Positions 1-64,000 of a stretch of 64,000 nt of DNA are shown here, piece by piece (position 1 is the first letter of the stretch; every line of letters begins with the position of its first letter). Position numbers and translations under genes: made by a program. Under the pieces are notes generated by a model that saw only the letters and a list, made by a program, of their open reading frames with translations, was not told the DNA's origin and made no database searches. Source of the stretch: Cavenderia fasciculata (taxonomy: Eukaryota > Evosea > Eumycetozoa > Acytosteliales > Cavenderiaceae); assembly GCF_000203815.1 (NCBI RefSeq), contig NW_004457715.1, positions 372,001 through 436,000 on the forward strand, written 5' to 3'.

Positions 1-1
1 C

Positions 2-400
2 ACTAGAGTCTCTTTAGATGGCAAGACCGCGCAATCGACCACCTTGAACAAATCTGATCCAATTCTCCTCTGCGGTGCTGTATTTGGAGTTGATGATGGC
101 AATATCCATGGTCTTGCCTTTTTCAAGGGAGGTGTGTTCAACCTTTTCAAATACGAACCAAAACAAAACCAACTCACCATCCATTCTCGCAAGCACACCA
201 TCCCAGCAGGCTATAAAATCCTAAACGTCGCGCCCCAATCCTCCATTTCTGGCACTAATAAATTTACCAGCAGATTCCTCATTAAGTAGGAAACCGGTGG
301 AAGTCTTACCTTTTTGGTGTACCATGACATTCTGTCTGGTGTTCAACTTCCAATTTATGGTACTGCTACTGTAGAATCTATATCCTATGTTTTAGAATAA
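2..400 (+). CDS. 3' end of an unrecognised gene, interrupted by an in-frame TAG
   Basis: The frame is open from base 2 (the gene starts left of the window) to a TAG at 287-289. It then continues in the same frame for 36 more codons to a TAA at 398-400. The codons on both sides look alike (AAC, AAG, ACC, TTC), and the peptide after the TAG (TGGSLTFLVYHDILSG) looks like normal protein. An intron cannot easily remove the stop: the only GT...AG pair around it spans 18 nt. Either this is a recently damaged gene, a readthrough case, or a sequence error; or the real protein simply stops at 289. I do not recognise the family. The visible part has no signal peptide, membrane segment or repeat. Confidence 0.55.
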
Positions 401-553
401 AAAATAAAGAATTGAAAGAAAATAATCACCTTATGCCTGGTCTAAATATTTAATTAATTACAAAAGGGTATATAAATAAATAAATTATTATTTTTTAATA
501 TTAATCTTTATGACATTCAAAATGGATTGGAGGAAGAAGTTTTGGAAACTTAT

Positions 554-2500
554 TTATCGTGGCCTATTAAAATGAAGATTGTTATGATCTGCCAGATCCT
601 GTTGTCTATCCTCTCTTTCTTGTTGTTGGCGCATAGATTGTAATTTCTGTTGAATTTGATTAAATATTTGTTCCTCTTGTTTGAAATGTTGTTGTCTAGT
701 TTGTTGTCGCGGTGGCGATGGTGGATTGAAATGTTGATCATTGTCATTTTCATGTGTACTAAATGTAATAGGGTCATTATTTGATTGACCACCGATATGG
801 TGATTAAATTCATCCTGTAATTTCTTCATTCTCGCTAGCATATCCGACTCTTGTGGTACTCCTTGAATCTTTTTGTCAAACCCATGCTCCTCTTGGATGA
901 CACGCCTTGACTGAGCAGCGTTGAGACTCTTGAGCTCTTCTACGACACGATTTAATGTCTCTGGTGGAGCATCAAATCCAGGTGCCGAAGAGACAAAAGG
1001 GAATTGATTTGCCCAAGCAGAATACTCACTCACAGGTATGATCGAAGTTGTTGCACATACACGAGGATGTGTTACATCAAATTGAATACATTGCATTCCA
1101 CCTTTACACAAACTAGGGTCATCTCTACATCTAGAGAATTCACATCGTTGTGTTGTTTGATTGCAATGCTGTTTAAACAAACATTTACTTCCAAAGCAAT
1201 CATCACCATCCACTGGATTATTAAATGACCATTCTGTACATAATGTACCCCATCCAAATTCATCACAAGTAAATCCAGGTGGACATAATGCACATCCATT
1301 CGGTCCATCTAATAAAATTAAATAATTAATTAAATTGTTGTGTTACAGAGATGAATATAACATACGGAAAACATCATTGTGTAGTGGTACACAATCATAA
1401 TCTGTAAATATACCATGTGAACATTGGAAACCAGGTGGACATGGTGTATCTTTGCATCCAGGCTTTATAGGCAAACTATCTAAATAATTAAACAAATAAA
1501 GGTTAGTCAATTGAAACAAACATGTATCTTTAGAATCTTTTCAAAAACATACTTAATTTTAAATAACAAGCAGCTATATTTAAATCTTCGAGCTCATAGC
1601 ATTCACTGTATATATCACATACTAGATAATCACATGATGTTGGAAGACAAGTATTGACATCGTTGACAATTTTGCAAATGAATCCATCTTTACAATTATT
1701 ATCACATTCTCCTCTTGCCAATTCTATATTTCTATATATATTCTCCTCTGTCAATAGATAAGTGTTAGTATAGGTGGCTATGATGATGATGATGATGCTC
1801 CAAGTAGATATACATACTCTTTTCAAAACAAACAGGAGCAGGGCTACAACACTTTAAAGTAGGGTTCTCACATTGACCAGACATCATTTTACAATCCAAG
1901 TTCTTTTGTTCACATTTCGCAGATTCACAATCCTCTAAATATAATAATAATAATAATAATAATAATGAGACATGTATTTGGTAAGTAAGATGTGTACAAA
2001 TTATTGTCTATTGTGATGATATCTATATATTTACCAACAATAGGATCATAAATTGCATAACCAGATATATTTTGAAAGTCATAGTCCAACTGATACACTT
2101 GATTAGTGACAAGGTTACGTAGACATTTTGTAATATTTCCAGCAGCTGGATCTCTTGCATAGTTGTATGTTGCACTGACACATATCGATCCGATACCAAA
2201 ACAACAACCTCTTAGAGGTATGATCATACAATCTGGATAGGCTGTGAGACATGAATCAGGTCCCAATGTTTCACATTGTCCAACTGCCTCTACAAACAAT
2301 GAACTATAACTAGTAATACTCTTTGTCTGTGACGCTATTATCTGTTGTATATTTATCTGCTGCTGCTGATGATGATAGTGATGATTGAATAGACCAATCA
2401 ACCTATTTGAATAATAATTAAAATCATCTTGACATAATAATATTACTGCAATGATTGACAATAATGTCGTTAATTTTGTTTGTTGATATTTATGTTTCAT
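554..2500 (-). CDS. Secreted Cys-rich protein resembling dictyostelid spore coat proteins
   Basis: Five exons on the minus strand: 2500-2035, 1934-1818, 1723-1553, 1479-1366 and 1308-554, giving 540 aa. A signal peptide (about residues 1-24, LLSIIAVILLC) opens the protein. Residues about 75-155 (CETLGPDSC, YPDCMIIPLRGCCFG) resemble the N-terminal domain of Dictyostelium spore coat proteins. Residues 156-375 hold follistatin-like or EGF-like short Cys modules (for example CPPGFQC and CPPGFTC), roughly one per exon. The tail from about 376 is rich in Gln and His. All four introns are phase 1. Spore coat proteins are secreted by prespore cells into the spore wall. The assignment rests on the Cys pattern and layout, so a different extracellular matrix role is possible. 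It shares a 444-bp divergent promoter with the poly(A) polymerase gene. Confidence 0.8.
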
Positions 2501-2944
2501 TTAGCAGTAATCAGTAAATAACAAAATAGATAAATAAATATATAAATAAATATTCATACAAAACTGTACTCTACTAGATTCAATCATTCATCATTCATCA
2601 CTACAAAATTGTAGTGGGATTATAATCTACCACACTTCCTTCCTTCACTTTTGATCGATTGATTGAGAGAAGAGAGTATATAATACTAAACTGATTCTAC
2701 AAGATTGAAATGAAACCAGAACGGGTCATCGTATCTTGGGAAGTATGAGCAGCGACTTTTGCAACTGGTCAGCCTTGAACTGAACAACTCAACTCGTCTG
2801 CTAGAAAATATTTCTAAAAAAAAATAAAAAAAATAAAAAAAAATTCTTTTTTGTGGAGGGGGGACCTGAAAAAGAGTTGAAAAAACAAAAGCATTATTTT
2901 GTTACTTGTTATAATATTAATATAAATCATCATCAGTTAAAATA
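2501..2944. promoter_or_regulatory. Divergent promoter region
   Basis: This non-coding stretch lies between two divergent starts: the spore-coat-like gene (-) and poly(A) polymerase (+). It is AT-rich, with A-tracts near 2814-2844 and a less AT-rich patch around 2710-2805. I see no clear hairpin or RNA gene. Confidence 0.5.
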
Positions 2945-5925
<2,981 letters not shown>

Positions 5926-6764
5926 ATTGGAATCACATAATATAAACACAAGAAAAAAGATCAAGATTTATTTGGAGCAATAATCAACAAAAAACAATCC
6001 TCAGGCAATCAAATCAAGAAGAGTGCGATACAAAAAAAAAAAGATGGGAAACAAAAGAGAGAGAGAGAGATTTGGAGAAATGGAATTCAAAGGAATTTCC
6101 TTTTCCTTCTTTTTTTTTATTTATATATATCTATCTTCTCCTTTCTTCTTCTTCTTCTAACCTATCCCTTTACTAATCATTCTACCCTTTCCAATCCTTC
6201 TATTCTCGATATATATTTTCTTTTCAACTTTTAGGGTTAGTCAAAAAAAAAAAAAAAAGAATAATAATAATAATTAATAATAATAATATCTATTTTCTTC
6301 TTCTTCTTTGTTCCAATCATACCATTTAAATAAAATAACCTATTTTAACCTTGACGATAAAACAGATATCGTTTAACGTTTTCGTTTTTTTTTATTAAGT
6401 GAAAATGCACACAGCCTTATAACTGCGATCATGTGTTCATCGCACGTGGATGGTCAGACAATTCAGACCAACTGTACAAAAAAAAGAAATAAAAGTTAGT
6501 AGGTTGGGCAAATAAAAAGTGTGTACATGTGACCAATCACAAGATTGTGCTTTAAATCATTGTTATCTTTGCAACTATCAACAACAATAACAACAACAAA
6601 GTATCTCCCTATCCTCGCGCAATGAAAGATGGCACTTGGGAATAACAACAACTATAAAATGGTGACATATTAATATTGACGTCCAAGTTAGTTGGTTATT
6701 ACATATTGTCAACACTACTCTTAAAAGTAGAAACAAATAACATTATTAATCAGCAGTCATCATC
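5926..6764. other. Intergenic region, no gene seen
   Basis: Contains the poly(A) polymerase 3' flank and the promoter of the next gene. It has CT/GA-rich and A-rich simple sequence. A small inverted repeat, TGCGAT/ATCGCA with a 9-nt spacer at 6424-6444, ends next to a CACGTG hexamer. A TATAAA box lies about 110 bp before the next ATG. Confidence 0.5.
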
Positions 6765-8891
6765 ATGTCAGTCATTGATCAGTATCAACCAGTGGTATTC
6801 CAAAACAAAAAGGGATTTGTCGTACCTTCTACTCTTCCAGTCTATGCAGCACAAACCAAGACTAAAGTTACTACAACCGAGACAGCTGTCGATAAAGCTA
6901 AACCATTTTCTGGTAACTACCTATTTAGACAAATGATCAGGTGGTGTATCTATAGATCTTTTATTAATGAATATTATTCTTTGTTGTTTTCTCTCCTCTT
7001 TTAGATGCATTCTATGACAAGATGACTCTTAGTTCAGAGAACTTTGTCAATTTCGTTGCTGGCAAGATTACTGATAAGACGGCTAGTTTAGAGGAACTTT
7101 TATCATTCTCTTCTTTTGACTCGGATGACAAGTACACTGACAAGGTCAAACAAGCTGCCGACATGCATTTCATCAGTCTCGTTCAGTACTATATGAACGA
7201 TGAAGTGAGAAACATCTTGGGTTGGTCAAAACCAGCTCCTCATGCAAGATTGCTAGAGATTGCATCGAGTGACAAGGTAGTAGCATGGTACAAAAAGTAT
7301 TCACTACTCTATGCTCATTATTTGGTTAGTCTACAACTTAAAGGTGCAATCAAAATTAAAGTTTTAGAAGCTGATATTAAAACAATGACTTCTTCTGTAT
7401 GTAGAATATAATATTTAAATATATATATATATAAATAATTATACTAACTTTATTTTTCTCTAGAAAATCTATGTTAAACAAACATCAGCAATCTTTAAGT
7501 TTGCATTTATTGAACGTAATCCAAAGATTACAATTTATCTCAAAAATGCAAAGAAATGGACTGAAGATTTAAAGAATTATTATTTAACCAATTCCAAGTG
7601 TCTAGAGGAATGGATGAGATCATTCCAAGAGAACTACAACTTTGAAACTTTTTTTGCAAAGTTTGCAAATGTATTTTCATCAACTGGTCACCAAACTCAA
7701 GCCAACCAGATTTTGAATATTCCAAAAACTATGAATTGTTTGGATAGTATTGTTTCAAATGTACGTACAGCTGCAACAATCATTGATCATTATACAAAGT
7801 ATATTTATTTATTTTATTTTATTTATTTTTAGATTCGAAACAAATTAGATGTTTTGGATCAAAGTGCAAAATCATCAAGTGAAGTTATTAATTTCTTTTA
7901 TTCCTCACAATATGCATTCTTTTCATCGATGACCAACCTCGATGGTAATGCAGAATATTTCAAAGCAATGGAAAAACATGTTGACGATGTATTGGACCGT
8001 CTCTCCAAACTCAAAGAATCTAGTTTGTCTGGGCCACAATTAGACTTTTACAAATTGTATAAAGATGTCTTGTTGGCATGTGGAGGTATGGCAGGTGTAA
8101 GATTCCAACTAACCAACGCTATCAAAAGAACTGTTAATCGTATTGCACCCTACACTGATATTACCATGGGCTTTGAAAATATCTTAAAAATGCCACAGAT
8201 GGAAACCGAGAATATGAAGATATTCTTGCAAGAGAATGCGCCAGACGTTGTTAAAAAGGTTCCTAAAGGAGTCAACTTTTTCATGTCAATGTGGAGAGGT
8301 TGTCAATCCATCTCGATTCTCTATGGTATAGTCAACTTTGATCCAAAGGCCGGTGTACTTAGCAACACCCAGTTTATCGGTGACTCACTTGCTATTGTCC
8401 TCGATACCTTTACAACTATCCAAAAAGTTGATGTTGCATTCACTGCACCATTTGCATCGTTGGCCAAAGGTATTAGTAACGCTCTAAAGGTATTCAAGCC
8501 AACCCAACTCGTCAAACTCTTCTCGTCGAGTATGAAGTGGTTCTTTACTAAATCGTTTAACGATTTCCTCAATTTTAGAGTGTGTCCAGCTCTCATTGTT
8601 CTTTCATGTATTATGAATTGTATCGATATTGCCAAAGATATTGAAGAAGGTAAATGGGGTGAACTAGCCTGCGACGTTGCAGCACTTGGATTAAACATTG
8701 CCACCGTTGCTGTTTTAGTGGCCGGTGCCAGTTGGAGTGGACCAGTTGCATTGGTACTTGGTGGTGTTGCCATCCTCGTACTCATTATTAAACTTTGGAT
8801 CTCTACCCCTGAGAAAAGCCCTGCTCAAAAGTTTTTGGAATCAAAGTTTGTTTTACTTGCTTACAAGAGACTTCCAGCTGCTGCTGCCTAA
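6765..8891 (+). CDS. Unknown 631-aa protein with hydrophobic C-terminal hairpin
   Basis: Four exons (6765-6912, 7005-7396, 7464-7760, 7833-8891) give 631 aa. The first donor could instead be at 6946, which would add 11 codons; the one chosen gives the smoother join KPFS-DAFYDK. I do not recognise the family. Most of the protein looks alpha-helical, with no signal peptide and few low-complexity runs, which is unusual here. Near the C-terminus there is one hydrophobic stretch (about 527-545) and then a longer Ala/Val/Gly-rich pair (about 560-600; IATVAVLVAGASW and LVLGGVAILVLII) that could form a membrane hairpin, followed by a short basic tail. This layout is seen in membrane-inserting helical proteins, but I see no catalytic motif and do not assign a function. 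Confidence 0.85.
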
Positions 8892-9359
8892 AAATAATAA
8901 TTAAATAAATAAATATTATTATTACAAGATCAATATTGACTTTTAAAAGTCTCAAAAGAAGAGGAAGAGTATTTCTCGAAAAAATATCTAATACATAAAC
9001 AACAAGAACCAGCCAGACTGGAGGAGAGGAGTGTTATTTTCACAGATTCTAATTGAACCTCTGTTTTTTTGGATAAATATTTATTTTTTTACCTTTTTTG
9101 GTCGTTCAATACCAAAAAGAAAAATAGAGTGGTGAATTTGAGCTAAAAGGGAATTTTTGCAATGAATATTGTGTTGGTTTCCTGCGATGGGAGTATGGGT
9201 AGCTAATTAGGGGGGTCTATTGAATATTAATTAATATTAATCTCCTAGCTAACAACACTATAATCTTGTCTGAGAGACTGAAAATATTGATTTAAATATC
9301 GCAGCTCCTCTAACAATCTCATTTCATTCATTAAACCCAACAAACAAATAATTATAAAC
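8892..9359. other. Intergenic region, no gene seen
   Basis: AT-rich spacer between two same-strand genes. It has T-runs near 9063-9100 and a TTAATATTAATTAATATTAA-type palindromic AT block near 9222-9241. No structured element stands out. Confidence 0.4.
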
Positions 9360-9698
9360 ATGTCGGATCTTATTTTAGATAACTTAACAGGATACAAAGG
9401 AAAAGTAAAGAAGCAAGGTAGGTGAAAGAACAATTTAAATTATTTATATAAAATAATATTGCATGACACATTCTAACATTTTCTTTATAATCTCTCTTTT
9501 AATTTCATTTAATTATTCAATTGAATAATTATAGGAGCTGATAGTCATGCCACACCAAAGCGTAGATATCATCATCCAGTCATTGATACAGATCAATTTG
9601 AAATCCCACCAGAGAACGCATCCAAGCTTAGATTAAACGGTGACACCAAGATTGGTGGTGATAAGAAAAGAAACCTTTGGGGAGGAGGAAACAGATAG
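9360..9698 (+). CDS. Small basic protein, 73 aa, unknown
   Basis: Two exons (9360-9417 and 9535-9698) joined in phase 1 give a 73-aa hydrophilic protein that starts MSDLILDNLTGYKGKVKKQG and ends in a Trp-Gly-Gly-Gly motif (KRNLWGGGNR). The ATG follows an A-rich leader (ATAAAC), as usual in dictyostelids. Splice sites are canonical (GTAGGT and TTATAG). It is rich in Lys, Arg, Asp and Asn, has no membrane segment, and looks partly disordered. The short motif PENASKLRLNGDTKIGG and the glycine-rich end suggest a conserved small eukaryotic protein, but I cannot place it. It is too fragmented to show as a long open frame. Confidence 0.7.
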
Positions 9699-10346
9699 AT
9701 AGACTGATATCAAATAATACTACTACTGTAGTTCCCAAAACAAAAAAAAAAAAAAAACAATAAATATTTCTATCAATCAAAATATATCATTCATTTATTG
9801 CACATATTATTAATATGTTCCAGATAAGATGGTGGAATTGATTTCCACTTTTAATCGCCATAATATTTTTGAATCCCATTATGAATTCCTGACTGGTTCT
9901 TTGTTTCAACCCGGGTTGATAAGATTCTTATCTTATCTTATCTTTTAAGGGTAATGGTCTAAAACCTTACCAAGGTGTTTATACAAAGATATGGGCATTT
10001 GAGAAAATACAATTCTTTTTTTACAATGTTTTTCTCGATTTTGTAATTCCTTTCTGTTTACCAAAAAAACTATAAATACAACAACAATTTTTGTTGTTAG
10101 TTTAATTCAATACATAATTATCAATCATTTTTATATAGAGATATTCTTCAAGAAAGATATTCTATTTCTATATTTAATTATATTAAATAATATAATATTA
10201 GTATTAAATTAATTTATTCATTTTTTTTTAAAATTTTTGCGATCAAGCAACCCGAGTAGTAGGACAAAAGAATCTATCTTCATCTCTGTTTGTTTGTGTG
10301 TGTTGTTCATTGTCTCTATTCTCGACTTATATAAATATAACAAAAG
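9699..10346. promoter_or_regulatory. Intergenic region with palindrome and GATA-type motif cluster
   Basis: This is the spacer before valyl-tRNA synthetase. At 9906-9919 there is a perfect 14-nt palindrome with centre CCCGGG. It abuts one GATAAG and three CTTATC motifs within 9918-9942. Dictyostelids encode many GATA-type factors. The remainder is AT-rich and shows nothing else. Confidence 0.5.
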
Positions 10347-13300
10347 ATGAGTGAACCAAAACCAACTACTCAAACTCCAACACCTGTTGAATTGACAGAG
10401 GAGCAAAAGAAGAAGCAAGAAGAGAAAAAGAAGGCAAAGGAAGCCGAAAAGCAAGCAAAGCTTGCAAAGTTGGCTGAAAAGGAATCTAAAGCTGTATGTA
10501 TTGAGAGAGAGAAACAGAGAGAGAATAGAGATATATAGACAGAGATACATAGGGAATAGATAGCTAACAAAGATATATCTATCGTATTATAATAGAAAGC
10601 ATTAAAAGAAAAGGAAGAAGAAAATAAGAAAAAGAAAGCAGCAAAGGAAGCAGAAGAAAAGGAAGCTGCTGACAAAGAAGCTGCAAAGTTACGTGATTAT
10701 ACCGACAAGGTATTACAAACACCAATTGGAGAAAAGAAGGGTAAGAAGCAAGATAGGAGATAAAGAGGAGAATAGCCATATTGAGAGGACTCTCAAACTT
10801 ACATTACTTTTACATTTTATTCTTTTAGAATTCTCTGGAGAATTATACCCATCATATCATCCACCAGCAGTTGAAGCACGTTGGTATGATTGGTGGCTCA
10901 AGAATGAATTCTTTAGCCCAGAAAAGCAATTAGAGATTCAACAACACGTCCAAAAGGATAAAAAGTTTGTTATTGTCATTCCACCACCCAACGTCACTGG
11001 TTCGTTGCATTTGGGTCATGCTTTGACAAACTCGATTCAAGATGCGATTGTTCGTTATCACAGAATGAAGGGTGAAGTTGCACTCTGGGTTCCAGGTACC
11101 GATCACGCTGGTATTGCAACACAAGCTGTTGTCGAGAAAAAGTTGATGCGTGAACGTAACATTACTCGTCACGAAATTGGTCGTGAACAATTTGTTTCTG
11201 AAGTTTGGAAATGGAAGGACGAGTATGGATCACGTATCCAAAACCAACTCAAAAAGTTGGCTTCTTCATTGGACTGGAAGCGTGAGGCATTTACATTGGA
11301 CGATACTCGTTCACGTGCTGTAAACACTGCCTTTGTTCGCATGTTTAACGATGGTTTGATTACTCGTTCATCGCGTCTTGTCAATTGGTCTTGTGCACTC
11401 AAGACTGCCATCTCTGACATTGAAGTCGACTATAAGGACTTGGAAAAGCACACCAAGATGTCTGTCCCAGGACACAGCGGTGAATACGATTTTGGTGTTC
11501 TCTTTGAATTTGGTTACCCAGTCGAGGGCAGCCAAGAACTCTTGTACGTTGCCACCACCCGTATCGAGACCATGTTGGCCGATACTGCCGTCGCCATCCA
11601 CTCTGACGACGCTCGTTACAAGCATCTCCACGGAAAGTTTGTCGTCCATCCATTGCTCGGCAAGCGTATTCCCATCATCACCGATGATGTCCTCGTCGAC
11701 CCATCCTTTGGTACCGGTGTTGTCAAGGTTACACCAGCACACGATCCAAACGATTATGAAACTGGTCTCCGTCACAATCTTCCCATGATCAACCTCTTTA
11801 CCGACGAAGGTTTGATCAACGAGAATGGTGGTCAATTCAAGGGATTGAAGCGTTTCGATGCTCGTAATGCCGTTATCAAGGCACTCGAAGAAAAGGGTTG
11901 CTACAAGGGCATGAAGGACAACAAGATGCGTATTGGTGTTTGCTCACGTTCCAAGGACGTCATCGAGCCAATGGTCAAGCCACAATGGTACGTCAAGTGT
12001 GGAGACATGGCTCAACGTGCCATCAAGGCCGTCGTCGACAAGGAACTCGAGATTATCCCAGCCACCCACGAGGTTACTTGGTTCCGTTGGTTAGAGGGTA
12101 TCAAGGATTGGTGTGTCTCTCGTCAATTGTGGTGGGGCCATCGTATCCCTGCCTACTTGGCACGTATCCAAGGTCGTCCCGAACCAGACCACTTTGACAT
12201 GGAGAACTGGGTTGTTGGTGAGACCAAGGAAGAGGCTTTGGCCGTTGCATTGAAGCGTTTCAACGTTGCTGCCGACCAAATCTCGCTCGAACAAGATCCA
12301 GATGTCTTGGACACTTGGTTTTCGTCTGGTTTGTTCCCATTCTCAACTATGGGATGGCCAGAAAAGACTGCCGACATGGAAAACTTTTACCCAACCAGCC
12401 TTCTCGAGACTGGCTCGGACATTCTCTTCTTTTGGGTCGCCCGTATGGTTATGATGGGTCAACAACTCACCGGCCAATTACCATTCAAGCAAGTCTTCCT
12501 CCACGCCATGGTTCGTGACTCTCACGGTCACAAGATGAGCAAATCATTGGGCAACGTCATTGATCCAACCGACGTTATCAATGGTATCTCCCTCAACCAA
12601 CTCCAAGAGAACCTCAAGACTGGTAATCTTGAACAAAAGGAGTTTACCAGAGCCTCTGCTGCCCTCAAGCTCGACTATCCAAACGGTATCCCAGAGTGTG
12701 GTACCGATGCCCTCCGTTTTGCCCTCTGCGCCTACACCTCGCAAGGTCGTGACATTAACCTTGATATTCTCCGTGTCGATGGTTACCGTCGTTTCTGCAA
12801 CAAGATTTGGAACGCTACCCGTTTCGCTTTGATGAAGTTGGGTACCGACTATAAGCCAATCGACTTTGACGCCGAAGCACTCATCAACAACTCGTCCTCG
12901 GTCAACCGTTGGATCTTGAATGCTGCTGCACGTGCCATCCGTCTCGTCGACCAAGGTTTCAAAGACTATGACTTTGCTGCTGCCACCACCGCCATTTACA
13001 ACTTTTGGTTGCACGAACTCTGTGATTTCTACCTCGAAACCACCAAGCCCATCTTTAGTGACGACAATAACGACGCTGAAGACAAGCTCCGTACCAAGCA
13101 CACCCTCTACACTTGCATTGAAATCGGTCTCAAGTTGCTCCACCCATTCATGCCATATTTGACCGAAGAACTCTACCAATCGATTGCTCACCGTCCATCC
13201 GACAATCTCCCCACCATCATGTTGGCACAGTTCCCACTCGAACAACCACAATGGATCGACGCCAACATTGAAGAGGAAATGAAGCAATGCCAAGACCTCA

Positions 13301-13749
13301 TCACTGCCATCCGTTCGCTCTGCAACAAGTACCGTGTCAAAAAGGTCCCCATCTTTGCTCACGCCAAAAAGGAGGAATTGCACAAATTGTTTAGCCGTCA
13401 CGCTCACCTCATCAAGGTCCTCACCAACGCCTCGGACTTCCAAGTCCACCTCACCTCTGAAGGTCGTACCGGATGCGTCGTCGACACTTACAATGACAGT
13501 CTCTCGATCCTTCTCGATCTCTCCACTTCTATCGATTTCACTGCTGAAATCAAACGTCTTGAAGGCAGTCGTACCAACTTGCTCACTCAAAAGGACGCTC
13601 TTTTGAAAAAGATTAACATCCCATCCTATGACAAGGTCCCACAAAAAATCCGTGAAGATAATACTACCAAACTCAATGGTATCGAAGAAGAAATTAAAAC
13701 TCTTTCAAATAGTATTGAATCCTTTCAAAAAATGTCTTTAAACAAATAA
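10347..13749 (+). CDS. valS: Valyl-tRNA synthetase
   Basis: Charges tRNA-Val with valine. Three exons (10347-10493, 10596-10740, 10829-13749) give 1070 aa. The real start is the ATG at 10347: the first two exons encode a Lys/Glu/Ala-rich extension ([14 protein letters not shown]), like that of eukaryotic cytosolic enzymes. A longer open frame beginning at 10693 runs through the 88-nt second intron and is misleading. The class I signatures are present: HLGH ([15 protein letters not shown], near residue 157) and KMSKS ([11 protein letters not shown], near 665). The editing domain ([20 protein letters not shown]) and the anticodon-binding and C-terminal coiled-coil regions follow. Codon use is strongly C-ending (AAG, CGT, TTC, GAC), as in highly expressed genes. 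One such gene often serves cytosol and mitochondria by alternative starts. I see no clear mitochondrial presequence here. Confidence 0.97.
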
Positions 13750-14242
13750 AAGAAATGAAAACTAAATAAAATAAAATAAATCCCTAAACTACAAAAAAAA
13801 AAAAAAAAAAAAAAAGGATATCAACGACATGATTGGACCAATCAATCTTTGAATTAATTAATTAATTTAACTGACATTGGTCCAACAGATTAAAGAAAGA
13901 TTTTATTCGCCTTTCTCTTTTCAAAAAGACATTTTACCAAAAAACAATGGTAAAAATCTATATGTTTGGGGGGTTCAAGTCAGTTGATTTGACAATGCAT
14001 CGAAATTTTCAACGTCTTTCAGTTCCAGATCTGATCGACTTTTACACTTTAGAAAAGTTTTAAATAAAAATAACTACCAATACCACTGCTTTACTTAGAT
14101 CTACCCTTCTATTTCAAAGAAGGATCAAATGGTTTAAAAAAAAAGAAAACCGTGATGTATAAATAGAGACTTACAAAAAAACAAGCTCATTATTTATTTA
14201 TTTCTTGCTTATCGTTTATCGATTATTATCTATCTCTTTTAA
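13750..14242. other. Intergenic region with TATA box
   Basis: The 3' flank of valyl-tRNA synthetase has an A-run at 13793-13815. A TATAAATA box at 14158-14165 lies about 80 bp before the next ATG. I see nothing else. Confidence 0.5.
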
Positions 14243-15005
14243 ATGGCACTTAATATTACTAAACCAGGTATTGCTACCTTTATATTATTTGGTCTTGTAT
14301 GGATCACTTTAATTATTTCTTTTTCAAGTATGTTAAATGATAAAGAAAAATCTGCATCACTAGAACAATAAGTTAACTTTGTTTTTTTTTTTTGTAGCAT
14401 ATTGGTATAGATTAAAAATAGAATCATCATCATCAAGTGGATCAACAGAAGAAAATGATTTTACAATTACAGTTAATATGAAATACAATGAATTCAAAGT
14501 GACACAAGAAACAAGTTTTGGAAAAACCACTGGTACTACAGATATTAAAGAGACTGATCAAAATAGAAATCAATTGGCTATATTCAAAACATCTCTTGCA
14601 TTCTCTGTGATTGGATGGCTATTTGTGACTGCTTCTCTTGTCATGGTCATGGCCAACATTGCTGGACTATTTATCAAACTTCCCAAAGTAGCTGTTTTAA
14701 TTGCTAAATTCACTCCCATTGTTACATTGGGTTGTTGTTTCATTGCACTCTTTGTATTCTTGGGTTTACCCAATGCAACCAAGAGAGACTGTATGAATAG
14801 TGGTGGTAATGAAGATACTTGCAGTACCGATCAAAATATTCACTTTATGGGCTCGCATACCGAAGATACTGGTAACATTATTGTCAAGACTGCATGGGGA
14901 CCAACAACATCTTGGGCTGCTATTGTTTGTGCAACTGCTCTTCAACTTGCTGGTACTATTGTCAATATTATGTTCCAAAAATATGAACATGAAACTCCTA
15001 AATAA
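14243..15005 (+). CDS. Four-helix membrane protein, tandem copy 1
   Basis: Two exons (14243-14327 and 14398-15005) give 230 aa. Four hydrophobic segments are visible: about residues 9-28, 93-118, 128-152 and 198-221. A long polar loop lies between the first and second, and a Cys-containing loop (DCMNSGGNEDTCS) between the third and fourth. This layout resembles claudin/tetraspan-like proteins, but I see no diagnostic tetraspanin CCG motif, so the family is unnamed. The intron falls at phase 1 just after the first membrane helix, before the sequence TYWYR. The next gene has the same intron position and layout, so the two are tandem duplicates. Confidence 0.88.
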
Positions 15006-15484
15006 TTAAATAAACCTAATTCTATTCTGTAAAATTATATTAAATATTAAATAAGGTTTTATAAGTTACAAAAATATTTTTGATTTGTAGTGGTTGATCC
15101 AATAACCAATTTACCACCATCAATTTTTTAAACAGTGTGATAGGTTTACATTATGGATGGTGATGTATAGTATTTTTATCTAGTCTGTCTATCTATCAAT
15201 CGTATATCTGTTGATTAATTTCGTATTTTAAATGGAAATAATAAAATAATTTATTCGTATATCTTAAAGTATACTGGATACTGGTGATCCTACCACCAGC
15301 CAAACAAAATGGATGATATCATAAATGTAGATAATGATTAAATAGTCCAACTAGAGAAGGATTGGATTAATAACTATATATATATATTTATACAAAGAAA
15401 GCTATAGAATACCATCAAGATATATTTGTTAATATCGATTTACAACAACAACAATAACAACAAACAAACAAACAACAATATTAA
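15006..15484. other. Intergenic region, no gene seen
   Basis: AT-rich spacer between the two tandem membrane-protein genes. A (CAA)n-like leader lies just before the second ATG. No RNA gene or palindrome of note. Confidence 0.4.
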
Positions 15485-16244
15485 ATGAGCCTATTCCATA
15501 ATTCATTAAAGAATAATTTTGTAATATTCTTTTTAATATTATCATCATGGGCATTATTAATAGTTAGTTTTTCTTGTATGTAGAGATAGAATAGAATATA
15601 GAATATATCTAAAAATAATTTAAATTAACCAATTTGATATATTTTATATAGCATATTGGTATAAAGAAGAATCACATTTCTTGACAAGTAATAGTCAAGT
15701 GATTAAATACTATCGATTCGATCAAATGAGAACAGAGTATTGGAATTATAGTGTATTTGAATCGGCAGTGATTATACCAATGAGAGATATTCTATCGTAT
15801 GGATCGCAACTATCAATTTATAGGGCCAGTTTGTCACTGGTCATCTTGGGGTGGATAGCACTTACCGCCACACTTGTACTACTCTTTTTAAACATATTCG
15901 AGTACATGTCAGACTTTAGATTTGCCGTACCTCTTATACGAACCGTCATTCTTCTTGCTCTTGGCTTTAGTTCAGCGTCTTGTCTCACCTTTATCGGCAT
16001 TGGATCAGCACTCGAAGAAGACTGCCAGGCTACCAATAACCTAGAGTATGCTCGATGCTCACACGATGACAGAGGTGTATTCCTTCAACACTATGTATTT
16101 GATGACACTAGATACCACTTTGAAGAGGATGTAGAGAGAGCACATGGTCCAGCCTATGCCTGGTACACTGCTGTAGCATCTTCAAGTTGTCTTTTAGTTG
16201 CTTCAATCTTATCATTTGCTTTACCAGCTCTTGCAATTGAATAA
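15485..16244 (+). CDS. Four-helix membrane protein, tandem copy 2
   Basis: Two exons (15485-15575 and 15652-16244) give 227 aa. This is a diverged duplicate of the preceding gene: the first helix ends in VSFS, a phase-1 intron follows, and the next exon begins SYWYKEE (TYWYRLK in the other copy). Helices 2 and 3 align around the shared words LVILGWIALTATLVLLF and FSVIGWLFVTASLVM. The loop after helix 3 again has two Cys (EEDCQATNNLEYARCS). The last loop ends before a fourth helix that opens AYAWYTAVASSSCLLVAS. The polar loop sequences differ greatly, which suggests an older duplication or fast divergence. The function is unknown, and a plasma or internal membrane location is likely. Confidence 0.88.
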
Positions 16245-16574
16245 ACAACCAAAACCAAACAAATAATAATCAAACTATATATATTTGTTGTTGTAGTATA
16301 ATATATATATATTACAGTATAGTATTCTGTGAAACGACATGTGATGAAAAACAACAGGCTTGTCTCGGCAAAGTTTATATTTTTTCTCGAGCACAAAACT
16401 CTTCTCTGTGGGCTTTGTCTTCTCTCCGGTCAAGAAAAATCGAGGGAAAATGTTTTTTGATTTTTACATGCGCCCGTTGTAATACTCTCAAACCAACAAT
16501 ACAGCTATCACTTGACTCTTTGAGTTTATTATTTATTTATAAATTACATTAAAATACTACATATAATATAAAAA
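16245..16574. other. Rab32 promoter region
   Basis: Mostly AT-rich, with a less AT-rich segment at 16337-16500 (for example GTGGGCTTTGTC). No gene seen. Confidence 0.4.
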
Positions 16575-16598
16575 ATGGTAAAATAACAATCATCAATC

Positions 16599-16646
<48 letters not shown>

Positions 16647-17737
16647 GAGATGATCTCTTTAACTACCACAACTACAAAGTTTGAGTACTGACCCACCACC
16701 GTTGTTTCCTTTATCATTCTTCCTCCTTTTCTTCTTCTTCTTCTTCTTTATTTAGGCATCAGTTGAAGACGATGGATATAATGAATACCTTTACAAGATT
16801 CTAGTTGTAGGTGATATTGGTACAGGAAAGACTTCAATCATCAAGAGATTCGTACACAACATTTTCTCTATGCATTATAAATCAACCGTAAATATCAATA
16901 CAATGCGATTTCATTCTTATCATCATCATCATCATCATCAACATCGATAGTGTATTGTTTAGAATGTAAACAAGTTTAAAGTTTACATCGATAGATATAC
17001 CACACACACAATGCATCATACACCACGATGTTGAAAAAACAAAACTATACACCACACACATGTGATACTAATGATCTTTTCGTCTTATATCTCACTCTAT
17101 AATATAACAGATTGGTGTAGATTTTGCACTCAAGGTATTAAACTGGGATCCACGTACTGAAGTTAGATTACAACTTGTAAGCAAGCATACAATGATTGGT
17201 TCTAGAAGCAAACAAAGTTGTTCATTAACTAATCTCTCTCTCTCTCTCTCTCTTTGTTTCATTTCCTTTTTTTTATTAATAACTAATTAGTGGGATATTG
17301 CTGGTCAAGAACGTTTTGGATCAATGACACGTGTTTATTACAAGGAAGCAGTTGGAGCAATGATTACATTTGATGTTACTAGAGCAAGTACATTTGAAGC
17401 AGTTTCAAAATGGAAGGCTGATATCGATTCAAAGGTCACTATTGGAGCAGAAGAAAAACCAATTCCAGTCGTCTTGCTTGCCAATAAATGCGATCTTGGA
17501 AAGGAAGGTTTCATCAAGACTGCCAACGAAATGGATAAATATTGTAAAGATAATGGTTTCATTGGATGGTTTGAAACTAGCGCAAAGGAAAATCTCAACA
17601 TTGAAAAAGCAGCCAGATTCTTGGTTGAACATATCCTCAAGAGCGACGTAAAGAGAAACTCCCCACCACAAGACACTGTTCAACCAGGTCTTGCTACTCC
17701 ACCACCACCAACTTCTTCTGGTTGTTGCAACAAGTAA
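16575..17737 (+). CDS. rab32: Rab32-family small GTPase
   Basis: Controls traffic to lysosome-related and phagosomal compartments in other eukaryotes. Four exons: 16575-16577 (the ATG alone), 16756-16887, 17111-17176 and 17291-17737, giving 215 aa. P-loop GDIGTGKTS at residues 20-28; switch 2 is WDIAGQERF. Having Ile-Ala in place of Thr-Ala before GQE is the mark of the Rab32/38 group, as are MTRVYYKEAVGAMI and GWFETSAKENLNI. NKCD and SAK guanine-specificity motifs are present. The C-terminus ends in Cys-Cys-Asn-Lys, the type of double-Cys end that is geranylgeranylated. The first intron carries (CAA)n and (TTC)n simple repeats. Confidence 0.96.
16600..16645 (+). repeat. (CAA)n microsatellite in the first Rab32 intron
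   Basis: About 15 tandem CAA units inside the intron that follows the lone ATG codon. Confidence 0.9.
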
Positions 17738-18327
17738 AGAGAGATTAAGATGATATTCCTTTTTTTTTTTTAAAAACAACAATTATCCAAATAATTAATT
17801 AATAATAATAATAATATAATAATAATCCCACCACTTTTCCAAAAAATAGTAAAGTAGTACTACTATAGCTAGCTAATAACCACCAACACCATTCCCCCAT
17901 ATTTAATAATAATAATCACCCATCTTAGTAAATAATTAAAAAAGATAAATAATAATAATAATAACCCATCACCAACACCATCCATCGACAAAGGAAGAAG
18001 ACATTTAAATAGATAAAAATATCTAATAGATATTTTTCCAAAAAACACACATTAATACACAAACAAACAAACGGATACAACCTCCAATCAATAATTATAG
18101 CTTAAAACTTAAAATCCCATTTTAATTTTCTTTAATAATAATAATAATAGTACAAAAATCAAATAATAAAAAAAAAATGTAATATTTTAAAAACAGATCC
18201 AAGCCAGTTTTAAGATTAATATTTATATATACACAATTATTATATTTAAATAGATTGATTTGTGAAGTTTTATACGCCAATTTAGTTAGTTACCATTTAT
18301 TTCCAAAACGATCGTTGATGATGGTGC
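17738..18327. other. Convergent 3' flank region, no gene seen
   Basis: Lies between the ends of Rab32 (+) and the LC8 gene (-). AAT-type repeats, short A-runs and a small AGTAGTACTACT palindrome near 17850; no coding or RNA signal. Confidence 0.5.
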
Positions 18328-18831
18328 TTAACTAGAACCAGCTTTGAATAATAAAATATAGTGTTGTCCAATGACGAAATATATAAAGTTCTTTGTTTCA
18401 TGTGTAACAAATGATCCAAAACTTCTTCCAACAATACAATGCCATGATGGTGAAAATTTCTTATCAAATTCTATATTGATGTTGTTGAAAGATAGTGTTT
18501 AGTCATTGTCATTGTGTAATTGTCATTGTGTATTATCATTGTGTATTATCATTGTAATATATAATCAATATCACCATTATCGTTCTTACCTTTTTTAATA
18601 GAGGAAGCAATATCCTTTTCAACATCATTTGATTCGAATGCCTTGACTGCACATTCCACTGCTTCTTGCTGCATGAATTCTATATAATTATACATTGAGA
18701 TATAAGATTATTATTATTATTATGTTGCAATGTTATTGTGTCGATCAATCAATCAATCAAGTAATCATCATTGACCTACCCTCCATATCAGCTATTTTGA
18801 TTTGTATTGTTTTTCTATCAACTGTTCTCAT
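18328..18831 (-). CDS. LC8-type dynein light chain
   Basis: Dimeric hub protein of cytoplasmic dynein and many other complexes. Three minus-strand exons (18831-18780, 18679-18590, 18470-18328), joined in phase 1 each time, give 94 aa. The sequence follows LC8 closely: [38 protein letters not shown] and [15 protein letters not shown], ending ILLFKAGSS. Length equals the usual 89-94 aa. The gene is invisible as a long open frame because each exon is short. It is divergent from the EMC5 gene, with 276 bp between start codons. Splice sites are canonical (GTAGGT, GTAAGA; TATATAG, AATATAG). Confidence 0.95.
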
Positions 18832-19107
18832 TTTCTGATGCTATGTTTGGGTAAATATATATATAATAATAGAAAGAGAGAGAGATTTATAAATATCTAT
18901 TGATAGATTGTTGTTGTTGTTGTTGTTGTTGCTTGTTCAAAGATATAAATACAAAAGCATAAACTATTTAAAAATCTGTGTTCAGTCTTTTGATGAAGAT
19001 GTTGGTTTCTTTTTTTCAGCATTTAAATTAAATGCGAAGATCATATATATTATAAAGTTTAGGAAAAAGATAAAAGAAGAAGAACAAGAAGAACAAGAAT
19101 AATAATA

Positions 19108-19734
19108 ATGAACAAACTACTCGGTTATATATGTTGCTTTGTTGGAATAGCATTGTTTATACATTCAGTTTTATCAGTTATACAACGTACGTTGTTATTT
19201 TGAAACATTGATGACAACGACCCCTTGTGAAGACACATCATACTAATCTTTATTATTATTCTTTAATAACAGACAAGAGTTATCTTAGATTGACAAATAA
19301 ACCTTTTGAACATATTCCTTACGATGTAGGTATCGATAAAAAAAAGAAGGATTGATGCAGTTGTTTGTTATAACTCCTCACGCATGCATCAGACCCATCA
19401 TATGATCAAGGATCGATATGTACTAACAATAATGATTGATTTGCTGATTATAGATTGCAGCTGAAAGTATAATAGCATTGGTTATTGCGTCCTATGGTAT
19501 CATTAATGTTGCACCAAAATTAACTACAATTAAAATCAATTCCCATTTATCAAAAAGGTAAGAAAGACAACAACAACAACAATAATAACAACTTGGATCC
19601 AAATTTGAGAGCTATCATATTAACTAACCAATAATTTTGGTTGGTTTTACAGAACATTCGAGTCATGCGAATATAGACCATCATTTATTACTTTTAATAA
19701 TAGAAGTAAACATATAAATAGTATCTTGAATTAA
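19108..19734 (+). CDS. emc5: ER membrane protein complex subunit 5 (MMGT-like)
   Basis: Subunit of the EMC insertase of the endoplasmic reticulum. Four short exons (19108-19186, 19273-19325, 19454-19557, 19653-19734) give 105 aa. The pattern matches EMC5/MMGT1: an N-terminal membrane helix (YICCFVGIALFIHSVLSV), the motif QHKSYLRLT, a short polar link ending IPYD, a second helix (IALVIASYGIINVA), and the end motif TFESCEYRPSFITFNNR (human: PSFYVFNHRGR). Length is close to that of the human protein. Intron phases are consistent throughout. It shares a short divergent promoter with the LC8 gene. Confidence 0.93.
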
Positions 19735-21419
<1,685 letters not shown>

Positions 21420-21534
21420 ATTATTTAATTTAATAAATAATAATCGTAACCATTTAAAAAAAGGAATATAAATAACAGTAATAATAATAATATCTTTTGG
21501 GATTAAAAAAAAAAATACTAAATTTATTAAAGAG

Positions 21535-24500
21535 TTAATAACTTTCTTTCAATTTGAGATCGATTCCCAACGACATTGGTATGGAGGGTAACGAAGAAAA
21601 GGTGGAGGAATTTACAGGGTGGTTCATATTTGGTGATTGTGGTGGTTGTTGGATAATACGATTGAAACTGTGATTGTTGTTGTTGTTGAGTGTAGGTGGC
21701 AACGTACCGTCACTGTTGTAAAATAAAGATGACGAATGATTGGCGGTTTGTGGTTTCCTAGGTGTTAAATTGTTGTTGTTGTTATTGTTTGGTGAAGCAA
21801 ACGAGATGGGAGATGAAGGAATGGGTGGTGATGATGATGAAGATGTGATAGAGGTCGATGAAGGTGAGAATATAACGTGCATGGGGTCATTGTGAAGTGG
21901 GAACATGGTTGTAGTGGTTGTGGTAGTTGTAGTAATGGTTGATTGGGTTTGGTAATGCGAAGGTTGGAGTATTGGGTTTGTAAGATGATTCAAAATAGGT
22001 GGGAATCCAACCCAACTCCATTGGAAGGGACTGTGATGGTTGACGATGGGTGAATCATCTTGCACCTGTAGTTGAAAGTTGGAAGAGTCGTGTTGAGTTT
22101 GTTGTGAATAGTGATCTGCTGTTGTTGTTGGAGGTTTTGATTTGGGTGGAGATACAATCAATTCAGGAGCCATCTTTGGTTTTGTTTCCTTTTGAACAGT
22201 GATGTCTTGTTCAAAGGGGCTGTTGTGGTTGTTGTTGTTGTTGGAAACGCCATTACCAAATGGAGAAAAGGTTTGGAATAAATTGTTCAAGAAATTGTCA
22301 TGTTGTTTTAAATGTGGGTATTGGTTGGTAAATTGGAAAGCGTATGAATTTTGATGGTTTAAAATCGATGATCCCATGGTTGGTTGAGGTGGTGAGATCG
22401 GAGGTAGGTTTGGTAAAGAAAATGGTAGAGGAAGAGGTGGTGCAATGATCGGGTTGTTGGTAGATGTAAAATCATTTCTCGGTGAGAGTAGAGTCGATTG
22501 GTTTGATGATCTTGGTGAATGTAAAATTGGATTTTGAATTGAATTTTGAATTGGAATATTGATTATACTAGGTGAGGAAGGTTGAATGATCGGATTTGTT
22601 CTTGGTGAACCAATTTGAGTAGATGGCGATGATAATGATGATGTTGTTGAGGGAAGGGATCCATTTAATTTTTGGATTGTTGGATTTAAAGGTGTTGGTT
22701 GTGGTTGTTGATTCATTTTATCATCGATTCTAATTATATTAAAATTGGTTGTTTTGATTTGTAATTTTGTTGTCTTTTTGTTTGTTGGATTGTTGTTGTT
22801 GTTGTTGTTGTTTGGTATTTCTTTCTTTGGTGTGGTAGGTGTTTGGTTTATGGTTGGTTGTTTGTTTTCATTATTATTGTTGGTAGTGGTGACTGTTACC
22901 GGTGATTGAGATGTTGTTGGTTGTGGTGGTTGCTTCTTCTTTTTAGATGTTTTAGATAATAATTGTTTTGATATATTATCCAATTCAACAATAAATTCAT
23001 TTGAAAATGGTGATGGTGTTTTTTCTGATGTTGAAGGTAAAAAGATAGAGTTGATAAAAATAGATATTCTGTTATTTACAAAGGTGTCATTGACTTGAAG
23101 CTTCTTTTTGAGTGTTTGCAAAACATTTTGTTGAATGATTGTAGTGATATCGTCGGGTGTATCTTGATCCAATTTGTCAATGAGTACCTTGACATTGTCC
23201 AAGTGACGTTGGAGAATGGTATCGGTCGAAGTCTTGGGCACACCAAAATAGTCGGCGAGTACTTTTTTGATGTTTTGTCGCCAGTCACACTGTTCCTTGT
23301 AGGCACTGAGGATTGCTCGTATATTGTCAGTGACCTTTTCCACTCTGGACAAAAGAGCATCCATTTGTTGTTCGACCTGTGGTGCGTCATTGATAACAGT
23401 AAATGTTAATTTACGACAAGATTGCAAGCGGTCATTAAAACCAGTCAACTTTAGCAATGTCTCTTCATACTGAGCCATTGACATGGTAGACAAGAGTTGG
23501 TTCAAGTAATTTGTACATTCTACCATCAAATCGTCTCTCTTTTTCATTCTATCCTTTTCTTCTTGCTTCTTTTGTTGTTCTTGTCTATCTCTTGCTTCTT
23601 GTTCCCTCTTTAACTTTTCTCTTTCTTTTTGTTGTTGCTTTAATTTTTGTTGGTCATTATGGTTGTTGGATTGAGGTTCAACCAATTGAGTTGATTGATT
23701 TTCAATATTGGTGACCAGAGGAGGATTTGAAGTTAAAGTAATTGTATCCATTTGTTGTTGTATGTTATTTTGTTGTTGTTGTTGATTATCCAATGATAAA
23801 TTATTATGCGTATTTGATGTTGTAGATGTGGATATTGTATTTGTTGTTGCTGCTGTTGTTGATGATGACGTTGATGATGTTGTTATTGTTGGTGTTGTTA
23901 TTTTATATTCCAATTCTCCACTATATTCACCAACACCAAATCTATTTGTAGCACGAACCCTAAAAGAGAGAGTTTGGTTCAAATCAAGTGGAGGAGAGGT
24001 ATAAAAGCAATTATGTCCTCTATAAATGACGCCATAGACTATGTCACCACCACCATCAATTCTTTTCATTTCGAGACAATATTCTTGTACTTCTGAAACA
24101 CATGACCATTTCAACAGCACTTGTTGAACATTTGGATCTTTTGATGTAATTATTTTATCAATATATGGTTGTGTACACTGTTCTGGTGGTTTATCTGAAA
24201 AAATGAATTAAATAAATAAATAAATAAGTAAATTAATATCATTTCCTATTATAATATCCTAGTTTGATTTGTATTGATTTGTTTTTGTTTACATACTATT
24301 TACATTAAAAGATTGTGTAAAAATAAAAGATTTTGATGGAATATTTAACAAGGAATAAAAAGATAAAGGGGATTGAGGTGAAATGGTTGTAGAGTTGTCA
24401 TTCAACAGATACTTGTCTGCTGACTGATTGCTTGTAGTGTTTCGCATCATCTGATCCATTACAGGTGATGAAGAGAGTAATGTAGAGTCAACAGCAGCAG

Positions 24501-25512
24501 ATGTAGTAGCAGATGTAGTAGCAGACGCCAATAATGAACCATCGTCTACCAAGTTATTGGAAAAGGTCATAGAGTCTAATTTTTGTTGATGAATATTGTT
24601 CTTTTGGTGACTACCATTGATATAGGATGTACGTTTCTGTGTATCCATTATCGATAGATAGGCATCACGTAATTCATCGAGTATAAATGGATTACTAATC
24701 TCGTTCTTTTTCATTTCAAATTTGTTCTTTATGAATACACTAATCCTGTCATTCAATGTATTCTCTTCTTCAAATAATGATTGATACTCTGATTCATACT
24801 TTATGATTGATTGTTTCAATGTATCAAACTTTTTTGATAATATTTCTTGATTATTCTTGTTTAAAATTATATTATTATTATTGTTATTGTTGTTGGTGGT
24901 TGTTGTTGTTGTCGTAGTTGTTGTTGTTGTTGTTGTTGATGTAGATGATTGTTGTTTATTGTTATTATTATTTTTAGTTGTTAAAATGGTAGTAGTAGCT
25001 TTATCCTTTTGATTACTACTACTACTACTACTACTACTGACACTACTGATATTATTATTATTATTATTTACATAATATACGCTTAATAAAAGATTGATAT
25101 CATCTTTTTGATCGGATATGTGGTCATTGATAGCTTGTAATTTTGTGTGTGTTTCAATGAGAGAACTCATCAATGCCTTGAAATTGTCGTCATATGATAG
25201 ATGAAGTAGTTGAAAAGATCTTAACAAACTCCAATCCAGTAATGCTCCCAATGTTAGATTATAATTACTATTGCTTCCACCATTACTACTACCACTGCCA
25301 CCACTACTACTACTACTATTGCTGCCATTTCCATTGCTCTTTTTACAACTCGTACAATGTTCTTCTTGTTGTTTTACATTTGTTGAACAATTGTTATTAT
25401 TATTATTATTGTTCGTATGATTGTTATTGTTGTTGTTATTATTGTTATTGTTATTTGAAGAAGAAGAAGATGATGATGACGAAGAGGAAGAAGAATTCTT
25501 TGACGACTTCAT
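21535..25512 (-). CDS. Large low-complexity protein with coiled coils and an FN3 domain
   Basis: Two exons (25512-24297 and 24194-21535), phase 1, give 1291 aa. Residues 1-85 are Ser/Asn runs with a small Cys cluster (CSTNVKQQEEHCTSC). Residues about 90-300 are helical and probably coiled coil (KKFDTLKQSIIKYESEYQSL), with poly-Thr and Asn insertions. At the start of exon 2 (residues about 406-510) lies a fibronectin type III domain (QVLLKWSCVSEVQEYCLEM ... LSFRVRATNRFGVGEYSG). A charged coiled coil follows (REQEARDRQEQQKKQEEKD), then another helical block and a long Pro/Ser/Asn tail. A Cys/His patch, coiled coil and FN3 in that order recall TRIM/MID-type cytoskeletal proteins, but no RING or full B-box is visible. 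Function unknown. Confidence 0.85.
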
Positions 25513-26199
25513 TCTTCCTCTATTCTATTATAGGTAATATCTGATATGAAATCTGTTTGATTGTAATCAATAATGATGATGGTGATGAAGAATGAAAGTA
25601 TATCTATCTATCTATCTATCTATCTATATATCTATGTATTGAGTTTGTTTTTGTATTGTGTAATAACAAAGTAACCACAGTGGTTGGGTGTTGTGCTATG
25701 ATGATATTTTTTTGTAAAGTAAGAATGCCCCTCTTCTAACAATAATAATAATAATAAAGAGAGAATGAGAAATGAATGTGGTGGTGATATACTGAAGTGT
25801 GAATATATAACTTTATATTATATCTATATTTGTGTGCAGCAAAGCGCTACAACGATGATTTGATTGATGATGAATAGGAGGATGAGATTTTAGTTTCTCG
25901 ATTGAGGAAAAGGTTAAAAAAAAAAAGTTGGAAATAAGTCGATTTGGATTGAATATTTAATACTAATGAAAACAAACTGTAGTGTAATAGACAATCTAAT
26001 AGTATATAATTAAAAATTATTTATCATATATTTCGAGTAATTAATAATTTTAATAATAATAATAATAATAATCGTTTCCAACAAAATATTGATTCATTAA
26101 TTAAATTAATCAAGATTATTAAATTTTACAACCAATGTCAAAATAATAATAACAACTGAACAACAAGTCAGTTTTAACTAATTCTTCTTGAAGAAAGAT
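25513..26199. other. Divergent promoter region with simple repeats
   Basis: Between the divergent FN3 protein and MBL-fold genes. (CTAT)n at about 25600-25630, AAT runs near 26055-26073; no gene or strong structure seen. Confidence 0.4.
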
Positions 26200-28011
26200 A
26201 TGATACTACGCAATCCTATTGCATTACGATTAGTGTCATCATCAACAACAAGTACCTTCTTATCAACATATCAGAGATCATCTGCATATGATCGAACAAC
26301 AAACCTTTTTTCAACAACATTAACATCAACAACACTACCTGATCGATTGTATAGTACAGCATACCCAAATACTTTAACATTTAAACCACCAACAACAGAC
26401 CATAATAATAATAATAATCATCATACCAACTGTAATCATAAACATCAACAACAACAACAACAAACAATGACATCAAAGATTAATTATTGGTCCAATCTAA
26501 TCATTTACAATGAAGATACGAATCAATGTCTCTATGTAAAGAATAAAGATGAAAGTGGTACAACATCATCATCATTGATGGGAATTGTATCTAAATTCTA
26601 TTCCTTTCCTTCTATTCAATCAACTATACCACCACCACCATCGAATCAACAACAACAACAACAAGTAACATTAAATCAACATCAAATGATCAACCAACTG
26701 CCATTTGAAAGATTGAACAAACAATTATTTAATAATCAAATATCAAAACAACAAGTATTCTACCTTGGATCATTATTATCACCCTATTACGTATCACAAT
26801 TGGCTAGAGATCATGTAGATTATTATCTATTTATTCTCTCAAACAAGGATAATAATGTACAAGACTTGCTTACCGTTGATGATAGAGTGTCTCGATTCAT
26901 GTTGGATGGAAAAGAAAATCAACAACCTTTATCTTCTCCTTCTTCTTCATTTTCGTTGGAATGGGATACGCCTACCAACATTGTAAAAAGATTTAGACAA
27001 TATCGAGGAGAAGGGGAAGGAGATAATCAACAAGGTGTATTGATTACACCAGAGACAATGTATATGAGTAAAGTACTTGGACTTTTCGAAAAGGATCGAT
27101 TCAACTTGCTAGCAACACCAGAAGATCAAGATAGTTTGGGAACAAAGATATCGTTAGAGTATGCACCAGGAATAGAGTCTATTCCAATGTTATCTAGTAC
27201 ATTGATGCCATACAACTCTACCAATTTAATCATGTCATTGGATCAAGGACATGTTTTATTGGTTGACCCTGGAGCAAACAGTCACGGTCAAACACATCTA
27301 GAGAGAATCATAAAAACAAGACTATCCAACTACCTTGACTTGCACGGTGCCAACCTCTCGATATTCATCACTCACGAACACACAGATCACTGGGAATCTC
27401 TGCCATTGATTGCCAGCCACTTTTCAAAAGCCAAGGTTATTGCACATCAAGAGACGTTGGATGAACTCGATATGAACGGTGTGGCACCCGAGTTGACAAG
27501 AGTAGCTGTCCGCGGAAAACCTTTGGACAAGGCACATGAGCCAGACACGACCAACGAAATTCACATTGGGAGCAAGGTATTTGATATCGTTGCCACCCCA
27601 GGTCACACTAGTAATTCACTATGTCTCTTTGAGAGACAATCAAAGACGCTCATTGCAGGTGACCATATTGTAGGATGGGGATCATCTATACTCGACTTTA
27701 GAACAGGTGATATGAAACAATACCTAAACAGCACACAAGGAATGATTGATCACCTCCAACCATCGATTGCCATGCCTGCACATGGCCCTACCAGCTACAC
27801 ACCGATCCAACTTTTACAATCATATATCAAACATCGTCTCTTACGTGAACAATCTATTCTACAAGCCTATCAATCTGGAAAAACATCACTTCGAGATATT
27901 TTATCCGTAGTATATAAAGACATCGATCCAAAACTAAATGATATGGCAATGGGTAATATTCAATTACATTTAAAAAAACTTAGACAAGATAATGTGATTG
28001 ATAATCAATAA
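26200..28011 (+). CDS. Metallo-beta-lactamase-fold protein with N-terminal Nudix-like region
   Basis: Single exon, 603 aa from the ATG at 26200. The C-terminal half is an MBL-fold hydrolase of the LACTB2/glyoxalase II-like group. It has H392-x-H394-x-D396-H397 (THEHTDH), H469 in TPGHTSN, D488 in AGDHIVG and H528 in PAHGP, so all metal ligands are present. A helical C-terminal region (IKHRLLREQSIL) then follows, as in LACTB2. The first about 45 residues are Ser/Thr/Arg-rich without acids, consistent with mitochondrial targeting. Residues about 90-330 have strand words (NLIIYNEDTNQCLYVKN, VDYYLFIL, TPTNIVKRF) that resemble a Nudix fold lacking the Nudix box. Substrate unknown: MBL members of this type include RNA nucleases and thioesterases. 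Confidence 0.9.
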   Translation: MILRNPIALRLVSSSTTSTFLSTYQRSSAYDRTTNLFSTTLTSTTLPDRLYSTAYPNTLTFKPPTTDHNNNNNHHTNCNHKHQQQQQQTMTSKINYWSNLIIYNEDTNQCLYVKNKDESGTTSSSLMGIVSKFYSFPSIQSTIPPPPSNQQQQQQVTLNQHQMINQLPFERLNKQLFNNQISKQQVFYLGSLLSPYYVSQLARDHVDYYLFILSNKDNNVQDLLTVDDRVSRFMLDGKENQQPLSSPSSSFSLEWDTPTNIVKRFRQYRGEGEGDNQQGVLITPETMYMSKVLGLFEKDRFNLLATPEDQDSLGTKISLEYAPGIESIPMLSSTLMPYNSTNLIMSLDQGHVLLVDPGANSHGQTHLERIIKTRLSNYLDLHGANLSIFITHEHTDHWESLPLIASHFSKAKVIAHQETLDELDMNGVAPELTRVAVRGKPLDKAHEPDTTNEIHIGSKVFDIVATPGHTSNSLCLFERQSKTLIAGDHIVGWGSSILDFRTGDMKQYLNSTQGMIDHLQPSIAMPAHGPTSYTPIQLLQSYIKHRLLREQSILQAYQSGKTSLRDILSVVYKDIDPKLNDMAMGNIQLHLKKLRQDNVIDNQ

Positions 28012-28534
28012 TCAATAATAATAAAAATAAGAATATGATCAATTGTAAAGAATTGTATTCTTAATTATCGGTCAGTAGGTTTTTTTCGGGATAACCGGTT
28101 TCGGGTTATTTTTTGGGTTTCATGTGAACCTTGGAAATACAAGAGCAACAGTCTTTTAAACTAAAGATTGTTGACTTGTATGAGACAATTTCAAAGATAA
28201 GTTAAAAGAATATTCTCTTTAAAGAACTAAAAAGGTCACGGGAAATTCATCTTGTATACCAAAGATGGATCTCTGACGCAAAAAAGATTCTTATTACATA
28301 GATATTTTCCAGATTTTTTATTTTCATCAACAGTTCTGCGATTTTGGTCGTTGGTCAGACCCAAGCAGAGCCTACAAACCGTTCAGTTTAAAAACACAAG
28401 CTATCGTCGACATCATCAAAACTAAAATCGTTCTTTATTCTTTTTAATCATCTCTCATCTCATCTCTCCTAATCTTTTTTATATATAGATAGATACATTT
28501 ATATACATTACATATTCATATATATATAATTAGA
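28012..28534. other. Intergenic region with a small hairpin
   Basis: A short inverted repeat ATAACC/GGTTAT (28091-28109) lies just after the MBL gene, within GGGATAACCGGTTTCGGG context. It could help 3' end formation. The rest, including a less AT-rich patch at 28330-28410, shows no gene. Confidence 0.35.
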
Positions 28535-29140
28535 ATGAAATTTCACATTTTATTATTATTAATTGTTATTATTGGTTCTGTTATTGCCAAACAACAATAC
28601 ATTCAAATTAAAGAGTATAGTGACAAGTGTAAGAGTGTTTACACTGAAAGATATGCTCTTACAGACACTTGTCTTTATGGTACCCATTACAGTTGCAATG
28701 GATTGTTTGAACCAAAGGTAACCATCAGTCAATATGTTGACATGGAATGCAAAGAGTCAACCAAAAACACAACCTATCCAACTGGAAAGTGTGTCGATGA
28801 TGTCTACTTTTCCGATGCTGCCTCTGTAGAATTCAAATGTGTCGACAACTTTGAATTGCCAGACGATACATTTACCACCATCTTTTACAACGGTACCTGT
28901 GATGACAACTGGAAGCAAACCACTGTCTTTTATACCGAATCAGTTTACCAAAATACTTGCATCCAAGATATCGGTAACAACACCTCTTATTATATTCTAT
29001 GTGAAGACCAAAGTGACAGAAACTACTTTAGATACAATTTCGATGACCAAGATTGCTATGGTATCACTCCAAATGCCACTGAAGTTCAAACTTATCCAGC
29101 TTGTGGTACTTATCTTTCTACCACTTATTATTGCACATAA
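28535..29140 (+). CDS. Small secreted Cys-rich dictyostelid protein, tandem copy 1
   Basis: Single exon, 201 aa. A signal peptide (LLLLIVIIGSVIA, cleavage near residue 18) is followed by about 180 residues with regularly spaced Cys and several N-glycosylation sites (NTTY, NGTC, NNTS). Words such as YIQIKEYSDKC, DTCLYGTHYSCNG, YPTGKCVDD and FKCVDN recur in the next gene. The layout resembles the dictyostelid secreted family once called DUF3430 (CfaA/B/C-like), but I give that name only tentatively. The protein is probably extracellular. It lies 310 bp upstream of its paralogue on the same strand. Confidence 0.88.
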   Translation: MKFHILLLLIVIIGSVIAKQQYIQIKEYSDKCKSVYTERYALTDTCLYGTHYSCNGLFEPKVTISQYVDMECKESTKNTTYPTGKCVDDVYFSDAASVEFKCVDNFELPDDTFTTIFYNGTCDDNWKQTTVFYTESVYQNTCIQDIGNNTSYYILCEDQSDRNYFRYNFDDQDCYGITPNATEVQTYPACGTYLSTTYYCT

Positions 29141-29166
29141 ATTTAAATTATTTAATATTAAATTAA

Positions 29167-29197
<31 letters not shown>

Positions 29198-29450
29198 ATA
29201 TAAATAAAACATACATTAATATTTATTCACCTTTAAATTAAATTGAGTCATTTTTTAAAAGTAGGGTGGTTCTAATATTGGTTGGCTGGTCGAGACCTCG
29301 CGAGGTCTAACTACTCCACACACACACACAATGTTCTCTCTTTAATTATGTCTGCGGTACTACCAATTTAAAACCAAACACTTTAAATGGTATACCAAAT
29401 ATGAATGTTCTTACTTGTTACTTACTTACTTAATACAACCTATATAAATT
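29141..29450. promoter_or_regulatory. Intergenic region with a 16-nt GC-rich palindrome
   Basis: (AAAT)n at 29163-29203, then a perfect palindrome with halves AGACCTCG and CGAGGTCT at 29293-29308. It is followed by (CA)n, 143 bp before the next ATG. The position suggests a promoter element. Confidence 0.5.
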
Positions 29451-30137
29451 ATGAATAAACAATTACTTGGATTATTATTATTATTTTTAGTTAATATTTT
29501 CAACCTGATTGAAAGTAAACAACAATTGCAACAACAACAACAACAACAATATATTAAAATAGAACAATACAATAAAGAGAGTGAAGCCAATTGTTCAAAT
29601 GGAGCAGCAGTAATAATCCAATACTTTCTTGCTGACAATTGTCTCGTGGGACAACATTTTAGTTGTGTCGGTAACAATGTGATTTACAAATCATCACAGA
29701 ATGTAGATTGTCGACACTTTGATAAGACCATCGTATATCCCATTGGAGAATGTGTCAATAATGGTGAAGATAACTACAACTCTATCTTTTTGTGTGTCGA
29801 CAATTGGGAGTTTACTAGTAATTCTCTAACATCTATTGGATATAATGGAACCTGTGAAGATGATAATGATAAAGATGATGATAAAGATAAAGATGATGGT
29901 CTGTTATGGAAAGATAAAACTATACTACTAGTCAATTCAATAATACAAGGTGCATGTTTACGAAATGATAATAAGACATCGTATATGGTCACATGTCAAG
30001 ACAATGACGATCGTTACTATCAATACTATGAATTCGATGGTGTAGGTGATTGCTCTATCAACTCGACACTACAAAGAAAAGAGAGATTTGTACATGACTG
30101 TAATTCTAAAGAATCTTATATTACTCTTTGCACTTAA
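29451..30137 (+). CDS. Small secreted Cys-rich dictyostelid protein, tandem copy 2
   Basis: Single exon, 228 aa. A signal peptide (LLGLLLLFLVNIFNLIES) precedes a poly-Gln run of nine and then the same domain as the upstream gene: YIKIEQYNKE, DNCLVGQHFSCVG, YPIGECVNN, LCVDNWEFTS, GYNGTCED. Differences from copy 1 are the poly-Gln run and an acidic insertion (DNDKDDDKDKDDG, residues about 137-152) placed just after the conserved NGTC. Cys positions are otherwise kept, so the fold is probably the same. The acidic loop could bind cations. An extracellular role is likely but unknown. Confidence 0.88.
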   Translation: MNKQLLGLLLLFLVNIFNLIESKQQLQQQQQQQYIKIEQYNKESEANCSNGAAVIIQYFLADNCLVGQHFSCVGNNVIYKSSQNVDCRHFDKTIVYPIGECVNNGEDNYNSIFLCVDNWEFTSNSLTSIGYNGTCEDDNDKDDDKDKDDGLLWKDKTILLVNSIIQGACLRNDNKTSYMVTCQDNDDRYYQYYEFDGVGDCSINSTLQRKERFVHDCNSKESYITLCT

Positions 30138-30578
30138 AATAACTATAAATATAACTTAATGTTAATAATAATAATAATAAAACTTTTCTTCAAACAACAT
30201 TGAAAGTCTATGATGATCATGTGCTGCGGTCCCTTTAATTATTATTAATTTTTGTTTTTTATTTTTAAAATATCATCATCCTTTGCTTCAAAGATAGATA
30301 GGATAAATAGAACATATTAAGGTTGTAAAGAATACAAATATTCGAGAGACACGATAGAGAGCGATAAACATACCAATTTGAAAAGAGGAGGATAATTAAT
30401 GATGATGACAACCACAATGATACACTACTCTTAATTAGAACATCATCATAATCACACTGCATCATCATCATCATCGACACTATACCTCTACTTCTACATC
30501 CACTCTTCATCATCATCATCATCACCATATTTATTATATAGAACACAATCAAATAACAAATCAAATCAACCAACAAAC
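30138..30578. other. Intergenic region, no gene seen
   Basis: AT-rich, with (ATC)n-type repeats at about 30465-30530 and a CAAC-rich leader before the next ATG. Confidence 0.4.
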
Positions 30579-32876
30579 ATGAAATTAAATATAGATCTTT
30601 TAACAACGATCATTCTTGGTGATTGTAATAGTAATAATAATAATAATCAAAGTAAACAATCAGAGTCAACTGTTGCTGTAAATAGCACACCATCAACTTT
30701 ATCTAGTTCCGATTTAAAAGATACAGTCGTTGCAACTACCAATAATCAAGAGGAAACAATAACCATAGCATCATCAGATAGTCTTGATCAAAGTAACAAC
30801 AACAATGATACAAGAAACATTGTAACAGATTTAACAACTACAACTACAACAGCAACAATAACTAATGAAACACAACACAAACAACAACAACAACAACCAA
30901 ATGTAAATAGTAATAATAATAATGATAACAACAATAACAACCATGATTCAATACAACAACAACAAACCAATATAGAACAAGATAATTCAAGTCACTTGCC
31001 ATTTGTACAATTTACTTCGACTTTGGTGCCTGTATCTTCTTCATTTTCACCATCACCTGGATCATCTATACTTTCTGGATCACCTATAACCTTTTCTCCG
31101 ATATTACCTGGTCATCTTCATAGTTCTCTCAACAATAGTGTCGATTATGAGATAAGTAGTGGCGTTCAATATCATCATACTGGCGGGTCTGGACACAGTC
31201 GGTTAACTGATAATATCCTTTCCCCGCCACAATCTCCCCTACAACATTCATCATCTTCTTCATCCCATTCTTCAACTACGCCACCTGTTGTATCACCAAG
31301 ATCTCCTATCATCACCTATCCAGTAGTTTCTGGAATTGGAAATAATTATAAAAATGATTCTCAAACAAATAATAATAATCAAAATAATCAAAATAATCAA
31401 AATAATAATAATAGTACTAACATTACTTCAAATAATAATCAACATAATAATAATAATACGAATAATAATACGAATACGAATACGAATAATACGAATAGTA
31501 ATAATAATAATAATCCAAAAAATACAACGCCTAGAGGATTATCATCAAGTACAGGAAGTAATAGTAATACAACAAATATAAATAATCAAAGTAATAATAA
31601 TAATACTAATAATAACAAAACAACTACACCATCAACACCAAAAGGCAAACAAAATGTATATCCAAAGCCACCAAATCACCAGAATCATCGATTAAAACAA
31701 CGTACATTATTTGAAAAATTGTATACAGAGAGTGGATTTACTTCGGCAAAATCATGGTATGAACGAAATACAGAGCACAGCGAGTTTACATTGGGAGAGC
31801 AACAGTTTACACTCTTTTTGCGATTTTTGACCGATTTTTCCACCTTTGAAATACTGGATATCTTTGATTCGTTGGACAAGGATGATATTGGTCGTGTTGG
31901 TTTTGAAGAATTCTTTTTATTGGTTGCACTCTTTGCAAGTAGAGAATGTGGTCAGACTACAAAATTCCTCTATCAACACAGTAAAGTCATGTTTGAAATC
32001 GTATCTGGTCGCAGTTGTATTCGGTCCGATGGAACTATTGATCCCTCGTACACTATCAACTTTCATCGATTCACCAAACTCGGACGTGTCCTCGGTATAC
32101 CCGAGTATCAAATGCTCAACAGTTTGGAAAATTTCAATTTAACCATATTTGATCGTATCAATTTCGAATCATTCCTTCTCTACTATTTTGTTATCCTAGA
32201 CGAGTGGGATAGATCATCTTACACTTTTCTTAAAGTTTTATTTTATGATCAAGATTATACAGAAATAATTGATGATTCTCAAAGTAATAATTCTTCTTCT
32301 TTATCTTCTTCTTTAAATAATAATAATAATAATAATATAAATAATAATATAAATAATAATATAAATAATTATAATAATAATATAAATAATAATAATGGTA
32401 TAAAATCTTCAAATGGAATTCAACAACCTCCTACATCACCTCAACAACAAAAAATTAAAAATATTACGATAACAAGTACAACATTTAAAGATTTTTCAGA
32501 GGAATTTAAAAAGTTTATAGATAGTCTAAGTAAATTGGATATGTCACAAAAAGAAAATCTCATCAGCATGCTCATTCAACATGGAATCTTTGGATTCGAT
32601 GATGCTAGAATGGTACCCATCGATCGATGGGCAGACATGATTAAAAAGAATTTAACCAGAAAAATATTCCTAAAGGCTTTATACGATAGATTACAACACC
32701 TTCCACTTCATATTCAACAATTAAACCAACAACCACAACAACAATCAAGTATACCTTATCAACCAGGAATACGACATCAACAACAACAAAATAATAATAA
32801 TAATAATAATAATAATCATTCACCAAATCAAAATTTCAAGGCACTTAAAAGAATATTTAACTTTAAATCATCTTGA
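30579..32876 (+). CDS. EF-hand protein with long Asn/Gln-rich regions
   Basis: Single exon, 765 aa. Residues 1-360 are mostly low complexity (Asn, Gln, Thr, Ser/Pro). A folded core from about 368 to 560 begins LFEKLYTESGFTSAKSWYE. It contains one good EF-hand (DKDDIGRVGFEEF, with D1, D3, G6, V8 and E12 of the loop) within FEILDIFDSLDKDD, followed by a helical segment (INFHRFTKLGRVLGIPEYQ) that looks like a second, non-binding hand. After an Asn spacer comes another short conserved block (MLIQHGIFGFDDARMVPIDRW), then a Gln/Asn tail. Calcium binding by the first hand is plausible. The general layout of paired hands recalls EFCAB-type proteins, but I cannot name an orthologue. Confidence 0.85.
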   Translation: MKLNIDLLTTIILGDCNSNNNNNQSKQSESTVAVNSTPSTLSSSDLKDTVVATTNNQEETITIASSDSLDQSNNNNDTRNIVTDLTTTTTTATITNETQHKQQQQQPNVNSNNNNDNNNNNHDSIQQQQTNIEQDNSSHLPFVQFTSTLVPVSSSFSPSPGSSILSGSPITFSPILPGHLHSSLNNSVDYEISSGVQYHHTGGSGHSRLTDNILSPPQSPLQHSSSSSSHSSTTPPVVSPRSPIITYPVVSGIGNNYKNDSQTNNNNQNNQNNQNNNNSTNITSNNNQHNNNNTNNNTNTNTNNTNSNNNNNPKNTTPRGLSSSTGSNSNTTNINNQSNNNNTNNNKTTTPSTPKGKQNVYPKPPNHQNHRLKQRTLFEKLYTESGFTSAKSWYERNTEHSEFTLGEQQFTLFLRFLTDFSTFEILDIFDSLDKDDIGRVGFEEFFLLVALFASRECGQTTKFLYQHSKVMFEIVSGRSCIRSDGTIDPSYTINFHRFTKLGRVLGIPEYQMLNSLENFNLTIFDRINFESFLLYYFVILDEWDRSSYTFLKVLFYDQDYTEIIDDSQSNNSSSLSSSLNNNNNNNINNNINNNINNYNNNINNNNGIKSSNGIQQPPTSPQQQKIKNITITSTTFKDFSEEFKKFIDSLSKLDMSQKENLISMLIQHGIFGFDDARMVPIDRWADMIKKNLTRKIFLKALYDRLQHLPLHIQQLNQQPQQQSSIPYQPGIRHQQQQNNNNNNNNNHSPNQNFKALKRIFNFKSS

Positions 32877-33038
32877 TAGTCATAGCCATAGTTGTACATA
32901 TATGAAATAATTTCAATAAAGAGAGAGATTTCTTAAATGTTACTCAAAAATATTTTCAGCAAAGTGATACATCCCGATACATCCATGCTTTTGAAAAAAA
33001 TGTTTCATAGTTTAACTATTTATACACATTTCTAGAAA

Positions 33039-34547
33039 ATGAACAACGAAAAAATACCATTCATTTTACAATCAAATATAATTTATTTAGCATGTACCTA
33101 TAGAGATAGATATCAATCTACTCATAGATTACATATTAAAGATCTATTCAATACTGCCAATGTTTCGAAAAGATGGAGAGCATCGGTTAAACGGTTAGTT
33201 GTACAATACTTTCCTCTGGTGTTCAACCCAAGTCACTCTCTTCGAGAGTATAAAAGACATCTTTCAAATCCTTTATGTCTATATGACCACATTCAAGTGA
33301 TCAAACCAAACTTGCAAAAGGGTTCACAAACGATGCCACTCGAGAGTAACCTAAAGTACATAACAGAGAATGACAAAAGAATGCAATGGTTTCAAGGTTC
33401 ATTTCTCAATCAACTAGAGACAATAGATTTGAATTACCTAAACATCAACATTCTATCAAGTGTTATGCCCATCTTGACATTGGTATTTCAAAGTCCTCTA
33501 CCAAAGTTAAATGCCTTGTACTTTCCAATTCAAAATACATCAGTCAAAGAACTTGTCATGCAACCAATACCAACATCAATACAACTACAACAACATCAAC
33601 AACAACAACAGCAACAACAACAACAACAACAAATAATACCAATACAACCATTAGAAATAGTAGAAATATTAAAAATCAGTTTAAATGATTTTGATTGGTG
33701 TCCTATTCTTTGTCATTTCAAACAACTGTTGGTTCTGGATGTTAGTGTCGTGAAAAGAGACTATTCAATCAATACTCTCTTTTCAAGTATCCCACAAACA
33801 GTATCTAAACTAAAGATATGGTTTGCTAGAGATACTACTCAATCTGAGATTCAATGGTGCTTGTTAACTCAATCAATAGAGATATTACAATTACCCGATC
33901 ATACAGAACCGACAGCATCATTGATTCAATACCTTTCAAAGAATAGTAACATTCAAGAATTGAATTATTTGTTGCCAGTAGATACGTCCTTGTCATTGGA
34001 TCTTTTAAAAACAACAAAGATAAAAGACATCAAACTACTGTTGGGGTCATCCATTCAAAGCGAGTTTCGTAATTCCACTCTTTCTTCAACAACAGAAACC
34101 ATCAACATTCAACTTTATCTTCAAGGTTTCTCTTCATTGCTATTTAGTGATTTACTATTATCAAGTTATTTGCCCAAACTCCAAACCATCAGCATCGACT
34201 TGGTATCAACCACAATGCCACCAGAATGTCTGTTTGATGTATTGATTGGATTAGTTCAAAAATCGAGTACATTACGAGAAATAAGACTAAAGATGCCTTC
34301 TCCTTCATTTCAATTAAACCAAAAGTTCTCACAGTCTTGGCCAACTTGGCATCCATTGCTCTGCGCAGCCATCCAAGATAGCAAGTCTATGAAGAAATTA
34401 GTTTATGTGGACCTAAATAGCAAGTTGATACCATTGGGAGTCAAACATCCCTTGCTGGAAAACTTAAAGAAATCAGAATTTGAAATATTAAACACAAATA
34501 ATGTAATCATAGATATGACAATGTTTAAATATAAAATAATAAAGTGA
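33039..34547 (+). CDS. F-box/LRR-like dictyostelid protein
   Basis: Single exon, 502 aa. The N-terminus (FILQSNIIYLACTY ... LHIKDLFNTANVSKRWRASV) has the look of a degenerate F-box: hydrophobic helix, then VSKRW. The rest has irregular leucine-rich stretches with beta-strand words (LETIDLNYLNI, VEILKISLNDFDW, LLVLDVSVV, LQTISIDLV), typical of the large F-box/LRR families of dictyostelids that recruit substrates to SCF ubiquitin ligases. A poly-Gln run (about residues 185-200) interrupts the repeats. No signal peptide. The F-box is weak, so the ligase role is inference. Confidence 0.82.
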   Translation: MNNEKIPFILQSNIIYLACTYRDRYQSTHRLHIKDLFNTANVSKRWRASVKRLVVQYFPLVFNPSHSLREYKRHLSNPLCLYDHIQVIKPNLQKGSQTMPLESNLKYITENDKRMQWFQGSFLNQLETIDLNYLNINILSSVMPILTLVFQSPLPKLNALYFPIQNTSVKELVMQPIPTSIQLQQHQQQQQQQQQQQQIIPIQPLEIVEILKISLNDFDWCPILCHFKQLLVLDVSVVKRDYSINTLFSSIPQTVSKLKIWFARDTTQSEIQWCLLTQSIEILQLPDHTEPTASLIQYLSKNSNIQELNYLLPVDTSLSLDLLKTTKIKDIKLLLGSSIQSEFRNSTLSSTTETINIQLYLQGFSSLLFSDLLLSSYLPKLQTISIDLVSTTMPPECLFDVLIGLVQKSSTLREIRLKMPSPSFQLNQKFSQSWPTWHPLLCAAIQDSKSMKKLVYVDLNSKLIPLGVKHPLLENLKKSEFEILNTNNVIIDMTMFKYKIIK

Positions 34548-34706
34548 TATGGTAATAATAATTAATTTCTATTTTTAAAAAAGATTCAATGAATGGATCA
34601 CTCTCTGATATTTTTTTTGAACTTTGAATAAATATTAAGGCGCCTTCCAATTTTTTATCCACCCGGAGATTGGGCTATCGGAATGATTTTTTTGAATTAA
34701 TATCCT

Positions 34707-34973
34707 TCAAAGGGTTTTCTGCCACTCTGCGCAGTTGTCCAAGAAGCTCTTTGTGTCGTACCTTTTCGCCCTCCTTGTCAACTGGTAAAATAAGGAGTGA
34801 GTACGTTGGTTGCTAGCTTGTCTAGATATTTGATTATCCTATAATATTATTGTTATTATTATGTATTTTATTGTTGTTTATCAACCCATTGTTGATCACC
34901 ATTAATCTGATACGTGTTGAACACAAAAAGATTGATTTCTATATTTATTTTTAAATTCTCCCAATCGATACAT
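34707..34973 (-). CDS. Possible 63-aa protein, two exons
   Basis: Exons 34973-34914 and 34838-34707 join in phase 0 with a good acceptor (TATTATAG) and a weaker donor (GTATCA). The product starts MYRLGEFKNKYRNQSF and ends RYDTKSFLDNCAEWQKTL. The second exon is less AT-rich than its surroundings and open for 43 codons. An alternative reading of the same bases uses the acceptor TTTACCAG at 34790 and gives DKEGEKVRHKELLGQLRRVA in another frame. Both readings cannot be right. I recognise neither, and the locus could instead be a non-coding RNA. Confidence 0.3.
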
Positions 34974-35315
34974 TTATGTGTATATATCTATCAATCATAG
35001 AAAGAAAAAGCATAAATCAATCATCGTTATATAAGAGTACAGTCATCACACGATCACAATCATTCATTCATCATTCATTCATTGCTACACTTGCCTTTTA
35101 TATTTGTTTACCACTAATACATACACAATTTTGCTTTAAAGTACCCCCTAAACTTTAGATTAAAGCGATACACCCTCCACCACATTATTATCCATACTAC
35201 CCCCATCTACTTAACAATTCATTTTCGAATCAATAACATTAATAGAATCATATTAAATTAGGAAGCAATCAAATTAGATTCCTAAAAATAATAATTGAAA
35301 AAAAAGAATATTATT

Positions 35316-35337
35316 CTGATTCTGGTAGCAGAATCAG
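35316..35337. promoter_or_regulatory. Perfect 9-bp hairpin upstream of the receptor gene
   Basis: CTGATTCTG, loop GTAG, CAGAATCAG. It lies within the leader or promoter of the frizzled/smoothened-like gene. Confidence 0.6.
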
Positions 35338-35403
35338 TCAACCATCACTATTTATAAACCAAAAAAAAAAATAGAAAGAAATATTAGTATTTTTAAAAAT
35401 AAT

Positions 35404-37442
35404 ATGAAATATCAAATAGATAATATAGTTGTGCTATTAGTTGCATTATTTGCAACGATTTGCATAATTGATTTTCCAACATCAAATGCTCAGTATTTTG
35501 ACCCAACTGCAAGATGTGAACCCTATGCTGGATATCCAGAATGTAGAGATAGATTAAAAAATCCAAGTATGTAATAGAAATTAATTAATTAAATCATCAT
35601 GAATGATTAATCGCTAATAATATAGATTTAATTTTCTACTATAGATTCAGTATGGGTATCAGAAACTATTACACAAGAATTATTGTATACCAATTTATCA
35701 ACGATGCTTGGTTCGATGCAATTTATGCCTCCTTCATGTGCCAATGAACATACCTTCAAGTTACTATGTAACCAGTATTTCCAAGAGTGTGTAGATGTTG
35801 TCGTTTCAGTCAATGCCAATATATCGGTGGCCTTATTTAATAAGCAATGTAGAGATGACTGTATACGTGGGTTGGCTGATTGTCCAATCGACAAGAGTTG
35901 TGCAGACCTAGTTCCCTATTACAATGTTTGGGAATTTCCAGAAAAGGAAAACACATTCAATCTATCATTGGTAGGAGGGAATGATTTTACGATTCAATGT
36001 TTTGCAACAGACTCTATTATTACAAATGGAGGTGATATTCCTTGTCCTCCACCATTCTATCTTAGAAACTCAACCGACAGACAAGCCGATATTGACGCAG
36101 GATACATGTTTATCCAAGATACTAGATGTGTTCTTCCATGCCCATCGCCATTCTTTTCTCAGTCTCAATGGGACCAACTCTCAAATATGGCCTATGTCCT
36201 AGGAACAATCTCATTTATTACCACTCTTTTCAACATATTTACCTATGGAGTACTCAATCGTAAATATGACAGACATTCTATATGTATCATTTTCATGTCA
36301 TTTTCATTTTGGCTTGTCATGTTGACTGATGTAGTCTTTCTCGGAACAGGATGGGAATTGAATTGTCCAGAACCAGATAGATATGGTAGACAAAGTGATG
36401 CTGGATGTGCAAGTACTGGTATTATTTTTCAAGTATGTTATCAACAAAAATATTTAATTCTAGAATTTAACTTTTATAAATATTAATTTTTTTATCTTTA
36501 GTTTGGTGTAGTTTCAGCAATTATGTGGTGGTCAACAATGTCATTTGATTTATGGATCGTTTTAAAAAAGGTAAAGAATACCAAATCATATGAAAAGCTA
36601 TACATTATTGTTATCAATTCAATAGCTTTGATTTTAACATTGGCACCATTGTCAAAGCAACAATATGGATACAGTATTGCTGGTCTTGGTTGTTGGATTT
36701 TAGAAGATAATTGGTTAAATGGAGTATTTTGGGGTCCATTATCTGTATGTATAATTCAAAAAAAATAGATATTTATTTATTTATAATTTTTAATATTAAT
36801 TTAATTTTAATTGATTGATTTTTTTAGGTATGTTTATTTGCAGGTATATCATTTATAGTTTTAATTCTTTATGAAGTATTCAAAATTGTAAATAGAGTAG
36901 ACACTGGTAAAAAGAAATCAATGAGAATTTTAAAGTATAATTTGAAACCTTTTCTCATTATTTTGTGTCTATTTGTTGAGTTTGCCTATATGTTTGGATA
37001 CCATTTCTACACCCAAGAGAATATGGACAAGTATGAAAAAGGATTGGAAGATTACATTATTTGTGTTGTTACAGGTGGAACCGATTGCACTGCCAATACT
37101 ATTCCATTTGGAGCACACTTTGTTTTCCTTTTCTTTATTAGGCTCATTGGTATCGAAGTAATGGTATTCTATGGTCTCAATAGAAGAGCAAAGAAAATAT
37201 GGATGCAATCATTTGTTTTTAATAATAGATTCTTTACCTTTTCATTCCAATCTACCAAATCAACAAGTGGTTCGAGTAAAGAACAAAATCAAAAACAAAA
37301 TAGTGTAGAAATGAAAAAGGTTTCATCAAGAACTGAAGAATCTGATGTTTCTGATAATCAAAATAATAATAATAATCAAAATCAAAATAATAATAATAAT
37401 CAGATGACATTAAATGTGGATGGTGCCACTGATAATTTGTAA
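35404..37442 (+). CDS. fsl: Frizzled/smoothened-like seven-helix receptor
   Basis: Four exons (35404-35566, 35645-36432, 36502-36744, 36828-37442) give 602 aa. Signal peptide (VVLLVALFATICIID), then an extracellular Cys-rich frizzled-like domain (CNQYFQECVDVV, CRDDCIRGLADC, YYNVWEFP). Seven hydrophobic segments follow: near AYVLGTISFITTLFNIFTY, ICIIFMSFSFWLVMLTDVVF, FGVVSAIMWWSTMSFDLWIV, LYIIVINSIALILTLAPLS, CLFAGISFIVLILYE, FLIILCLFVEFAYMFGYHFY and FVFLFFIRLIGIEVMVFYG. The tail is Ser/Asn/Gln-rich. D. discoideum has a large fsl family whose ligands are mostly unknown. The third and fourth exons carry the membrane core. I find no KTxxxW motif, so Wnt-type Dishevelled coupling is not supported. 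Confidence 0.93.
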
Positions 37443-37528
37443 ATTATATCCATCATTATATCAATCATTCCCAAAATTTGTATATTTTTAAATAAATTAT
37501 TATTATACACCTTTCTTTGTACAATAAT

Positions 37529-38440
37529 TTATTTGATAAAAGTCAAGATTGCAGATCTTAAGTTATCCAATGATTTTTCTTCTTCTTCTCCCAACTTCAT
37601 TACAACAGCAAAATGAGAACCTTGAGCATCAGTGAATGATTCAACATTGGTGTATTTGCATTGTTGGCTGAGATGAGTTACAAAGTTTGATGATTGTGGT
37701 GGGTTGACCAATTGGTCAGTTGGTGCATGTACAATTAACCATTTAAGTGATGCGTTATAATCTGAACGACCATGTGAAACTATTTGTTGTGGTGCCTCCC
37801 AATCCGAAGATGAATTGAATACAAACTCAATCTCTGAGATGTAGTCTGGATAGTCACGAATGAGCTGTGAGATATCATAGATGCCCTGAATACCGATACA
37901 CGATCTAATTGTGTATGGAGATGATGGAGTAAGGTAGTCTGTTGGTTTCAAAGCAATCATTGAAATCATATGAGCACCACAACTATGACCAACGAGATGA
38001 ATGTTATTGGAATCGTAACGATAGTCTGATTGATTGTCAACCAACCAACTAATAGCTTGTGCCAAATCTTGATTGTGAGTTGGATATCTAACAGGTACTT
38101 TATGAGCCTTCTTTGATAGACGATAGTTTACAACGGCTACAACAATACCTTTTGATGCAAAGTATCTACCCATTGTAAGGTAATCAGACTAAATGAATGA
38201 ATGAATGAATGAATGAAAAAAAGTTAGTATCAAAAGAATAAGGGAACAAAGCATATTATATAATGGTATCTAAATATATACTTTATCACGATCCATCCAA
38301 AAACCTCCATGAACATAGACCATCAAAGGAAAGAGAGTACCTGGTTCAACACCATCAAGTGAAGGTTCATAGATATCCATCTTTTGAGAAGAGTGTTGAG
38401 TTGCATATGCAATATCATAATAAATAGCTGTCTTGTCCAT
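37529..38440 (-). CDS. Alpha/beta hydrolase, kynurenine formamidase/methylesterase-like
   Basis: Two exons (38440-38282 and 38188-37529), phase 0, give 272 aa. The first exon supplies the oxyanion-hole motif (YVHGGFWMDRDK). The second has the nucleophile elbow GHSCGAH, so the catalytic Ser sits in G-H-S-C-G, with a likely acid in HAPTDQLVNP and the His in QGSHFAV. The HGGxW motif and small size place it with kynurenine formamidases and isoprenylcysteine methylesterase-like enzymes. Substrate cannot be chosen from sequence alone. The gene is convergent with the receptor gene, with 86 bp between stop codons. Confidence 0.9.
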
Positions 38441-38884
38441 CTCTCTTTGTAATAATCTTATTTGTTAAAACAAAAGATGAATTCTCAAAAGCATGAACAT
38501 CCTTAGGTGGGTCAAAAAAAAAAGCAATAAAAATGAATTTAAATTAGAGAGATATTAATCATAGTAGTAAACATCTATGTATACAAATAGTACAATTATC
38601 TAAAATACTTATTATTATTATAGTGATGGGCAATGACCCAAAATATTTAGTATAAGATAGATTTTTCAAAAAGACGAATCTAGATCTTTTAACTACCTGT
38701 TTCACAGAAATCAATTTCATATTTCATTCCAATTCGTTCAGTACTGGTCGACGACTTCTCCTTTACCAATTCTTCTTATACTATACGTCATCATTATCAC
38801 ACGACTACTGACTACATAACATCCCTTACAAATCAACATTTTATCTTCTTGATCATTATCAATAGTTATAGATTAGCAACAACG
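38441..38884. other. Divergent promoter region
   Basis: Between the hydrolase (-) and the secreted protein (+). AT-rich, with CAACAACG before the plus-strand ATG; no element stands out. Confidence 0.4.
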
Positions 38885-40086
38885 ATGAAGTTAATAATAG
38901 TTATCTATATTTTAGTATCTCTTTTCGGTTTTAAAGGTGTAAGTTTTAATCGTTTATTAACATTCATATGAATGATATTAATTTTCCTTCTTTCTATCTA
39001 TAGACATTAGGTCAACCAAAATATCTTCAATATATTACTGAAGAGTTTACATCACAAGGCTTTACCTATTCACTTTTGGATTTAGCTGATGGATCAGTTG
39101 TTGCAAATGTAACCAATGACAACAGTCACCAATATCAAAACTTTGGTTTCCTAACAACATCCCCTATCGACCAAGATGGAACCGTATTGTTATTTGGCTC
39201 AAGTAATGGTCACAACCAAATCAATTCTTTTACTCCAAATGTATGTCGTTATTGAATAATATAGAATTTATTAAATAACTAATATAATCACTTTTGATCA
39301 ATAGAATAATTCATATAATGCTTTGTATACAACTACCGGTAGTACATATTCTACTTCAATTACACCTCAGCCAGTATATTGGGATGCTACCAACAAAATA
39401 GTTTATGGCGCTGGTTATTCTGATTTACAACATAAACCATATGGTCTTGCTGTTGCTATTGGTGTTTATGGATTTGGAAGAAATCAACCAAGGTATGTTT
39501 TTTTTGATCGATAATCTTTATCAACAATCACTTACATTATTTATTTATTTATTTAATTAATTATCTATTTAGTCAACCTATTATAATTGCTGTACCAAGT
39601 AAATCAGCATTCTATATGTATCCAGTTGGAGCATATGATTCAACAAACAATGTATATTATGTTTATTTTAATGCTGGAAACAATCAAATGATTGCTCAAT
39701 ATTCATTCTCTAGTGGTCAAGTCATCACCAAACAACTACCAAACCAACAACAAACATTCATTGGAGTATCTCAACTATACACCTACAAAGGTCAAATATA
39801 TCTCTGTCAATCTGTCTATTCACAATCCAATACTATTTGGTCTATTGACTTTGCCAATGCCTCAACCAAACAAATCTACCAAAACGTTGACAAATCAAAG
39901 TACCAATTCAACAACAATGTCTTGCCTTTTGTATTTGACCAAGAGACTGGTTTTATTTTAGCATTGAATCAACTAGATCACGCTCTCCTTGTTGATTATA
40001 TTAATTTGGTTGGCTATCAAGTTACCCATTCATCATTGAATAATGATCCAATTAAAACATTTACAATCGCTGTTTATTCTGAATAA
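38885..40086 (+). CDS. Secreted beta-rich dictyostelid protein, unknown
   Basis: Four exons (38885-38938, 39004-39240, 39305-39492, 39573-40086) give 330 aa. The first exon is just a signal peptide (MKLIIVIYILVSLFGFKG). The remainder is beta-strand rich with repeated Tyr/Phe words (YSLLDLADGSVVANV, TVLLFGSSNG, YWDATNKIVYGAGY, YDSTNNVYYVYFNAGNNQ, GFILALNQLDHALLV). Their spacing suggests a beta-propeller. Only one Cys remains. There is no membrane segment after the signal, so it is probably secreted or lumenal. I do not recognise a named family. The stop is tail to tail with an MFS transporter, 73 bp away. Confidence 0.88.
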
Positions 40087-40159
40087 AAAAAAGAAAAAGT
40101 AATCATTTCTTATTATCCTATTTATTCTATTTCTATTACTATTATTATTATTATTATTA

Positions 40160-40489
40160 TTATGCCTCTAATTGATATTTTGAATTCTTTAATCTTTCAT
40201 ATCTCCATAATTTATAAGGGAATACAAATAATAGTATTTTGATGACTGTCAAAATAATATTAATCCAAAAATATTTCAATTCATTCAAAGTTAAATACAC
40301 CAATAAATACTATAATATATATTTAAAAGAAATAATTAGTAAAATATTATAGATAAATTGTATTATCTTTTTTTTTTTTGAAAAGTGACAAACCTCTAAT
40401 AAACCAATAACAGCTGTGATGATTGAACTTATTCCCATTAATTTTCCATAATGACTGTATCCAAAACTAAATAAAAATAGATGTTTTAA

Positions 40490-40541
<52 letters not shown>

Positions 40542-42010
40542 TATGAATCTTCTTTATACTTACACTTCTGATAAATAAATAAAAAAATAACCCCAAATAA
40601 ATACATTTTGAAAGGATACAAAGAAAAAGGTGGCAAATTGTAATGGTTGTGGCGTTGGAATACTAGAAAATACACCAAATAATACTCCAATAATATTGAT
40701 ATAAAATGCATTCATTGCAAGACTAGATTTAAGCATAATAAAACCAACAACTGGAACTAATATTAATCCTCCATTCCATGAATAATTAAATATATCAATA
40801 TAAATGGATTCTAAAATAAATAAATAAATAAATAAATAAATAAAAAGAAGGCATCCTTTGATTAATATTTGTTGTTTGATAAAATTATTTCTTTTCTTTT
40901 TCTTACCAGTGAATAATTCGTTAACAATACCAATATAGAATACAGAATGTAAAGAATTAATACTCATAAATAAACAAATGAGCATAAATTGCCAAGATTG
41001 TAATTGTCCGAGTAACGATTTTTTCTTTAGATCATCTTCTTGTTTTTCTTTATCACTGGCACTTAGGAGAGGTGATGAATCTAGAGATTTACTTTGTAAT
41101 TTATATGATTCATTAACTTGCTGCGACGACGACAAGAATTCTTGGTCTGTCTCTTGTTGTTTTTCTGCACTGACATTGACTATCAATGATTCGTGTTCTA
41201 CCGCTTCCTCTTGCTCGTCGACTTTTAATTTCGTTCTGGATAATATAAATTCTTCGTATGGTAGATATGGTTTATGATGCATCATAAACAAACTAGGTAC
41301 CAATAATAGTACAAGTATGATGATATAGTAGAGGAAGAGATTTGAAATTGGAATATCATACTTTTGGGCTAGTATGCTAAACACCTTGAATACAAACGAT
41401 GATCCAACAAACATTCCAGAAAACGATGAAGATATGGAAGTGTAATAGGAAGGAAATAGGTTTTGTATGTGAATAAGAGATACTTGGCAAGCGGGACCAC
41501 CAATACCAAGCATTGCAAATGCAACAATATAAAGATTGTCGCTTACCAAATGACTAATATACCAACATATACAACCACCAATCATTATAATTAATGCTAC
41601 CAATGATGTCCAAATAGGTCCATGTTTATCAAATAGTGCACCACTTAGAAATGCTGATCCAGTGGCTGTAAATGCACCCAATGTATATACTAAATTAAGT
41701 CTTAATGATTGATCATTACATGTCTTTAAATAAAATTAGTTAGATATATATATATATATATAATAGTAGTAGTAGTAGTAGTAGTATATATAATAATAGT
41801 GTTTTCTATTATACATACAGATTGACCAGGCTTACAAAGATAACTAAATACACCCTGTCTTTCCATCTCTTGTTCAAGAGGTGACCAACCAAATACAATA
41901 CCAGTAATCAATAACATCTGTATCTCTGCTAGTAACAATAGCCAATATCGATATTTGCCTGTATATATTGATTCATCATAGTTTTGTTTTGATAAACTAG
42001 AGAATAACAT
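40160..42010 (-). CDS. Major facilitator transporter, SLC43/Fmp42-like
   Basis: Five exons (42010-41819, 41723-40907, 40810-40564, 40466-40394, 40309-40160) give 492 aa with about 12 membrane helices. Helix 1 contains the typical ITGIVFGWSPLEQEME, then a Cys-containing first loop (YLCKPGQS, TCNDQ). The MFS loop 2-3 motif is GALFDKHGP. A long acidic, Ser-rich cytoplasmic loop (KVDEQEEAVEHESL ... SSQQVNESYKL) splits the two halves. The first-loop Cys pair and the helix 1 motif resemble SLC43 amino-acid transporters and yeast Fmp42. The substrate is inferred, not shown. Intron 3 contains a (TGAT)n repeat, and intron 2 an (AAAT)n repeat. Confidence 0.9.
40490..40541. repeat. (TGAT)n tetranucleotide repeat in an MFS intron
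   Basis: About 13 tandem TTGA/TGAT units between exons 3 and 4 of the transporter. Confidence 0.9.
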
Positions 42011-42496
42011 TCTTCTTCTAACTAGAGATATATATTTATAACCTCTCTCCTCGAATGTATCCTCTTTCTCTCTTGCTCTACTCTACACTACACTACTCTG
42101 GTTATCTCTTTTTCTTTTATTAAAAACTATGAAAAATAATAGTGACCGACGGTTAAATGGATTTTTGTTTTCGGTGTTGCTTTGACAAAATAGATATATT
42201 GAAATATCCAGATTTAATTGATAATATATATATATATATATTATAGAATGTATTTTGTTACGTGTGTTCAATAAATATACAATGGTTTGTTTTATTTGGG
42301 TAATGGAAGGGTTTTTTTTGTTTTTTGGAACCAACAAGAAAGGTGTGAGGAATAATAATCCATCCCACCCCCCCTCTTGGCGGCCTTTTTTTAAACCAAT
42401 CAAAAATACATAGAGGAGGAGGTTGAAATAAATAGGTGCTATATATGGGTTGTTGTTGTTGTTGTTGTTTGTTGATATATTGTTGTTGTTGTTGTT

Positions 42497-42547
<51 letters not shown>

Positions 42548-42594
42548 ATTGTTTCATTATTATATGATGAATTTATATATATATATATATTTGA
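42011..42594. other. Intergenic region with a long (GTT)n repeat
   Basis: Between two minus-strand genes. 42450-42550 is almost wholly (GTT)n, and an open frame over it would be poly-Leu, so it is not a gene. A C/G-rich patch with CCCCCCC lies near 42366. Confidence 0.6.
42450..42550. repeat. (GTT)n microsatellite
   Basis: About 30 GTT units with a few interruptions, between the transporter and phosphatase genes. Confidence 0.92.
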
Positions 42595-45500
42595 TTATAT
42601 TGAATTGGTTGGAATATTATTTTTTAAATCTATTATTATACAAGTAATATTATCATCGGAACCTCTAAAGAATGAATAATCACGTAAACGTTGAGCTGCA
42701 ATTCTCATATTGGGTGATGCAATTACAATGTCACAGGCAGCTTGATCACCAATTTCATCCCAAACACCATCGCATGCCACAATGATAAATTGGTCTGCTG
42801 ATTTGTCAGACTCTGTAATCGATAGATGAGGATCTGGTATGACATATGGTTCCATGTAAAAGTCACCTATCGATCTAGACACTGCCAATGTACCATTGAC
42901 ACGAGCAGTATCACCACTCGATATGACAAACCCACCGGCTCTACGTATTCTAGCCTCTTCTTTTTGGTCATTTGGTTTGTGATCAAACGATAGACGAATG
43001 GCTCTATTATTTCTACACAAAACGATACGAGTATCACCAATATTTGAGACAAAGTAGTATCGTTCGTTGATTAGGATGGCAGCAGCAGTTGCACCGCAGT
43101 ACTTTAGTTCTGGTTTCTCGTGTGATATGTATTGTTTAAATTGTAGTGACACCTCGCTGTATGCCTGTTTGAGCCATTGTAGAGGTGGCAGCGATGGATA
43201 TCTATCGATAAGTGTCTTTAGGATAACGGGGAACCACTCGCATGAATAGGTTGCTGCACGTGGACCGGCGTGTCCATCAAACAATGTGATGAGATCCATG
43301 GTGGAAGAACCTGAAAAACAACCTCTAATAGAAAAGGCATCTTCCATGGTTGGACGACGTCCAATCATCTCTGCCATTTCAAAGTTGAATCGTTTGCTTG
43401 CCGTCCAAATCAAATCTGCCAAATCACCATTCTTGGCTAGTTTGTTGTGATGGTAGATGAGATGAAGAGAGTTGGTCTTGGTGTTGATTGAAGCTTGACT
43501 GCTGCTACGACTCATCGCTCCAGGTGCAGGTGTCTCTGCGCCTCGTGGCGATGAGAGTGGTGACGATGGTGAAGAGGGTGACGATGGATGGTTGTAGAGG
43601 TAGATGTCGGGTATGGACGTTAACGAGTTGAATGAAACGTCAAAGATAAATAGATTGGATAGCGTGGCAAGTAACTCGTCAAAGGGGATAGTATCGAGTT
43701 GATTACAAGAAAACGATATAACCTGCAAGTTTTCAAGTTGCATAAACTCTGTCCAATCAACCGATTTGAGTAGATTATTGGAGAGATCTAATTTCTCGAG
43801 TGAACGACAGAGATAGATGAAACGAGGCACTTGAGCCCATTTACATGAAGCCATCGATAGCTCACGGAGTGATGGAAAGTATTCAACGGTTGGATCGGCA
43901 GCACCAATCGTTAATTGCTCATTGCCATTGAGATATAGTTCTTCGAGTGAGTAGTAAGAATCTTTGGGAAAGGCAAGTGCCTTTAGACTTGGATTGTAAC
44001 CCAAAAACAACTGTGACAATGATGGACAATCTTGCCATATATTGGCTGGAAACTCTTCCAAGTGGTTGTCACATAGATTAAGACAAGTGAGAGATGGTGA
44101 TTGGCTAAACAAGTTGTTTGGCAATGTTTTCAATTGATTATTAAATAATAGTAATGTTGTCAATTGCTCTAATACCATCGTCGTCGATAATGATGATGAT
44201 GTTGAACCTTGACCATCAGCTGTAGGAACATTGGGTAGATCTTGTAGACGATTATCAGATAGATCTAGATGGGTAAATGGACAACCAATTGAAAATAATC
44301 TTTCTGGTAACTTTGTTATTTGATTTGAACGTATCTTGAAATCACGTAAACTATACAATGAATATTCATTACCATCTTGTTCTTGCTCTTGTTGTTGTTG
44401 TTGACCACCACCACCAAATAAACTATCTGGTATTAAAAGTAATCTATTAAAAGATGCATTGAATGTTTGTAAAAGTGTGAGATAACGTAGTTCCTCTGGT
44501 AACTCTTTGAGATGATTGTGACTGATATCTAGATTGGTTAGACTCTCTAGATTTCCCAACTCGCTTGGTACTTGATCGAGCAAGTTGTGACGCACTGAGA
44601 AAAAGGTGAGAGCACGTAACGTTCCAATCTCTTGTGGTAGATCCTTTAGACAATTGTAAGATAGATCCAAATAGGTGAGTGCTTGTAAATGTTGAACATC
44701 TGTAGATATTGCACGTAAACGACAATGTGCCAAATAGAGTGTTGAAATTTGACTATACCAAAACAGTGAAGGTGGTAGATAGTTTTCACCATCCCATCCG
44801 GGTGCTGTATTTGATGATAAATCTAATTTGGTCAATGTACTAATATATCCATATTCGGCTGGTAAATGGTTGGGTTGGTGGTCGGTTGTCAAAACAGTCT
44901 GTTTTGTTTCTTGACTTGATTGTAATGTTGGTGTTGGTAGAGTGAGATCATCGACATCTGAATGATTAACTATAGCATCTGGAGGAGGAGTAGAACTAGT
45001 AGTGGGAGCAGTAGTATCCTCTTTGGCAGGTATCATAAATTGGTTACCTGCCAATAATAGAGTTGTCAACTCTGTCAATGTGCTTATAGATGTTGGCAAT
45101 GATTTTAAACGATTGTAACTAAAATCCAATGTAACCACTTTACTCAACTCACCAATTCTATTTGGTATCTCTACCAATTTATTCTTGCTAACAATGACTC
45201 GCTGAAGATTGACACGACTAACCAAATCTTCTTCATCTAATTTTTCTGCTCCACTACTTGATCTAAAAGAAATTAGAAATAAATTAATAAATAAATAATA
45301 ATGAATCTAATAATAATAATAATAGATAATAATAGATAATAAACATACTTATCATAAATGATTGAATATAAAACGGAACCAGTTTTTGGAGGTAATTTAA
45401 ATTGATTACCAGAAGATCTTCTTGATGGTGGTGGCGATGAAGTTGGACTAGAATTCTTTGATGATAATAATCCAACTTCATTTAAAGAGTTGGATTGTAT

Positions 45501-45672
45501 TCCATCGCTGCCAACACCTCCACCGCTACTACTTAGATATAATGATACAGGTCTTTTTGTTGGTGATGTTACATTGTTATTATTATTATTATTATTATTA
45601 CAATCAGCCAAATCAATTCCTCCACTATTATTCATTTTTGATTTTCTTTTTTGATTTGAACTGTCAACATTA

Positions 45673-45712
<40 letters not shown>

Positions 45713-45851
45713 GATGATGATCGTTTGCAGTAGCAGAACCAGAACTAGAACTACTACTATTTAAAGAGTTATCTTTAATCTCTTTGTCTTTACTCTTTGA
45801 TAGACTACTAAAAAAGGAATCTGACTTTCTCTTTTCTTTGGTTTCTGTCAT
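42595..45851 (-). CDS. LRR-PP2C protein phosphatase (PHLPP-like)
   Basis: Two exons (45851-45349 and 45262-42595) give 1056 aa. Residues 1-165 are low complexity (Ser, poly-Gln of about 13, poly-Asn of about 9). From about 180 to 720 there are about 20 leucine-rich repeats (LTKLDLSSN, LTYLDLSYNCLKDLPQEIG). The C-terminal about 260 residues are a PP2C Ser/Thr phosphatase with its metal-binding and signature motifs: MEDAF, FDGHAG (usual DGHGG), GATAAAILI, NIGDTRIVL, AVSRSIGD, ACDGVWDEI and GSDDNITC. LRR followed by PP2C is the layout of PHLPP phosphatases, which act on AGC kinases, and of the phosphatase part of fungal adenylyl cyclases. No PH or cyclase domain is visible. Confidence 0.93.
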
Positions 45852-47013
45852 CTTTTTTCTTTGATTTACTCTTTGTTTTTTTGGGCAAACCTCTAAACCT
45901 CTAAAATTCTAATAATTCAATTGTTGTTTGTTGGGTATAGTATACTATAGTTATTGGGATAAATATATTAAAGTGTGACAAAAGATTTGATAATATTTTG
46001 TTTAATGGGGAAGAATTGAAATGGTAGTATTTCTGCTATGAAGGAAGAAGGACAGACAGACAGACAGACAGTCTGTGGAATCGATGCTACTACACTTTTT
46101 GCAATGGGTGTTGTTGTTGTTGTTGTTGTTGATTGTGGTATTAGTGTGGTGGTGGTGGTGGTGGTTTATCGATGGATGATGATGAGATGAGATGAGATGT
46201 GTAATCTACTATCTCTATGAGCGGTGGTGGTGGTGGTGGTGTGTGTGTGCGTACTTGTATAATATATTATTATGTCAATATTGAATAAAAAATATAGCAA
46301 TAATAATAACTAAAAAGATTATAGATAGATAGATAGAAGATAGATATAGATATACAGTGGTGGATACAAATAATAATAATAATAATAAAGTTGATAAAAT
46401 CTTCTCTCTTTTCAGTACGATTAGACCAACAACACAGTGATCATACTACCGTTGCCAACTAACTACTGAGAAAGGGTTAGAGGGTTAGGATCAACACCAA
46501 TTTAAATTCAATTATTATTAACGACACACACTACTTTACTTTAGATATTAAAAGAGTAAAAGGATGCTATTGATGATGATGATTGATGGTGTTGTCGCTG
46601 TCACTGTTTCTCTTCTCCTCTCCTTCGTTGTACTAGTACTTTATGCTTTTCCTACGAGATTGATAAATAACCGTCCTGGAATCAAAGCTGCTAAAAAAAT
46701 CTTTAAATATTTAATATTATTTTTAAATTCAATTTGGGTGCGGGTTTGGTTGTGTCTTAATCTATGGACCTACCATCCCTATCGAGTCTCCTCCCTTCCT
46801 TGGTGATCTTTTTTTTTTTTTTTTTGTTTAAACAAAAAGGAAATCGGCGATCAATCTTGATGATCAAGTATGTACGTAGTATCCTTTGGTCGATTCGATT
46901 CATAAGAATGTACATGATAAACCCGCTGCTGTTGACCATGGTTCCTGGCGCAGAGGAGGTATTGTTTTGTTTTGTTTTGTTTTGATTTAAATAATATTGT
47001 GTCAGTAAATTTA
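45852..47013. other. Intergenic region, simple repeats, no convincing gene
   Basis: Contains (CAGA)n near 46053, (GTT)n near 46108, (GGT)n near 46148 and 46225, (GATA)n near 46322 and (TTTTG)n at about 46965-46983. A plus-strand frame at 46564-46806 encodes a hydrophobic start (VAVTVSLLLSFVVLVLYAF), but I see no continuing exon, so I do not call it. Confidence 0.5.
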
Positions 47014-47384
47014 TTATTCCTTGATTGGAGTTTCTGAAGGGGTTGTAGTTCCCTTTGCTTCATGTTGGCTCTTTGCCCAATCTGCGCTATCAAAGAATTT
47101 CTTATCCTATAAAAGTTGAATGACTTGTTTGTTAGTATATATAATACATATACAGGGTTGTTATTGTTGTTATTGTTGTAAACATACTTTCTTTGCCAAT
47201 AAAGCTGATTGCTTTGGTAATCTACCGCCATACTTTTCGTAAGCCTTTCTGTCTTCTGGTGACATGTTGTCTAAATTTGGTTGCTGTTGATAGAATAATA
47301 ATAAAAATAGAATTAGTATTCCAAATCTTGTTGTAATTTGTTCATTGTTCATTGTCAGCTGGTACATACTTCAGTTGAAGTCAT
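47014..47384 (-). CDS. Endosulfine/ARPP-19-like PP2A regulator
   Basis: Three minus-strand exons (47384-47370, 47283-47188, 47106-47014), all phase 0, give 67 aa. The first exon encodes only MTSTE. The core word KKFFDSADWAKS matches the endosulfine family signature (KYFDSGDYNMAK in animals), in which the Ser is phosphorylated by Greatwall/Rim15 kinase and the protein then inhibits PP2A-B55. Upstream, DRKAYEKYGGRLPKQSALLAKK matches the preceding conserved helix (KLKAKYP...FLMKRLQKG). It is shorter than animal forms (about 110-120 aa), with a short Thr-rich tail. I rate the family as likely, since Gly-Asp-Tyr is replaced by Ala-Asp-Trp. Confidence 0.85.
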
Positions 47385-47734
47385 TTTATAATTTCTATAT
47401 GCGTTTGTAATTAATTAATTAATTGTTATTATTTGATATTTAAATTGAATAATAAGATTGAGTAAATTAAATTGTGTAGTTAACTATGTTTTTGGTGGAT
47501 ATGCTATAAATAAATAAATTAAAATAAATTAAAATTAAAAATAATTAATTAAAATTTCTCTATTGTTGTTTTTGTTTCTCTTTCGACAATGGCAGTAGAA
47601 GAACAATAATAATAATAATATTTAAAAATAATATTATATTTAAAATAATTATTATTCTTCTTCTAAAAAAATATATTTTAAAATTAGGTCTTTTTTATAA
47701 CACCCTCTGGTACTACTAACTAAATGATAGATGC

Positions 47735-47792
<58 letters not shown>

Positions 47793-48011
47793 TAAAAATA
47801 GAGAAAAGTTAGTTATGGACTGAAGTAATCAACTTAGTCTCCTCCTCCCTCTGATATTTAAACAATGTCACCACACCCAACATGTTGAAATGTCAATTAT
47901 AGGGATAAAGGGAAGTGGGTTGTGTGTGAGTGTGTGTCGGGTGTGGTTGATTTGTATTACTGTTCATTGTGTTTCCTTTTAAAACTCACCACTACCCACT
48001 GTCTCTCTCTC

Positions 48012-48048
<37 letters not shown>

Positions 48049-48900
48049 CCCTCCCACCGTTGCTTTTGATTAGCTAGCTCAACGATACATATAAATATTC
48101 TATCGATAAGGGAATGAGTAGGTTTAGGGTTGAGGAAAGGAAAGAGAGATAGCATAAAAATGAATGAAATAGAGACTCTACATGCACACTCATATCACAT
48201 GATGATTAATCTTCTTTCTTCTTACCTTGTTGTTGTTGTTGTTATTTGCTTTCTTTCTTTCAAGATGTCATCTTATTTCTAACTTGTTGATTACATGATC
48301 ATCTAATCTATCTATCTACACTTTGTTTGTTGTTGTTATTTACTTCTACTCTACCACCATTGTCGAAACAAAGAACTGTTGGTTGTTCTTTTAGTTGTGT
48401 AGACGACATTACGTAGTCTTCTTCTACTACTACTACTGCTAGTTCTCTTTATCACCTACCTTTTATAAATACAGTTTCAAGTCAACAAACAAATCGATTC
48501 CTTCAAATTTGATCACAACCACACAACTGGTTTCATTGTTGCCTTTATCAATTTTATTTTATTTTTATTTTTTTATTTTTTTCTCCAGTCAAGCTTCAAG
48601 TAATACAATCCATTTCGTTTAGTACATGTAGATTCTAATCGATTGTCTCACAAAGGTCCTCTAGAGGATAGAGAGGTAATTGATAACCGACATAAAACAA
48701 TAAAAAGAGTTTGTTTTTCCTCTCTGAAAGAACCTGTCAAAATGATTACATTGAAACTAGTTTTTATTATCATTATTATTATTTGGTTTGGATGGACAGT
48801 AAGGATTGAAAAGTATTTAAATCTCTCATTCCTTTTACTAAAAGGGGTATTATTCTACTACATTATTCGAGATTATATTTATATTTATATTTATGAACAT

Positions 48901-48932
<32 letters not shown>

Positions 48933-48939
48933 ATTCAAT
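47385..48939. other. Long intergenic region, repeats and an orphan signal-peptide-like frame
   Basis: Between two minus-strand genes. (AAT)n at 47735-47790, (TC)n at 48002-48044 and (TTA)n near 48900-48925. A 12-nt palindrome TCCTCTAGAGGA at 48657-48668. An ATG at 48742 opens 19 codons that look like a signal peptide and end at a GTAAGG donor, but no second exon fits before the proteasome gene. Confidence 0.5.
47735..47790. repeat. (AAT)n microsatellite
   Basis: About 18 uninterrupted AAT units. Confidence 0.95.
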
Positions 48940-49988
48940 TTAATCTTGTTGCATTGGTTGAGCAGCTTCTTCGCCACTTTCGATCAAGTTTAGCTAATAG
49001 AAAAAAAAAATGATCAGGTAAATAATCAATGGTTGGGCATTTAAAAACACTACAGTTCTGATACATACATAATCTTGGGTATCATCACCTTCGATGATCT
49101 TGAATTTTTGGTCTTCACCAACTATAGCAATGGAAACATTCTTGGTGGTTAAACCAGTGTCAGTGTTTGGAATGGTTTCACGAAGAGCACGCAAGCCGTG
49201 TACTATTAATTCTTTGAGGTCGCATTGTTCAAAGCTATCAAAGTATTTCTCGAGGTATGTCTTTGCTGATTGTGATCTTGCTCCAATTGAAATGGCCTTG
49301 TATGAATAATAGTTACCAGATGGACATGTTTGATATACATGAGCTCCAGTTTGCTATAAATACAAACAATGTGAGAGGAGATAGAGAGGAGAGAGATTGT
49401 GTGAGTATCAACTATTTTCCTATTATTGTATTACCATTATCATAGTCTTAATCTTACATCATAACCTGCAACTAATAAACCAACACCATATGGTCTTCTA
49501 CCATATCTTTGAGTATGTACTTGAGATTCTGTAGAAATAAAATGATGATAGAGATGATCGAGATAGAGATAGAGAGAGAAAGAGAGAGATGAATTTGATT
49601 AATTTCAAATTGTTAGGTGTCATATTGATTGTCAATTGAACTTACTATCAGCAACCTTTGTAATTAAACGTTCAACTCTCATATCTGATTCATAGATATA
49701 TTTATAGTTTGAGCATTCATTACGCATGTAGTTGCAAAGTACACGAGCATCGGCAGTGAGACCAGAGATGGCGATACCAATATGATCATCGACAACAAAT
49801 AACTTCTTTTGATAGCTTCCCAACTCTGAACTAGATCTCTTTAAACTAACCAATACAGCATATTTCTTTGATTTGAGAGCTACAGCTGCACTGCCTTGTT
49901 TGACAGCCTCCATGGCATATTCTATTTGGTGAATACGTCCTGATGGACTGAATGTTGTAATATCACTGTCATATTGATTACGATACAT
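48940..49988 (-). CDS. psmA1: 20S proteasome alpha-6 subunit (PSMA1-type)
   Basis: Structural alpha-ring subunit of the 20S proteasome. Four exons (49988-49646, 49528-49458, 49353-49069, 48993-48940) give 250 aa. The start [19 protein letters not shown] and the following [17 protein letters not shown] match PSMA1 (MFRNQYDNDVTVWSPQGRI in human), and the alpha-subunit signature is intact. Further diagnostic words are [34 protein letters not shown] and [14 protein letters not shown]. The acidic end ([13 protein letters not shown]) is typical. No catalytic Thr is expected in an alpha subunit. Intron phases (1, 0, 0) are consistent. Confidence 0.97.
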
Positions 49989-50348
49989 CTTTTCTCTTTT
50001 TACTTCTTCTTGCTTGTTATTGTTGTTAAATTATGTGTACAAAAAAAATAATAATAAATTAATATAAGAATTTTGATGAAGAAGTGAAGATCATCAAAAA
50101 CCCCTTTTTTTTTTTTTTTTTTAATTAATTTTTTTCAGCAACAAAGAATTGAAGGAACAACGCGTTTACTGTCAGATCTGTATTAGATTTTAAGTATATA
50201 TTATCATTTATTATTATATTTAAAGGGTGTTTGTATATTTACAAAGAAATGGTTTTCAAAAATAATTAGTAAATTACTTTGTTTGTTTGTTTCATTATTA
50301 TTATTATATTATATTATTATTATTCACATTGGTTGGTTGGTTGGTTGG
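49989..50348. other. Intergenic region, no gene seen
   Basis: Upstream of the proteasome gene and downstream of the NAC-like gene. Long T-run near 50106-50120, ATT repeats, and (TTGG)n at 50331-50350. Confidence 0.5.
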
Positions 50349-52771
50349 TTAGTCAAAATATTCTTTTCTTTTGTTTGGATTATTATATGAAGTAAAAGAT
50401 GATGATGATCCTACACCAGTATTGTTACTGCTACTACCACTGTTATTCTGATAGTGATCAGCAGCAGAGGCAGTGGTTGTACTACTATGGTGATGGTGAT
50501 GCATTGGATTAAAATGGCTATGACCACCACCACCACCACTGCTACTATGACTATTGTCAGATTCATTGTCATCGTGTAGTTGTTCAATGTCACTAGAGGA
50601 TGACGTTGACGATGTCAATGATTTAATGCTGCTGAGATAGTGCATGTTATTCGATGATCCACTACCGCTACCACTGTTGTTGTTGTTGTTATTACCATTG
50701 TACGATGAGGTGGTAGTAGTGGTGGTAGTAGTGGTGGTAGTTAGAGATGGTGGCGAGAATGGAGCACAAATAGAACCCAAAGATGGAGTGGAGATGTTTG
50801 GACTGGATGTGGCACCACTCGATGGATCATCGCTGTCACTTTTAGTTCTCTTCTTTCGGTGTTGTTGACTACCTTGAGAGCTAGCAGATGCTACTCCTTG
50901 TTGCGATATCGATGAACCGCTACTTTCTCCTGTTGGTGGCACATTGGACGACGAAGAGAATGGAAAAGAAGAGAGAGCAAAGGGTGGGAAAATATCACGG
51001 TTACCTCGTGTAGGTGAAGCATTGTTGGTTGGTAGAGGCAAGATACCTGGACTACCACTGGATCCAAATACAAAGGGACTGAGTGACGAAGATGATGATG
51101 GGACTGGATGCATCGAACTGGGAGATTGGGTCAAAGGAGGTGTATTTACATTCATTTTAAAGGGGAAGGGTTGAAGTGAAGTTTCGTGGAGTTTTAATGG
51201 CGATTGGTTGAAAAAGGATGATGATGTTGACGGCGTGGAGTTTGTGGCGAGTGGAGGAGTTGATCCTAAAATAGGGGTGATGGAACTGCTTCCTCCGCCA
51301 CTGTTGGGGCCAGTACTACCGCTGTGGTGACTATTATATTGGTGACTGGACGAGGCTGAGGATGAGTGATGACTAGTACTATCGTCTCGTGACGAATAGT
51401 TTGGCGAGGTGGTTGAATAAATCGATGAGGTTCGGTCGTATGGTTTGAGATTCTGTGGGTTTGTTGTTGATGATGAGGCGTTGGTTTGAATTGGGCTGTA
51501 CATGTTGGAATAATCACCATAGGATGATTGGTGTGTGTTGTTATTACTGTTATTATTATTACTGTTATTATTTGATGAGGGATATATTTGATGATGATGT
51601 TGTTGTTGGTGATGATGTGACATTTGATCTTGTTGTTGATAGGGGTACGATGATGAAAGGTTGTGGAAATTGGGTGTTTGTGGTGTTTGTTGACCTGGTG
51701 AGGGGTAGAAGTATTGGTTGGATGAATGTGGATCCTTGAATGAGTGGTCTCTTGGCGATGATGACAATTGTGGACTGTTAACACCGGGTGGTGGTGGAAG
51801 GGAAACATAGGAATCGGATTGGTTGCCTCTGGATGTATGGATATTATTATAAGAGGTATATGGACCATGAGGAGTATGATATCCATCATTGATATTGTTG
51901 CCAGATGTTGGGAAATATGGGTTTGTTGATTGGAATGGTTGTTGATGTTGTTGCATTGCTGAAGATGAAATGTATCCACCACCTGCACCACCAGAGTGAT
52001 GTCCAAACGGTTGAGTATAAATAACATTGCTATTTGAATTGCCAGTTGGTGATTGGTTGTTCATTTGATCATATGAACCCTCTAGGAATCTTAAATTTGG
52101 TCTAGGATTGGGGTTGTATTGATTCAGCTGCTGAGATGGTGGAGGTAGTGCAATCGGATGATTGGCAACTTGGTGTTGTTGATGATGATGATGATGATGT
52201 TGTTGTGGAATGTATGGATGATGGTTGATGACTGGAGTTGGGATGGTAGTGTATGCCTTTGGATTTCTATTGAAATCATCTGGGGTGGTATATGAGATAT
52301 TGTTTTCAGGATCGGGATACAACTTTTTTTGATCATTATCTTCCTTGTCTCTTAGAAAATGTCTAAGTAGAAGGTCTTTCTTTTCAGAACCACTTGAATC
52401 AGCCAGAGTAAACTCCCACAACTTGACTTCTTTTGTTTCATCTTGTAATGTCAAGGTTCTCTTGTATCCAATAATCAATTCCCCTTCCTTGATCTTTGTA
52501 TCTGAACCATTTTGTTTCCATGACAATCCTTGAGTATTTTTTCTGATTTTATTATTTTTTGGTGTATCTATTTTTCTTCTTACAAAGTGAAATTCTCCAT
52601 CTAAATTAAATAAATATAGGTAATGGATATATAATATTAATAACGATTCTTATCATAGTTAATTATAGTTTTTTTAAACTTACCTCCTCTTGAGTTATAA
52701 TGGGAAATAGATTCTTGTTCACCTTTTTCAGGGATAATTTCACCAGAGATGGTTACTTGTTGTCCTTGCAT
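50349..52771 (-). CDS. NAC-like domain protein with long disordered tail
   Basis: Two exons (52771-52684 and 52600-50349), phase 1, give 779 aa. I chose the ATG at 52771 because it follows TTAAAAAA, a typical dictyostelid start context. An in-frame ATG at 52825 would add 18 AT-rich codons. Residues 30-97 resemble the DNA-binding half of plant NAC domains: GEFHFVRR, WKQNGSDTKI (plant WKATGKDKPI), ELIIGYKRTLTL (plant VVGMKKTLVF) and KLWEFTLAD. The N-terminal NAC dimer subdomain (LPPGFRFHPTDEELV-type) is absent. The rest is Ser/Asn/Gln/His/Pro-rich and disordered, like a transcription factor activation region, with SKSLT/SSDIE-type acidic patches near the end. A transcriptional role is inference. 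Confidence 0.85.
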
Positions 52772-53383
52772 TTTTTTAATTATATAATTTATATAATTGT
52801 TGTTGTGAAGTCTGTGTGGATACATTGTTGTTGTTGTTGTTGTCGGTTTAGATCATCTACAAAGATGATAATGATAAATGAAAAAAATAAATAAATGGGA
52901 TGGAATTATTATTATTATTATTGATTGTCTACAAAGAATATAGGATTTCTTTGTGACCCTGGAACTTTAATTGTTGTTGTTGTTGTGGTTCCAATGATGA
53001 AAAAAAGGAAAAGGGGAGAAAATAGATTTGTCTTTTTATATTATTTGGATAAATATATAGGTTGATTGATTGATTGATTGGTGACTGATGTGGTGGTTGG
53101 TTGTTGATCTCTCTCTCTCTTTTTCTATTTTAATAAAAAATATCCGATAGTTTTTAAAAATCTGGATGATGGTACATAGAGTAGTGAGGTGATAGGTATG
53201 TAGATTAATAGATAGATGGATAGATAGAAAGATAAATAAATAAAATAGGTATGTGGGTAGGGAAATATGAAGATACAAAAAGAGTTAGTATTGTTACTGT
53301 AAATGATTGAATGATCCTATTATTAAACATTTAATTTTGAAAATAGAAGAGGAATGGGAGAATGAGAGGGGAGAATTAAAAAA

Positions 53384-53429
53384 GAGTTGGCCAGCTGGTT
53401 CAAGAAAAAAGCAACTAGCTGGCCAGCTC
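53384..53429. other. Strong 17-bp hairpin
   Basis: Arms at 53384-53400 (core TTGGCCAGCT) and 53413-53429 (core AGCTGGCCAGC), with 15 of 17 Watson-Crick pairs, one G-U-type wobble and one mismatch, and a 12-nt A-rich loop. It lies in the gene-poor gap. Confidence 0.7.
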
Positions 53430-53507
53430 AACTACCACAATGAGAGACAGCAATCAATCAACAACCAATCAATCAATTTGTTTGACAAGAGACACAAACC
53501 GTGGCCG

Positions 53508-53542
53508 AGTGTCTCATTGTGTAACAATGATGATGAGACACT
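53508..53542. other. Second hairpin, 13 bp with a bulge
   Basis: AGTGTCT pairs with AGACACT, and CATTGT pairs with ACAATG around a 3-nt loop. A 6-nt bulge (ATGATG) lies on the 3' side. It is about 80 bp from the first hairpin. Confidence 0.65.
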
Positions 53543-53723
53543 GATCGATAACAATGATGTCGGCCATAAGTGAATGCCTGCCTGTTTAGATTGTACTCTC
53601 TACTGTGTTCCTTTCCCCTTTGCTCTGCTTCGCTTAATAATAGAATGATTGCATCCAAAAATATAAATTCTCCACCCCTTGACCTCTCACAGATTTCCAT
53701 GAGATTAAACTGATTGGTGGTTA

Positions 53724-53740
53724 GGGGGGGGGGGGGGGGG
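53724..53740 (+). repeat. 17-nt poly-G run
   Basis: Followed by TGTGGGGG at 53741-53748. Very unusual in AT-rich dictyostelid DNA. Confidence 0.9.
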
Positions 53741-54570
53741 TGTGGGGGATGAGACACATTGAATAAATTATCCGATGAATACCCATGTTGGTTTGGGGGT
53801 GAGCCAATAATCACAAACAAACATATTTACATATCGTACTTTTTTGTTTTTAAATTTATATAACAAACATACAAACGAATGAAATAATAATAAAAAAAAT
53901 TGATGAAATGAAAAAAAATCGATCGGGAAAACTGTTTTTTTGTTTCGGTTATTGAGAAGAGGAAGAAGGGTAGGAGAGGGAATAAAAAGAAAGATAAAGT
54001 TTGTTTTTGATAAAAATATACTAAAGATGTATTTATAGTTATTTATATAAATAAATCTCCTTTGGTTGTTGAGGTTATATTTGTTGTTGAATAGAAGAAA
54101 CAGGTTGGTGTACCAATTGGATTGTTTGTTGAAATTAAAGAATGCTGGCTATCGATCGAACAAACAATAATAATAATAGCAAAGACAGGTGAGAGGGGGG
54201 ACAAGTGAGAGGGGGTGGTGCAAGGGAACTAGGTGTTTGGATAGAGGGAAAATAGATTGGAAGATGGTTGGGGAGTGAAGAGATAAAAATCTATCTACTC
54301 TATTTAATAGATGGGGACACTTTAAAAGCAATAAATTGATCGATGGGATGCATAATAATTGTAATCACCCCTACATCTATCAGCCTAGCCTATATATTTA
54401 GAAATGAAACACATTGTTTGTGTTGATACTGATGATGTGGGGATGGGATGGATCTCTCCTTTCTTTTGCATTGTATTAATAGTTATACTACAATGATTGC
54501 AGAGAGAGGAGGAGGAGGGCTTACAGTGTTTAAGGATTTCTCCCAATCACCTCCACATCCTATTTTTGTC

Positions 54571-54590
54571 GGGGTTGGGGGGGTGGAGGG
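54571..54590 (+). other. G-quadruplex-type motif
   Basis: Four runs of at least three G separated by 1-4 nt within 20 bases (GGGGTTGGGGGGGTGGAGGG). Confidence 0.7.
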
Positions 54591-56131
54591 TTGTTGAGGT
54601 TTGGATTGGTGGATGGTTTTTGAAGAGGGTTTGACAAAATTGGTGACTGGAGCTGGGTTGGTTTGCGTGTGATATAGAATATCGGGCTATCGATTATTAT
54701 GTTGGGGTTGAGGGTTTGGTTGAGGTTTACCTTGTATGTGTTGGCGTGTTAAAATACTATATCTCTCTCTCTTTCTCTAGGGTATTGTGCAATGATATAT
54801 TTATCTTATACTTGTTCTATTGATAACTCTCTAGAATACTTTATATCTTATATCTGTGTTGTGTGTGTGTGTGTGTTTGTTTAAAGTGTATAAGAGATGA
54901 AAATGAAAGGATATAACAACCACCACTTGACCTATTTTCCACAACTCACGATACGTTAATGTATGCTATTATTTGCATTTGTTGTTTCACAGTAGAGACT
55001 ACTAGCTAGCTAGTACTGCCGATGTTTTTTTTGAAAGAGTAGTTATTACAAGAGACACGCACCGTTCTCACTCTCTCAAAGAAAAAAAAGAGTAAAGACA
55101 TTGACATTGCCAACCAGTACTGTCTGCTTCTGTTGCTGTTGGTTAGAGTATGGATGCAACCCCCCGTAACACCACACCCTCCCCTCCAGGGGTTGATCGT
55201 GTCGCGGGGTATCCCGTTTATTTGGTTCTAAAAAGCATGGGCTCTCTTTTCAAAAACACTATTGTTGTTTCCTATGAGAGAATGCGCAATCGATAGACAA
55301 AAAAGATTGGGAGATCTGATGCATCTGAAAATTGTACTCTAAAAATGGAACCCTATCTAATTTCGAAAAATCATATGATTGGCCAACACCCTGTTTCGCA
55401 TTGTTGCCTGTCGATTTTGATACGAAAAAACTTAATGAAAACAAAAAAAAACAATTCAACTTTTTGAAAACCGCAATTGGGTGTCGACTGAAAACAAGGA
55501 CCAAAACCAACCCCCCCCGATCGTGACATGCCAACACCACATTAAACGGTCTGGCTAGACGACGAGTTAATTATCGAATATTTTGTATTTTCCTCCTCCT
55601 CCTCAACATATGGCAGCTTCAATGTCAATGATCTCATTTTAGGTCTATTTAGGAAGTGCGGTTATCTTTGGGTTTTCACAACAATGCTCTTCGAGTATTC
55701 TTTCATGGATAATATTATTATTGTATCGAAACCCTCAAAGAATTCTATAATATATTAATAAATAATTGCTCACGAGTTTGTTTTTCTTTCGACCATCTCC
55801 TCCTCCTTTTTTTTTTGAGGGTGACCATCCTTTTTTGATCTCTTTCTAAATTTATGTAGAGAAACAAAAAGTTTCGTATAGATAGATATCTATTTCATAA
55901 TATCCAATTCTTTCGAAATTGATTGAAAATGTGTTGTTATTATTGGTTCATAATCTCCCCAATGTTCTTGAGGGTTTGTCATCCATAGAATTTCCTAAAA
56001 AGGAAAGTTCTTTTTTCAAAGTTGAGGGCGCAACCCTTCATTCAGAATAGATTTTTGTTGTTTAATCACTTTGAACACCCAATGTTGTTGTTATTGGTAC
56101 TTTCTTTATCATTATGGGCGATGAATGTTGA

Positions 56132-57374
56132 ATGAACACATTATCTACAACTACTTTAGGTTCTAATAACATCAACAACAACAGTAAATATTATGATGTC
56201 ATATCAGAGTTTATAGAGGTTGCATGTCATTGTATATTATATGTTAGAGGTGTATATGATTCATGTAGGTTTGATATATATATGTATATATTATAGATTC
56301 TTCTTCTTCTTCTTCTTCCTTTCTAATATCTTTTGTATTCTATTTGACCTATATATAGGTCTATTTCAAAGATCATTAAAGTATGGAATTGCTGTTCCAA
56401 TGAGCAGAAGTATACAACTTCAAAACTATATTGCTGCAACTATAGATAGTCTAAAGATTCACCTGTTCAATGGATCTATTGATAAGATTTCTATAGCAAT
56501 ACTTGATAGTTTTGGTGCTCCCATAGAAAGATTCATGTTTGATTTTGATCAACAACAACAACAACATACCAACAACAACAATAATAACAAACAAAACACA
56601 AAGAATGATAACTTGATATCTAAAATCAAGGATGGAGGTATTATTATACTTGATGATAGTCAATCTCAACAACAACAATTACAAAAGGATAAAGATAAAG
56701 AATTTAATAACTATCTAAATATCTTTAAAGAATCAAATATTAATTTAAAGAACCAACAAACAACTAATAATCAAAATAATCAAAATAATCAAAATAATAA
56801 TAACCAAGTAGTTGATTATGAATTATTAGAGAGATCATTTCAATCCTATTTATTAAAATTATTGTCATCAGAATCATACCTACCATTCAATAGAAAAGAT
56901 AGAATGGATTGTACATTTACAGTTTATGCATTCACCAAGAAAAGAATTAATAGTATAAACAATAATAATAATAATTCACTTCAAATAGACCCTTTGAATG
57001 CTCCTGGTGGTGGAGAAGCTGGTGATTTAAATACAAATAACAAGAAAACTACAACCAATAATAATAGGCCAATGACATGGGTAGGTGTCAATGATGAAGA
57101 ATATCAATTTCAACAACAACAACAACAACAACCAAAAGGCAAAGTGTCTGCAATACCATTAAAGTCGATATTTAGTGGCATATCTTCCAATCAACCAAGA
57201 TATACTTTATCGACATCGATAGAATATATAGAATCACAAGGCGAGATGATGGACAACAACAACAACAATAAGGAAAATGTAAAGGATGGTTTACAATTTG
57301 ATCATGATGACAATAATAATAATAATTTGATAGATGTGCCAATGGTTGAGCATTATTCATCAGAGGAAGAATAA
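56132..57374 (+). CDS. rev7: REV7/MAD2L2 HORMA-domain protein
   Basis: Adaptor of DNA polymerase zeta and of end protection in other eukaryotes. Two exons (56132-56264 and 56359-57374), phase 1, give 382 aa. The ATG at 56132 opens the frame leading into DVISEFIEVACHCILYVRGVY (human: LCEFLEVAVHLILYVREVY). Exon 2 continues LFQRSLKYGIAVPMSR (IFQKRKKYNVPVQMSC), IDKISIAILDSFGAPIERFMF ([21 protein letters not shown]), then LLERSFQSYLLKL and CTFTVYAFTK (CTFTVLVHTR). The end word AIPLKSIFSG matches RLIPLKTM. Human REV7 has about 211 aa; the surplus is Gln/Asn-rich insertions (about residues 135-240 and 290-310) and an acidic tail. It is convergent with the acyltransferase gene. Confidence 0.93.
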
Positions 57375-57417
57375 GAGGATGAAGAATTTGTCAATAGCAC
57401 CCAATAAACAAACTCAA

Positions 57418-57481
57418 CCAATTCAATTCAATCCAATTAAATTCAATTCAATTAAATTCAATTAAATTCAATTAAATTCTA
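57418..57481. repeat. AATTAAATTC-type minisatellite
   Basis: Tandem 10-nt and 5-nt AATTC-based units in the gap between the convergent ends of REV7 and the acyltransferase. Confidence 0.8.
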
Positions 57482-57595
57482 GATTTGAAACTTGGAATTC
57501 CATTTAAATGATTTATTCCAATCGATTTGTTGTAGTTATAATACAAATGAACAAAAGCTATTGTTGTTTAGGAACACTCGACTTGAATCAAGTGA

Positions 57596-58975
57596 TTATT
57601 GTTGTTTCTTTGAGGATGTAGAATATACTGCACCTGGTCTATTGAGACCACGCATTTCACGAAGTTTGTTTGAGCTTGCACTAACTGCATAGAATATCAT
57701 CGATACCAATGCATACCATCTAAGGGTGCTCGATGTAAAAAGATTATAAATTGTAAACAAAATACCAATCGACCATACTAATCCTGCCAAATAAATACTA
57801 TGATCTATAGATTAAAAAGGACGATTAGTAGTTTTAATTTCTCTTTTCTTTTTTGTTTTTGTTTTTTCTTTTACACCTACCTTCTTGATTGGCGATTGAA
57901 TTAAAAGGATATTTTCCATTATCCTTTTGGTATTGTAAAAGTTTATCCTTTTCTTGATAGATTTTGAATAACCATGGTTGTAATTTATCCTCTGTCTTTG
58001 GTACTTGAGAGATTGGAATACGACCAACATTAATATTTACTATATTTGGATTCTTGGAGAGAAGAAGTGAAGGAATAGTTGGTTTACCACAATCATATGA
58101 CATTGTAACATCATAAACTGCATCAAATGTATCTCTATATACATCCAAACATGCCTGAACACCCTTTGTTCTTGGCAATAATACATTATTAAACTTTGGG
58201 AAACCATTCTTTTCTGCGTACTATTATTATTATTGTTGTTGTTGTTGTGAATCATCAAATTAGGGTTAGGTCATGGTATATATATAATATGATAGGTTAT
58301 GGTATGTATACATACAGCCCAACTCTTTTCCAATTTTGTTTTATCTATATCGGTACCCTCTGGGAAGATTGTTACCCATGGTTTAGTTTGGTAAACATCT
58401 CTCATTTTAGTGAGTTTATAACGTAGGTGTGCTTCATCATACTCCCAGTCACGTGTCAAATAAATATACTCTATATTATCGCATCCCCATCCAACCAATG
58501 GAACAAATCTTATTTCCTTTTTTAAAAAAAACAATGATAGGTAAATAAAAGAGATCGAGAGATCGATCTGTAATCCATTGATACATACATTCTTTAAGAT
58601 AAATTTAATTTTACTTAGAGCCTTTTGTTTGATTGCAAGAAACCAAAGGAAGAGCCAATCCACCTCGGATGGATGATTGACCATGATCAATGCACACTCT
58701 CCTTGTGGTAATTCCTTTTCACCTGTTATGTTTACATTGATTTGATTGACCACTTGAAAGATGAATAACATGAATCTGTACCACTGTGAAGCAATGATAG
58801 TATTCAATGTAAATGCCAAAGATGGATTGAATATCTGTAATATCTCTATAGGTAACATAATCATCAATATCGTTGCTATTGACATTACAAATAAAGCTAT
58901 AGTAACAAATGCATTTTTATATATAGGTCTAGGTTTTTGTTGCTGTTGTTGTTGCTGTTGCTGTTTTACATCCAT
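57596..58975 (-). CDS. 1-acylglycerophosphate acyltransferase (AGPAT/LCLAT-like)
   Basis: Four exons (58975-58589, 58516-58316, 58220-57881, 57804-57596) give 378 aa. It transfers acyl groups to lysophospholipids at the ER. Motif I is NHPSEVDW (His-x4-Asp), motif II lies around FVPLVGWGCDNIEYIYL, and motif III is IFPEGTD, followed by LLPRTKGV. N-terminal hydrophobic segments (AFVTIALFVMSIATILMIML) and a C-terminal one (LAGLVWSIGILFTIYNLF) would anchor it. A Gln run precedes the first helix. The layout and GTD (not GTR) fit the AGPAT4/5-LCLAT1 branch. The exact substrate is uncertain. Confidence 0.93.
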
Positions 58976-59470
58976 TTCTATGTTTTCTTCTTATCTTATT
59001 TCTTCTTAACAATGACACAACAAACAATAAAGATCGAGAGAGTGAACCAACTCAACTCGGTACCCAACGCATTTTTCTCATTGAACGTCGCAAAGTTCGG
59101 TTTATGAGCTTGAAAAAACAGATATTTAATTCATGGGTTGCAAAGATGTTTGTTGTTGTGTCGGTCGATGGTTAAGATATAAATCGATTAATCTGTATGT
59201 GTTTGTGTGTGTGTGTGTGTAATCACAAATTAAATTTGTTTGATATCATATTTAATATTGTGTATGGGTAAAACTATCTTCTTCGATTTTAAATATACAA
59301 CAAAATTTTTCTCTGTCTGGATAAAAAAATTTCAAAAAAAAGGAGGGAAAATCATTCAAGATGCGTAAAGAAGTTGTATGATGAAAACAAGGTACTAGTA
59401 GTAGTAGAACTTGACAACACACAACTTAAGAGGAGGAATAGGAGAGAGAATAGAGAAAGAAGAATACAAA
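58976..59470. other. Divergent promoter region
   Basis: Between the acyltransferase (-) and CAF-1 p60 (+). (GT)n at 59202-59220, and a less AT-rich patch at 59040-59110 without a recognisable element. Confidence 0.4.
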
Positions 59471-60043
59471 ATGAAATATGAAACAGTGATGATATTGTGG
59501 CATAACAAGGATCCAATCTATTCAATCGATTTTGATCCTTGTTCAAATAGATTATGTACTACTGGTTCTGATAATGATATTAAAGTATGTCGGTGTTATT
59601 TCACTGAATAACATATCTATCTATCTTTAGAGATTTTGTTAAACTAATACATTCTCTCTCTCTCTTTCTCAATCTCTCAATCTCTCTCTCTCAGATATGG
59701 AGTTTTGAAAAGAACAAACAAACAGGTAAAATAGTATTTGATTACTTGTCAAGTCTATCAAAGCATACAAAACCTGTAAATGTTGCTAGATTCTCACCTG
59801 GTGGTAATCTATTGGCTAGTGGTGCAGATGATGGAGCAATAGTCATTTGGAGATTGAATACAACTATTCCTCTTGCAAAGGATTCATTCATGAAAGAACA
59901 ATGGTCAATCGTCAGTATATTACGTGTCAATACCGATGCATATGATCTGTCATGGTCATCTAATGGTTTATATCTAACATCTGCCAGCACCGATAATAGT
60001 GTTCAAATTTGGAGTCCTTTGGCTAGTAGGTATTGATAATTTG

Positions 60044-60075
<32 letters not shown>

Positions 60076-60366
60076 AAGTACTAGTTGCTTTATTCACACA
60101 TCAAATCAATCAACCAATATTTATTTAGAGATTTGTAATCAAACCATCATAGAACACACTCATTATGTTCAAGGAGTATGTTGGGATCCGTTGGGTGAAT
60201 ATTTGGTGACAGAGTCATCGGATGGATCTTGTCGATTGTACAACTTTAACAAACCACCACCAACTGGAAAACAACATAGTAGTAAAAAGAAACAACAACA
60301 AAAGGTTTCACTTGCAAATGTATTGACTAGAAGATCATTCAATATAAATAATCAAAATAGTCTATC

Positions 60367-60444
<78 letters not shown>

Positions 60445-61529
60445 TGGAATGGTGATTGATTCGAAAAAAGAAAAGGAAAATGATACAAAAGATGAACAAC
60501 TTGAAGAAAAAGAAAAAGAAGTAAAAGTACAAAAGGATCATGCAATGTTTTATGATGAAAGAGTTACAACGTAAGTAGTATAGTATAGTATAGTTAGATA
60601 GATAGACAACAGTAGTAATAACAACAGGCGACTGATTTATGTTATTATGTTTTTCTAGATTTTTTAGAAGACCAGATTGGTCACCCGATGGATCACTATT
60701 TGTAACACCAACAGGTAAATTTAAATCAAATGCCACTGAAAAGTATACAAGTACATCCTATGTTTTTGCAAGAGGACTCCTCAACAAACCAATCTTTCAT
60801 TTACCATCCAACAAACCAACCATTGTTGTTAAATTCAATCCACATATTTATAGTCTCAAATCAACCGCCACCACGACGATGACTACACCAGACACCAACA
60901 ACAGTAGTAGTACTACTCAACCAAGTCTATTAACACTACCCTATAGAATGATCTTTTCTATTTGTACAACCGATACTATTGTCATTTACGACACACAATC
61001 AACCAAACCACTATATATAGTGTCTGAACTACATTATGCACCCATCACTGATATGTGTTGGTCACCAGATGGATCTATATTAATGGTAGCCTCTGAAGAT
61101 GGATTTTGTAGTTATCTATTGTTTAACAACGATGAATTGGGTTCAATCGTAGCAGAGGATGATCCAATTTATCCACCATCCATGAAACAATTCCAATTAT
61201 TTAAACAAGAGGCTATCATAAATACAAAGGTCGAACAACAACAACAACAACAACAAACTGGTGAATTATTAACAAAGAGAAAGGTAGTTGCACAGGATAA
61301 TCAAGTTGAAGAAGAAGAAGAAAATGCAACAACAAAACCACAACAACAACAAGAAGGAGAAGAAGAAGAAATGCAACAAAAGAAACAAAAAACATTTGAA
61401 CCAACCCCAAACAGTACTTCTACCACTACAACTACAACTACTACGACATCTAGCAACGAAGCATCAACCAATCAACCAAAACCAAAGAGAAGAATTCAAC
61501 CAAATATAGTCATCACACCAACACAATAA
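59471..61529 (+). CDS. chaf1b: CAF-1 p60 subunit (CHAF1B), WD40 histone chaperone component
   Basis: Deposits H3-H4 on replicated DNA with the other CAF-1 subunits. Four exons (59471-59584, 59695-60025, 60129-60570, 60659-61529) give 585 aa. Exon 2 must end at 60025 (donor GTAGGT): the GTATTG donor four bases later would create a stop. Start MKYETVMILWHNKDPIYSI matches CAF-1 p60/Cac2 (ILWH). WD repeats follow: SGADDGAIVIWRL, SSNGLYLTSASTDNSVQIW, WDPLGEYLVTESSDGSCRLY, RRPDWSPDGSLFVTPTG, CWSPDGSILMVASEDGFCS. About 25 Asn and an acidic Lys/Glu stretch are inserted between blades. The C-terminal tail is Gln/Glu/Thr-rich, with a basic KRR end that may be nuclear targeting. Confidence 0.93.
60367..60441 (+). 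repeat. (AAT)n coding for poly-Asn in CAF-1 p60
   Basis: About 25 uninterrupted AAT codons in the third exon, in frame. Confidence 0.95.
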
Positions 61530-61750
61530 TGTGTGAGGAGGACTATTTCAAGAAAGAAAGTTCTAAAACTATTAAAAAATAAGGATATTATTATAATAAA
61601 TAAATTATCTGTTTTTTGTCAAGATCTTTTAAGCATTATTAGAAATATTCTAATGAATTCATTTATTTTTTTAGATTCCAAGACTTGCAAGCAGCAATAA
61701 AGGTACAAACTAAACAATAGTTTGTTTGAAGACAAAATTAAACAACAACG

Positions 61751-64000
61751 ATGACTACGACATTTCATACACTAATCAGAGATAAAATCTTGTGGGATAG
61801 TATCTGTTATCAGTTACATGGACATCATGATATCTTTAAATGTCCTAATCAACACACTATCAACCCTCATATCAATTGGCTAATTAAATACGATCATCAT
61901 ATTCATCTATTACTCAACCCAATTAGTAAACAATTAAACCAACAACTACTCATTTCAAATAGTAATAATAATAATAGTAACGAAAATATAAAGCAACAAA
62001 TAGTAGATGAATATTGTAAATTAAATAGTAATCATCATAGCAATGATGATACTGTACAGACTCGTACTTGGAGCATTGCCAAACTATTTCAAAACTATCA
62101 ATGTTGGTCTCATGAATCTTTGTATAAACTGGCATCTAATAGACATCAACATATTATACTACTGCTACTACTTTATACACTAGATCTGCAAACCACATCA
62201 TCTACATGTATTGTTGCCTTTTCAGATGAGATTATGGAAAGAGTTATTTACAAATCAGTACCAAAACACAATGATGTACAATCAATCCACTCTAACACCA
62301 ACACTACCACCACCGCCACCACCACCACCACCATTGACAAAGATTTACAAACAACTGTTAGTGATATGCTCATTAAAAGAATGATACAAAGATACCCAAA
62401 TTATGTAAATAGTAGATGTTATGATGGAGCTGCAAAGGCTGGCAAGTTGGACATTATCAAATACATTTACTCTGTTCGACCAGATGTACCATTGGGTAGA
62501 ACTGTTGCCACTAAAGCAGCTGAAAAAGGAAGATTACATGTCATCAAATATCTTCATGACCTCGAGAAACTAAACTCTCAAAGTGGAGTAAAGGCCTTGT
62601 CTGTAAATGTGTCATTTAAACCGGCTGCAATCGATGCAGCTGCCACCAATTCGCACATGGATGTACTCAAGTTTCTAAACAGCAACCGTAGTAAAGAGTG
62701 CACTGCAACTGTCGGTGCAATCGATGGCAGTGCTAAAAATGGACATTTGGACATTGTTCAATATGCTCACTCTCATATGAAGGCAACTGCGTCAAAGAGA
62801 GCATTATTTGGAGCATGTCAGAATGGACATTTGGAAGTGGTTAGATATATTTTGGCACAAGGACTCTTTGACCCAAAGGACCCAGACACACAAAGATCGG
62901 CTGATGAGGCTGCTAAAAATAGTCATGTCGATATTCTCAAGCTTTTGGCCACAAAGAATATTCTTGGCTCAGATACCATTGGCACTGGATGTCCTTTTGA
63001 AGTTATTCAATATCTACATGGTACACCTGAAACCAATCAGCTCTACAAACACTCTCCACCAAGAAATAAGGTGTACCATGCAATTTGGTCTAGTCAAACT
63101 ATCGATACATTGGAGTTTTTGTACATACATTATCCCGATATTTTAAACAAAGAAGCAGGTGTGCTGGCCACATACAAACCGATACCGGGTGTACCATTTC
63201 TTCGTTTCCTCAACCAACACTGTCCATCAGTGATTGATGTCTTTAGATCAAATGATCGCAATATGTCTGATCCCTCTACCGGTCACCAAGTAAATGGTCA
63301 TGCAATTATCAAGCGCGAGTATATGAATGACCAATCTATCATTGAATACTTGGATTATATCATCAACACTCTCAACATTTCAAATTTAAATTTGTCATTG
63401 ATCAGGTTGAACCTTGAAATATTTAAAGTATGTGTCTAAACTATTCATTATATTATTTTTTAATAATATTAGCCAAACTAACTAAATCATCGTATTTATA
63501 GTTTTTAGATGAAAAAACATCAATGGTAGACAATTTTATTTCACAAATAGAATGGGTCGAATTGGCTAGTAATTCGGGTGATGTGCAGTTGGTTAGGTAC
63601 TTGCACAACTATCCCAATCAAAACAAGAGAACCCAGTTTTGCAAAACAGCAAAATACAAATCTCTTGAAGTTGCTGCAAAGGTAGGCAGCATGGATACAG
63701 TCGAATATCTAGTAAACCAACTCGATGTTCCCATTGAAAGCGAGAGATTTATGGCATGTGCAAACCCCTCTCCAGATATTCTTGGTTTAATCTTTTCTCT
63801 TTTCCCCGATACCAAGATGATCGATTCTGACGATTTACCCTCTCAGTGCAATATCGAGTTGTTTGTTAAAGTCTACTCGAGATTATTAAAAGAGAGACAA
63901 ATTTTTGGATCTGACAATCCAAACAACAATAACAACAACAATGGTTCTGGTTCAACTACAACAAAAAGAGAATTAAATTATTTTGCCGATATGGATTGTA
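61751..64000 (+). CDS. Ankyrin-type dictyostelid protein, cut by the window edge
   Basis: Exon 1 61751-63427 (559 codons), intron 63428-63501, exon 2 from 63502 past the window end. No stop is reached. The N-terminus (LIRDKILWDSICYQLHGHHDIF) is an F-box-like helix seen in a large dictyostelid family. From about residue 215, degenerate ankyrin repeats run in series: AAKAGKLDIIKYIY, AAEKGRLHVIKYLHD, AATNSHMDVLKFL, SAKNGHLDIVQYAH, ACQNGHLEVVRYIL, AAKNSHVDILKLLA; exon 2 adds AAKVGSMDTVEYLVNQ. Such proteins are plentiful in dictyostelids, and their targets are unknown. Protein-protein interaction is the only safe inference. Confidence 0.9.

Follow-up and report, generated by a model that had tools for sequence, protein, structure and literature searches.

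The plant NAC (NAM/ATAF/CUC) domain corresponds to the Pfam family NAM (PF02365), and its structure is represented by ANAC019 (1ut4, 3swm), rice NAC1 (3ulx) and ANAC092 (7xlj). As a rule, this domain has been regarded as confined to plants and their nearest relatives among the algae. Indeed, NAC factors have been termed plant-specific (PMC9675596), and one survey lists them in one of nine algae, Klebsormidium, with three genes, and gives PGFRFHPTD(D/E)L as the word of NAC subdomain A (PMC7147800). The dimer contacts of plant NAC have been assigned to Leu14-Thr23 and Glu26-Tyr31; the same source describes a DNA-contacting sheet edge shared by NAC and WRKY and presents GCM (PF03615) as structurally akin to NAC (PMC11121595). 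For the social amoebae, a census of five dictyostelid species, including Dfas, did not detect NAC/NAM (PMC6873476, Table 1), and the presence of WRKY genes in these organisms, a parallel case, has been explained by lateral transfer (PMC4350883). Among the papers listed by our searches of the open literature, none describes an amoebozoan NAC in its title or abstract; a report elsewhere is possible.

Gene model and order of the NAC words

The window analysed here is a stretch of 64,000 nucleotides of the Cavenderia fasciculata genome (positions 372001-436000 of contig NW_004457715.1, denoted C9) with a mean G+C content of approximately 33%; genome searches covered 30,995,898 bases in 21 contigs. 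On the minus strand of the window we predict a gene of two exons (52825-52684 and 52600-50349), the product of which would comprise about 797 amino acids. Exon 1 (52684..52825) begins at the predicted start codon, ATG 52825, and carries residues 1-47 together with the first base of codon 48; it would be joined to exon 2 (50349..52600, including the stop codon) by removal of an 83-nt GT-AG intron in phase 1 (52601..52683). Judging from sequence only, an in-frame ATG at 52771 is an alternative start that would give 779 residues instead of 797; use of the upstream ATG brings the score against NAM up to 30.5 bits, from 28.9. The four words on which a sequence-only reading of this DNA had based a NAC-like core (GEFHFVRR, WKQNGSDTKI, ELIIGYKRTLTL and KLWEFTL) are all found in the minus-strand frame 52600-52398, and its numbering of the core as residues 30-97 agrees with a start at ATG 52771 combined with the GT-AG intron 52683-52601.

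Plant NAC proteins and the window protein have in common an N-terminal domain followed by a long low-complexity tail. In the latter, the NAM match lies in residues 14-107 of 797 and the tail takes up 657 residues (141-797; 50352..52322, minus strand) rich in S, N, P, T, H, Q and G, within which RKKRTK (residues 629-634; 50841..50858, minus strand) is, by its pattern, a candidate nuclear signal. The plant words EIDL, EWYF, WK, VG-KK, HEYRL and CR have amoeba counterparts in the same order, at an overall identity of about 20%. Following the minus strand from the N terminus, the segment YINYIIKKMQ (residues 11-20; 52766..52795), which aligns with EYIEILRLF and EYLELLNIF of two paralogues described below, precedes WKQNGSDTKI (residues 75-84; 52491..52520), the counterpart of plant WKATGTDK, with WKQN in the amoeba protein where plant NAC has WKAT. 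This is followed by GELIIGYKRTLTL (residues 87-99; 52446..52484), matching VGxKKxLVF, by KLWEFTL (residues 107-113; 52404..52424), matching WxMHEYRL, and by LLLRHFLRD (residues 124-132; 52347..52373), at the place of the last NAC strand, VLCRIYKK. In the alignment, the inter-strand loop between TLTL and LWEF is approximately six residues shorter in the amoeba protein than in plant NAC.

Profile evidence and a family of three genes

Profile comparison, the check suggested in the sequence-only reading, yielded a significant match to NAM, a profile of 122 positions with a curated cut-off of 27 bits. The 140-aa domain beginning at ATG 52825 matched with an E-value of 5.6e-7 and 30.5 bits, its residues 14-107 covering profile positions 17-112, and a 122-aa version also scored above the cut-off (E 1.7e-6, 28.9 bits). 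None of five controls of the 140-aa domain (four shuffles and one reversal) matched NAM at E-values up to 10. Scores fell below the cut-off for a 208-aa segment (E 1.1e-5, 26.3 bits), for the full-length protein of 797 aa (24.7 bits) and in an exon-wise NAM search of the genome, in which the window gene alone was matched (24.9 bits). The score of the full-length protein may be the reason that the dictyostelid census recorded no NAC/NAM (PMC6873476), and a domain that falls below the NAM cut-off and shares about 20% of its residues with plant NAC could have escaped earlier surveys. When 177,635 PDB sequences were searched with the 140-residue domain using phmmer, the sole match at E-values up to 10 was NAC domain protein 92 (E 0.018), which was also retrieved with 130 residues (E 0.022).

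A genome search with the window domain recovered, besides the gene itself, two further loci, C3:210082-210225 (E 3.6e-4) and C2:238870-239076 (E 0.001), and reciprocal searches with the domains of these paralogues returned the same three genes at E-values up to 10. The spliced models predict proteins of 421 (C3) and 229 (C2) residues, with identities to the window domain of 27% and 30%, respectively. In the C3 gene, which also has a second intron, the first AG was chosen as the intron end. The exon 1 lengths of 142 (window), 154 (C3) and 139 (C2) nt imply phase 1 for the first intron of all three genes, and in each it lies at a matching place, at most two codons away from GE[F/I/L]H. The columns invariant among the three amoeba domains include W-K-Q, T-L and L-R-H. 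The core DNA-binding word, GYWKATG in NAC, reads WKQNG in the window protein, WKQNE in C3 and WKQTQ in C2, so that W and K are kept in all three, and indeed in all six sequences of the alignment with plant NAC, whereas of the amoeba proteins the window protein alone retains the G and the D of WKATGTD.

NAM ranks first among Pfam families for the window domain, its full-length protein and the C3 domain, in the last case below the cut-off (E 0.029, 15.3 bits) and followed by MCM4_WHD (E 0.061). No Pfam match was obtained for the C2 domain or for the full-length C3 and C2 proteins; in the PDB, the C3 domain had no match and the C2 domain matched caspase-6 alone (E 0.8), which looks like chance. 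A profile built from the three amoeba domains placed NAC92 third of five PDB matches (E 0.36), after two that also look like chance. Profile-profile comparison with hhalign gave the amoeba family a score of 27.9 against three plant NAC domains, compared with a maximum of 20.6 in 200 column shuffles, and a nearly identical one, 27.8, when the window domain was extended at its N-terminus (500 column shuffles peaked at 22.2). With the window gene left out, the two paralogues scored 27.0, a value that none of 500 shuffles attained (maximum 23.8). The corresponding hhalign probabilities, obtained with thin profiles, were 24.5, 23.6 (longer N-terminus) and 19.9% (paralogues alone). Seven columns, in the IAEIDL, EWYF, WK, VG, HEY and CR words, are invariant across the three amoeba and three plant sequences, a number also reached by 3 of 200 shuffles. 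The NAC relationship claimed from the window sequence is supported both by the NAM match of the window domain and by the paralogues, which match plant NAC when tested separately.

The amoeba proteins differ from plant NAC in the N-terminal region. The PPGFRFxPTD arm of plant NAC is absent from all three amoeba proteins, which have a different segment at its place, and the subdomain A word PGFRFHPTD(D/E)L was looked for in the three proteins and is absent from each of them. The earlier assertion that the N-terminal dimerisation part is missing accordingly holds for the arm but not for the region as a whole, given that an N-terminal counterpart is present and that, with the upstream ATG, profile position 17 is where the match to NAM begins. 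Indeed, MAFFT placed the N-terminal segments of C3 and C2 (EYIEILRLF and EYLELLNIF, with INEIDL in C2) on NAC subdomains A-B. The idea of a stand-alone half-domain was abandoned in the light of the paralogue sequences: in the alignment, the N-terminal NAC segment and the final strand (VLCRIYKK/LLLRHFLRD) both have amoeba counterparts, in the plant order. Because the stretch of the plant dimer contacts is the most changed one here, dimer formation would have to differ or be absent. Furthermore, with no subdomain A word and with paralogues that fail to attain the NAM cut-off, the amoeba family is better classed as related to NAC than as canonical NAC.

Two AlphaFold2 models of exon 2, differing in length and each predicted from a single sequence, had mean pLDDT values of 39.8 and 42.5, too poor for use. 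The strands of these low-confidence models fall at plausible places, and a Foldseek search with the pLDDT 42.5 model gave four matches, the best with an E-value of 7.1.

Alternative explanations

Judged from the sequence comparisons, we put the probability that the product of the window gene is a divergent transcription factor of the NAC type at roughly 0.8. The weak scores of the paralogues, the third rank of NAC92 in the family-profile search, the absence of the PPGFRFxPTD arm and the 3 of 200 shuffles that reach seven invariant columns would also fit a small beta domain specific to dictyostelids, with W-K and G-Y-K-R words, that resembles NAC by chance or convergence and not by common descent. 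We consider this unlikely in view of the NAM E-value of the window domain, of the absence of a NAM match in the five controls, and of the paralogue score against plant NAC that no shuffle reached. Origin from a WRKY- or GCM-type domain, through loss of the zinc ligands and drift to a NAC-like sequence, is still less probable, with rather slim odds: the window protein does contain a W-K-x-x-G-like word, WKQNG, similar to the fungal WRKY word WKNNGNT (PMC4350883), and a DNA-contacting sheet edge has been described as common to NAC and WRKY (PMC11121595), but Pfam scans of the window domain, the full-length protein and the paralogues gave no match to WRKY or GCM, and the alignment of the three amoeba domains contains no zinc-ligand pattern. 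A GCM profile search of the genome gave no match anywhere, its controls included, and is therefore uninformative. The genome encodes four WRKY domains (PF03106), two on C3, one on C18 and one on C12, at loci different from those of the NAC-like genes; against these, the amoeba family scored 10.9 with hhalign, a chance value, with 86 of 300 shuffles scoring as high. Plant NAC compared with the same four domains is also at chance (9.4, reached by 233 of 300 shuffles), so this test is blind to a deep NAC-WRKY kinship; the kinship detected is with NAC, and hhalign shows a NAC-WRKY link neither way. In the course of these searches we noted that the WRKY matches at L015:1187-1357 (C18) and L016:1501-1677 (C12), both above the cut-off, have WRKYGQK replaced by HWLLNTIKF and SWNRMGSTK, respectively, and keep the C and HNH zinc-finger positions.

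There is likewise only a small chance that the protein is a true NAC homologue that has lost DNA binding and acts through protein contacts. Such a loss would agree with the altered core word of the paralogues and with the restriction of G and D to the window protein, but none of the six aligned sequences departs from W and K, and an N-terminal domain joined to a low-complexity tail resembles the build of a transcription factor. As for a recently acquired plant gene, or contamination of the assembly by plant DNA, the description of NAC factors as plant-specific (PMC9675596) and the attribution of plant-type WRKY genes in amoebae to lateral transfer (PMC4350883) might lead one to expect it; nevertheless, we regard it as scarcely credible and the least probable of these alternatives. 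The identity to the aligned plant sequences is about 20%, the three genes are divergent (27-30% identity to the window domain), the contig is 499,581 bases long and carries ordinary eukaryotic neighbours, and N/Q/S tracts occur in many ORFs of the window. These observations speak against a recent event and leave room for an old transfer of a NAC-like gene.

Possible function, origin and genomic surroundings

Under the reading preferred here, that of a divergent transcription factor of the NAC type, the N-terminal domain, approximately 130 residues long and homologous to plant NAC, would form the NAC beta-sheet, and the strand carrying WKQNGSD would, by analogy with plant NAC, enter the major groove of DNA. 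The long S/N/P/T/H/Q-rich tail may serve as a regulatory region acting on the transcription machinery, as suggested by the analogous layout of the plant factors, and RKKRTK perhaps helps nuclear entry. With the plant arm absent, any dimer would probably form via another surface, perhaps the N-terminal segment.

With regard to origin, we tentatively suggest, at odds clearly short of even, that NAC predates the streptophytes and that dictyostelids keep a pre-plant, armless form of it as a small transcription factor family, either ancestral, dating from before amoebae and plants parted, or exchanged between the ancestors of the two. Under this scenario, the PPGFRF arm would have been added afterwards, ahead of the NAC expansion in plants. 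The NAC-type gene switch might then be older or more mobile than thought, and the amoeba family would bear on the origin of the domain and supply an outgroup for NAC evolution. It would also give a group that serves research on multicellularity a further, unstudied gene family. No relatives were detected in viral contigs scanned with two alignments, amoeba and plant NAC, as well as with the window protein, or in prokaryotic genome contigs scanned with the window protein, although such single-protein scans reach close relatives only.

Among ten other ORFs of the window scanned against Pfam at E-values up to 0.001, eight had matches and two did not. The matches include poly(A) polymerase, a tRNA synthetase, PP2C with leucine-rich repeats and a CAF1B/HIR1 propeller, and this neighbourhood fits a native eukaryotic context, not contamination. 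Three of the ORFs deserve mention for features of their own. The plus-strand ORF at 30579-32876 (765 aa) contains extended N tracts and lacks a Pfam match at that threshold; another plus-strand ORF, at 56241-57374, combines long N/Q tracts with a weak HORMA match below the cut-off (E 8.5e-4); and the minus-strand ORF at 42595-45036 joins leucine-rich repeats to a PP2C phosphatase domain.
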